Below are positions 1-44,415 of a stretch of 44,415 nucleotides of DNA, in pieces; positions within the stretch are counted from its first letter, which is position 1; every line of letters begins with the position of its first letter. A program made the position numbers and the translations under genes. The notes beneath the pieces were generated by a model that did not search any database, was not told the DNA's origin, and was given only the letters and a program-made list of their open reading frames with translations. The stretch is from Comamonadaceae bacterium (lineage in GTDB: Bacteria; Pseudomonadota; Gammaproteobacteria; Burkholderiales; Burkholderiaceae_C), in NCBI GenBank assembly GCA_023259355.1, contig JAHFQI010000001.1, positions 26,333 to 70,747 of the forward strand, read 5' to 3'.

Positions 1-830
1 GGGTCCGCCTTGAGGTCGTCAAAGCCCAGCGCATCGCAAAATGTCGCCCACTGCGCATCGCTCACGGCGGCCAGGAAAATCTGCTCGCCGTCCTTCACGG
101 TGAACACGTCGTACACCGCCCAGGCCGAAATACGCTCGGGCATGGGCGCCGCGGGCTGGCCGGTGATGGCGTACTGCAGCATGTGCTGGCCGACCAGGAA
201 CACGTTGTTCTCGAACAGCGCGCTTTGCACTTCCTGCCCCTTGCCGGTGATGCCGCGCTGGATCAGCGCACCCATCGCCCCAATGGCGCCGAACATCCCG
301 CCCATGATGTCGTTGACGCTGGTGCCGGCGCGCAGCGGGTCGCCGGGGCGCCCGGTCATGTAGGCCAGGCCGCCCATCATCTGCACGACTTCGTCAAGCG
401 CCGTGCGGTGCTCGTAGGGGCCGGGCAGGAAACCCTTGTGGCTCACGTAGATCAGGCGCTCGTTCACCCTCGACAGTGATTCGTAGTCCAGCCCGTATTT
501 CTTCATCGTGCCGGGCTTGAAGTTCTCTGCCACCACGTCGGCGGTGGCCGCCAGCTTGCGCGCCACGGCCGCGCCCTCGGGCGAGTGCAGGTCGATGGCG
601 ATGCTCTTCTTGTTGCGGTTGAACATCGGGAAAAAGCCCGCGCCGGCGCCCAGCAGGTGGCGCGTGCGGTCGCCGTCGATGGGCTCGACCTTGATGACTT
701 CGGCGCCCATGTCGGCCAGCACCATGCCACAGGTCGGCCCCATGACCATGTGGGTGAATTCGACCACGCGCAGGCCCTTGAGGGGCAGCGGGCGTTCGGT
801 TGGCGCGGAGGCCGTGTTGATGTCGTTCAT
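1..830 (-). CDS. CaiB/BaiF family (class III) CoA-transferase, partial (C-terminus beyond left edge)
   Basis: Reverse-strand reading from the CAT at 828-830 gives MNDINTASAPTERPLPLKGLRVVEFTHMVMGPTCGMVLADMGAEVIKVEP..., a typical CaiB/BaiF N-terminus; open to the window edge. Confidence 0.9.
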   Translation of the reverse strand, partial: MNDINTASAPTERPLPLKGLRVVEFTHMVMGPTCGMVLADMGAEVIKVEPIDGDRTRHLLGAGAGFFPMFNRNKKSIAIDLHSPEGAAVARKLAATADVVAENFKPGTMKKYGLDYESLSRVNERLIYVSHKGFLPGPYEHRTALDEVVQMMGGLAYMTGRPGDPLRAGTSVNDIMGGMFGAIGAMGALIQRGITGKGQEVQSALFENNVFLVGQHMLQYAITGQPAAPMPERISAWAVYDVFTVKDGEQIFLAAVSDAQWATFCDALGFDDLKAD

Positions 831-848
831 GGCGTTCAATTCAAGGGT

Positions 849-1805
849 TCAGGCCGCAAGCGGCGCATCGTTCAAGGTCTTGGGCAGGCCGGCCTGCCAC
901 AACGTGCCGTGCAGCGCTTCGCCGTCCAGCCAGCCGGCCACCTGTTTTCGCAGCGCCAGCAGCGCGTCGATGTCGATACCGGTGTCGATTTTCATGCTGC
1001 GCAGCATGTAGGCCAAGTCTTCGCTGCTGACGTTGCCACTGGCGCCCGGTGCGTGCGGGCAGCCGCCGATGCCGGCCAGGCAGGCGTCGAAGCGGTTCAC
1101 GCCGGTCTGCAGCGCGGCGTAGACGTTGGCCAGGCCCAGCCCGCGCGTGTCGTGGAAGTGGCCGCACCAGAGCCTGTCGCCGACCAGCGCGCGCGCCTTT
1201 TCGAACAGGCGGCTCACCATGGCCGGGTCGGCGTAGCCCACGGTGTCGGCCAGGCTCACGCGGTCGGCACCGGCGTCGAGCAGGGCCAGCATCAGGCGCA
1301 GCACTTCGCTCTCGGCCACCTCGCCCTGGATCGTGCAGCCGAAGGCGGTGCCGACGCCGCCCTCGATGACGATCTTCGAGCCCGCGGCGTCGCGCGCAGC
1401 GCGGATGTGGGCCACTTCGGCCACCACCTCGTCGGGTGTCTTGCGCAGGTTGGCCAGGCTGTGGGCGTGGCTGGCCGAGAGCGGCACGATCATCGCGTCG
1501 GCGCCGCTGTCAATGGCTTTTTCGGCACCCTTGAGGTTGGGCACCAGCACCGACACGATCAGGCCCGGCAGGGTCTGGGCAAAGGCAACCAGCTCGGCCG
1601 TGTCGGCCAGTTGCGGCAGCAGGCGCGCCGGCACGAAGGAGCCGACCTCGATCTCGCGCTGGCCGGCCGCATGGGCGGCGCGAATCCACTCGATCTTCTG
1701 GGCTGTGGGCAGGACGCGGGCGATGCTCTGCAGGCCGTCGCGCAGGCCGACCTCGCGGATGATGGCCTGGGAGGGCAAATGAAGGTGATGGGACATGGCG
1801 GTCAA
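849..1805 (-). CDS. hydroxymethylglutaryl-CoA lyase-like protein
   Basis: 318 aa; REVGLRDGLQS and AGIGGCPHAPGASGNVSSED motifs of the HMG-CoA lyase family. Confidence 0.9.
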   Translation of the reverse strand: MTAMSHHLHLPSQAIIREVGLRDGLQSIARVLPTAQKIEWIRAAHAAGQREIEVGSFVPARLLPQLADTAELVAFAQTLPGLIVSVLVPNLKGAEKAIDSGADAMIVPLSASHAHSLANLRKTPDEVVAEVAHIRAARDAAGSKIVIEGGVGTAFGCTIQGEVAESEVLRLMLALLDAGADRVSLADTVGYADPAMVSRLFEKARALVGDRLWCGHFHDTRGLGLANVYAALQTGVNRFDACLAGIGGCPHAPGASGNVSSEDLAYMLRSMKIDTGIDIDALLALRKQVAGWLDGEALHGTLWQAGLPKTLNDAPLAA

Positions 1806-1909
1806 TGAAAGGGTGGGAGCTGCGACACCTGGATTTTAGAAATTCCTGAAGCCATTGGAAAATCTATATCGGAAGGCTTAAAGTTCCAAGCAGGAATACC
1901 TAAAACCCC

Positions 1910-2845
1910 GTGGCTCCTGACTCACCCACCATGCGCGATCTCGACCTCACCACCCTTCGCCTGTTCGCCGCCGTGTGCGACACCCGCAACATCACCCGCA
2001 CAGCCGAGCAACACGCCATCGTGGGGTCGGCCATCAGCAAGCGGCTGGCCGCGCTGGAACATGCCGTGGGCACCCCCTTGCTGCTGCGCCGGCGCCACGG
2101 CGTGGAGCCCACTGCGGCCGGTGAAACCCTGCTGGAGCATGCCCGCACCCTGCTGGCCAACGCCGACAGCATGGCCCGCGACATGGCGGCCTACGCCAGC
2201 GGCGTGCGCGGCCAGGTTCGCATCCTGGCCACGGTCTCGGTGCTGGCCGAGTCACTGGCCGACGACGTGGCGGCCTTCCTGCAAATACCGGCGCACCGCG
2301 ACATCCAGATCAGCATGGAAGAGCGCATCAGCCCCGAGGTCGCCCACGGCATCAAGACCGGCGCCGCCTCGCTGGGCATTTGCTGGGACGCGGCCGACCT
2401 GTCGGGCCTGCAAACCCGGCCCTACCGCAGCGACCACCTGGCCATCGTGGTCCATCCCTCGCATGCGCTGGCTGGCCACGCGCGGCTGGCGTTCGCGCAG
2501 GCGCTGGCGTACGAACACGTCAGCCTGCCGGTCAACAGCGCCGTGCAGGTCATGCTGCAACGCGCCGCCGCTGTGCTGGGCCAGCCGCTGGTGCACCGCG
2601 TGATCGTGTCCAACTTCGAGGCGGCGCTGCGCGTGGTGCGCGCCAACCTGGCCATCAGCGTGGTGCCGGCCGAGGTGGCCCAGCCTTATGCCGAGACCCA
2701 TGGCCTGCGCGTGATTCCGCTCACTGACAGCTGGGCGCAGCGGCAGTTCACCATTTGCTTTCGGGATGAGGCCACCCTGTCGCCGCCCGCCCGCTTGTTG
2801 CTGGGCCACCTGGAGAATCAGGCGACGCCACCGCGAGCCGCCTGA
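1910..2845 (+). CDS. LysR-family transcriptional regulator
   Basis: MRDLDLTTLRLFAAVCDTRNITRTAEQHAIVGSAISKRLAALE HTH; divergent from the HMG-CoA lyase-like gene. Start may be GTG 1910 or ATG 1931. Confidence 0.9.
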   Translation: MAPDSPTMRDLDLTTLRLFAAVCDTRNITRTAEQHAIVGSAISKRLAALEHAVGTPLLLRRRHGVEPTAAGETLLEHARTLLANADSMARDMAAYASGVRGQVRILATVSVLAESLADDVAAFLQIPAHRDIQISMEERISPEVAHGIKTGAASLGICWDAADLSGLQTRPYRSDHLAIVVHPSHALAGHARLAFAQALAYEHVSLPVNSAVQVMLQRAAAVLGQPLVHRVIVSNFEAALRVVRANLAISVVPAEVAQPYAETHGLRVIPLTDSWAQRQFTICFRDEATLSPPARLLLGHLENQATPPRAA

Positions 2846-2893
2846 TCCTGCCCCCACGGAGCCATCGTCACCCTGGTCCAAGCTTTTTTCAGG

Positions 2894-4423
2894 CTATTCA
2901 GGCTGTGGCGTGGGCCGCAAGCCAATGTGCCGATGGATCGAATGCCCCGTCGCATCCACGGCCACGGTCACCGGAAACTCCTGGAGTTCAAACTCGTGAA
3001 TCGCTTCCATGCCCAGGTCGTCAAAAGCCAGCACTTTGGCGTGGGTGATGGCTTTGGACAGCAGGTAGGCGGCACCGCCCACGGCCATCAGGTAGGCCGC
3101 GCCATGCTGGCGGATGGCGGCAATGGCGGCCGGGCCCCGTTCGGCCTTGCCAATCATCGCCAACAGCCCGGTCTGGGCCAGCAGCGTGTCCACAAACTTG
3201 TCCATACGGGTGGCGGTGGTCGGGCCGGCCGGGCCCACGGCCTCACCGGGCACGGCATCGACGGGGCCCACATAGTAGATGACGCGGCCTTTGAGATCGA
3301 CCGGCAAAGGCCGCCCCTCGCGCAGCAGGTCCGCCATGCGCTTGTGCGCGGCGTCGCGCCCGGTCAGCACACGGCCGCTGAGCAGCAAGGTCTGCCCGGT
3401 GCGCCAGCTGGCGACCTGGGCGGCGTCCAGCGCATCGAGGTTGACGCGCACCGCCTGTGGCGAATCGAAACGATCGGGTAGGCCGTCCCACACGTCCGGC
3501 GGCGGCAGTGCGAGTTCGGCGGGGCCGCTGCCGTCCAACGTGAAGCGCATGTAGCGGGTGGCAGCGCAGTTGGGCACCAGCGCAATCGGTATCGTGGCGG
3601 CATGGCAGGGCGCGGTCGCCACCTTCACGTCCAGCACGGTGGCCAAACCGCCCAGGCCTTGCGCGCCGATGCCCAGGGCGTTGATGCGCTGGTAAAGATC
3701 CAGACGCAAGGCCTCTTCCGGGCTGGCCGCGCCACGCTGGCGCAGCAGGTCCATGTCGATCGGCGTGAACAGGCTTTGTTTGGCCAGCAGCATCGCCTGC
3801 TCGGGGCTGGCGCCGATGCCGATGCCCAGGATGCCGGGCGGGCACCAGCCGGCCCCCATGCCGGGCAGTTGGTCCAGCACCCAGTCGGCCACGTTGTCGC
3901 TGGGGTTCAGGGTCGCAAAACGCGCTTTCACATCGCCGCCACCGCCTTTGGCCACCACCAGCACTTCGAGCCCATCGCCGTCCGTCAGCTCGACCTGCAC
4001 GGTGCCCGGTGTGTTGTCGCGGGTGTTGCCACGCGCGCCCAGCGGGTCGCGCACCAGGGAGGCACGCAGCGGGTTGGCCGGGTCGGTGTAGGCCTGGTGC
4101 ACGGCTTCGTTGACGAGGGCCTGCAGGCTGCACAGGCGCTGGCCGTCGCGGCGAACCCATTGCAGCGCTGCGCCCAGTCGAACGAACACCTGCACCACAC
4201 CCGTGTCCTGGCACAGGGGCCGCTTGCCGTAATAACTCAGGCGGCTGTTGATCAGCAACTGCGCCATGGCGTCACGGGCCGGCGCATGGGTCTCGGCATC
4301 GTGGGCGCGGCGCAGGGCCTGCACAAAATCAGGCGGGTGGCAGTAGCTGATGAGCTGCAGGGCATCGGCGATGCCCTGCACCAGGTCTTCCTGGGCAATT
4401 TGCCGCACGGCGTCGGCGGGCAT
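2894..4423 (-). CDS. class I (Fe-S) fumarate hydratase
   Basis: RPLCQDTGVVQVFVRLG, GNTRDNTPG, GIGIGASPEQAMLLAK and VGPAGPTTATRMDKF motifs of class I fumarase; start trimmed to MPADAVRQIAQEDL. Confidence 0.92.
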   Translation of the reverse strand: MPADAVRQIAQEDLVQGIADALQLISYCHPPDFVQALRRAHDAETHAPARDAMAQLLINSRLSYYGKRPLCQDTGVVQVFVRLGAALQWVRRDGQRLCSLQALVNEAVHQAYTDPANPLRASLVRDPLGARGNTRDNTPGTVQVELTDGDGLEVLVVAKGGGGDVKARFATLNPSDNVADWVLDQLPGMGAGWCPPGILGIGIGASPEQAMLLAKQSLFTPIDMDLLRQRGAASPEEALRLDLYQRINALGIGAQGLGGLATVLDVKVATAPCHAATIPIALVPNCAATRYMRFTLDGSGPAELALPPPDVWDGLPDRFDSPQAVRVNLDALDAAQVASWRTGQTLLLSGRVLTGRDAAHKRMADLLREGRPLPVDLKGRVIYYVGPVDAVPGEAVGPAGPTTATRMDKFVDTLLAQTGLLAMIGKAERGPAAIAAIRQHGAAYLMAVGGAAYLLSKAITHAKVLAFDDLGMEAIHEFELQEFPVTVAVDATGHSIHRHIGLRPTPQPE

Positions 4424-4427
4424 GGCA

Positions 4428-5432
4428 TCAATCCAGCGACAGATTGGACCGGGCCGCCACGGCGCGCCAGCGCGCGACTTCGGCTTCGGTGTGCCGGGCC
4501 AGCGCCGCACCGGTGTACTGCTCGGGCGGCAGCATCTGGATGGCCTGGGCGGCCATCTTGTCGGTGTAGGCCTTGTCCTTCATGACCTTGAGGTAGGCGG
4601 ACTGGAATTTGTCCAGCGCCACCTTGGGCGTGCCCTTGGGCGCGTAGATGCCGTACCAGGTGGAGGCCTCGAAGCCGGGCATCACGGTTTCATGCAGGGT
4701 CGGCACGTCCTTGAGTTGCGGCAGCCGCACCTTGGAGGTGACAGCCAGCGCGCGCACCTTGCCTTCGCTGATTTGCGGCAGCGCGGTGTTGGTCTGGTCG
4801 AACATGCCATCGACCTGGCCGCCAATCACGTCCACCAGCGCCGGACCCGCGCCCTTGTAAGGCACCATCGTCACCTTGATGCCGGCCGAGCTGGCCACCA
4901 GCGCGGCAATCAGGTGCGAGCTGGAGCCCATGCCGGCGTTGCTGATGAACAACTTGTCCGGGTTCTTCTTGCCGAAGTCGATCAGGCCCGCGATGTCCTT
5001 GGCCGGATGGGCGTTGCGCACCATCAGCACCAGCGGCGTGTCGGGGAAGCGGAACACCGCGTCGAAGTCTTTCACCGGGTCGTAGGCCAGCTTCTTGTAC
5101 AGGGCCGGCGCCGCGCCCATGTAGCCCATGTGGCCCACGAGCAGGGTGTAGCCGTCGGCCTTCGCACGCGCCACCTTGGCCGCGCCCACGGTGCCGCCGG
5201 CGCCGGGCGAGTTGTCGATGATGATGGGTTGGCCCATCTCGCGCGCCACGCGCTCGGCGATGTGGCGCGCCAGCGCGTCGGTGGGGCCGCCAGCCGCGAA
5301 CGGCACGACCCAGGTGATGGGTTTGCTGGGGTAGGCGTCCTGCGCCAGGGTGCCGGTGGCGCTGAAGCCGGCGAGCAGGGCCAGGCTGGAAGCCAGCAGG
5401 TTGCGGCGAATGCGGGAAGAAATAGCGGACAT
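4428..5432 (-). CDS. Bug-family tripartite tricarboxylate transporter (TTT) substrate-binding protein
   Basis: Signal peptide MSAISSRIRRNLLASSLALLAGFSATGTLAQ followed by YPSKPITWVVPFAAGGPTDALARHIAE, the Bug signature. Confidence 0.93.
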   Translation of the reverse strand: MSAISSRIRRNLLASSLALLAGFSATGTLAQDAYPSKPITWVVPFAAGGPTDALARHIAERVAREMGQPIIIDNSPGAGGTVGAAKVARAKADGYTLLVGHMGYMGAAPALYKKLAYDPVKDFDAVFRFPDTPLVLMVRNAHPAKDIAGLIDFGKKNPDKLFISNAGMGSSSHLIAALVASSAGIKVTMVPYKGAGPALVDVIGGQVDGMFDQTNTALPQISEGKVRALAVTSKVRLPQLKDVPTLHETVMPGFEASTWYGIYAPKGTPKVALDKFQSAYLKVMKDKAYTDKMAAQAIQMLPPEQYTGAALARHTEAEVARWRAVAARSNLSLD

Positions 5433-5500
5433 GGGGTGTCTCCTCAAAGGAATGATGTCAGGGAAAGGATGGGATCGGCCAGAAAAGCGGATTGCCGGGT

Positions 5501-6847
5501 TCAATGGCGCGGGGCCGCCAGCGCCTTGTCCACCATCTGCGGTGCGCAGCCGAGGTAGTTGCCGGGCTCGCACAAGGCGTCGATCTGCGCCAGGCTGACG
5601 AGCTTCGTCACCGCCGGGTCGGCCTTGAGCACCTCGGCCAGCGTGCGTTTGTGTTCGAGGGCGGTGCGGCAGGCGGCGTAGACCACGTCGTGCGCCTCGT
5701 TGCGGCCCAGCGCCGGGGCCAGGCCCATCATCACGGCCTCGGCCACGATCAGGCCGCCGGTGGAATCCAGGTTCTGGCGCATGCGCTGCGGGTCCACCTC
5801 CAGGCCGGTCAGCATGAACAGCGCCTGCGACACCGCGCCCGCCGTGTGCAGGAAGGCTTCTGGAATCGCCACCCACTCGGCCTGCCAGGGGCCGGTGGCG
5901 CGCTCGAAGTCCTGCACCGCGCCGTCCAGCGCCAGGCCAGCCAGGTGGCGCACGGTCTTGGCGGCGCCGATCATGACCTCACAGCTGATCGGATTGCGCT
6001 TTTGCGGCATGGTGCTGGAGGCGCCGCGGCCCTGGACGAAGGGCTCGAACACCTCGCTGAACTCGTTGGCCATCATCAGCGACACGTCCAGCCCCATCTT
6101 GGCGAGCGCGGCCGTCACCAGGCCCAGCCACTGCGCGGTTTCGGCCAGGCCGTCGCGGGCGGTGTGCCAGGTGGTCAGCGGCACACCCAGCTTGAGTTCT
6201 TCCATCATCGCGACCTGCACGTCCAGGCCCCGGTCGCCCAGCGAGGCCAGCGTGCCGCCGGCGCCAGCGAACTGGCCCACCAGCACACGCGGGCGCAGCT
6301 GCTGCAGGCGTTCGAGGTTGCGCTCGACCATGCCGAGCCAGATGGCGGTTTTCAGGCCGAAAGTCACGGGCAGCGCGTGCTGCAAGTGCGTGCGGCCGGC
6401 CATGGGGGTGTCGCGGTAGGTGGCGCTCAGGCGGCGCAGTTGAACCGCCACGCCACGCAGGTCGGCTTCCAGCAGGTCCAGGCCGGCGCGGATCTGCAGC
6501 ACCAGCGCGGTGTCCATGATGTCCTGCGTGGTGGCGCCCCAATGCAGGTATTTGCCGGCATCGCCCAGGCCTTCAGCCAGCTGGTGCACCAGCGGCAGGA
6601 TGGGGTAGCCCACGTTGTGCGTCTCGCGCTCCAGGCGATCCATGTCGAGTGCAATGCCCGGCGCCTGCGCCGCAATAACTTGCGCGGCCTCCTGCGGGAT
6701 CAGGCCCAGCTTGCCTTCGGCCAGCGCCAGGGCCACTTCGGTCTCGGTGTAGCGCGCCAGCGTGGCCGTGTCGGAAAACACGGTGCGCATGGCATCGGTG
6801 GAAAACAGGCTTCCGAGGAAGCGGGAGTCAATCAGGGTGGCGTGCAT
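5501..6847 (-). CDS. aspartase/ASL-superfamily lyase (annotatable as 3-carboxy-cis,cis-muconate cycloisomerase-like)
   Basis: 448 aa; RGASSTMPQKRNPISCEVMIGAAK matches the SSxMPxKxNP superfamily signature; HWGATTQDIMDTA and GRTHLQHALPVTFG motifs. Confidence 0.88.
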   Translation of the reverse strand: MHATLIDSRFLGSLFSTDAMRTVFSDTATLARYTETEVALALAEGKLGLIPQEAAQVIAAQAPGIALDMDRLERETHNVGYPILPLVHQLAEGLGDAGKYLHWGATTQDIMDTALVLQIRAGLDLLEADLRGVAVQLRRLSATYRDTPMAGRTHLQHALPVTFGLKTAIWLGMVERNLERLQQLRPRVLVGQFAGAGGTLASLGDRGLDVQVAMMEELKLGVPLTTWHTARDGLAETAQWLGLVTAALAKMGLDVSLMMANEFSEVFEPFVQGRGASSTMPQKRNPISCEVMIGAAKTVRHLAGLALDGAVQDFERATGPWQAEWVAIPEAFLHTAGAVSQALFMLTGLEVDPQRMRQNLDSTGGLIVAEAVMMGLAPALGRNEAHDVVYAACRTALEHKRTLAEVLKADPAVTKLVSLAQIDALCEPGNYLGCAPQMVDKALAAPRH

Positions 6848-6863
6848 GGTGAGGCGATCTCCT

Positions 6864-6896
6864 ATATGTTCGTACTTATTATATGTACGAACATAT
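6864..6896. promoter_or_regulatory. Double GntR-type operator overlapping divergent -10 elements
   Basis: ATATGTTCGTAC (6864-6875) and GTACGAACATAT (6885-6896) are perfect inverted repeats with a 9-nt spacer. Each arm sits in a near-palindrome (ATGTTCGTACtt, ATGTACGAACAT). The spacer holds TATAAT on the minus strand (6883-6878) and TATTAT on the plus strand (6877-6882). Confidence 0.75.
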
Positions 6897-6932
6897 TTGA
6901 ATGCAAGCAGCAATTCGTTACACTCTCACGTC

Positions 6933-7661
6933 ATGGCCACCCAACCGCTTTACGCCCGCATTGCCGACCAGCTGGCGCAGGACATCGCCAGCGGCCGCCA
7001 TGCCGTGGGCGCCACGCTGCCGACCGAGCTGGAACTGGCCGCGCAGCTGCAGGTGAGCCGCGCCACCGTGCGTGCGGCACTGGCCAGCCTGGAAGCGCGC
7101 AAGCTGGTGTCGCGCCGCAAGAACGCCGGCACGCGGGTGGAAGCGGCCTCGCCGCGCGGCGGCTACGGCGCGGCCCTGGCTTCGCTGTCGGACCTGCTGC
7201 AGTGGGCGCAGGCCTGCCAGCGCGCGGTGCAGCGCACGGATGACGTGGTGCTGGATCAAAACCTGGCGCGCGAACTGGGCTGCGAGCCCGGCAGCCGCTG
7301 GCTGCGCGTGCAAAGCCTGCGCTTTGACGCCGACAAGGGCCAGGGGCCCGTGGCCTGGACCGACGCCTACATCGACGCGCGCTACGCCGCCATCCTGCCG
7401 GCCGTGCTGAGCCAGCCCACGGTGCTGATGTCGCAACTGCTGGAGCAGCAATTCGGCCTGGACCTGGCCACGGTGGACCAGGAAATTTCCGGCGGCAAGC
7501 TCGACCCGGTGACCGCCCAGGCCCTGAAGGCCGAACCCGACGGCGCCGCGCTGAAGGTGGTGCGCCGCTACCTCACGGGCAGCGGCCAGCCGGCACTGGT
7601 GACGGTATCCACCCACCCGGCCGAGCGCTTTTCGATCCGGACCACGCTGAACCGCAGTTGA
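6933..7661 (+). CDS. GntR-family (HutC/UTRA-type) transcriptional regulator
   Basis: MATQPLYARIADQLAQDIASGRHAVGATLPTELELAAQLQVSRATVRAALASLE winged HTH plus a UTRA-like C-terminal domain. Confidence 0.92.
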   Translation: MATQPLYARIADQLAQDIASGRHAVGATLPTELELAAQLQVSRATVRAALASLEARKLVSRRKNAGTRVEAASPRGGYGAALASLSDLLQWAQACQRAVQRTDDVVLDQNLARELGCEPGSRWLRVQSLRFDADKGQGPVAWTDAYIDARYAAILPAVLSQPTVLMSQLLEQQFGLDLATVDQEISGGKLDPVTAQALKAEPDGAALKVVRRYLTGSGQPALVTVSTHPAERFSIRTTLNRS

Positions 7662-7695
7662 GCCTGACGGGTTCCGGGGACTTTTTTCACATTAA

Positions 7696-7727
7696 AAAGA
7701 CGACCATCCCGGCGTGAAATGGTCTTT
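7696..7727 (+). terminator. Possible terminator hairpin between convergent genes
   Basis: AAAGAC(gac)CAT...ATGGTCTTTATTT: stem with a 3-nt bulge, U-rich downstream, between the ends of the GntR (7661) and AraC (7808) genes. Confidence 0.4.
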
Positions 7728-7807
7728 ATTTGCTATTTTTATAGTAGTAAATTCAGTCAACGTCATGCCGCCCGGCGCGTCCAGCCGCCAGGACAAACAC
7801 ATCCCTG

Positions 7808-8782
7808 TCAGCTGACCTGCAGTCTTTTTTCCACTTGAATGCGGCGCCACTTGGCCGGCGGCACGCCATATTCACGGCTAAAGGCGCGGCTGAAGGCCGT
7901 GTCGGTCTGGTAGCCCACTTCCTCGGCGATCCTGATCAGCGGCAACTGGCTGCCCGACAGCAGGTTGGCCGCCAGAAGCATGCGCCATTGCGTCAGATAC
8001 TGCATTGGCGCCATCCCGACAATCAGCTGGAATTTCTCGGCGAGCACGGACCGGGACGTCCCGGCCTCACTGGCCAGATCCTCCAGCGTCCAGGCGCGTG
8101 TGGGGTTCTTGTGCAGCGCGCCCAAGGCCGCCCCCACAATGCGGTCCCCGACACCCGCCAGCCAGCCTGTGGTGCCCGGCGTCTGCTCGTTCATGTAGAT
8201 GCGCAGCACCTCGATAAAGAGAACCTCGGCCAATTTGGCCAGCACGCCCATGCCGCCCGGACGCGGCGACCGGGCCTCGCTCAGCGCATAACGCAAGGAC
8301 GCCTCCAGCCAGGCGCCCGCGCTGGAGCCGCGAACACTGACTTTGACGACAGCAGGCAGGCCCGCCAGCAGCATGCGGGCCAGGCGCGCATCGCAAGCCA
8401 GATAGCCACACACCAGGCGTGTCACCGCGCCGCCGCCCCCATAGGCCAACTGACGCGGGCGCCTTGACAGCACGACGTCCAGTTTCGCCCCTGTGGCGGC
8501 GGGAACGCCCGGGGCCGAGGTCATGCGGTGGGCATCGCCCTGTGGAAAGATCACCGCGTCCCCGGCAATGAGGTGCACGGGCGGCTGCCCAGCCATCTCC
8601 ACGTAGCACTCTCCCTCGGTAATCATGTGAAAGATCACCACGCGTTCGGCCCCGGGCTCCAGCAAAGGCGCCGCATAGTCCGCGTGGGGAGACTGGTAGC
8701 ACCACGGTGCCGTGAACCGGCCGTTGATGAAGATGGCCCCGATCAGGCGCACCACCCGCAGGGTTTCCGACAGGGCGTCCAT
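7808..8782 (-). CDS. AraC-family transcriptional regulator with N-terminal cupin domain
   Basis: C-terminal AraC HTH (WTLEDLASEAGTSRSVLAEKFQLIVGMAPMQYLTQWRMLLA...TDTAFSRAFSREYGVPPAKWR); cupin-like N-terminus. Confidence 0.93.
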   Translation of the reverse strand: MDALSETLRVVRLIGAIFINGRFTAPWCYQSPHADYAAPLLEPGAERVVIFHMITEGECYVEMAGQPPVHLIAGDAVIFPQGDAHRMTSAPGVPAATGAKLDVVLSRRPRQLAYGGGGAVTRLVCGYLACDARLARMLLAGLPAVVKVSVRGSSAGAWLEASLRYALSEARSPRPGGMGVLAKLAEVLFIEVLRIYMNEQTPGTTGWLAGVGDRIVGAALGALHKNPTRAWTLEDLASEAGTSRSVLAEKFQLIVGMAPMQYLTQWRMLLAANLLSGSQLPLIRIAEEVGYQTDTAFSRAFSREYGVPPAKWRRIQVEKRLQVS

Positions 8783-9313
8783 TTACGGAGACACGTTGAT
8801 CTGCAAGGCAAACGGAGTCGCGGTGACGAGGGCACTCGGAACCGGTGAGTGGCCAAGGCACCGCTCCACCAAGGCGGTCAGTTCTGCGGCATTCGCACCG
8901 TTCGCGGCGATGGTGACCCGCAACGCCACGTCGAACGGTCCCGCATAAACCGGCGCGCCGTTGGGCCCGGACATCCCCAGCAGGCCTCTGGCGTCGGAGC
9001 GGCTGCCGACATCCACTTCAAGCGCTGTGAGTTCAATGCCTTCGCTTGCAGCGACCAGTGTGATGGAGGTTGCCGCACATGAAGCAATCCCCGCACGAAA
9101 CAACCAGCCCGGTGTGACCTGATCGCCACTTCCGCCAAGTTCCGCGGGCATGTCCGTTGCGACTTCCACGCCGTGGGTATCCCGGGTCAGCACCCGGGTT
9201 CCGGATTCCCATCGGGCCACGGCGGGCATGTCAACGTGAATGCCCATTTCGGGGCGTCTCTGAAATGCAGCCATCACGCGTTTGACAGCGGCCCCGACGT
9301 TCTGAAGTGCCAT
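8783..9313 (-). CDS. OsmC-family protein
   Basis: GWLFRAGIASCAATSITLVAASEGIELTALEVDVGSRSDARGLLG is the OsmC fold signature. Stop codon (8783-8785) directly abuts the AraC start (8780-8782). Confidence 0.85.
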   Translation of the reverse strand: MALQNVGAAVKRVMAAFQRRPEMGIHVDMPAVARWESGTRVLTRDTHGVEVATDMPAELGGSGDQVTPGWLFRAGIASCAATSITLVAASEGIELTALEVDVGSRSDARGLLGMSGPNGAPVYAGPFDVALRVTIAANGANAAELTALVERCLGHSPVPSALVTATPFALQINVSP

Positions 9314-9558
9314 TTTCCAATCCCCTTGCTGGTTTCGATGGTTGCCATTTTGGGCGGTTTGGCCCGTTCCCAGTGGTGTATTGAATGCGCCAGGACGGCC
9401 CTCAGGAAGATTGAGCAGTGAATCCGGACGTTCGGGCAACTGTTCCGCGCCGTCATCGCCAGATCCGGACGGTGGGTCAATCCATCGCGACGCCTGGACA
9501 GGACACATCCAGGCTGGCGAAAGCACAGTTCAGATGCCACAACCAAGGAGACAGCGCC

Positions 9559-10377
9559 ATGGAAACTTCCACGGATCTCAATGCCCTCAAGCACAAGCAG
9601 CAGGCTGCCTGGGCAAGCGGTGACTACGCCGTGATCGGCACCACCTTGCAGATCGTCGGCGAATCGCTGGCGGAGGCCTGCGACCTCTGCTGGGACGAAC
9701 GCGTGCTCGATGTCGCGGCCGGCAACGGCAATGCCAGCCTGGCCGCGGCGCGACGCGGCTGCCAAGTCACTTCGACCGACTACGTGGGCGCGTTGCTGGA
9801 GCGCGGCGCCGAGCGCGCCCGGGCCGACCGCCTGGAGATGAGCTTCCAGACGGCGGATGCCGAGGCGCTCCCCTTCGCCGACGCCAGCTTTGACGCGGTG
9901 CTGTCCACTTTCGGCGTCATGTTCACACCCGACCAGACCAAGGCCGCGGCCGAGCTGGCGCGCGTGTGCCGGCCCGGCGGACGCATCGGCCTGGCCAACT
10001 GGACCCCGGAGGGATTCATCGGCCAGGTGTTCAAGACTTTGGGCCGGCACCTGCCCCCGCCAGCCGGCGTGCAGCCCCCCTCGCGCTGGGGTGTGGTGTC
10101 GCACCTGGAATCGCTGTTCGGCACATCCGCCACCGCCATCCGGGCGACGCCGATGATGTTCAACTTCCGGTACCGCTCTGCGGCGCACTTCATCGACGTG
10201 TTCCGCACCTGGTACGGGCCGGTCCACAAGGCCTTTGCCGCCCTGCCCGCCGACGGCGCGGCCGCGCTGGAAAAGGACTTGACCGAACTGCTCAACCGCA
10301 TGAACCGCGCCGGCGACCGCGCCTTGGTCGTGCCCAGCGAATACCTCGAAATTGTGGTCACACGGAGCCCATCGTGA
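9559..10377 (+). CDS. class I SAM-dependent methyltransferase (UbiE/Methyltransf_11 type)
   Basis: VLDVAAGNGNASLAAARRGCQVTSTD SAM-binding motif; RVCRPGGRIGLANW; AAGGAG at 9545-9550 upstream of ATG 9559. Confidence 0.88.
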   Translation: METSTDLNALKHKQQAAWASGDYAVIGTTLQIVGESLAEACDLCWDERVLDVAAGNGNASLAAARRGCQVTSTDYVGALLERGAERARADRLEMSFQTADAEALPFADASFDAVLSTFGVMFTPDQTKAAAELARVCRPGGRIGLANWTPEGFIGQVFKTLGRHLPPPAGVQPPSRWGVVSHLESLFGTSATAIRATPMMFNFRYRSAAHFIDVFRTWYGPVHKAFAALPADGAAALEKDLTELLNRMNRAGDRALVVPSEYLEIVVTRSPS

Positions 10378-10946
10378 AAGCCCTGGTCCAGGATGCCCAG
10401 GCACCGCTGCGCAGGCAGTACAGGGAAACACCCGCATTGGCCATGGTCACCGACCATGCGCGCACCTGCGGCACCGACCCGTCCGATCCGTTCCACTCCC
10501 TGGTGGAGCCCATGGACGGCTGCGGCGTTGCCGTCCCCGTCGGCGTGCACCGGGCCGTGGGGGGCCTGCATGACGCCCCGACACCCGGCGACATGCTGTG
10601 CGCCGCGCTGGCGGCGTGCCAGGACTCGGCGGTCAGGATGGTGGCCAATCGGCTGGGGATCGAAATCATCGCCCTGGAGGTCCGTGTGACCGCACAAGTC
10701 GATGTGCGGGGTGCGTTGGGCATGGAGGCGGATGTGCCGGTCGGCTTCCAGGCCATGACCTGTGACGTCCATCTGAAAGTGCAGGACGGCACGCCACCCA
10801 AATTGCTGGACAGCCTGCATTCGGCGGCCCAACGATGCTGCGTCGTCCAGCAAACGCTGCACCGGCCGCCGCCGGTGACGACCCGGTTCAGTGCCTTTCC
10901 ACCGGAGACCGGCGGCGCCGGAAAGCCTTTGGACTTGACGGCCTGA
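10374..10946 (+). CDS. OsmC-family protein (second paralogue)
   Basis: GTG start overlaps the methyltransferase stop (GTGA). TPGDMLCAALAACQDSAVRMVANRLGIEIIALEVRVTAQVDVRGALG is OsmC-like. Confidence 0.82.
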   Translation: MKALVQDAQAPLRRQYRETPALAMVTDHARTCGTDPSDPFHSLVEPMDGCGVAVPVGVHRAVGGLHDAPTPGDMLCAALAACQDSAVRMVANRLGIEIIALEVRVTAQVDVRGALGMEADVPVGFQAMTCDVHLKVQDGTPPKLLDSLHSAAQRCCVVQQTLHRPPPVTTRFSAFPPETGGAGKPLDLTA

Positions 10947-11119
10947 CTGGAGGTGGGTGGGGTGCCACCACTTCTGTGGTGCAGAGCGTCCCGCGCGTCG
11001 TGGCGTGCTTTCTCTAGGGTCGAAGTTTGCTGACGCGGGCGTGAGGCCGCCCCCAGCGAGCTGCGATCCGATCCGCCCGGTGGAGAAACCCGCCGATGCG
11101 CGGCCCCTGTCGAAATCCG

Positions 11120-12358
11120 TCAGAGCGGCTGGCTGGGGTCCGATGCCGGACCGGCCACCACGGCGGCATCGTGCAGGCGGCCGATGGCGCCGCTGTCCAG
11201 GCCCAGCACCTCGTGCAACACCTCGTCGGTGTGGGTGCCCAGCAGCGGCGCCGGGGCCGTCGCCTCGCGCGGCTGCCCGCCCACGCGCACGGCGGACCCG
11301 GCCACCAAGTGCGGCCCCACGCCCGGGCTGTCGCCGGGCTCGAACACCGGGTTCGCCAGGCTGGCGCGCGCGTCGTGGGCCAGCAACTCGCGCACGGTGC
11401 GGTAGGTGCCCCAGCAGGCCTTGTGGGCATCCAGCGCCTGCGCGACTTCGGTCAGCGGGCGGGCCGCGAACCACGGTGCCAGCAGCGCGGCAATCGCGTC
11501 GCGCCCCTCGTAACGCCCGGTTTCGTCCTCAAAACGGCGTCCCTGTCGGCGGGCCAGTTCGGCCAGCGGGGCCTCGAGCCCGGTCGCGCGGACCAGCGCG
11601 GTCCACTGTCCGGCGCTGACCGCGGCCATCATGACGCGCTGGCCGTCGGCCGTGGCAAAGTCGTGACCGAAGGCACCGTAGATGTGGTTGCCGATCGAGG
11701 GCCGGTCCTGCCCCAGCAGCTCGGCCTCGGCCATCACGCCCAGGTGCGACAACGTGGTGAAGGCCATGTCCGACAGCGCCAGCTTCAGGTCCGTACCCTG
11801 GCCGGTGCGCTGCCGGTGGTTCACCGCGGCCAGCACGGCAAAGGCCGCCTGGTAGGCGCAGGCGATGTCCCAGGCGGGCAGCACCTGGTTCACGGGCGTT
11901 TGCGGCGTGGCCCCGCCGGTGACGGCCGGGTAGCCGGTGGCGCAATGCACGGTGTAGTCCACGGCCGTGGAACCATCGCCATTGCCCTGGATGGTGCAGC
12001 TGATCACGTCGGGGCGCAGTTGCGCGAGCGACGCGTGGGCCAGCCACGGCGTGCCGATGTTGGTCAGCAACACACCGGCGTCCGGCCCCGGGGCCGTGAC
12101 CAGGGCGCGGACCAGCTCGCGCCCTTCGGGCTTGCGGATGTCGATGGCAATCGAGCGCTTGCCCTTGTTCAGGCCGGTCCAGTAGAGGCTGCGGCCCGAG
12201 GGCATGAGCGGCAGTCGCCCGTAGTCGATGCCGCCGCCGATCAGGTCCACCCGGATCACGTCGGCGCCGAACTGCGCCAGCGTGAGGCCGGCCAGCGGCG
12301 CGGCGATGAAGGCTGAGCTTTCGATCACACGCAGGGGTTTGAGCAGGGAATGGGTCAT
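11120..12358 (-). CDS. CaiB/BaiF family CoA-transferase
   Basis: MTHSLLKPLRVIESSAFIAAPLAGLTLAQFGADVIRVDLIGGGIDYGR..., typical class III CoA-transferase. Confidence 0.93.
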   Translation of the reverse strand: MTHSLLKPLRVIESSAFIAAPLAGLTLAQFGADVIRVDLIGGGIDYGRLPLMPSGRSLYWTGLNKGKRSIAIDIRKPEGRELVRALVTAPGPDAGVLLTNIGTPWLAHASLAQLRPDVISCTIQGNGDGSTAVDYTVHCATGYPAVTGGATPQTPVNQVLPAWDIACAYQAAFAVLAAVNHRQRTGQGTDLKLALSDMAFTTLSHLGVMAEAELLGQDRPSIGNHIYGAFGHDFATADGQRVMMAAVSAGQWTALVRATGLEAPLAELARRQGRRFEDETGRYEGRDAIAALLAPWFAARPLTEVAQALDAHKACWGTYRTVRELLAHDARASLANPVFEPGDSPGVGPHLVAGSAVRVGGQPREATAPAPLLGTHTDEVLHEVLGLDSGAIGRLHDAAVVAGPASDPSQPL

Positions 12359-12371
12359 GAAAAGAACGCCC

Positions 12372-13568
12372 TCAAGCGCGCTCGAACACCGCCGCGATGC
12401 CCTGCCCGCCGCCGATGCACATGGTTTCCAGCCCATAGCGCGCGCCGCGGCGTTGCATTTCGTGCAAGAGCGAGGTCATGATGCGCACGCCGGTGGCGCC
12501 CACCGGGTGGCCCAGCGAGATGCCGGAGCCATTGACGTTGAGCCGCTCGGGGTCGTTCCAGCCCCAGCCGCTGGCCACGGCCAAAGCCTGGCAGGCAAAA
12601 GCCTCGTTGAGTTCGACCAGCCCCATGTCGTCAAAGGAAAGTCCGTTTCTCTGAAACAGCTTCTGCACGGCAGGCACCGGGCCAATGCCCATGTGCGAGG
12701 GTTCGCAGCCCGCTGCGGCCCAGCTGTGCAGGTAGCCGATGGGTGTCAGGCCGAGTTCTTCAAGCTTGTCCTCCGCCACGATCAGGCAGGCGGCCGCCGC
12801 GTCGTTTTGCTGGCAGGCGTTGCCTGCGGTGACGGTGCCGCCCGGCACCAGCGGTTTCAATTTTGTGAGCTGCTCCAGCGTGAGGTCGGCGCGGATGCCT
12901 TCATCACCCGCGACAACCAGCGCTTCGCCTTTGCGCTGCGGCACATGCACCGGAACCACCTCGTCGGCGAACTTGCCCGAAGCCCAGGCGGCGGCGGCGC
13001 GCTGGTGGCTGCGCAGCGCGAAGGCGTCGGCGTCCTCGCGGGAAATGCCGTAGTCGCGCGCCAGGTTTTCGGCGGTCTCGATCATGCCGGAGATGCGCCC
13101 GAAGCGGGACTCGGGCTGCGAGCGCTCGCGCCCGCGCTCCAGCCGGTCATGAAACTTGACGGTGCCCGCACGTTTGCCCCAGCGCATGTCGGTCGTGTAG
13201 TACTCGACGTTGCTCATGCTCTCGACCCCGCCGGCCATCACCACGTCGGCGGCACCGGTCTGCACCATCATGGCGGCGGTGGCAATGGCCTGCAGGCCGC
13301 TGCCGCAGCGGCGGTCCAGCTGCATGCCCGCCACCTGCACCGGAAACCCGGCCTGCAAGGCGACCCAGCGACCGGTGCAGGGGACTTCGCCATTGGCATA
13401 AGAGTGACCGAAGACAACGTCCTCGATCCGTGCCGGGTCCAGACCGGTGCGCTCCACAATGGCCCGCGCCACGATGGCGCCCAGCTCTTCAACCGCAATG
13501 CTGCGCAGGCTGCCCCCAAAGGCGCCAATCGGCGTGCGCAGGGGGGAGACGATAGCGGCTCGTTTCAT
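12372..13568 (-). CDS. acetyl-CoA acetyltransferase / thiolase
   Basis: LDRRCGSGLQAI active-site Cys; NVNGSGISLGHPVGATG; CIGGGQGIA. Confidence 0.95.
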   Translation of the reverse strand: MKRAAIVSPLRTPIGAFGGSLRSIAVEELGAIVARAIVERTGLDPARIEDVVFGHSYANGEVPCTGRWVALQAGFPVQVAGMQLDRRCGSGLQAIATAAMMVQTGAADVVMAGGVESMSNVEYYTTDMRWGKRAGTVKFHDRLERGRERSQPESRFGRISGMIETAENLARDYGISREDADAFALRSHQRAAAAWASGKFADEVVPVHVPQRKGEALVVAGDEGIRADLTLEQLTKLKPLVPGGTVTAGNACQQNDAAAACLIVAEDKLEELGLTPIGYLHSWAAAGCEPSHMGIGPVPAVQKLFQRNGLSFDDMGLVELNEAFACQALAVASGWGWNDPERLNVNGSGISLGHPVGATGVRIMTSLLHEMQRRGARYGLETMCIGGGQGIAAVFERA

Positions 13569-13578
13569 GGTGATTTCC

Positions 13579-14388
13579 TTATTGGTTCAGATTGGCGGAA
13601 GCGGCAAAACGGGGGGTGTCCTTGGAGAGAAAGGCGCGCACACCTTCCTGCGCGTCGGCCGAACTGAACACGCGGTCCGACAGCGGCAGGGCCAGGCGCA
13701 TGGCCTCGTCTTCGGTGGTGTCAAAACTCAGGTCAATCGCCTGTTTGCACAAGGCCAGGGCCAGCGGTGCACGCTGCGCCAACGTGGCGGCCAGTGCCTG
13801 TGCGGCGGCCAGCGCCTCACCCGCCGGCACGACGCGGTTGACCAGGCCCCAGGCCAGCGCCGTGGCAGCGTCGATCGGTTCGCCCAGGAACATCAGCTCC
13901 TTGGCTCGGCCCTCGCCGATGCGCCGCGTCACGCGCACCGGGCCGCCACTGCCGGGGAACACACCCAGCTTGATCTCGGGCAGCGCAAAACGCGCGGTGG
14001 CGTCGGCCACCAGCAGGTCGCAGCACACGGCAATTTCCAGCCCGCCACCAAACGCCAGCCCATTGATGGCCGCCACCGTCGGTTTGGGAAAGTCGTCGAG
14101 CCGGCCAAACACTTCGTGCTGCAGCGCCAGCTTGGCCGGAACAATCCGGCCCGGGACCATGAGAGGCTGGAACTCCGCGATGTCGGAGCCCGCGCAAAAC
14201 GCCCGCGTGCCGGCGCCGGTGACCACCACGGCCCGCACAGCGTCATCGGCGGCCAGCACATCGAGCACCTGGCCCAAAGCCACGGTCAGGCCACGGAACA
14301 CCACGTTGAGCGGCGGGTTGTCGAGCGTGAGGGTGGCCACCCCGCCGCTGACGCTGCAGCGCACCGGCCCGTCGTTGATCTCAACCAT
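13579..14388 (-). CDS. enoyl-CoA hydratase/isomerase family protein
   Basis: GTRAFCAGSDIAEF, AAINGLAFGGGLEIAVCCDLLVADATARFALPEIKLGVFPGSGG. Confidence 0.94.
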   Translation of the reverse strand: MVEINDGPVRCSVSGGVATLTLDNPPLNVVFRGLTVALGQVLDVLAADDAVRAVVVTGAGTRAFCAGSDIAEFQPLMVPGRIVPAKLALQHEVFGRLDDFPKPTVAAINGLAFGGGLEIAVCCDLLVADATARFALPEIKLGVFPGSGGPVRVTRRIGEGRAKELMFLGEPIDAATALAWGLVNRVVPAGEALAAAQALAATLAQRAPLALALCKQAIDLSFDTTEDEAMRLALPLSDRVFSSADAQEGVRAFLSKDTPRFAASANLNQ

Positions 14389-15130
14389 AGCGCCCGCCCG
14401 TCACGTGCAGCACCTCGCCGGTGATGAAGCTCGCGCGCTCGGAGGCCAGGAAGGCCACGGCGTTGGCGATGTCGTCGGGCCGGCCGACGCGCTTGATCGG
14501 CTGCATGGCCACGGCGCGCTCCTTGATGGTCTCGTAGGTCGGAAGCGCCTGCACCATCTCGGTTTCCATGAAGCCCGGCGCCACGCAGTTGACTGTGATG
14601 CCGTAGCGGCCCTGCTCAATCGCCAGCGCCTTGGCCATGCCGATCAACCCCGCCTTGGCGGCCGAGTAGTTGGCCTGCGTCGGGTTGCCGAAATGCGCGC
14701 GCGAACTGATGTTGATGACGCGGCCCCAGCCCTGCTCGATGAAGCGCGGCATCACGGTCCTGCAGGCCAGGAAGGCGCCCTTGAGCATGACCTCCATCAC
14801 CAGATCCCAGTCCTCCTCGGTCATCTTGACCAGGTACTTGTCGCGCGGGAAGCCGGCGTTGTTGACCAGGATATGCACACCGCCGAAGTGGGCCACGGTT
14901 TCGTCCACCAGACGCTGCACCTCGGCGGCCTGGGTGATGTTCGCGATGATGCAATGCGCCTGCAGGCCCTCGGCGCGCAAGGCGGCGGCAGTGGCCTCGG
15001 CCTGCTCTTTCAGGATGTCGGTGACGACGACCTTCGCCCCCTCTTGCGCCAGCCGGCGTGCCGTGGCTGCGCCCAGGCCCCGGGCCGAGCCGGTGACGAT
15101 GGCGACTTTGTCTTTCAAGCCCAGATCCAT
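14381..15130 (-). CDS. SDR-family 3-oxoacyl-(ACP/CoA) reductase
   Basis: VTGSARGLGAATARRLAQEGAKVV, NNAG, NISS...YSAAKAG; FabG-like. Confidence 0.94.
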   Translation of the reverse strand: MDLGLKDKVAIVTGSARGLGAATARRLAQEGAKVVVTDILKEQAEATAAALRAEGLQAHCIIANITQAAEVQRLVDETVAHFGGVHILVNNAGFPRDKYLVKMTEEDWDLVMEVMLKGAFLACRTVMPRFIEQGWGRVINISSRAHFGNPTQANYSAAKAGLIGMAKALAIEQGRYGITVNCVAPGFMETEMVQALPTYETIKERAVAMQPIKRVGRPDDIANAVAFLASERASFITGEVLHVTGGRYG

Positions 15131-15153
15131 GGAATGTCCTTTTGATGCGTTGT

Positions 15154-16041
15154 TCAGATTGATGCCGGGTGCAGATCCACCCGGCCGTTGTTCAGGACGA
15201 CGGCACCGCGCTCCAGCGCCGTGGTGCGCAGCGAAACCACCGTGCCATCGCGCCACAGTTCGGTGCGCAGCGTGTCGCCCGGCAGCACCGGCGCAGTGAA
15301 GCGCACACGCATGCCGGCGAAGCGCGCGGGATCGTAGTCCAGAAGCGTGCGCAGTACCGCGTGTGCGGCCACGCCCATGGTGGCCATGCCGTGCAGGATG
15401 GGCCGCTCGAAACCGGCCGCCCGTGCCACGGCCGGGTCAGCGTGCAGCGGGTTGAAGTCGCCGCTGAGACGGTAGATCAGCGCCGCCTGGGCCAGCGTTG
15501 GCAGGTCGCAAATGAAGTCCGCCGGCCGGTCCGGCACGGGATGCGGCGCGGGCGGTGCACCCGCACTGCCACCCGGACCCCAACCCCCATCGGCCCGCAA
15601 CAGCGTCAACTGCGTCACCGTGGCCAGCAACTGGCCGCTGGCGCTATCGCGCACCTCGCGCTGCTGCTGCATCAGCGCCCCCTTGCCCGCCCCCTTGTCC
15701 CACAGCGCGCTGACGCGGTTGTGCCCGGTCACGCAGCCCTCCACCGGCAGTGGCGCATGCAGCGTGAAAGCCTGCTCGGCGTGCACCAGGCGCTGCCAGG
15801 TGATGCCGGTATCGGGCTCGCGTGCCCAGAAGCCGGGAAACGCGAGCACATTGGCGAACGTCGGGAGGGTGCGCAGGGCGTCGCCATGCACGCCCTCATA
15901 CACATACCGCAGCGCGGCGGCGTCCAGCGGATCAAACCCAAGGCCCACGCCCAGCGCATACAACTGGGTGTCGCGACGGGTGAACCGGTGGCTGACGGGC
16001 GCAAAGGCGCGGTGCAGCAGATGGTGCGGATCGATGGCCAT
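15154..16041 (-). CDS. MaoC/hydratase-2 type enoyl-CoA hydratase
   Basis: YRLSGDFNPLHADPAVARAAGFERPILHG is the hydratase-2 motif; N-terminal hot-dog domain. Confidence 0.9.
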   Translation of the reverse strand: MAIDPHHLLHRAFAPVSHRFTRRDTQLYALGVGLGFDPLDAAALRYVYEGVHGDALRTLPTFANVLAFPGFWAREPDTGITWQRLVHAEQAFTLHAPLPVEGCVTGHNRVSALWDKGAGKGALMQQQREVRDSASGQLLATVTQLTLLRADGGWGPGGSAGAPPAPHPVPDRPADFICDLPTLAQAALIYRLSGDFNPLHADPAVARAAGFERPILHGMATMGVAAHAVLRTLLDYDPARFAGMRVRFTAPVLPGDTLRTELWRDGTVVSLRTTALERGAVVLNNGRVDLHPASI

Positions 16042-16067
16042 GGCGGGTTTCCGTGGGTCCTTGGGTC

Positions 16068-17228
16068 TCAGGCTTGCGCCCGGCATTCGCGGAGCATGTG
16101 TTTGGCGATCACCAGCTGCTGGATCTGCGTCGTGCCCTCGTAGATGCGGAACAGGCGCACATCGCGGTAGAAGCGCTCGATGCCGCTGTCTGCCACATAG
16201 CCCGCGCCACCGAAGATCTGCACGGCGCGGTCCGCAATGCGGCCGCAGGCCTCGGAGGCAAACATCTTGGCGCAGGCCGCCTCCAGGGCAATGCTCTGGC
16301 CGGCATCGCGCTTTTGCGCCGCGTCCAGCACCATGCTGCGCGCGGCGTACAGGTCGGTCTGGCTGTCGGCCAGCATCGCCTGCACCAGCTGGAATTCGCC
16401 GATCGCCTGGCCGAATTGCCGGCGTTCCATGGCGTAGGCGAGCGCGTCAGCCAGGATGCGGGTTGCCACGCCCACGCAGACGGCGGCGATGTGCAGGCGC
16501 CCCTTGTCCAGCACCTTCATGGCGGTCCTGAAACCCTGGCCTTCGACGCCCCCCAGCAGGCTGTCGGCGGGCACACGGCAGTTGTCGAAGATCACGTCAC
16601 AGGTGTGCGAACCCTTGTGCCCCATCTTCTGGTCGATCTTGCCCAGCACAATGCCCGGCGTTGTCGCATCGACCAGAAAAGCGGAGATGCCGGCCGCGCC
16701 GGGCACGGACAGGTCGGTGCGCGCCATCACCGTGAAGACACCCGCATACGGCGCGTTGGTGATGTAGCGCTTGGTGCCGTTGATCACGTAGTGGTCGCCA
16801 TCGCGCACGGCGCGGGTGCGCAGCGAGGCCGCGTCCGAACCCGAATCCGGCTCGGTCAGGCAGAACGAGGCGATGACCTCGCCGGTCGCCATGCGCGGCA
16901 GCCAGGCGGACTTCTGCGTCGGCGTGCCGTCCATCACCAGGCCTTGTGAGCCGATGCCGACGGTGGTGCCCAGCAGGGAGCGAAAGGCTGGCGAGGTCTG
17001 GCAGAGTTCGAACACCACGTTCACCTCTTCCTCGATCGTCAGCCCCAGACCGCCATGGGCTTCGGGGATGGTCATGCCAAACAGACCCAGCGCCTTCATT
17101 TCCGCAACGATATCGGCGGGAATCTGGTCGTTGTCGGACACGGCGTGTTCGGCGGGCACCAGCCGCTCGCGCACGAAACGGCGCACGCTGTCGAGCAGCA
17201 GGCTCAGGGTCTCGGTGTCGCGGATCAT
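16068..17228 (-). CDS. acyl-CoA dehydrogenase
   Basis: FCLTEPDSGSDAASLRTRAVRDGDHYVINGTKRYITNAP; QIFGGAGYVADSGIERFYRDVRLFRIYEGTTQIQ. Confidence 0.95.
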   Translation of the reverse strand: MIRDTETLSLLLDSVRRFVRERLVPAEHAVSDNDQIPADIVAEMKALGLFGMTIPEAHGGLGLTIEEEVNVVFELCQTSPAFRSLLGTTVGIGSQGLVMDGTPTQKSAWLPRMATGEVIASFCLTEPDSGSDAASLRTRAVRDGDHYVINGTKRYITNAPYAGVFTVMARTDLSVPGAAGISAFLVDATTPGIVLGKIDQKMGHKGSHTCDVIFDNCRVPADSLLGGVEGQGFRTAMKVLDKGRLHIAAVCVGVATRILADALAYAMERRQFGQAIGEFQLVQAMLADSQTDLYAARSMVLDAAQKRDAGQSIALEAACAKMFASEACGRIADRAVQIFGGAGYVADSGIERFYRDVRLFRIYEGTTQIQQLVIAKHMLRECRAQA

Positions 17229-19354
17229 GGCGTGGATTCCGGCCGAATTTCAAGAACGGCATCTGCGGCCCAGGCGCCCTGCCCGGCCGGCATCGCAAAC
17301 ACCGGGTTCAGGTCAACGGACTGCAGCCGCGGCCCGGCCGCCACGGCAAAGGCGGACAGGCGCGACAACATGCCGGCCAGTGCCTTGATGTCCACCGGCG
17401 GCTTGCCCCGCGCGCCCAGCAACAGCGGCGCCCCTTTGATGGAACGGATCAAGGTCTCGGCCACATCCTCGCCAAACGGGCAGCGGTGGAACGCCACGTC
17501 CTTCATCACTTCGACAAAAATGCCGCCCAGGCCGAACATGGCGACCGGGCCGAACACCGGGTCACGGTGGATGCCCAGGATGCACTCCACCCCGCCGGAG
17601 AGCTGCTTCGCCACCAGCACGCCCTCAATCCGTGCAGCCGGTGCGGCCTGGCCGGCCCGCGCCAGCAGCGTGTCGAAGCCGGTGCGCACGTCCGCCTCAC
17701 CCGTCACGTCCAGCAGCACGCCACCGATCTCCGACTTGTGCAGGATGTCGGGCGACAGGATCTTGAGCACCACGGGAAAACCAATCTCGCGTGCGGCAGC
17801 ACAGGCCGCTTCGACCGTGGCGCAGGCGCGCTCGGGCGCACTGGCGATGCCCGCCAGGGCCAACAAGGTTTTGGCATCGGCCTCCGTGGGCGTGGCCTGC
17901 GGCAACACCACGGCAGGCACCACCGGGGCGGATTGCCTGGGCGCGGCCGCAAAGGCGCGGCCAAAGCGGCCCATGGCCTCGATGGCGACGACCGCGCGGG
18001 TCGGGTCCTCGAACACGCAGAAACCGTCGTCCTCGTAGCCGCGCACCTGTTCGGGCGAGGCCTGGACCGACAGCACAAACAGCCGGTCGGGATGGCGCTC
18101 GCGCACCGGCTTCAACTGCTCGCGCAGCCGGGGAGCCACCGAAGGCGCCCCACCCGTGTAGGTGAAGAAGCCCAGGATCGACGGGTAGCCGCCCTCGCTG
18201 ACCATCGTCTCCGTAAACTGGCCCACCAGCGACATGTCGTTGAGAAACTGCGCCGTGGTGTCCACCGGATTGCGCGGTGAGGCAAAAGGCAACAGCGCCT
18301 TGAGCTGGCGCTGGGCCTCGGCGGGCATCTCGGGCACCGGCAGACCCAGATCCTCGGCGGCGTCGGAAATGATCACGCCCGCGCCGCCGCTGACGGTGAT
18401 CACGCCCAGCGCGTTGTCCGCCGGGTAAATGCGGCGCGTCGCCAGCCGGGCAATGTCCAGCATCTGCTCGGTGCTTTGCGCCCGCACCACGCCCAGCTCG
18501 GCCAGCACCGCGTCGATCACGACATCGTTGCCCGCGATGGACGCCGTGTGTGACTGGGCCGCGGCGCTGCCCACCACGCTGCGGCCGACTTTCATCATCA
18601 CCACCGGCTTGCGCGCCCGTCGCGCGGCATCGAGCGCCTTCACCAACCCTTCGGCCTCGCGGATGCCTTCGGAATACAGCGCGATCACATCGGTGTCGGG
18701 GTCGTCCACCAGCATCTGAACACCGTCGCCCAGGGTCACGTCGGCTTCGTTGCCGGTCATCAACACAGCCGACAGGCCAATGCCCGCCGCCGTGGCCGCC
18801 GCCAGCAAATGGCCACCATAGGCACCCGACTGGCTGACGATGCCGACGCGCCCGGGCTGCGGAAAGCCTAGTTCGACACTGGAGACGAAGCTGCCAAAGA
18901 ATCCGCTGCGCACGTTGATCAGCCCCAGCGAATTGGGACCCAGCAAGCGCATGCCGTGGCGGCGTGCGGCCGCGACCAGTTCGCCCTGCAGGGCGGCGCC
19001 CTCGTCACTGGCCTCGGCAAACCCGGCCGTGAACAGGATGGCCGCGCCACAACCGCTTTGCGCCAGCGCCGTGACGACACCCAGGCTGGCCGCCGCAGGC
19101 ACTGCCACGATGGCCACATCAGGCACTTCGGGCAAAGCCGCCACCGACGCGAAAGCCGGCAGGCCCTGGATGTGGCTGCGGTTCGGATTCACCGGCAGGA
19201 TGCGGCCGACAAATCCGCACTGCTGCATGTAGGCGATGGGCCGGCCGCCAATGCGCAGCGGATCGTCAGAGGCGCCGATGATGGCAACAGCGCGGGGATG
19301 CAGCAGGCGGGCGAGTGCATCCCGGCCCGGCGAAGGGGCAATAACATCAGTCAT
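17225..19354 (-). CDS. NDP-forming acyl/acetyl-CoA synthetase (fused alpha-beta, ATP-grasp)
   Basis: LHPRAVAIIGASDDPLRIGGRP; SQSGAYGG; QSHTASIAGND; C-terminal ATP-grasp segment (GFPVVLKILSPDILHKSEIGGV). Confidence 0.93.
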   Translation of the reverse strand: MTDVIAPSPGRDALARLLHPRAVAIIGASDDPLRIGGRPIAYMQQCGFVGRILPVNPNRSHIQGLPAFASVAALPEVPDVAIVAVPAAASLGVVTALAQSGCGAAILFTAGFAEASDEGAALQGELVAAARRHGMRLLGPNSLGLINVRSGFFGSFVSSVELGFPQPGRVGIVSQSGAYGGHLLAAATAAGIGLSAVLMTGNEADVTLGDGVQMLVDDPDTDVIALYSEGIREAEGLVKALDAARRARKPVVMMKVGRSVVGSAAAQSHTASIAGNDVVIDAVLAELGVVRAQSTEQMLDIARLATRRIYPADNALGVITVSGGAGVIISDAAEDLGLPVPEMPAEAQRQLKALLPFASPRNPVDTTAQFLNDMSLVGQFTETMVSEGGYPSILGFFTYTGGAPSVAPRLREQLKPVRERHPDRLFVLSVQASPEQVRGYEDDGFCVFEDPTRAVVAIEAMGRFGRAFAAAPRQSAPVVPAVVLPQATPTEADAKTLLALAGIASAPERACATVEAACAAAREIGFPVVLKILSPDILHKSEIGGVLLDVTGEADVRTGFDTLLARAGQAAPAARIEGVLVAKQLSGGVECILGIHRDPVFGPVAMFGLGGIFVEVMKDVAFHRCPFGEDVAETLIRSIKGAPLLLGARGKPPVDIKALAGMLSRLSAFAVAAGPRLQSVDLNPVFAMPAGQGAWAADAVLEIRPESTP

Positions 19355-19418
19355 GGTGGTCCATTTCGACAATTCAGGGGGCCCAAAAGCCCCGTTCGGG
19401 ATACACCCGGCCAGTCAC

Positions 19419-20399
19419 TCAATCCGCCTTGGCGCCCGAATCCTTGACCGCCTTGGCCCAACGGTCCATTTCAGAACGAAGCACCGCGCTGAACTGCTCC
19501 GGCGTCCCGGTCAGCACGCTGAAGCCCTGGGCATGGATGCGCTCCTTCAGGTCGGGCAATTCCATGGCCTTGCGAATTTCGGTGTTGAGCTTCGCAATCA
19601 CTTCCTTTGGCGTTCCCGCAGGCGCCATCAGGCCGTTCCAGACACTCATCTCCAGGCCCGGAAAACCGGCCTCGCTCAGCGTCGGGACCTCAGGCAAGGC
19701 CGGATCGCGGCGCGCACTCGTGATGGCAATCGCCTTGAGCTTGCCTGACTTGACGTGCGGCATCGACGACAGCATCAGGTCCATGACCATCTGCACATTG
19801 CCACCCATCACATCCACCATGGCGGGCGCGCTGCCTTTGTAGGGAATGTGGTTGAACTTGACCCCCGCCGTGGTGGCGATCAACTCGGCCGCAAGGTGCG
19901 TGGTCGAGCCACTGCCCGCGCTGCCGTAACTCAGAGCGCCCGGCTTGACCTTGGCTGCTGCGATGAGGTCGGCCATGCTGTTGATCTTGCCCTGCGGGTT
20001 CGTCATGACCAGCATGGGCCCGGAGATCAATGTGCTCACCGGTGTGAGGTCGGTGCGGATGTTGTACGGCAGCTTGGCGTACAGCGACGGCGCAATGCTG
20101 TGCCCGGTGGTGACCAGGATCAGCGTGTAGCCGTCGGCCGGCGACTTGGCCACCGTGTCAGCCCCGTTGTTGCCCGAGGCGCCTGGTCGGTTTTCGACCA
20201 CCACGGGCTGTCCGAGCTGATCCGTGAGCTTCTGGCCCAGCAGGCGGGCAACGATGTCGTTCGCGCCGCCAGGCGGGTAAGGCACCACGATCTTGATCGC
20301 CTTGGTTGGCCAGGCCTGGGCCACGGCCGAACCCGCGGCAAACAGAACCAGAACGCCCATGGCGGCAGTGGCCACGGTCCGGCGATTGAAATGATTCAT
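19419..20399 (-). CDS. Bug-family TTT substrate-binding protein
   Basis: MNHFNRRTVATAAMGVLVLFAAGSAVAQAWPTKAIKIVVPYPPGGANDIVARLLGQKL. Confidence 0.94.
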   Translation of the reverse strand: MNHFNRRTVATAAMGVLVLFAAGSAVAQAWPTKAIKIVVPYPPGGANDIVARLLGQKLTDQLGQPVVVENRPGASGNNGADTVAKSPADGYTLILVTTGHSIAPSLYAKLPYNIRTDLTPVSTLISGPMLVMTNPQGKINSMADLIAAAKVKPGALSYGSAGSGSTTHLAAELIATTAGVKFNHIPYKGSAPAMVDVMGGNVQMVMDLMLSSMPHVKSGKLKAIAITSARRDPALPEVPTLSEAGFPGLEMSVWNGLMAPAGTPKEVIAKLNTEIRKAMELPDLKERIHAQGFSVLTGTPEQFSAVLRSEMDRWAKAVKDSGAKAD

Positions 20400-20491
20400 G
20401 CGTTGTCTCTCCTGTGGATTGGAAGTGTTCAAACGTGCGCGCACCAAGCGATTCACGACCGTCATCGTAAAAGCGCACCTATACACGGTCT

Positions 20492-20528
20492 AATACTTTT
20501 CATGCAATCATCAATACTTCACATGTAT
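20492..20528. promoter_or_regulatory. Candidate LysR binding sites (tandem AATACTTnnCATG repeat plus ATAC-N7-GTAT box)
   Basis: AATACTTTTCATG (20492-20504) and AATACTTCACATG (20513-20525) repeat at 21 bp; ATACTTCACATGTAT (20514-20528) is a T-N11-A LysR box. Lies between divergent Bug and LysR genes. Confidence 0.55.
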
Positions 20529-20542
20529 CACTGACAACACCG

Positions 20543-21493
20543 ATGGAACTGCGACAACTCCGGCAATTTGTGGCCGTGGCCGAGACGCTGAGCTTTCGCC
20601 AGGCGGCCGAACGGCTCTTCATGGCCCAACCCCCGCTGTCGGTGGCGATCCGCAAGCTGGAAGAGGAAATCGGCGTGCCCCTGTTTGAGCGCAGCGCACG
20701 TGGGGTGAGGCTGACCCCTGCCGGAAAGACGGCGCTGGACATGGCCCGGCAGTGCCTGGCGCAGGCGGACCAGTTCCTCGTGGCCACGCGCTCGGCCGCA
20801 ACCGGTGAGACCGGCCATCTGCGTATCGGCTTCATCGGCTCGGTCACCTTCGGCCTGATGCCCGCCCTGATCCAGTCCTTCAGCGCGCGTTACCCGCTGG
20901 TCAAGCTGGATCTGCGCGAATCGACCAACCAGGAGATCCTGGCCCAAGTGGAAACGCAGGAACTGGATCTCGGCTTCGTGCGGGTGCCCACCTCGCGCCC
21001 GGCGCATGTGCAGTTCCAGATGGTGGAAAAAGACGTTTTCTGCGCCGCCCTGCCGCCCGGCCATCCGCTGGCACGCAAGAAGAAGCTGGTGCTGAAGGAT
21101 CTGGAGGACCAGCCCTTCATCGGTTACGCGCCTTCCCGCGTGGGTGGCCTGCATGCGGCCGTCAGCCTGTTGCTGCAACAGGCTGACATTGCACCGCACA
21201 TCACCCAGGAGGCGGTGCAGGTGCAGACCGTTATTGGTCTGGTGGAAAGCGGTCTGGGCGTGGCACTGGTGCCCTCGGTCAACGCACCCTACTCCTCGCG
21301 GCGCGTGGCCTTTCGCCCGATCCGCGATCTGCCAGCCCAGTCGTCCATCGGCATCGCGCTGGCGTTCCACCAGGCGATGGAGACGCCGGTCGCAAAGCGC
21401 TTTCGCGAAGCCGTCGCCGGTTTCAAGGGCCGGGAGCACGAGCCCGCACCGGTGACCGTGTCCGTCGACCTGGCCACGCCGACGCGGGCGTGA
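20543..21493 (+). CDS. LysR-family transcriptional regulator
   Basis: MELRQLRQFVAVAETLSFRQAAERLFMAQPPLSVAIRKLEEEIGVPLFERSARGVRLTPAG. Confidence 0.96.
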   Translation: MELRQLRQFVAVAETLSFRQAAERLFMAQPPLSVAIRKLEEEIGVPLFERSARGVRLTPAGKTALDMARQCLAQADQFLVATRSAATGETGHLRIGFIGSVTFGLMPALIQSFSARYPLVKLDLRESTNQEILAQVETQELDLGFVRVPTSRPAHVQFQMVEKDVFCAALPPGHPLARKKKLVLKDLEDQPFIGYAPSRVGGLHAAVSLLLQQADIAPHITQEAVQVQTVIGLVESGLGVALVPSVNAPYSSRRVAFRPIRDLPAQSSIGIALAFHQAMETPVAKRFREAVAGFKGREHEPAPVTVSVDLATPTRA

Positions 21494-21513
21494 GGAAGCG
21501 CGCAATGCGCAAC

Positions 21514-21544
21514 AAAAAGCGCCCGGGCCTTGCGGCACGGGCGC
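21514..21544 (-). terminator. Rho-independent terminator for the pmdAB-like transcript
   Basis: Minus-strand GCGCCCGtGCC-GCAA-GGCcCGGGCGC followed by TTTTT: 7 bp + 1 mismatch + 3 bp, tetraloop. Confidence 0.75.
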
Positions 21545-21580
21545 AACGGACTGCCGCAGGGGCAGGCCGGAGGTGTCTCT

Positions 21581-22426
21581 TTACGCCACGTCCAGCGCCA
21601 GGGCCGCGGTGGCCGTGTTGGAGATCGGGATGTGGTAGTTCGTGTGCAGGCGCGTCACCTTCGGGCCGGCGGCGGTCAGCGCGGCGCGCATGGCCAGCCA
21701 CTGCAGCAACTCCACGCCCTGGGTACCCGTCTTTTCCACGAGTTCGTGAATGCTGAACTGCGTCGCCCACTCGGGGTTGGACTCCAGGCTGTCGATGAAC
21801 TGCAGGTCGAACGCCTTGTTGATGAAGCCGGCGCGCTCGCCGTCGAGCTGGTGCGACAGGCCGCCGGACGCGATCACCGCGACCTTCTTGCTGCTGTCCC
21901 ACGACCGGATGGCCTCGCCCACCGCCCGACCCATGGCATAGACGCGGCTGGCCTTGGGCAGCGGGAACTGCACCGTGTTGATGCACACCGGCACCACGGT
22001 GACGGGACAGTCGCCTTCGGGCCAGAAAAGCTTGAGCGGCAGCGTGCAGGCATGGTCCACCAGCATCTCCTGGCAGCTGACGATGTCGAACTCTTTCTCA
22101 ACCAGCGTGTTGATGATGTGCCAGGACAGGTCCACCTCGCCCTTGAACGGCGGCAGCGTGGGGATGCCCCAGCCTTCGTCCGCGTTGTGGTACTCGGGCG
22201 CCGCGCCGATCGCGAAGGTGGGCATCTTGTCGAGGAAGAAGTTCAGGCCGTGGTCGTTGTAGAACATCACCACCACGTCAGGCTTCTTTTCGCCGAGCCA
22301 TTCGCGGATGGGAGGGAAGCCGTCGAAGAAGGGCTTCCAGTACGGGTCCTGCTGCAGGCCCTTGTGGATCGCGCCGCCGATCGCGGGAATGTGGGAAGTG
22401 CCGAGGCCGCCGATGAGTTTTGCCAT
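21581..22426 (-). CDS. pmdB: class III extradiol dioxygenase, protocatechuate 4,5-dioxygenase beta-subunit-like
   Basis: MAKLIGGLGTSHIP (His12), FYNDHGLNF, ASGGLSHQLDGE and SNPEWATQFS match LigB/PmdB metal and active-site positions. Confidence 0.87.
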   Translation of the reverse strand: MAKLIGGLGTSHIPAIGGAIHKGLQQDPYWKPFFDGFPPIREWLGEKKPDVVVMFYNDHGLNFFLDKMPTFAIGAAPEYHNADEGWGIPTLPPFKGEVDLSWHIINTLVEKEFDIVSCQEMLVDHACTLPLKLFWPEGDCPVTVVPVCINTVQFPLPKASRVYAMGRAVGEAIRSWDSSKKVAVIASGGLSHQLDGERAGFINKAFDLQFIDSLESNPEWATQFSIHELVEKTGTQGVELLQWLAMRAALTAAGPKVTRLHTNYHIPISNTATAALALDVA

Positions 22427-22454
22427 GATCTTTGTTCCTTGAGTCGTTGCGGGT

Positions 22455-22802
22455 TTACTGGCCTGCGGCCACGAGCTTGGCCTTGAATTCGTCCTTGGTC
22501 ATGCCGGTCTGCTGGGCGCCGATGTCCTGCATGTCCAGCTTGAAGATGCCCGCGAACTTGGCCAGGTAGTAGGCGTTGCCGCCGGCCGCGATGAGCTGCA
22601 GCACGTTGCGGGCGCGGATCGCGGCCGCCTGCTGTTCGTTCAGGCTGTACTTGCGCATGTAGGCCTCCTCGTCCGCCACGAAGGCCTTGCGGTTGGCTTC
22701 GTCGTTGAACGAGAAGCACATCTTGTTCAGGGCGTAGCCCTTCTTGGCCTGTTCACCGTCAAATGGCGTGGTGCCGGGGATTTTGGGAAGCGCTTGGGTC
22801 AC
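22455..22802 (-). CDS. pmdA: protocatechuate 4,5-dioxygenase alpha-subunit-like
   Basis: LigA-like small subunit (IPGTTPFDGEQAKKGYALNKMCFSFNDEANRKAFVADEEAYMRKYSL). GTG start at 22802 preceded by AGGAG at 6-nt spacing; the ORF-track ATG at 22871 lies in the divergent promoter region. Confidence 0.85.
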   Translation of the reverse strand: MTQALPKIPGTTPFDGEQAKKGYALNKMCFSFNDEANRKAFVADEEAYMRKYSLNEQQAAAIRARNVLQLIAAGGNAYYLAKFAGIFKLDMQDIGAQQTGMTKDEFKAKLVAAGQ

Positions 22803-22888
22803 GTGATGCTCCTGTGTTTGATGTTTGTCAGGCATGCAGTGTCCCGCGCCCATTGCCAAAGATAAATACATGAATCATGATTTGATAC

Positions 22889-23791
22889 ATGAGTAAATTC
22901 GATTGGTCAGACCTGGATGCCCGCCTGCTGCAGCTGCTGGTGGCCGTGGTGGAGGCTGGCAGCATCACCGGCGCGGCCCAGCGCCTGGGTGTCACGCAGT
23001 CGGCTGTGAGCCACCTGCTGGACAAGCTGCGCGGCATCACCGGCGATCCGCTGTTCGTCAAATCGGGGCGCGGCATCGTCGCCACGGCGCGCGCCGAGTC
23101 GCTGGCGGGCCGGGCGCGCGAGCTGCTCGGCGAACTGGAGCGTTTTGCCCGCTCGGCCGAGTTCGATCCGGCGCGCTGGCTGACCACCTTCACCATCGCC
23201 GCCAATGATTTCCAGCGCGACCTGCTGCTGCCGCCCCTGATGGCGCGGCTGCGCACCCAGGCGCCGGGCCTGGCGCTGCGGGTGATTCCCTCCGACGTGC
23301 CCAGCCTGGACATGCTGCGCCACGAACACTGCCAGCTGGTGATCAGCCCGCGCCCGCCCGACGGCGCCGACATCCTGCAAAAACGCCTGTTCGAAGACCG
23401 CTACCGGGTGTTTTACGACCCCGCCGTGCGCGAGGCGCCGCGCACCCGCGCCGAGTACCTGGCCGCCGCCCACGTCACCGTGGTCTACGAGCCGCGCCGG
23501 CTGCTGGACCTGGACCAGTGGCTGGCCTCGAAAGGCATCCAGCGGCGTTTTGCCGTCATGGTGCCGGGCTTTGCCGGGCTGCCGCAGTTCATCCGCGGCA
23601 GCGACCTGCTGGCCACTGGGCCGGGGCGGCTGCATTCGCAGCTGCTGCGCGACCTCGCCAGCGTGGAGCCGCCGGTGCCCTGCCCCACCATGCCCATGTA
23701 CATGATCTGGCACGCCCGCCACCAGCATGACGCGGCGCACCGCTGGCTGCGCGGGCAGCTGGAAGCGGTGGTGGAGGGCGTGCTGGCCTGA
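22889..23791 (+). CDS. LysR-family transcriptional regulator, divergent from pmdAB-like genes
   Basis: LDARLLQLLVAVVEAGSITGAAQRLGVTQSAVSHLLDKLRGITGDPLFVKSGRG. Confidence 0.95.
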   Translation: MSKFDWSDLDARLLQLLVAVVEAGSITGAAQRLGVTQSAVSHLLDKLRGITGDPLFVKSGRGIVATARAESLAGRARELLGELERFARSAEFDPARWLTTFTIAANDFQRDLLLPPLMARLRTQAPGLALRVIPSDVPSLDMLRHEHCQLVISPRPPDGADILQKRLFEDRYRVFYDPAVREAPRTRAEYLAAAHVTVVYEPRRLLDLDQWLASKGIQRRFAVMVPGFAGLPQFIRGSDLLATGPGRLHSQLLRDLASVEPPVPCPTMPMYMIWHARHQHDAAHRWLRGQLEAVVEGVLA

Positions 23792-23869
23792 TTCCGCACG
23801 TCACGCGTCAAACGGCTGCTGCGAGGCCTCGCACGGCGATCTGGCATCCGCGAACAAGGCCAGGGAGGC

Positions 23870-25018
23870 TCACATGGCCCGCGCAATCACTTCTTTCATG
23901 ATCTCGCTGGTGCCCCCGTAGATGCGCTGGATGCGCGCATCGGTGTACATGCGGGAAATCAGGTACTCGTTCATGTAGCCGTAGCCGCCGAACAGTTGCA
24001 GGCACGTGTCGATCACCCGTCCCTGCGCCTCCGATCCCCAGAGCTTTGCCATGGAGGCCGTGGCCGTATCCAGTTTTCCCGCAACCAGTTCTTCCACGCA
24101 GCGGTCCATGAAGGCACGCCCCACCTTGATCTCGGTGGCCACTTCGGCGAGCTTGAATTTGGTGTTCTGGAAGTCGGCAATGGCCTGGCCAAAGGCCTTG
24201 CGCCCGCGCACGTACTCCAAAGTGGCCTCGTACGCGCCCTCCATGGCCGCCACGGCGGTCAGGCCAATGATCAGGCGTTCGTATGGCAGGTCCGCCATCA
24301 GCTGGAAGAAACCCCTGCCTTCCACACCGCCGAGCAGGCGATCCACCGGCACCCGCACATCGTCAAAAAACAGCTCCGCCGTGTCCTGCGCCTTGAGCCC
24401 CATCTTGTCGAGCAGCCGCCCCACCCGGAAGCCCGGGCAGTTTTCGGTATCAACGATCAGGATCGACGTGCCGGCCGCTCCCTGCGACGGATCGGTCTTG
24501 CAAACCACCAGCACCACACCGGCCAGGAAGCCGTTGGATATAAAGGTCTTTGAGCCGCTCAGCACATAGTGGTCGCCCTTGCGCACCGCGCGGGTACGGA
24601 TGCCTTGCAGATCCGAGCCGGTTCCAGGCTCGGTCATGGCGATGGCGCCGATCATCTCGCCGCGCGCCAGGCGAGGTAGGTAATGCTGCTTTTGGGCTGG
24701 CGTGGCGTGGTTGAGAAAATAGTGCGCAACGATGGAGTGCACCGAAGCGTTCATCCCGGTGAGCGTGCGGCGCGCCATTTCCTCGTACAAGACCGCCTCG
24801 TGTCGGAAGTCGCCCCCGCCGCCACCCCACACCTGCGGGATGTCCGTGCACAGCAAACCGGTGGCGCCGGCCTTGCGCCAGAGCCCATGGCCGACGTGGC
24901 CGCGCTGGCGGGCCGCCTCGTCCGCGGGGAGCATTTCCTCTTCGATGAAGCGGATGACGGTGTCGCGGTACTGGTCCAGGTCAGGGTCGGACCAGGAGCG
25001 ATGAAACTGGATGGGCAT
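23870..25018 (-). CDS. acyl-CoA dehydrogenase
   Basis: IAMTEPGTGSDLQGIRTRAVRKGDHYVLSGSKTFISNG; LFGGYGYMNEYLISRMYTDARIQRIYGGTSEIMKEVIARAM. Start trimmed to MPIQFHRSWSD. Confidence 0.94.
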   Translation of the reverse strand: MPIQFHRSWSDPDLDQYRDTVIRFIEEEMLPADEAARQRGHVGHGLWRKAGATGLLCTDIPQVWGGGGGDFRHEAVLYEEMARRTLTGMNASVHSIVAHYFLNHATPAQKQHYLPRLARGEMIGAIAMTEPGTGSDLQGIRTRAVRKGDHYVLSGSKTFISNGFLAGVVLVVCKTDPSQGAAGTSILIVDTENCPGFRVGRLLDKMGLKAQDTAELFFDDVRVPVDRLLGGVEGRGFFQLMADLPYERLIIGLTAVAAMEGAYEATLEYVRGRKAFGQAIADFQNTKFKLAEVATEIKVGRAFMDRCVEELVAGKLDTATASMAKLWGSEAQGRVIDTCLQLFGGYGYMNEYLISRMYTDARIQRIYGGTSEIMKEVIARAM

Positions 25019-25091
25019 GGGCGTCCTCTCTACACAATACACAAGCACGACAAGGGTGCGTGCAGTGTGGCAAGGCCTTGCGCCATTGCCC

Positions 25092-25109
25092 ATCGTCAGA
25101 ACAGACGAT
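25092..25109. promoter_or_regulatory. WTCGTC-N6-GACGAW palindrome, candidate LAL-regulator operator (ACAD side)
   Basis: ATCGTC AGAACA GACGAT, perfect inverted repeat. 22 nt beyond its left edge, the minus strand reads CACACT (25069-25064), facing the ACAD gene. Confidence 0.7.
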
Positions 25110-25125
25110 TCCGGGCCGCTGCAGA

Positions 25126-25143
25126 ATCGTCCGGAACGACGAT
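25126..25143. promoter_or_regulatory. WTCGTC-N6-GACGAW palindrome, candidate LAL-regulator operator (ligase side)
   Basis: ATCGTC CGGAAC GACGAT, perfect inverted repeat. 22 nt beyond its right edge is CAAGAT (25166-25171), facing the acyl-CoA ligase gene. Confidence 0.7.
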
Positions 25144-25202
25144 GGAAAGGGCCCGGTGGGCGGCGCAAGATAAGCAGATTCCATTCACTCTGTCCAGAGA
25201 CC

Positions 25203-26741
25203 ATGTTTCCAGGAACCCACGCACGCACCACCCCGAACAAGCCCGCCCTGATCATGGCCGCCACCGGCCAGGAAGTCAGCTACGCGCAGCTGGAAGAGCG
25301 CTCGCTGCGCCTAGCGAACTGGTTCCGAAGCAAGGGCTTTCAGCGCGGCGATGTCGTCGCCCTGCTGTCGGACAACGACGCGCACGTCTTCGACGTGTAC
25401 TGGGCCACGCAACGCGCAGGCCAGTACCTGACCTCGGTCAACTTTCACCTGCACGCCGACGAGATCCGCTACATCCTGGAGAACTCCGGCGCCAAATGTC
25501 TCTTTCTGGGCAACATCGGCGCGGACGTGTCGGCCGCCTGGAAAGACCTGCCCACCCTGCCGCTCCGCGTCTCCTTCGCATCCGGGGTTGAAGGTTTCGA
25601 GGCGATCGACCAGATCCTCGCGACGGCTTCCGCCGAACGCCCCGAACGTGAACCCCGGGGAGCGGACATGCTCTATTCGTCCGGCACCACCGGGCGTCCC
25701 AAGGGGGTTCGTCCCCCCTTGCCCGAGCGCCAGGTGTCCGACCCCGGCGACACCATGACGGCCATGTTCGGCGGCTATTTCGGCTGCAACAGGGACACGG
25801 TCTACCTGTCTCCCGCCCCGCTCTACCATGCCGCCCCGCTGCGCACCTGCGCCTCGGTGCAGGCGCTGGGCGGCACCGCGGTGGTGATGGACAAGTTCGA
25901 TCCCGAAGCCGCACTGGCCGCCATCCAGAAATACCGGGCCACGGTCAGCCAGTGGGTGCCCACCATGTTCGTGCGCATGCTCAAGCTCGATCCCGCCGTG
26001 CGGGCGCGGTATGACGTCAGCAGCATGCAGGTGGCCATCCATGCGGCCGCCCCCTGCCCGGTAGACGTGAAGCGCCAGATGATCGACTGGTGGGGGCCGG
26101 TGCTCTACGAGTACTACTCCTGCACCGAAGTCAACGGCATGACCATCATCCGTCCGCAGGACTGGCTGCAAAAGCCCGGCTCGGTCGGCAAGGCCGCCCT
26201 GGGGACGATTCACATCTGTGACGAAGCCGGCCACGAGTTGCAGACCGGCGAGGACGGCCTGGTGTATTTCGAGCGCGACACCATGCCCTTTGCCTACCAT
26301 GGCGACCCCGAGAAAACCCGCTCCACCCAGCATCCCGCCCACCCCACGTGGACCACCGTGGGCGACATCGGCCACGTGGACGCGGACGGCTTTCTGTTCC
26401 TCACCGACCGCAAGGCCTTCATGATCATTTCGGGAGGCGTGAACATCTACCCGCAGGAGATTGAAAACGCACTGGCGCTGCACCCGGCCATTCTGGACAT
26501 TGCCGTGATCGGCGTGCCCGATGCCGAGATGGGCGAACAGGTCAAGGCCGTGGTCACACTGGCCGCTGGCTACAAGCCCAGCGCCGAGCTGGCGCAACAA
26601 ATCATCGACTTCAGCAAGACCAGGGTGGCCTCCTACAAGGCGCCCCGCAGCGTGGATTTTGTGAAAGCCCTGCCCCGCACAGCGACCGGCAAACTCCTCA
26701 AGGGAGAAGTCCGCAAGATTTACTGGCCGGCAAAAGCCTGA
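25203..26741 (+). CDS. AMP-dependent acyl-CoA synthetase/ligase
   Basis: LYSSGTTGRPKGV, YEYYSCTE, VGDIGHVDADGFLFLTDRKAFMIISGGVNIYPQEIE, RTATGKLLKGEVRK (ANL family). Confidence 0.93.
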   Translation: MFPGTHARTTPNKPALIMAATGQEVSYAQLEERSLRLANWFRSKGFQRGDVVALLSDNDAHVFDVYWATQRAGQYLTSVNFHLHADEIRYILENSGAKCLFLGNIGADVSAAWKDLPTLPLRVSFASGVEGFEAIDQILATASAERPEREPRGADMLYSSGTTGRPKGVRPPLPERQVSDPGDTMTAMFGGYFGCNRDTVYLSPAPLYHAAPLRTCASVQALGGTAVVMDKFDPEAALAAIQKYRATVSQWVPTMFVRMLKLDPAVRARYDVSSMQVAIHAAAPCPVDVKRQMIDWWGPVLYEYYSCTEVNGMTIIRPQDWLQKPGSVGKAALGTIHICDEAGHELQTGEDGLVYFERDTMPFAYHGDPEKTRSTQHPAHPTWTTVGDIGHVDADGFLFLTDRKAFMIISGGVNIYPQEIENALALHPAILDIAVIGVPDAEMGEQVKAVVTLAAGYKPSAELAQQIIDFSKTRVASYKAPRSVDFVKALPRTATGKLLKGEVRKIYWPAKA

Positions 26742-26755
26742 CGCTCCCGCAAGGA

Positions 26756-26792
26756 AAAGGCCCGGTGCACTTCACCAGTGCACCGGGCCTTT
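26756..26792. terminator. Bidirectional terminator hairpin
   Basis: AAAGGCCCGGTGCAC-TTCACCA-GTGCACCGGGCCTTT: perfect 15-bp stem, 7-nt loop, between convergent ligase (ends 26741) and ABC receptor (ends 26842). Confidence 0.9.
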
Positions 26793-26841
26793 GAACTTCT
26801 GCAAACCCCGCCGGACTCAGACCGGCAGGGCTTGCTGCCAC

Positions 26842-28062
26842 TTACTTCGCGCTGCCGAACACGCTGCCGATGGGCTCATAACGTGCACCATTGAACTGAA
26901 TCAACTGCAGCTGTTCAATCGGATAGGCCTCGGTGGGGGTGGTCTGCACCGTGATGCCGGGGTACAGCATGGGCAAGGTCATGTTCAGGTTCAGCGCCTG
27001 CTTCATCACGTTGTCACGGGTCAGGTTGTCACCCGCCTGCTTGAGCGTCTGCACCAGGGTCTGCGCGGAGGAGTAACCGATCAGGTTCAGCGAGTCGGAA
27101 GGATCGCCCGCCGGGTAATACCGCTTCATGAACGCGGCATAGTCGGCGTACTCCTTGGTCGCCTGGGTGGCCGGGTCGGTGGGATCGCGGAAATAGGTGG
27201 CGCTGATCACGCCCTTGGCGACATCGAGTCCGGCCGGCTTCAGCACCGAACTCACCGACACCGAAACACTCACCAGGTAGCGCGTCGGGTTCCAGCCGAT
27301 TTCATTGGCCTTCTTGATGGCCATGGCGGCGAACTTCGGCGTTGCCAGAATCAGCAGTGTGTCGGCGCCCGAACCCTTCATTGAAACGATCTGGCTGTCG
27401 ATGGTCGGGTCGCTGGTTTCGTAGGTTTGCTGGGCCACGATGGCGGTCTTGGCCTTGTCCCCCAGTCCTTCGATCACGCCTTTCTGGAAATCCTTGCCGA
27501 AGTCGTCGTTTTGCATCAGCACAGCCACCTTGGCACCCGGCTTGCTTGCAACGATGTGCTTGCCAAAGGCCCGGGCCTCGGCCGTGTAGGTGGGCTGCCA
27601 GCCGATGGTCCAGGGGAACTCTTTCACATCGCCCCAGCGCGAGGCGCCCGAGCCGACGAACAACTGGGGCACCTTCTTGGCGTTGAGGTACTTCTGGATG
27701 GCCACGTTGTGGGCTGTACCGATCGGCAGGAAGATCGCGAGCACCTCGTCCTGCTCGACCAGCTTGCGGGCCTGCTCCACCGTCTTGGAGGGGGTATAGG
27801 CATCATCCACGGAGATGAAGTTGATCTTGCGGCCGTTGACGCCTCCGTCAGCATTCACCTTGGCCAGATAGGCCGCCGCCGCCTTGCCGATGGTTCCGTA
27901 GGCCGATACCGGGCCGGAATAAGGAACGATGTTCCCGATCTTGATTTCGGTGTCGGACGCGCCAGTGTCATAGCGCTTTTGCGCATGCGCGACGGTGCCG
28001 GCAAGGGTGAAGGCTGCGGCCATGCCGACGACAAGGGTTCTGCGGGTGAGCCTGGCGGTCAT
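26842..28062 (-). CDS. ABC transporter substrate-binding protein (branched-chain amino acid/amide type)
   Basis: Signal peptide MTARLTRRTLVVGMAAAFTLAGTVAHAQ, then DTEIKIGNIVPYSGPVSAYGTIGKAAAAYLAKVNADGGVNGRKI (Peripla_BP_6). Confidence 0.94.
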   Translation of the reverse strand: MTARLTRRTLVVGMAAAFTLAGTVAHAQKRYDTGASDTEIKIGNIVPYSGPVSAYGTIGKAAAAYLAKVNADGGVNGRKINFISVDDAYTPSKTVEQARKLVEQDEVLAIFLPIGTAHNVAIQKYLNAKKVPQLFVGSGASRWGDVKEFPWTIGWQPTYTAEARAFGKHIVASKPGAKVAVLMQNDDFGKDFQKGVIEGLGDKAKTAIVAQQTYETSDPTIDSQIVSMKGSGADTLLILATPKFAAMAIKKANEIGWNPTRYLVSVSVSVSSVLKPAGLDVAKGVISATYFRDPTDPATQATKEYADYAAFMKRYYPAGDPSDSLNLIGYSSAQTLVQTLKQAGDNLTRDNVMKQALNLNMTLPMLYPGITVQTTPTEAYPIEQLQLIQFNGARYEPIGSVFGSAK

Positions 28063-28152
28063 AAAGTACCCTGGTTGGAATCGGGCCGCACAGCGGCGCC
28101 CGTGGTTGGTGGATGCTCACTGGCATCCTAAGAGGACCGGAAAATCCGGGCC

Positions 28153-28170
28153 ATCGTCCGAACCGACGAA
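28153..28170. promoter_or_regulatory. WTCGTC-N6-GACGAW palindrome, candidate LAL-regulator operator (ABC receptor)
   Basis: ATCGTC CGAACC GACGAA. 22 nt beyond its left edge, the minus strand reads TAGGAT (28130-28125), facing the ABC receptor. Confidence 0.7.
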
Positions 28171-28196
28171 TTTCCGGACCCAGCCACCCAACGGCT

Positions 28197-30881
28197 TCAG
28201 CGGATCACGCCGAGCTTGCGCGCCACCGCCACCGCCTGCGTGCGGCTGCGGCTATTCAACTTGGTGTTGATGTTGCGCAGGTGGGTACGGACCGTGCTGT
28301 CCGATACAAACAGCTTCTCCGCCATGGCGGTGTTGGAATAACCTTCGGCCAGCAACTGAAGCACCCGGATTTCCTTGCGGGTCAGCGGCTCGGCCAGGCT
28401 GTCTGCCCCAGCACCGCCCGGCACCTCTTCTTCGGCAGAGGCCCCCAGAAGACTGGCCAGACGCTGCAGATAGTCATGAAAAATCGGGTCCTGCACGCCC
28501 GGCACCGGGGCGCTCTGCACCCGCCGCACCAGACGGCCCACCAGCGGCCCTTCGTCCAGGAACAAGCGGACGAAACCTTCCCGGCACCCATCCTGAAGCA
28601 CCGCCGTTCCCAGATCCACGGCACGGCCCACATCGCCGACCTGCAGCCAGGCCAGGGCCAGAAACAGGCGCAGCTTCAGCGCACGGTACAAGCGCTCGCG
28701 CGTCTGCGAGCGACGAATCTCTTCCTCCAGCAGCGCGACCGTGCCGGCGGGCTGCTGGGCAGCGCTCAGGTCCACGCGGATCTGCGCGATAAACAGGTCA
28801 TCCACCTCCTGCGCGGGACGCTGCTCCTGTGTCAACGGGTCCCAGACCGAACGGTCCGACGCGCGCGCCAGTTCCTCCCTCGCCGCGGGCCCGTGGCCCT
28901 GCAACACCAGCAGGCGCGAACGCTCCAGCTTGGCGCTGGCGATCACCCGCGGGAGCTGCCGCTGGTGGCCGAGGTATTCGAGTTCGGTCAGGGTCTGCAG
29001 CGCGGTATCGACATCGCCGCGCTGAAACGCGATGCGCGAACGCAGGCGGTGGCTGGAGATCATGTGGTCCGGCAAGCCCACATCGCGGGCCAGCGGCAAA
29101 TACACATTCAGCAGGCGCTCGGCCGCCGCCAGGTCATTGGCCTCATAAACCACGCCGGCATAGGGCACGCCGGCCCATGCATTGCCGTGGGAATAGTTGT
29201 AGGTGGCCGCACCGGACGACGAGGTAATGGCCATGCGAAACCGTGCGGTCGCCTGGCGCAAGCGGCCTTCGCGCAAATCCAGCATGCCCCCCACCGTTTC
29301 GGTGTACATGCGGTTGAACGCGCTTTCGCCCTGGGACTTTCTGGCGTCTTCCAGGAAGCGGTGCGCCTCCTGGCGCTCTCCGGCCACCGACACAATGTGC
29401 GCCATGGCGTTGAGCAGCACGCTGTCCACAAAAGAATGGCCCGAAGGCAGGTGGCGTATGCCCTCGCGCCCGGCTTCATGCGCCTCGTCGTAGCGGTCCA
29501 TCATGGCCAGCAGCACCGGCAGCAGCGCCCTGACATGGGCCTGCACCGCTGGCTCGGGGCTGGTGATGCAACCCGACTGCTCCAGCCATTGCATGGCCGT
29601 CCACGGCCCCTGGCTGAAACACCGCGCCCACACCGCAATCACCTGCAGCAGCGGCCGTTTGCTCAGCAGATCGGGTGGTATGGCTGAAAACCACCGGTCC
29701 AGCAAACGCATGCGGCCCTGCTCCAGCAGGGCTCCGGCGTTGTGCTCCAACAGCTGCAGCGCGTAGGGGTGGTCGCCGCCCTCGATGGCATGGTCGATCG
29801 CGGGCACCGGCCGGCCCTGGGATTCGTACCAGCCTGACGCCGCCAGATGCAGCCGGGTCAGCTCGTCCGGGCGCTCGCGGGCCAGCTGGTTGCGCAGAAA
29901 GTCGGCAAACAGGCTGTGGTAGCGGTACAGATCGGCAGAGTCTTCCAGCGGGATCAGGAACACATTGTCCCGCTCCAGCGCGCGCAGCATTTCCACGCAA
30001 TCCACCTGCGGCAACAAGGCCCGGCAGGCCGGTGCGCTGAGGTGGCGCAATACGCTGGTGCGCAGCAGAAAGTCGCGCACGCCAGGCTCCTGCTGGCTCA
30101 GCACTTCCTCGGTCAGGTAGTCGGCCACATCGCGGTCGGACAACGACATGCGCGAAACGATGTCGCTGCGCGAACCATGGCGCTGCAGGGCCAGCGACAG
30201 GAGCCACAGCGCAGCCACCCAGCCCTCGGTCTTGCCTTGGGCCCGGTCCAGCAGTTCCAGCGAGATGTCCGCGCCGCGCAGCTTGAAAAACTCCGCAGCC
30301 TCGGCCGCACTGAAGCGCAGCACGCCGGCGTCAAGTTCCAGCAACTGCCCGCGCGCACGCAGGCGGCCCAGTCCAAGGTCGGGCAGGCTGCGCGAGCCGA
30401 CGATCAGTTGACCGTTGCGGGGCAGGTGCTCGATCAGCTCGCGCACCAGCCCCAACACACCGCCCTCCCGGATGACCTCGAAATCGTCCAGGAAAAGGGC
30501 ATACGGCGTGTCTTCCGATGCCAGTTGCTCCAGCACGCCCTGATCCCCTTCGCCCCGGCGCTCCAGGCCCAGTTGCGCCACGGCGGCATTCAGGCCGGCA
30601 AGAAAGCGCGGCACGTCACTGTCGGCACGGTCCAGCGTCAACCAGGCGGTGGCCACACCGCGCTGCTCCATCAGTTCGCGCAGTTGCACCATGGCAGTGG
30701 TTTTTCCAAACCCCGCGGGCGCACGGACCAGGATCAGCTTGACGGCGCCCGCCTGTGCCAGACGGTCTGCCACCCCCGAGCGCCGAACCTCGGCTGTGCG
30801 CTGCACCAGCGGCGCCAGCTTGGCTGAAGAGATGCCCGGTGTGAGGGACGCAGGGCGTGGAGGAATGTGGTGACCTGCCAT
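28197..30881 (-). CDS. LuxR-family regulator of the MalT/LAL type (N-terminal P-loop ATPase, C-terminal LuxR HTH)
   Basis: 894 aa; Walker A APAGFGKTTA, Walker B YALFLDDFEVI, C-terminal LTRKEIRVLQLLAEGYSNTAMAEKLFVSDSTVRTHLRNINTKLNSRSRTQAV. Confidence 0.93.
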   Translation of the reverse strand: MAGHHIPPRPASLTPGISSAKLAPLVQRTAEVRRSGVADRLAQAGAVKLILVRAPAGFGKTTAMVQLRELMEQRGVATAWLTLDRADSDVPRFLAGLNAAVAQLGLERRGEGDQGVLEQLASEDTPYALFLDDFEVIREGGVLGLVRELIEHLPRNGQLIVGSRSLPDLGLGRLRARGQLLELDAGVLRFSAAEAAEFFKLRGADISLELLDRAQGKTEGWVAALWLLSLALQRHGSRSDIVSRMSLSDRDVADYLTEEVLSQQEPGVRDFLLRTSVLRHLSAPACRALLPQVDCVEMLRALERDNVFLIPLEDSADLYRYHSLFADFLRNQLARERPDELTRLHLAASGWYESQGRPVPAIDHAIEGGDHPYALQLLEHNAGALLEQGRMRLLDRWFSAIPPDLLSKRPLLQVIAVWARCFSQGPWTAMQWLEQSGCITSPEPAVQAHVRALLPVLLAMMDRYDEAHEAGREGIRHLPSGHSFVDSVLLNAMAHIVSVAGERQEAHRFLEDARKSQGESAFNRMYTETVGGMLDLREGRLRQATARFRMAITSSSGAATYNYSHGNAWAGVPYAGVVYEANDLAAAERLLNVYLPLARDVGLPDHMISSHRLRSRIAFQRGDVDTALQTLTELEYLGHQRQLPRVIASAKLERSRLLVLQGHGPAAREELARASDRSVWDPLTQEQRPAQEVDDLFIAQIRVDLSAAQQPAGTVALLEEEIRRSQTRERLYRALKLRLFLALAWLQVGDVGRAVDLGTAVLQDGCREGFVRLFLDEGPLVGRLVRRVQSAPVPGVQDPIFHDYLQRLASLLGASAEEEVPGGAGADSLAEPLTRKEIRVLQLLAEGYSNTAMAEKLFVSDSTVRTHLRNINTKLNSRSRTQAVAVARKLGVIR

Positions 30882-30985
30882 GGATGGTTGGGGCTGTCCG
30901 AACAAAGAATTTCGTTGGTTGACTCGCCTGCGCAGCGGCTCTCTTGCCCTGCGGATGATTCTATCAACGGCCCTGCGGATTCGAA

Positions 30986-31003
30986 TTCGTCTGTTTCGAC
31001 GAT
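30986..31003. promoter_or_regulatory. WTCGTC-N6-GACGAW palindrome, candidate bidirectional LAL operator
   Basis: TTCGTC TGTTTC GACGAT. TAGACT (31026-31031) lies 22 nt to the right facing the SDR gene; minus-strand TAGAAT (30963-30958) lies 22 nt to the left facing the regulator gene. Confidence 0.75.
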
Positions 31004-31100
31004 AGTGAGCCCCAGCGCGCTCCCCTAGACTCGATTCGGTCGGGGCAGGCTTGCCCCATTGAGTCAATTTCGCACCAATCTCCCTGGGGAACCTGTCACC

Positions 31101-31883
31101 ATGAAACTCGATTCAACAGTCTCCGCCGTCATCACCGGCGGCGCCTCCGGTCTCGGTGCCGCTTCGGCCCGGCGGCTGGCGGCCTACGGCGTCAAGGTGG
31201 CGCTATTCGACCTCAACGCCGAACTCGGTGAAGCACTGGCCCGCGAACTCGGCGGCGTGTTCTGCCAGGTGGACGTCACCTCGGAGGAGCAGGTGGACCA
31301 GGCCTTCGCCAGATCCCGCGCAGCATTGGGTCAGGAGCGCATTCTGGTCAGCTGCGCGGGCACCGGCAATGCGGTCAAGACGGCCAGTCGGGACAAGACC
31401 ACGGGTGAGATCCGGCACTTTCCGCTGCCTAATTTCGAGCGCATCATCCAGATCAACCTGATTGGCACCTTTCGCTGCATCGCCAAATCGGCAGCCGGCA
31501 TGCTGACCTTGCCGCCCACCGACACCGGCGAGCGCGGCGTGATCGTCAACACCGCATCGGTCGCCGCCCAGGATGGGCAGGTGGGCCAATCCGCCTACAC
31601 CGCGTCCAAGGCCGGCATCGTCGGCATGACGCTGCCGATCGCGCGTGACCTGATGAACGAGGGCATCCGCGTCAACACCATCCTGCCCGGCATCTTCAAC
31701 ACGCCCTTGCTCAACGCCGCACCCGACAAGGTGAAGGCGGCGCTGGCCGCGTCCGTGCCCTTCCCCAAACGCCTGGGCGAACCCGACGAGTTCGGGCAAC
31801 TGGTCGAATTCATGGTGCTGAACGGGTACCTGAATGGCGAATGCGTGCGCCTGGACGGCGCCATCCGCATGGCCCCCCGCTGA
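31101..31883 (+). CDS. SDR-family dehydrogenase (HSD17B10/type-2 3-hydroxyacyl-CoA dehydrogenase-like)
   Basis: VITGGASGLGAASARRLAAYGVKVALFDLN, NTASVAAQDGQVGQSAYTASKAGIVGMTLPIARDL. Confidence 0.9.
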   Translation: MKLDSTVSAVITGGASGLGAASARRLAAYGVKVALFDLNAELGEALARELGGVFCQVDVTSEEQVDQAFARSRAALGQERILVSCAGTGNAVKTASRDKTTGEIRHFPLPNFERIIQINLIGTFRCIAKSAAGMLTLPPTDTGERGVIVNTASVAAQDGQVGQSAYTASKAGIVGMTLPIARDLMNEGIRVNTILPGIFNTPLLNAAPDKVKAALAASVPFPKRLGEPDEFGQLVEFMVLNGYLNGECVRLDGAIRMAPR

Positions 31884-31906
31884 TCCACCCCAAACGGAGA
31901 AAAAAC

Positions 31907-33085
<1,179 letters not shown>

Positions 33086-33127
33086 TCCGCAGGTGCGGAC
33101 ACGCCACAGGGCCCTTGGAGGGATCAC

Positions 33128-33925
33128 ATGAACCAACAGACGGCAGACCGTCCCTTGCTGAAGGTCGATGGAGTCTCGGTGCGCTTTGGCGGCATCGTGG
33201 CGCTCGACGGCGTGAGCTTTGACGTGCGCCGCGGCGAGGTGCGCGGCCTCATCGGTCCCAACGGCGCGGGCAAGAGCACGCTGTTCAACTGCCTGTCTCG
33301 GCTGTACCGTTGCGACAGCGGCTCGATCCGTTTCGACGGCCATGTGCTGTCGGACATGCCGCGCCACCGCATTGCCGGCATCGGCGTGGGCCGCACCTTC
33401 CAGAACCTGGCGTTGTTCCGGACCATGACGGTGCGCGACAACGTGCTGGTGGGCACGCATGCGCACCAGCACAGCGGCTTTTTTCAGGACGCCTTTCGCC
33501 TGGGCGGCTCGGCGCGCACCGAGCGGGCGGCAAGGCGCCGCGCCGACGAGTCGATCGAGCTGCTGGGCCTGCAATCCGTGGCCGACCGCGTGGTGGGTGA
33601 TCTGCCGTTTGGCACGCAAAAGCGCGTGGAGCTCGCCCGCGCACTGGCGTCCGCCCCCTCGCTGCTGCTGCTGGACGAGCCGGCCTGCGGTCTCAACCAC
33701 GAAGAGCTCAGCGGACTGGGCGAACTGATTCTCGACATCCGTGACCGCCTCAAGCTCACCGTGCTGCTGGTGGAGCACCACATGGGACTGGTCATGGGCG
33801 TTTGCGACCGCATCGTTGCGCTGAATTTCGGCAAGAAGATCGCCGATGGAACACCGGCCGAAGTGCGCAACCACCCGGAAGTGATCCGCGCCTACCTGGG
33901 TGATGACGAAGGAGCCAAGGCATGA
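33128..33925 (+). CDS. branched-chain-type ABC transporter ATP-binding protein (LivG-like)
   Basis: GPNGAGKSTLFNCLSRLY Walker A, GVGRTFQNLALF, LLLDEPACGLNHEE. Confidence 0.95.
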   Translation: MNQQTADRPLLKVDGVSVRFGGIVALDGVSFDVRRGEVRGLIGPNGAGKSTLFNCLSRLYRCDSGSIRFDGHVLSDMPRHRIAGIGVGRTFQNLALFRTMTVRDNVLVGTHAHQHSGFFQDAFRLGGSARTERAARRRADESIELLGLQSVADRVVGDLPFGTQKRVELARALASAPSLLLLDEPACGLNHEELSGLGELILDIRDRLKLTVLLVEHHMGLVMGVCDRIVALNFGKKIADGTPAEVRNHPEVIRAYLGDDEGAKA

Positions 33926-34641
33926 ACCGTCTGCTGGAAGTCCGGGGCCTGAAGGCCCACTATGGTTCGACCGAGGTGCTGCACGGCATCGACCTCGACG
34001 TGGAAGAAGGCAAGGTCACCGCCCTGCTGGGCGCCAATGGCGCGGGCAAGACCACGACGCTGCGCGCCATCTGCCACTTTCAGGTCAGGACCAGCGGCAG
34101 CGTCAGCTTCCGGGGCGAGCGCATCGACGCACGTTCCACCGAGCAGATTGCCATGCTGGGCGTTGGCCACGTGCCCGACGGCCGCGGCACCTTCCTCGGC
34201 CTGAGCACCGAGGAAAACCTGCGCCTGGGCAGCCACCGCCGCGGCGGCAGGAGTCCGGAAGTTGCGCAAGACCTGGAACGCATGTACGGCTACTTCCCTC
34301 GCCTGAAGGAGCGCCGCGGCCAGCAGGCCGGCACGCTCTCCGGCGGCGAACAGCAGATGCTGGCCATCGCCCGGGCGCTGATGGCGCGCCCCACGCTGCT
34401 GCTGCTGGACGAGCCTTCGTTTGGCCTCGCGCCGCTGGTGGTGAAAGACATCTTCGCCATCATGCGCCGCATCCGCGACGAGCAGAACGTCTCGATCCTG
34501 CTGGTGGAGCAGAACGCCCGGATCGCCCTCGAACTGGCCGACAGCGCCTACCTGCTGGAGACCGGCCGGGTGGTCAAACACGGCAGCAGCGAGGCCATGC
34601 GCAGCGACGACGCGGTGCGCCGCGCCTACCTCGGAGAGTGA
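33922..34641 (+). CDS. branched-chain-type ABC transporter ATP-binding protein (LivF-like)
   Basis: GANGAGKTTTLRAICHF, LSGGEQQMLAIARALMARPTLLLLDEPSFGLAP; ATGA overlap with LivG-like gene. Confidence 0.96.
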   Translation: MNRLLEVRGLKAHYGSTEVLHGIDLDVEEGKVTALLGANGAGKTTTLRAICHFQVRTSGSVSFRGERIDARSTEQIAMLGVGHVPDGRGTFLGLSTEENLRLGSHRRGGRSPEVAQDLERMYGYFPRLKERRGQQAGTLSGGEQQMLAIARALMARPTLLLLDEPSFGLAPLVVKDIFAIMRRIRDEQNVSILLVEQNARIALELADSAYLLETGRVVKHGSSEAMRSDDAVRRAYLGE

Positions 34642-34643
34642 GC

Positions 34644-35516
34644 ATGGAAACCTTCATTCAGCAATTTGTCGCGGGCCTGTCGACCGGCGGCATCTATGCC
34701 AGTCTGGCGCTGGCCCTGGTCATGATCTACCAGGCCACGCACCATGTGAATTTCGCCCAGGGCGAGATGGCCATGTTCTCCACCTTCATTGCGTGGGCGC
34801 TGATTCAGGCCGGGTTTCCCTATTGGGCTGCGTTCTTCACCACCGTGGCGGTCTCTTTCGTGATGGCCGGGGTGATCGAATTTGCGGTGATCCGCCCCCT
34901 GCACAAGGCGCCGGAGCTGAGCGTGGTGGTGGTCTTCATTGGCCTCCTGATGATCTTCCACAGCGCGGCCGGCTGGCTTTTCGGCACCTCCATCAAGGAG
35001 TTTCCCAGCCCCTTTGCCAAGGATGCCTGGTACGGCGGCTTGTACATGTCGCCGCACCAAGTGGGCACCATTTTCGTGGCCCTGTGCATTGTGGCGGCGC
35101 TGTTTACCTTCTTTCGTTTCACCACCCTGGGACTCACCATGCGCGCGGCAGCGCAGAACCCCGGTTCGTCGCGCCTGCTGGGCATCAACGTGGGCCGCAT
35201 GCTGATGCTGGGCTGGGGGCTGGCCGGCGCCATCGGCGCGGCAGCGGGAATGATGGTGGCGCCAGTGGTGTTTCTGGACCCCGGAATGATGACCGGGGTG
35301 TTGATCTACGCCTTCGCCGGCGCGCTCATTGGCGGCATTGACAACCCGGTCGGAGCGATCGTGGGCGGTTTTCTGGTGGGCGTTCTGGAGAACCTGATCG
35401 GCACCTACCTCGTGGGCACCGAGCTGAAGCTCTCCGTGGCCCTCGTGTTGATTGTGGTCGTGCTCATCGTGCGTCCGGCAGGCTTGCTGGGGCGGCGTAT
35501 TGTGCAGCGCGTGTAA
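34644..35516 (+). CDS. branched-chain-type ABC transporter permease (LivH-like)
   Basis: METFIQQFVAGLSTGGIYASLALALVMIYQATHHVNFAQGEMAMFSTF..., multi-TM LivH pattern. Confidence 0.95.
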   Translation: METFIQQFVAGLSTGGIYASLALALVMIYQATHHVNFAQGEMAMFSTFIAWALIQAGFPYWAAFFTTVAVSFVMAGVIEFAVIRPLHKAPELSVVVVFIGLLMIFHSAAGWLFGTSIKEFPSPFAKDAWYGGLYMSPHQVGTIFVALCIVAALFTFFRFTTLGLTMRAAAQNPGSSRLLGINVGRMLMLGWGLAGAIGAAAGMMVAPVVFLDPGMMTGVLIYAFAGALIGGIDNPVGAIVGGFLVGVLENLIGTYLVGTELKLSVALVLIVVVLIVRPAGLLGRRIVQRV

Positions 35517-35525
35517 GGAGTCCTG

Positions 35526-36533
35526 ATGCAAGCCTCGAACCCGTCCCCTGGTCCAGCCACGCCGCCGGCTGCGCGCACGGAAGCCGTCTGGACCGTTGCG
35601 CTGCTGCTGGCCGCCGCCGCGCTGACCTTCCTGGTCAAAGGCTATGTGCTGTTTCAGGCCTCCATGGTGTTGTCTTATGCGATCGCACTGGTCGGCCTGA
35701 ACCTGCTGACCGGCTACAACGGCCAGATTTCGCTGGGCCACGGCGCGTTCTACGCCATCGGCGCCTACACCGTTGGCATTCTCATCAACCAGGCCAGCGT
35801 GCCGTACTGGCTCTGCGTGCCCGCGGCCGGTCTGGTCTGCCTGGGTGTGGGCTACGCCTTTGGCAGGCCCGCGCTCAAGTTGCAGGGCCTGTACCTGGCG
35901 CTGGCGACGTTCGCGCTGGGCGTGGTCACCCCACAACTGCTCAAATACAAGCACCTGGAGACCTGGACCGGCGGCGTGGGCGGCATCGTGCTCACCAAGC
36001 CCAGCGCGCCTTTCGGCCTGCCGCTCTCCGATGACCAGTGGTTTTACCTGTACTCGGTGGCAGTGGCGGTGGTCATGTTCGTGGTCGCACGAAACCTGAT
36101 CGCCAGCGGCACGGGCCGGGCCATGCGCGCCATCCGCGACCATGAGATCGCTGCCGAGTCCATGGGCATCGACAACAGCCACTACAAATCCATGACCTTC
36201 GGCGTCTCGGCCGCCTACACCGGGGTGGGCGGCGCACTGTCGGCGCTGTCGGTACAGTTTGTGTCGCCCGACTCGTTCACCATGTTCCTCTCCATTTCGC
36301 TGCTGGTCGGCATGGTGGTGGGCGGCGTGGGCACCTTGTGGGGCAGCCTGTTCGGTGCGGCCTTCATCATGTTCGTGCCCAACCTGGCCGAGCAGGTTTC
36401 CAAGGACGCGGCCTGGGGTGTCTACGGCATCGTGCTTATCGTGTTCATGTTCGTGATGCCCGGCGGGGTCATGGGCCTGATGGAAAGGGCGCGCGGCCTG
36501 CTACGCCGGTCCGGCCCGAAGGGGCAGGCGTGA
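35526..36533 (+). CDS. branched-chain-type ABC transporter permease (LivM-like)
   Basis: AIALVGLNLLTGYNGQISLGHGAFYAIGAYT, GRAMRAIRDHEIAAESMGID. Confidence 0.95.
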   Translation: MQASNPSPGPATPPAARTEAVWTVALLLAAAALTFLVKGYVLFQASMVLSYAIALVGLNLLTGYNGQISLGHGAFYAIGAYTVGILINQASVPYWLCVPAAGLVCLGVGYAFGRPALKLQGLYLALATFALGVVTPQLLKYKHLETWTGGVGGIVLTKPSAPFGLPLSDDQWFYLYSVAVAVVMFVVARNLIASGTGRAMRAIRDHEIAAESMGIDNSHYKSMTFGVSAAYTGVGGALSALSVQFVSPDSFTMFLSISLLVGMVVGGVGTLWGSLFGAAFIMFVPNLAEQVSKDAAWGVYGIVLIVFMFVMPGGVMGLMERARGLLRRSGPKGQA

Positions 36534-37552
36534 GTTCGCCTCGGGAGTTCAGCCCGGAGCGCCTGGCCACCTACCTTCGGGAGACCCTGCCCGAGCTCAA
36601 AGGGACCATGCAGTTGCAGCGCATCGGCGGCGGGCAATCCAACCCGACTTTCTTTGTGACCTTTGCGCACGGGCCGCAACTGGTGCTGCGCAAGCAGCCC
36701 CCGGGGACGTTGCTCAAGTCCGCGCATGCCGTTGACCGCGAGTACCGGATTCTGCGGGCCTTGCAGCCCACCGAGGTGCCCGTGCCCAACGCCCTCTTCT
36801 TCTGTGACGACCGCGAGGTGATTGGCACCCCGTTTTATGTGATGGAGCGGCTGCAGGGGCGCGTGCTGAGCAATTACGCCCTGCCCGAAATTGCACCGGC
36901 CGAGCGCCGCCGGTATCTGGTGGCGCTGGCCGAAACACTGGCCCGTCTGCACGCGGTGGACTGGAACGCTGCCGGACTCGCAGACTACGGCAAGCCGGGC
37001 AACTTCTTCGCCCGCCAGATCAACCGCTGGACCGGCCAGTGGCAAGCCAGCAAGACCGCGGAAAACGACGACATCAATCGACTGATCGAATGGCTTCCTG
37101 CGCACATTCCCCAGGGAGACGAAACCACGATCGCGCACGGCGACTACCGCCTGGGCAACGTCATGTTCCACCCCACCGAGCCGCGCATCATCGCGGTGCT
37201 GGACTGGGAACTGTCCACACTCGGCCACCCTCTGGCCGATGCAGCCTACAGCAGCCTGCCCTGGCTGACCGAGCCGGATGTGTTTGAAGGCCTGCGCGGC
37301 CTGGACCTGGCCGAGCTGTGCCTTCCTTCGCAACACGAATACCTGGCCGCCTACCACGCCTGCAGTGGGCGCACGACCCATGTGGAGCCCTTCCACCACG
37401 CGTTCTCGCTGTTTCGTTTTGCCGTCATTCTGGAAGGCATCTCGGCACGGGTACGGGCCGGCAACGCCGCCGCGGAAAACGCGCAGGCCGTGGGACAGCT
37501 CAGCGTGCGGTTTGCGCGTTACGCCGCTGAAATCATCGCCACCCACGGATAA
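36530..37552 (+). CDS. phosphotransferase (APH/ACAD10-like kinase domain) family protein
   Basis: GGGQSNPTFFV, VLRKQPPG, TIAHGDYRLGNVMFHP catalytic loop, AVLDWELSTLGHPLADAA; GTG start overlaps LivM stop (GTGA). Confidence 0.9.
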   Translation: MSSPREFSPERLATYLRETLPELKGTMQLQRIGGGQSNPTFFVTFAHGPQLVLRKQPPGTLLKSAHAVDREYRILRALQPTEVPVPNALFFCDDREVIGTPFYVMERLQGRVLSNYALPEIAPAERRRYLVALAETLARLHAVDWNAAGLADYGKPGNFFARQINRWTGQWQASKTAENDDINRLIEWLPAHIPQGDETTIAHGDYRLGNVMFHPTEPRIIAVLDWELSTLGHPLADAAYSSLPWLTEPDVFEGLRGLDLAELCLPSQHEYLAAYHACSGRTTHVEPFHHAFSLFRFAVILEGISARVRAGNAAAENAQAVGQLSVRFARYAAEIIATHG

Positions 37553-37564
37553 CACGGAGCGGAC

Positions 37565-38644
37565 ATGAGCGGCCCTTTATCAAAACTCAAGGTCCTGGAA
37601 TTCGCCGGCATCGGCCCCGGACCTTTCTGCGCCATGGTGCTGGGCGATCTGGGTGCCGATGTGGTCCGCATTGCGCGCCCCGGTGCACAGCCGGATGCGC
37701 GCGACATCACCACACGCAACCGCCGCACCGTGGCGATTGACCTGCGCGCCGAGGGCGCAGCGGCGGATGTGCTGCAACTCGTGGCCCAGGCGGACCTGTT
37801 GATCGAGGGCTTTCGTCCCGGCGTAATGGAAAAGCTCGGGCTGGGGCCGGAGCCTTGCCAGGCGGCCAACCCCCGCCTGGTCTATGGGCGCATGACGGGA
37901 TGGGGCCAGAGTGGGCCGCTGGCCCATGCGGCGGGGCACGACATCAACTACATCGCCATCACCGGCGCGCTGCACGCGATTGGGCGGACCGACGATGCGC
38001 CGCCCCCGCCGCTGAACTACATCGGTGACTTTGGTGGCGGCGGCATGCTGCTGGCGGTCGGCCTGCTGGCGGCACTGCACGAAGCCAGAGCCTGCGGGCG
38101 CGGCCAGGTGGTCGATGCGGCCATGACTGACGGCACGGCCCTGCTCTCGGCCTTCATGTACGGGATGAAGGCCACGGGGCAGTGGTCCAACCAGCGCGGT
38201 GAAAACCTGCTGGACGGCGGGGCCCACTTCTACGACACCTACGCCTGCGCAGATGGCAAATTCATCGCCCTGGGCGCCATTGAGCCCCAGTTTTACGCCG
38301 AGTTGCGCCAGCGCTGCGGCATTGACGACCCCCTCTTCGATGCGCAGATGGACCGCGCCCGCTGGCCTCTTCTGAAGTTGCGCCTGGCCGACATTTTCCG
38401 CACCCGCACGCGGGACCAGTGGTGTGAACTGCTTGAAGGCACAGAGGCCTGCTTTGCCCCCGTCCTGGACTGGGACGAAGCACCGCAGCATGCCCACAAC
38501 CAGGCGCGCGGATCGTACCTCACCGTCAACGGCGTGGTGCAACCGGCACCGGCACCGCGTTTTTCACGCACGCCGAATGCGGATCCCGTGCCCGCCGAGG
38601 CGGCCTCGCTGGCACAAGCCTTACAGGGTTGGCGCGAAGGCTGA
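37565..38644 (+). CDS. CaiB/BaiF family CoA-transferase (alpha-methylacyl-CoA racemase-like)
   Basis: [65 protein letters not shown]. Confidence 0.94.
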
Positions 38645-39571
38645 AGACGCCGCGCGGGCTGCTGCGTATTCGCTGCGCAGCGTAGTCACCAGCTCAGCCA
38701 CGGCAATGACCGACCGCACCCCGGACACCGAGTGCCCTGCGCTCCAGACGTCCCTCCAGCCGCGCAATGCCTGGCCCGAGGCGCCCAGCAGCCGTGCAGC
38801 TCCCTCCTGGCGCAGCCCCTGTGGCAAGGCCTCGGGATCCAGACCGGCCGCCAGCACCGATGGCTTGAGCATGTTGGCGGGCAAGCCGGTGAAGGCATCA
38901 CTGAGCAGCACATCGTCCAGTTCGGACGCCACCAGCATCTGCTTGTAATCCGGCTCGGCCAGGCTCTCCTGCGTGGCAATGAAGCGGGTGCCCATGTAGG
39001 CCAGATCACAGCCCAGGGCCTGCGCCGCCCAGACCGCGTGCCCGTCGGACATGCCGCCAGCCAGCACCAGGGGCCCGTCGAAAAAGGTCCGCACGGCGCG
39101 CACAAAGGCAAAGCCGTTGACCCAGCCGGTCTGCCCCCCGGCCCCGGCGCTCAGCAACACCAGCCCGTCGGCACCGGCCTCCAGCGCCTTGTGCGCATGG
39201 CGCAGCGACGCCACATCGGCAAACACCTGGCAGCCTGCCCGGTGCAGCGGCGCGACCACCTCAGCTGGCGAGCCAACGCTGGTGATCACCATTTCCACGC
39301 GGTGGCGCAACAACACGGCCAGTTGCTCGGCCAGGGCCTCGTGCCGGATGATCAGGTTGGGACAAAACGGCGCGTCCTGCGGTGTCAGCGCCGAGGTGAT
39401 GCGGCTCAGCCACGCATCGAGTTCCTTCACGCTGCGGCAGTTGGCGGCGGGAAAGGCACCGATCACCCCGGCGCGGCAAGCGGCAATTACCAGGTCCGGG
39501 CCGGACACCCGGAACATCGGCGCGCTGATGACCGGCAGGCGCAGGCGCCCGGGGAACAGGGAGTGAGCCAT
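38621..39571 (-). CDS. nitronate monooxygenase / NPD-family flavoprotein
   Basis: [80 protein letters not shown]. Confidence 0.9.
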
Positions 39572-39572
39572 G

Positions 39573-41138
39573 TCAGGCCACGCCCCGCTCCGCACCGGCC
39601 CAATAAGGTGCACGCAACGCTTTCTTGTCCACCTTGCCCAGCGCCGTCAGTGGCAGGGCGTCCACCACCTCCACGCGCTTGGGTGCATGCTGCGCGCCTT
39701 TGGCCTGCTGGACCTGCTGGGTCAGACGTTCGCAATCCACCGTGGCGCCCGGTCTCGCCACCACCACTGCGATGACGGCTTCACCCCAGCGCGCATCAGG
39801 AACGCCGATGACGGCCGCCATGGCCACCGAGGCATCGGCCGTGAGCACATCTTCCACCTCACGCGGATAGACGTTGAAGCCGCCGCTGACGATCATGTCC
39901 TTCTTGCGGTCCACGATGAAAAGATGCCCGTTGGGGTCTGCCCGCGCGACGTCACCGGTGTGCAGCCAGCCGTTCACCAGGGTGACCTGGGTCAGGGAGT
40001 CCTGCTGCCAATAGGCCTCCATCGCATGCGGCGCCCTGACACAGATTTCACCGGGCTCGCCCGCAGGCACCGGCCGGCCTTCGTCATCGAGCAGGCAGAC
40101 CTCGGTGGCAGACACCGGGGCGCCGCAGGACGCAAACAACCCGTGCCGCGCCAGATCGTGGTCAGACTTTCCCAGCAGGCTGATGGGATAGCACTCGGTC
40201 TGCCCGTAGAGCTGCGAAAACACCGGGCCGATACGCTCGATCCCCTCGCGCAGCCGCGTGGGCGACATGGGTGAGGCGCCGTAGAGCAGCAATTCGAGAC
40301 TGGACAGGTCTCTGCGACCCATGTCCGGATCGTCGAGCAGCGCGTAAATCATGGTGGGCACCAGCAAACTCATGTTGATGCGCTCACGCTCCACGGTGGC
40401 AAGAAAGCGGGCCGGCTCAAAGCGCTGCATCAGGTGTACGGTACCGCCGCGCAACAGCACCGGCACAATCTTGGTTCCAGCCACGTGGCTGATGGGTGCG
40501 GCTGCCAGATAACGCGGCGTGGCAGGCAATTCAAAATCAGCGAGGATGGCCCGCCACATGGCGGCGTGGGCGCGCTGGCGGCGCACGGCGGCCTTGGATT
40601 TTCCCGTGGTGCCGCCGGTGTAGTTGAGGGTGATTACATCATCAGGGTGTGCCAGGTCGCGGGCAGGCGTGGGTCCGCAGGCCTGCGCCGCAGCCAGCAG
40701 GTCGCGGCCAAAGTCCGCCGGACCCAGCGTCCAGAAGGCCAGCGAACCCGCAGCCTGTGCTGCCAGTTCGGCCCCACGTGCCGTGAACATCGCGGCATCC
40801 ACCACCAGCGCGTCGGCACCGGCGTCGCGCAGTTGCGCCACCTGCTCCTGCAACGCACCCATGGGATGCAGCCAGGTGACCGAGCCGCCCAGGGCTTGCA
40901 CGGCAGCCTCCACGCACCACGCCTCGGCGCGGTTGCCACTCAGCAGCGCCACCCGTGGCTTGCCCCCCGCAAGGCCGGCCAGCACCGTCTGAAAACGGCC
41001 CATCCAGTCCAGCACCTCCGCATAAAGCAGACTGCCGCCCTCCCAGACAAAGGCCGTGCGCTGCGGATACCTGCGAAGCGCCCGAAAAACCAGCGATGAG
41101 GCCGTTGGCCCCTCCCAGGTGGAAGTGATCACTGTCAT
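39573..41138 (-). CDS. AMP-dependent acyl-CoA synthetase/ligase
   Basis: LNYTGGTTGKSKAAVRRQRAH, YGQTECYP, TGDVARADPNGHLFIVDRKKDMIVSGGFNVYPREVED, LGKVDKKALR. Confidence 0.95.
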   Translation of the reverse strand: MTVITSTWEGPTASSLVFRALRRYPQRTAFVWEGGSLLYAEVLDWMGRFQTVLAGLAGGKPRVALLSGNRAEAWCVEAAVQALGGSVTWLHPMGALQEQVAQLRDAGADALVVDAAMFTARGAELAAQAAGSLAFWTLGPADFGRDLLAAAQACGPTPARDLAHPDDVITLNYTGGTTGKSKAAVRRQRAHAAMWRAILADFELPATPRYLAAAPISHVAGTKIVPVLLRGGTVHLMQRFEPARFLATVERERINMSLLVPTMIYALLDDPDMGRRDLSSLELLLYGASPMSPTRLREGIERIGPVFSQLYGQTECYPISLLGKSDHDLARHGLFASCGAPVSATEVCLLDDEGRPVPAGEPGEICVRAPHAMEAYWQQDSLTQVTLVNGWLHTGDVARADPNGHLFIVDRKKDMIVSGGFNVYPREVEDVLTADASVAMAAVIGVPDARWGEAVIAVVVARPGATVDCERLTQQVQQAKGAQHAPKRVEVVDALPLTALGKVDKKALRAPYWAGAERGVA

Positions 41139-41154
41139 GTGTACTCCTGCGCCT

Positions 41155-42141
41155 TCACGCGGTTGACGACCAGTCGATGACCACCCGGCCCACGGTTTCC
41201 CGTCGGGCGGCCGCTTCCATGGCGCTGGCCCATGCGCTAGCGGAATACACCCCGGCCAGCACGGGCTTCAACAGTCCGCGGGAAAACAGGTCCGCCACTT
41301 CGGCCAGGTTGTCACGGGCGGCATCGGGTTCTCGCTCACGGAACTGGCGCACGTCCACACCGACCATCGCGGCGCCCTTGAGCAGCGGCAGATTCGCGCG
41401 CAGTGCGGGGATTTCCCCGTGCGCAAAGCCCACCACCAGATGACGCCCGCCCCAGCGCAGGGTGCGAAACGCGGTGTCGGTCAGGGCGCCGCCAACGGGG
41501 TCCACCACCACGTCGATGCCCTGCGGCGCGGCCGCCTGGACTTCGGAGCGCCAATCGGCACGGGTGCTGTCCACCGCCGCCTCGGCGCCCATGGCCAGGG
41601 CGGCGCTGCATTTGGCCGCGCCCGAGGCCGCGGCAACCACACGCGCGCCCAGCGCCCTGGCGACCTGTACCGCCGCCATGCCCACGCCCCCCGCGGCCCC
41701 CAGCACCAGCACCGTCTCACCGGGCTGCAGCAGGCCGCGCCGCCGGAGCGCATAAAGTGCCGTGGCGTAAGTGACAGGCAAGGTGCACGCGGTGCGGGCA
41801 TCGTCTGTTGCGGCCAGCGGCGCCACGGCCATCCAGGGTGCGCGAACCTGAGTGGCCCAAGCGCCCCCGAACACGGTGCCGGTGACACGCTGGCCCGTTT
41901 GCAGCCGCTGCGCCGCGCGCGCGCCGCAGGCAATGACCGTACCCGCAAACTCGGTGCCCGGTACAAAGGGCAAGGCAGGCTGCAACTGGTAGCGCCCCCT
42001 GGCAAACAGCAGGTCGACGTACGAGATGGCGGTGGCCTCCACCTGCACCACAACGTCTTCTTCGCCGGGCCGCGGGTCCGGCATGGCCTCCAGACACCAC
42101 TGGTGGAGGCCGTCAAATCCGTGGGCGCACAGGGCTTGCAT
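41155..42141 (-). CDS. NADPH:quinone oxidoreductase-like MDR-family protein
   Basis: MQALCAHGFDGLHQWCLEAMPDPRPGEEDVVVQVEATAISYVDLLFARG...VLVLGAAGGVGMAAVQVARALGARVVAAASG. Confidence 0.92.
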   Translation of the reverse strand: MQALCAHGFDGLHQWCLEAMPDPRPGEEDVVVQVEATAISYVDLLFARGRYQLQPALPFVPGTEFAGTVIACGARAAQRLQTGQRVTGTVFGGAWATQVRAPWMAVAPLAATDDARTACTLPVTYATALYALRRRGLLQPGETVLVLGAAGGVGMAAVQVARALGARVVAAASGAAKCSAALAMGAEAAVDSTRADWRSEVQAAAPQGIDVVVDPVGGALTDTAFRTLRWGGRHLVVGFAHGEIPALRANLPLLKGAAMVGVDVRQFREREPDAARDNLAEVADLFSRGLLKPVLAGVYSASAWASAMEAAARRETVGRVVIDWSSTA

Positions 42142-42149
42142 GGCCTGCT

Positions 42150-43921
<1,772 letters not shown>

Positions 43922-43931
43922 GGCGCACTCC

Positions 43932-44415
43932 TCAGGAAACGTTGTAGTAGGGGGCGGTGGCCCCCAGGTTGGCTTTAGCACGGGCCAGCTCGGCGCGCGC
44001 AATGGTGCGCAGGTGCACCTCGTCCGGGCCGTCAAAGAAGCGCATGGCGCGCCCCCAGGACCAAAGGTAGGACAAAGGGGTGTCCGGCGTCACGCCCATG
44101 GCGCCGAACACCTGCATGGCGCGGTCCACCACGCGCGTCTGCAACTGGGCGGCCACCAGCTTGATGGCGGAAACGTCCAGGTGCGCCGACTTGTTGCCAT
44201 GGGTGTCCATCTTCCACGCGGCCTGCAGCACGAACAGGCGGGCCTGGTCGATCTCCACCCGCGAGTGCGCAATCCAGTCCTGCACGTTGGCGTAGTCGCT
44301 CAGATGTTTGCCGAAAGCGCGCCGGGTCAGGGCCCGGTCGCACATCAGCTCCATCGCCAGCTCGCACTGGCCGATGGTGCGCATGCAGTGGTGCACGCGG
44401 CCGGGGCCCAGGCGC
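43932..44415 (-). CDS. acyl-CoA dehydrogenase, partial (N-terminus beyond right edge)
   Basis: CDRALTRRAFGKHLSDYANVQDWIAHSRVEIDQARLFVLQAAWKMD...VDRAMQVFGAMGVTPDTPLSYLWSWGRAMRFFDGPDEVHLRTIARAEL. Confidence 0.92.
   Translation of the reverse strand, partial: RLGPGRVHHCMRTIGQCELAMELMCDRALTRRAFGKHLSDYANVQDWIAHSRVEIDQARLFVLQAAWKMDTHGNKSAHLDVSAIKLVAAQLQTRVVDRAMQVFGAMGVTPDTPLSYLWSWGRAMRFFDGPDEVHLRTIARAELARAKANLGATAPYYNVS

Follow-up and report, generated by a model that had tools for sequence, protein, structure and literature searches.

A predicted dedicated twin operator for a HutC-type GntR regulator in the gap between its gene and a divergent lyase operon of a Comamonadaceae bacterium

Double-site divergons with a constant distance between the sites have been described for the HutC and FadR subfamilies of GntR regulators by Suvorova, Korostelev and Gelfand in 2015, and that study gives HutC operators as mostly GT-N4-AC, links an Arg at HTH position 28 to a G/C in the operator pair correlated with it, and correlates HTH position 39 with the central operator bases (PMC4494728). 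NagR/YvoA and DasR are HutC-type proteins of known structure in which the effector displaces the DNA-binding domains (PMC4333415). Here we analyze a 44,415-nucleotide stretch of DNA from a Comamonadaceae bacterium (assembly GCA_023259355.1), referred to throughout as the window, in which a gene for such a regulator diverges from a lyase gene. In light of the comparisons presented below, we consider it highly likely that the gap between them carries a twin operator dedicated to the GntR protein, which would use it to repress a lyase-tctC-fumarase operon and probably its own gene until released by a carboxylate. The genes concerned are the following:

6933–7661, plus strand: GntR-family regulator, HutC subfamily, 242 aa (Pfam GntR 3.6e-20, UTRA 7.6e-17)
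5501–6847, minus strand: fumarase/aspartase-superfamily lyase, 448 aa (Pfam Lyase_1 and ADSL_C)
4428–5444, minus strand: TctC-type periplasmic receptor of a tripartite tricarboxylate transporter, second gene (Pfam TctC 7.7e-64; coordinates as in the stretch searched)
2894–4423, minus strand: class I fumarase-like hydro-lyase, third gene (Pfam Fumerase and Fumerase_C)

The regulator combines an N-terminal winged helix with a C-terminal UTRA effector domain, the domain pair that defines the HutC type, both above their Pfam cut-offs (GntR 71.8 bits vs. 27; UTRA 61.9 bits vs. 23.8), and is the presumed binder of the two sites described below. The lyase gene is presumed to be the first of the regulated operon. 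The fumarase-like gene likely starts with the ATG at 4423, open in translation, a few bases past the TctC stop, and the closely spaced lyase, tctC and fumarase genes probably form one operon. Elsewhere on the minus strand (11120–14388), genes for a CoA-transferase of family III, a thiolase and an enoyl-CoA hydratase lie in a row and apparently constitute a separate CoA-ester degradation cluster.

The lyase shares its superfamily with PcaB (3-carboxymuconate cycloisomerase), adenylosuccinate lyase, Tad1 (trans-aconitate decarboxylase) and the closest solved structure, 3c8t ('Fumarate lyase'). It scores below the NCBIfam equivalog cut-offs for PcaB (TIGR02426, 329.8 vs. 355.75 bits; NF006554, 486.3 vs. 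595) and below that for PurB (adenylosuccinate lyase). The signature loop SSTMPQKxNP is retained, as SSTMPQKRNP, and a GRTHLQ motif is common to the lyase and 3c8t, whereas Tad1 has RSNLK at the place of RTHLQ; with that motif kept, a role as trans-aconitate decarboxylase was considered and judged unlikely. The gene that follows the lyase encodes a DctA-type dicarboxylate carrier in the three relatives' loci tested (L001, L019, L040); in Variovorax and Rhodoferax it encodes a TctC relative. A small di- or tricarboxylate is therefore the likely substrate.

Direct reading of the lyase/gntR gap gives ATATGTTCGTACTTATTATATGTACGAACATAT for 6864–6896, a stretch that accommodates two putative operators and adjoins a candidate promoter:

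6864–6879, no strand: putative operator O2, ATATGTTCGTACTTAT, on the lyase side (direct reading)
6881–6896, no strand: putative operator O1, ATATGTACGAACATAT, on the gntR side
6864–6896, no strand: predicted twin operator as a whole, with 12-bp mirror arms at 6864–6875 and 6885–6896
6878–6906, minus strand: candidate lyase promoter, TTGCAT (6906–6901), 17 nt, TATAAT (6883–6878) (direct reading)

An initial sequence-only reading had pointed to perfect 12-bp arms around a 9-nt spacer, and these are indeed present (ATATGTTCGTAC and GTACGAACATAT), as are the near-palindromes of the type ATGT-N4-ACAT that it had placed 17 bp apart from centre to centre, the left one imperfect as stated in that it ends in ACTT, not ACAT. 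Extended inward, the repeat reaches 16 bp at 94% complementarity around 1 nt and resolves into two adjacent 16-bp palindromes, the mirror arms arising because the outer half-sites of these palindromes face each other. Each site has the GT-N4-AC core expected of HutC operators at its centre (GTTCGTAC and GTACGAAC), in an unusual version, ACGA/TCGT. Perfect 12-bp arms with a spacer of 0–20 nt were obtained in 1 of 20,000 composition-matched 85-bp sequences; since such arms are found at three further places in the window (4356, 21161 and 26756), symmetry alone is not decisive and a comparison with relatives is needed. The repeats at 21161–21187 and 26756–26792 are strong, perfect and possibly terminators, with arms of at least 13 and at least 16 bp.

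One scan of genome contigs yielded 56 relatives of the regulator, and a scan of the window's own family (401 genomes) added more; in most of them the regulator gene has the same lyase (about 60% identical) as its immediate upstream neighbor, in divergent orientation. We read 67 lyase/gntR gaps, including that of the window, and found two copies of ATATGTYCGRACATAT in the gaps of the 66 other divergons, mostly from Burkholderiales, which are not independent loci, many being from closely related Burkholderiaceae; members of the Comamonadaceae, Oxalobacteraceae, Zoogloeaceae and Azonexaceae have the paired-site arrangement too. The window and these 66 loci thus all combine a transcription factor gene divergent from its presumed target operon with two intergenic sites. 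Across the 67 gaps the GT, CG and AC of the motif are nearly invariant, with degenerate sites in a few Comamonadaceae (L060, L065, L067, L073), and most relatives have a complete palindrome at both sites. O1 agrees with the consensus at 15/16 positions and O2 at 14/16, and the ACTTAT variant of O2 (AAGT on the other strand) recurs in L011, L013, L030 and L040. Conversely, the pair is absent from nearly all relatives and paralogues without a lyase neighbor; L063 does have it, its lyase having been missed by the filter because the match is partial. Two GntR relatives without the lyase neighbor, L080 and L075, show a different, single upstream site, ATATGTTGGTACATAT or ATAGGTTGGTACATAT.

The idea, put forward in that first reading, that the gap holds a double GntR operator is hence borne out at the level of sequence comparison, the pair being conserved together with the gene order, and the loss of the arms among relatives of the same gene order, which would have spoken against it, is not what the 66 other divergons show. 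The 12-bp arms themselves, however, do not survive as the functional unit: in relatives the 16-bp palindromes are two distinct units, at a distance of about 24 bp.

The gaps of the relatives hold several further elements. In L068 (genome G023) the window's two unusual 16-mers, ATATGTACGAACATAT and ATATGTTCGTACTTAT, recur with their order exchanged and at a distance of 24 bp; a simple inversion linking the two arrangements was considered and rejected, as it gives the wrong orientations. Upstream of the operator pair in L062, L064, L071 and L073 lies an extra operator-like stretch with TTGACA (ATATGTTGACAAA..TCGAACATAT), about 17 nt before the TATGTT of the next operator, which is perhaps an operator-embedded gntR promoter. 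Comamonadaceae relatives (L027, L062, L066, L070, L073 and others) also have a small palindrome, GGGTNNACCC (GGGTTTACCC, GGGTTAACCC), between O1 and gntR, which is absent from the window.

The motif is specific for this gene pair. With a matrix built from the relatives only, leaving out the window, O1 scores 24.4 and O2 20.4; third in the 44 kb comes a site at -2.0, and among 2 million random positions neither operator score was attained. In a pattern search of the window's genome, which is 88% complete, no other place matches with up to one mismatch, and exact copies occur in 21 of 27 relative genomes, every one of them located by its coordinates in the lyase/gntR gap. Paired sites were also sought across the order (399 genomes) and the class (369 genomes), and turned up only in the window and in one other genome, where the pair lies between a lyase and a GntR gene whose products are 60% and 44% identical to those of the window. 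Because matches are confined genome-wide to lyase/gntR gaps, the regulator appears to be dedicated to this one divergon.

The distance between the two sites is 24 bp in 46 loci and 23–28 bp in 65 of the 66 loci other than the window (median 24 bp, 5–95% range 24–27.4), independent of intergenic length (r = 0.16, p = 0.21, n = 67; lengths 85–222 bp), as is the case for divergons in which both sites serve in common. At 17 bp the window is an outlier, 7 bp or about two thirds of a helical turn below the usual 24, and this spacing was found in no other divergon sampled, whether among the 66 loci or in the paired-site searches of order and class. The only other compact pair, in L046 (Ensifer sp.), is 18 bp apart and includes one weak site (ATATGTGCATACATAC). 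Dimers would be about 223 degrees apart on the helix at 17 bp, as compared with about 103 degrees at the usual spacing. Judging by the near-constant spacing across the divergons, the dimers may bind co-operatively.

Overlapping divergent promoters had also been proposed for this region, and the hexamers invoked, TATAAT and TTGCAT on the minus strand (17 nt apart) and TATTAT at 6877–6882 on the plus strand, are all present. Of the two promoters, the minus-strand one is plausible but weak: it matches the consensus at 9/12 positions (6/6 in the -10 and 3/6 in the -35 element), and a formal scan of 6780–7000 found no σ70 promoter at its threshold, under which the candidate falls because its -35 element matches at only 3/6. 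In the relatives, -35/-10 hexamers around O1 score 7.46 on average vs. 7.26 in shuffled flanks, a difference that is not significant, and the best placement is most often TTGNNN-N17 at a single fixed offset. The plus-strand TATTAT finds no support as the regulator's promoter, as the hexamers 16–18 bp upstream of it match TTGACA at no more than 2/6 positions and Burkholderiaceae relatives have a conserved TATGAT elsewhere, on the gntR side of O1. The window is without that TATGAT; by eye, TTGAAT-N16-TACACT at 6897–6924 is a candidate gntR promoter.

HTH position 28 corresponds to Leu33 of the window's regulator in our own numbering, and the pair beside GT is T/A; a Leu rather than Arg here fits an A/T pair, going by the published correlations (PMC4494728). 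The window's protein retains Arg43 and the wing residues, which vary in none or almost none of the relatives. Residue 44 (HTH position 39 in the same numbering) is Ala in the window, whereas the other divergon regulators have His (59), Tyr (7) or Ser (1); strict covariation of the altered operator core with this residue is not supported, L068 having the same core together with His44. Residue 57 is Lys, as compared with an invariant Gly in the other divergon relatives. The window's regulator is mostly 38–50% identical to these relatives and sits on a long branch whose place in the tree is unsure.

Together, these observations lead us to infer a switch in which two GntR dimers would sit side by side on O2 and O1, each reading a palindrome of the type TATGT-N-CG-N-ACATA around its GT-N4-AC core. 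Most of O1 falls between the -35 and -10 elements of the candidate lyase promoter, and O2 overlaps the -10/+1 region of that promoter and abuts the lyase ribosome-binding site, so that bound dimers would keep RNA polymerase off the lyase-tctC-fumarase operon. The regulator would probably also limit its own synthesis, since the operators lie 37–69 bp upstream of the gntR start codon, and a small carboxylate of the pathway, bound by the UTRA domain, would release the repressor. Weighing against this reading, the core of the window's sites differs from that of the relatives, the 17-bp spacing falls outside the 23–28 bp range of nearly all other loci, the putative binder is a long-branch protein with Ala44 where others have His, Tyr or Ser, and the position of the lyase promoter is no better in relatives than in shuffled flanks.

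The same data can be read in other ways. The sites might act independently, one for the lyase operon and the other for gntR, with no contact between dimers, as would suit their being complete palindromes in most relatives and as in the independent-site class of HutC divergons described by Suvorova et al. (PMC4494728); in that class, however, the distance grows with intergenic length, whereas here it stays at 24 bp, and both sites of the window lie within 33 bp of one promoter, which makes this arrangement unlikely. We give the same low weight to decay of the pair to one effective site, where O1 would be used and O2, with one half weakened to ACTTAT, would be a remnant left after a loss of about 7 bp. 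The lower score of O2, a spacing without parallel in the sampled divergons and the regulator's long branch would all agree with such decay, yet no place in the window other than O1 comes anywhere near the score of O2, and the ACTTAT variant persists in relatives.

Slightly less probable still is that regulator and operator have co-evolved to a compact binding mode distinct from that of the sampled relatives, such as a tetramer that clamps a single 33-bp palindrome, a thought suggested by the shifted helical phase together with the changed core and residue 44. That the repeat belongs to another regulator, such as the LysR or AraC proteins nearby, or forms an RNA hairpin, we regard as very improbable: further regulators are encoded at 1910–2845 and 7808–8782, but the motif, GT-N4-AC as in HutC operators, goes with the gntR/lyase pair throughout Burkholderiales, and the repeat is AT-rich, lies upstream of both start codons and coincides with nothing in a terminator scan. 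We retain as best reading the dedicated twin operator outlined above.

This reading assigns a conserved, specific operator to Burkholderiales lyase operons for which we found no published regulator: a literature search for the lyase/GntR pair found no paper, one with the operator strings brought up p53 papers for the most part and nothing on GntR regulators, and the part of PMC4494728 consulted holds no mention of this lyase group. A dedicated operator predicts a dedicated inducer and hence offers a route to the lyase's substrate, and the contrast between 17 and 24 bp is a natural experiment on how far helical phase matters for co-operative binding by GntR proteins. Apart from the operator assignment and this contrast, the system is an ordinary repressor switch.

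The kind of switch is thus already known, and the novelty lies in this particular case, with its motif and its compact spacing. The HutC/FadR divergons of Suvorova et al. resemble the window in the divergent transcription factor gene, the two palindromic sites in the gap and the GT-N4-AC core, and resemble the window's group in a near-constant inter-site distance and in a control of both operons that is presumed to be co-operative. NagR/YvoA of Bacillus subtilis and DasR are distant sequence matches to the window's regulator with the same order of winged helix and UTRA domain and likewise read a palindrome as a dimer (PMC4333415), whereas NagR responds to amino-sugar phosphates at an idealized site GTGGTCTAGACCAC and the window combines a core GTNCGNAC with a carboxylate pathway. 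SdhR, a further HutC-type regulator whose site TCTTATGTCTTATATAAGACATAAGA is cited in PMC4494728, shares with the window a compound palindrome, there a single nested one and here two separable 16-bp palindromes. Against its own relatives, the window stands apart in a 17-bp spacing that is shorter than the 23–28 bp of nearly all of them.
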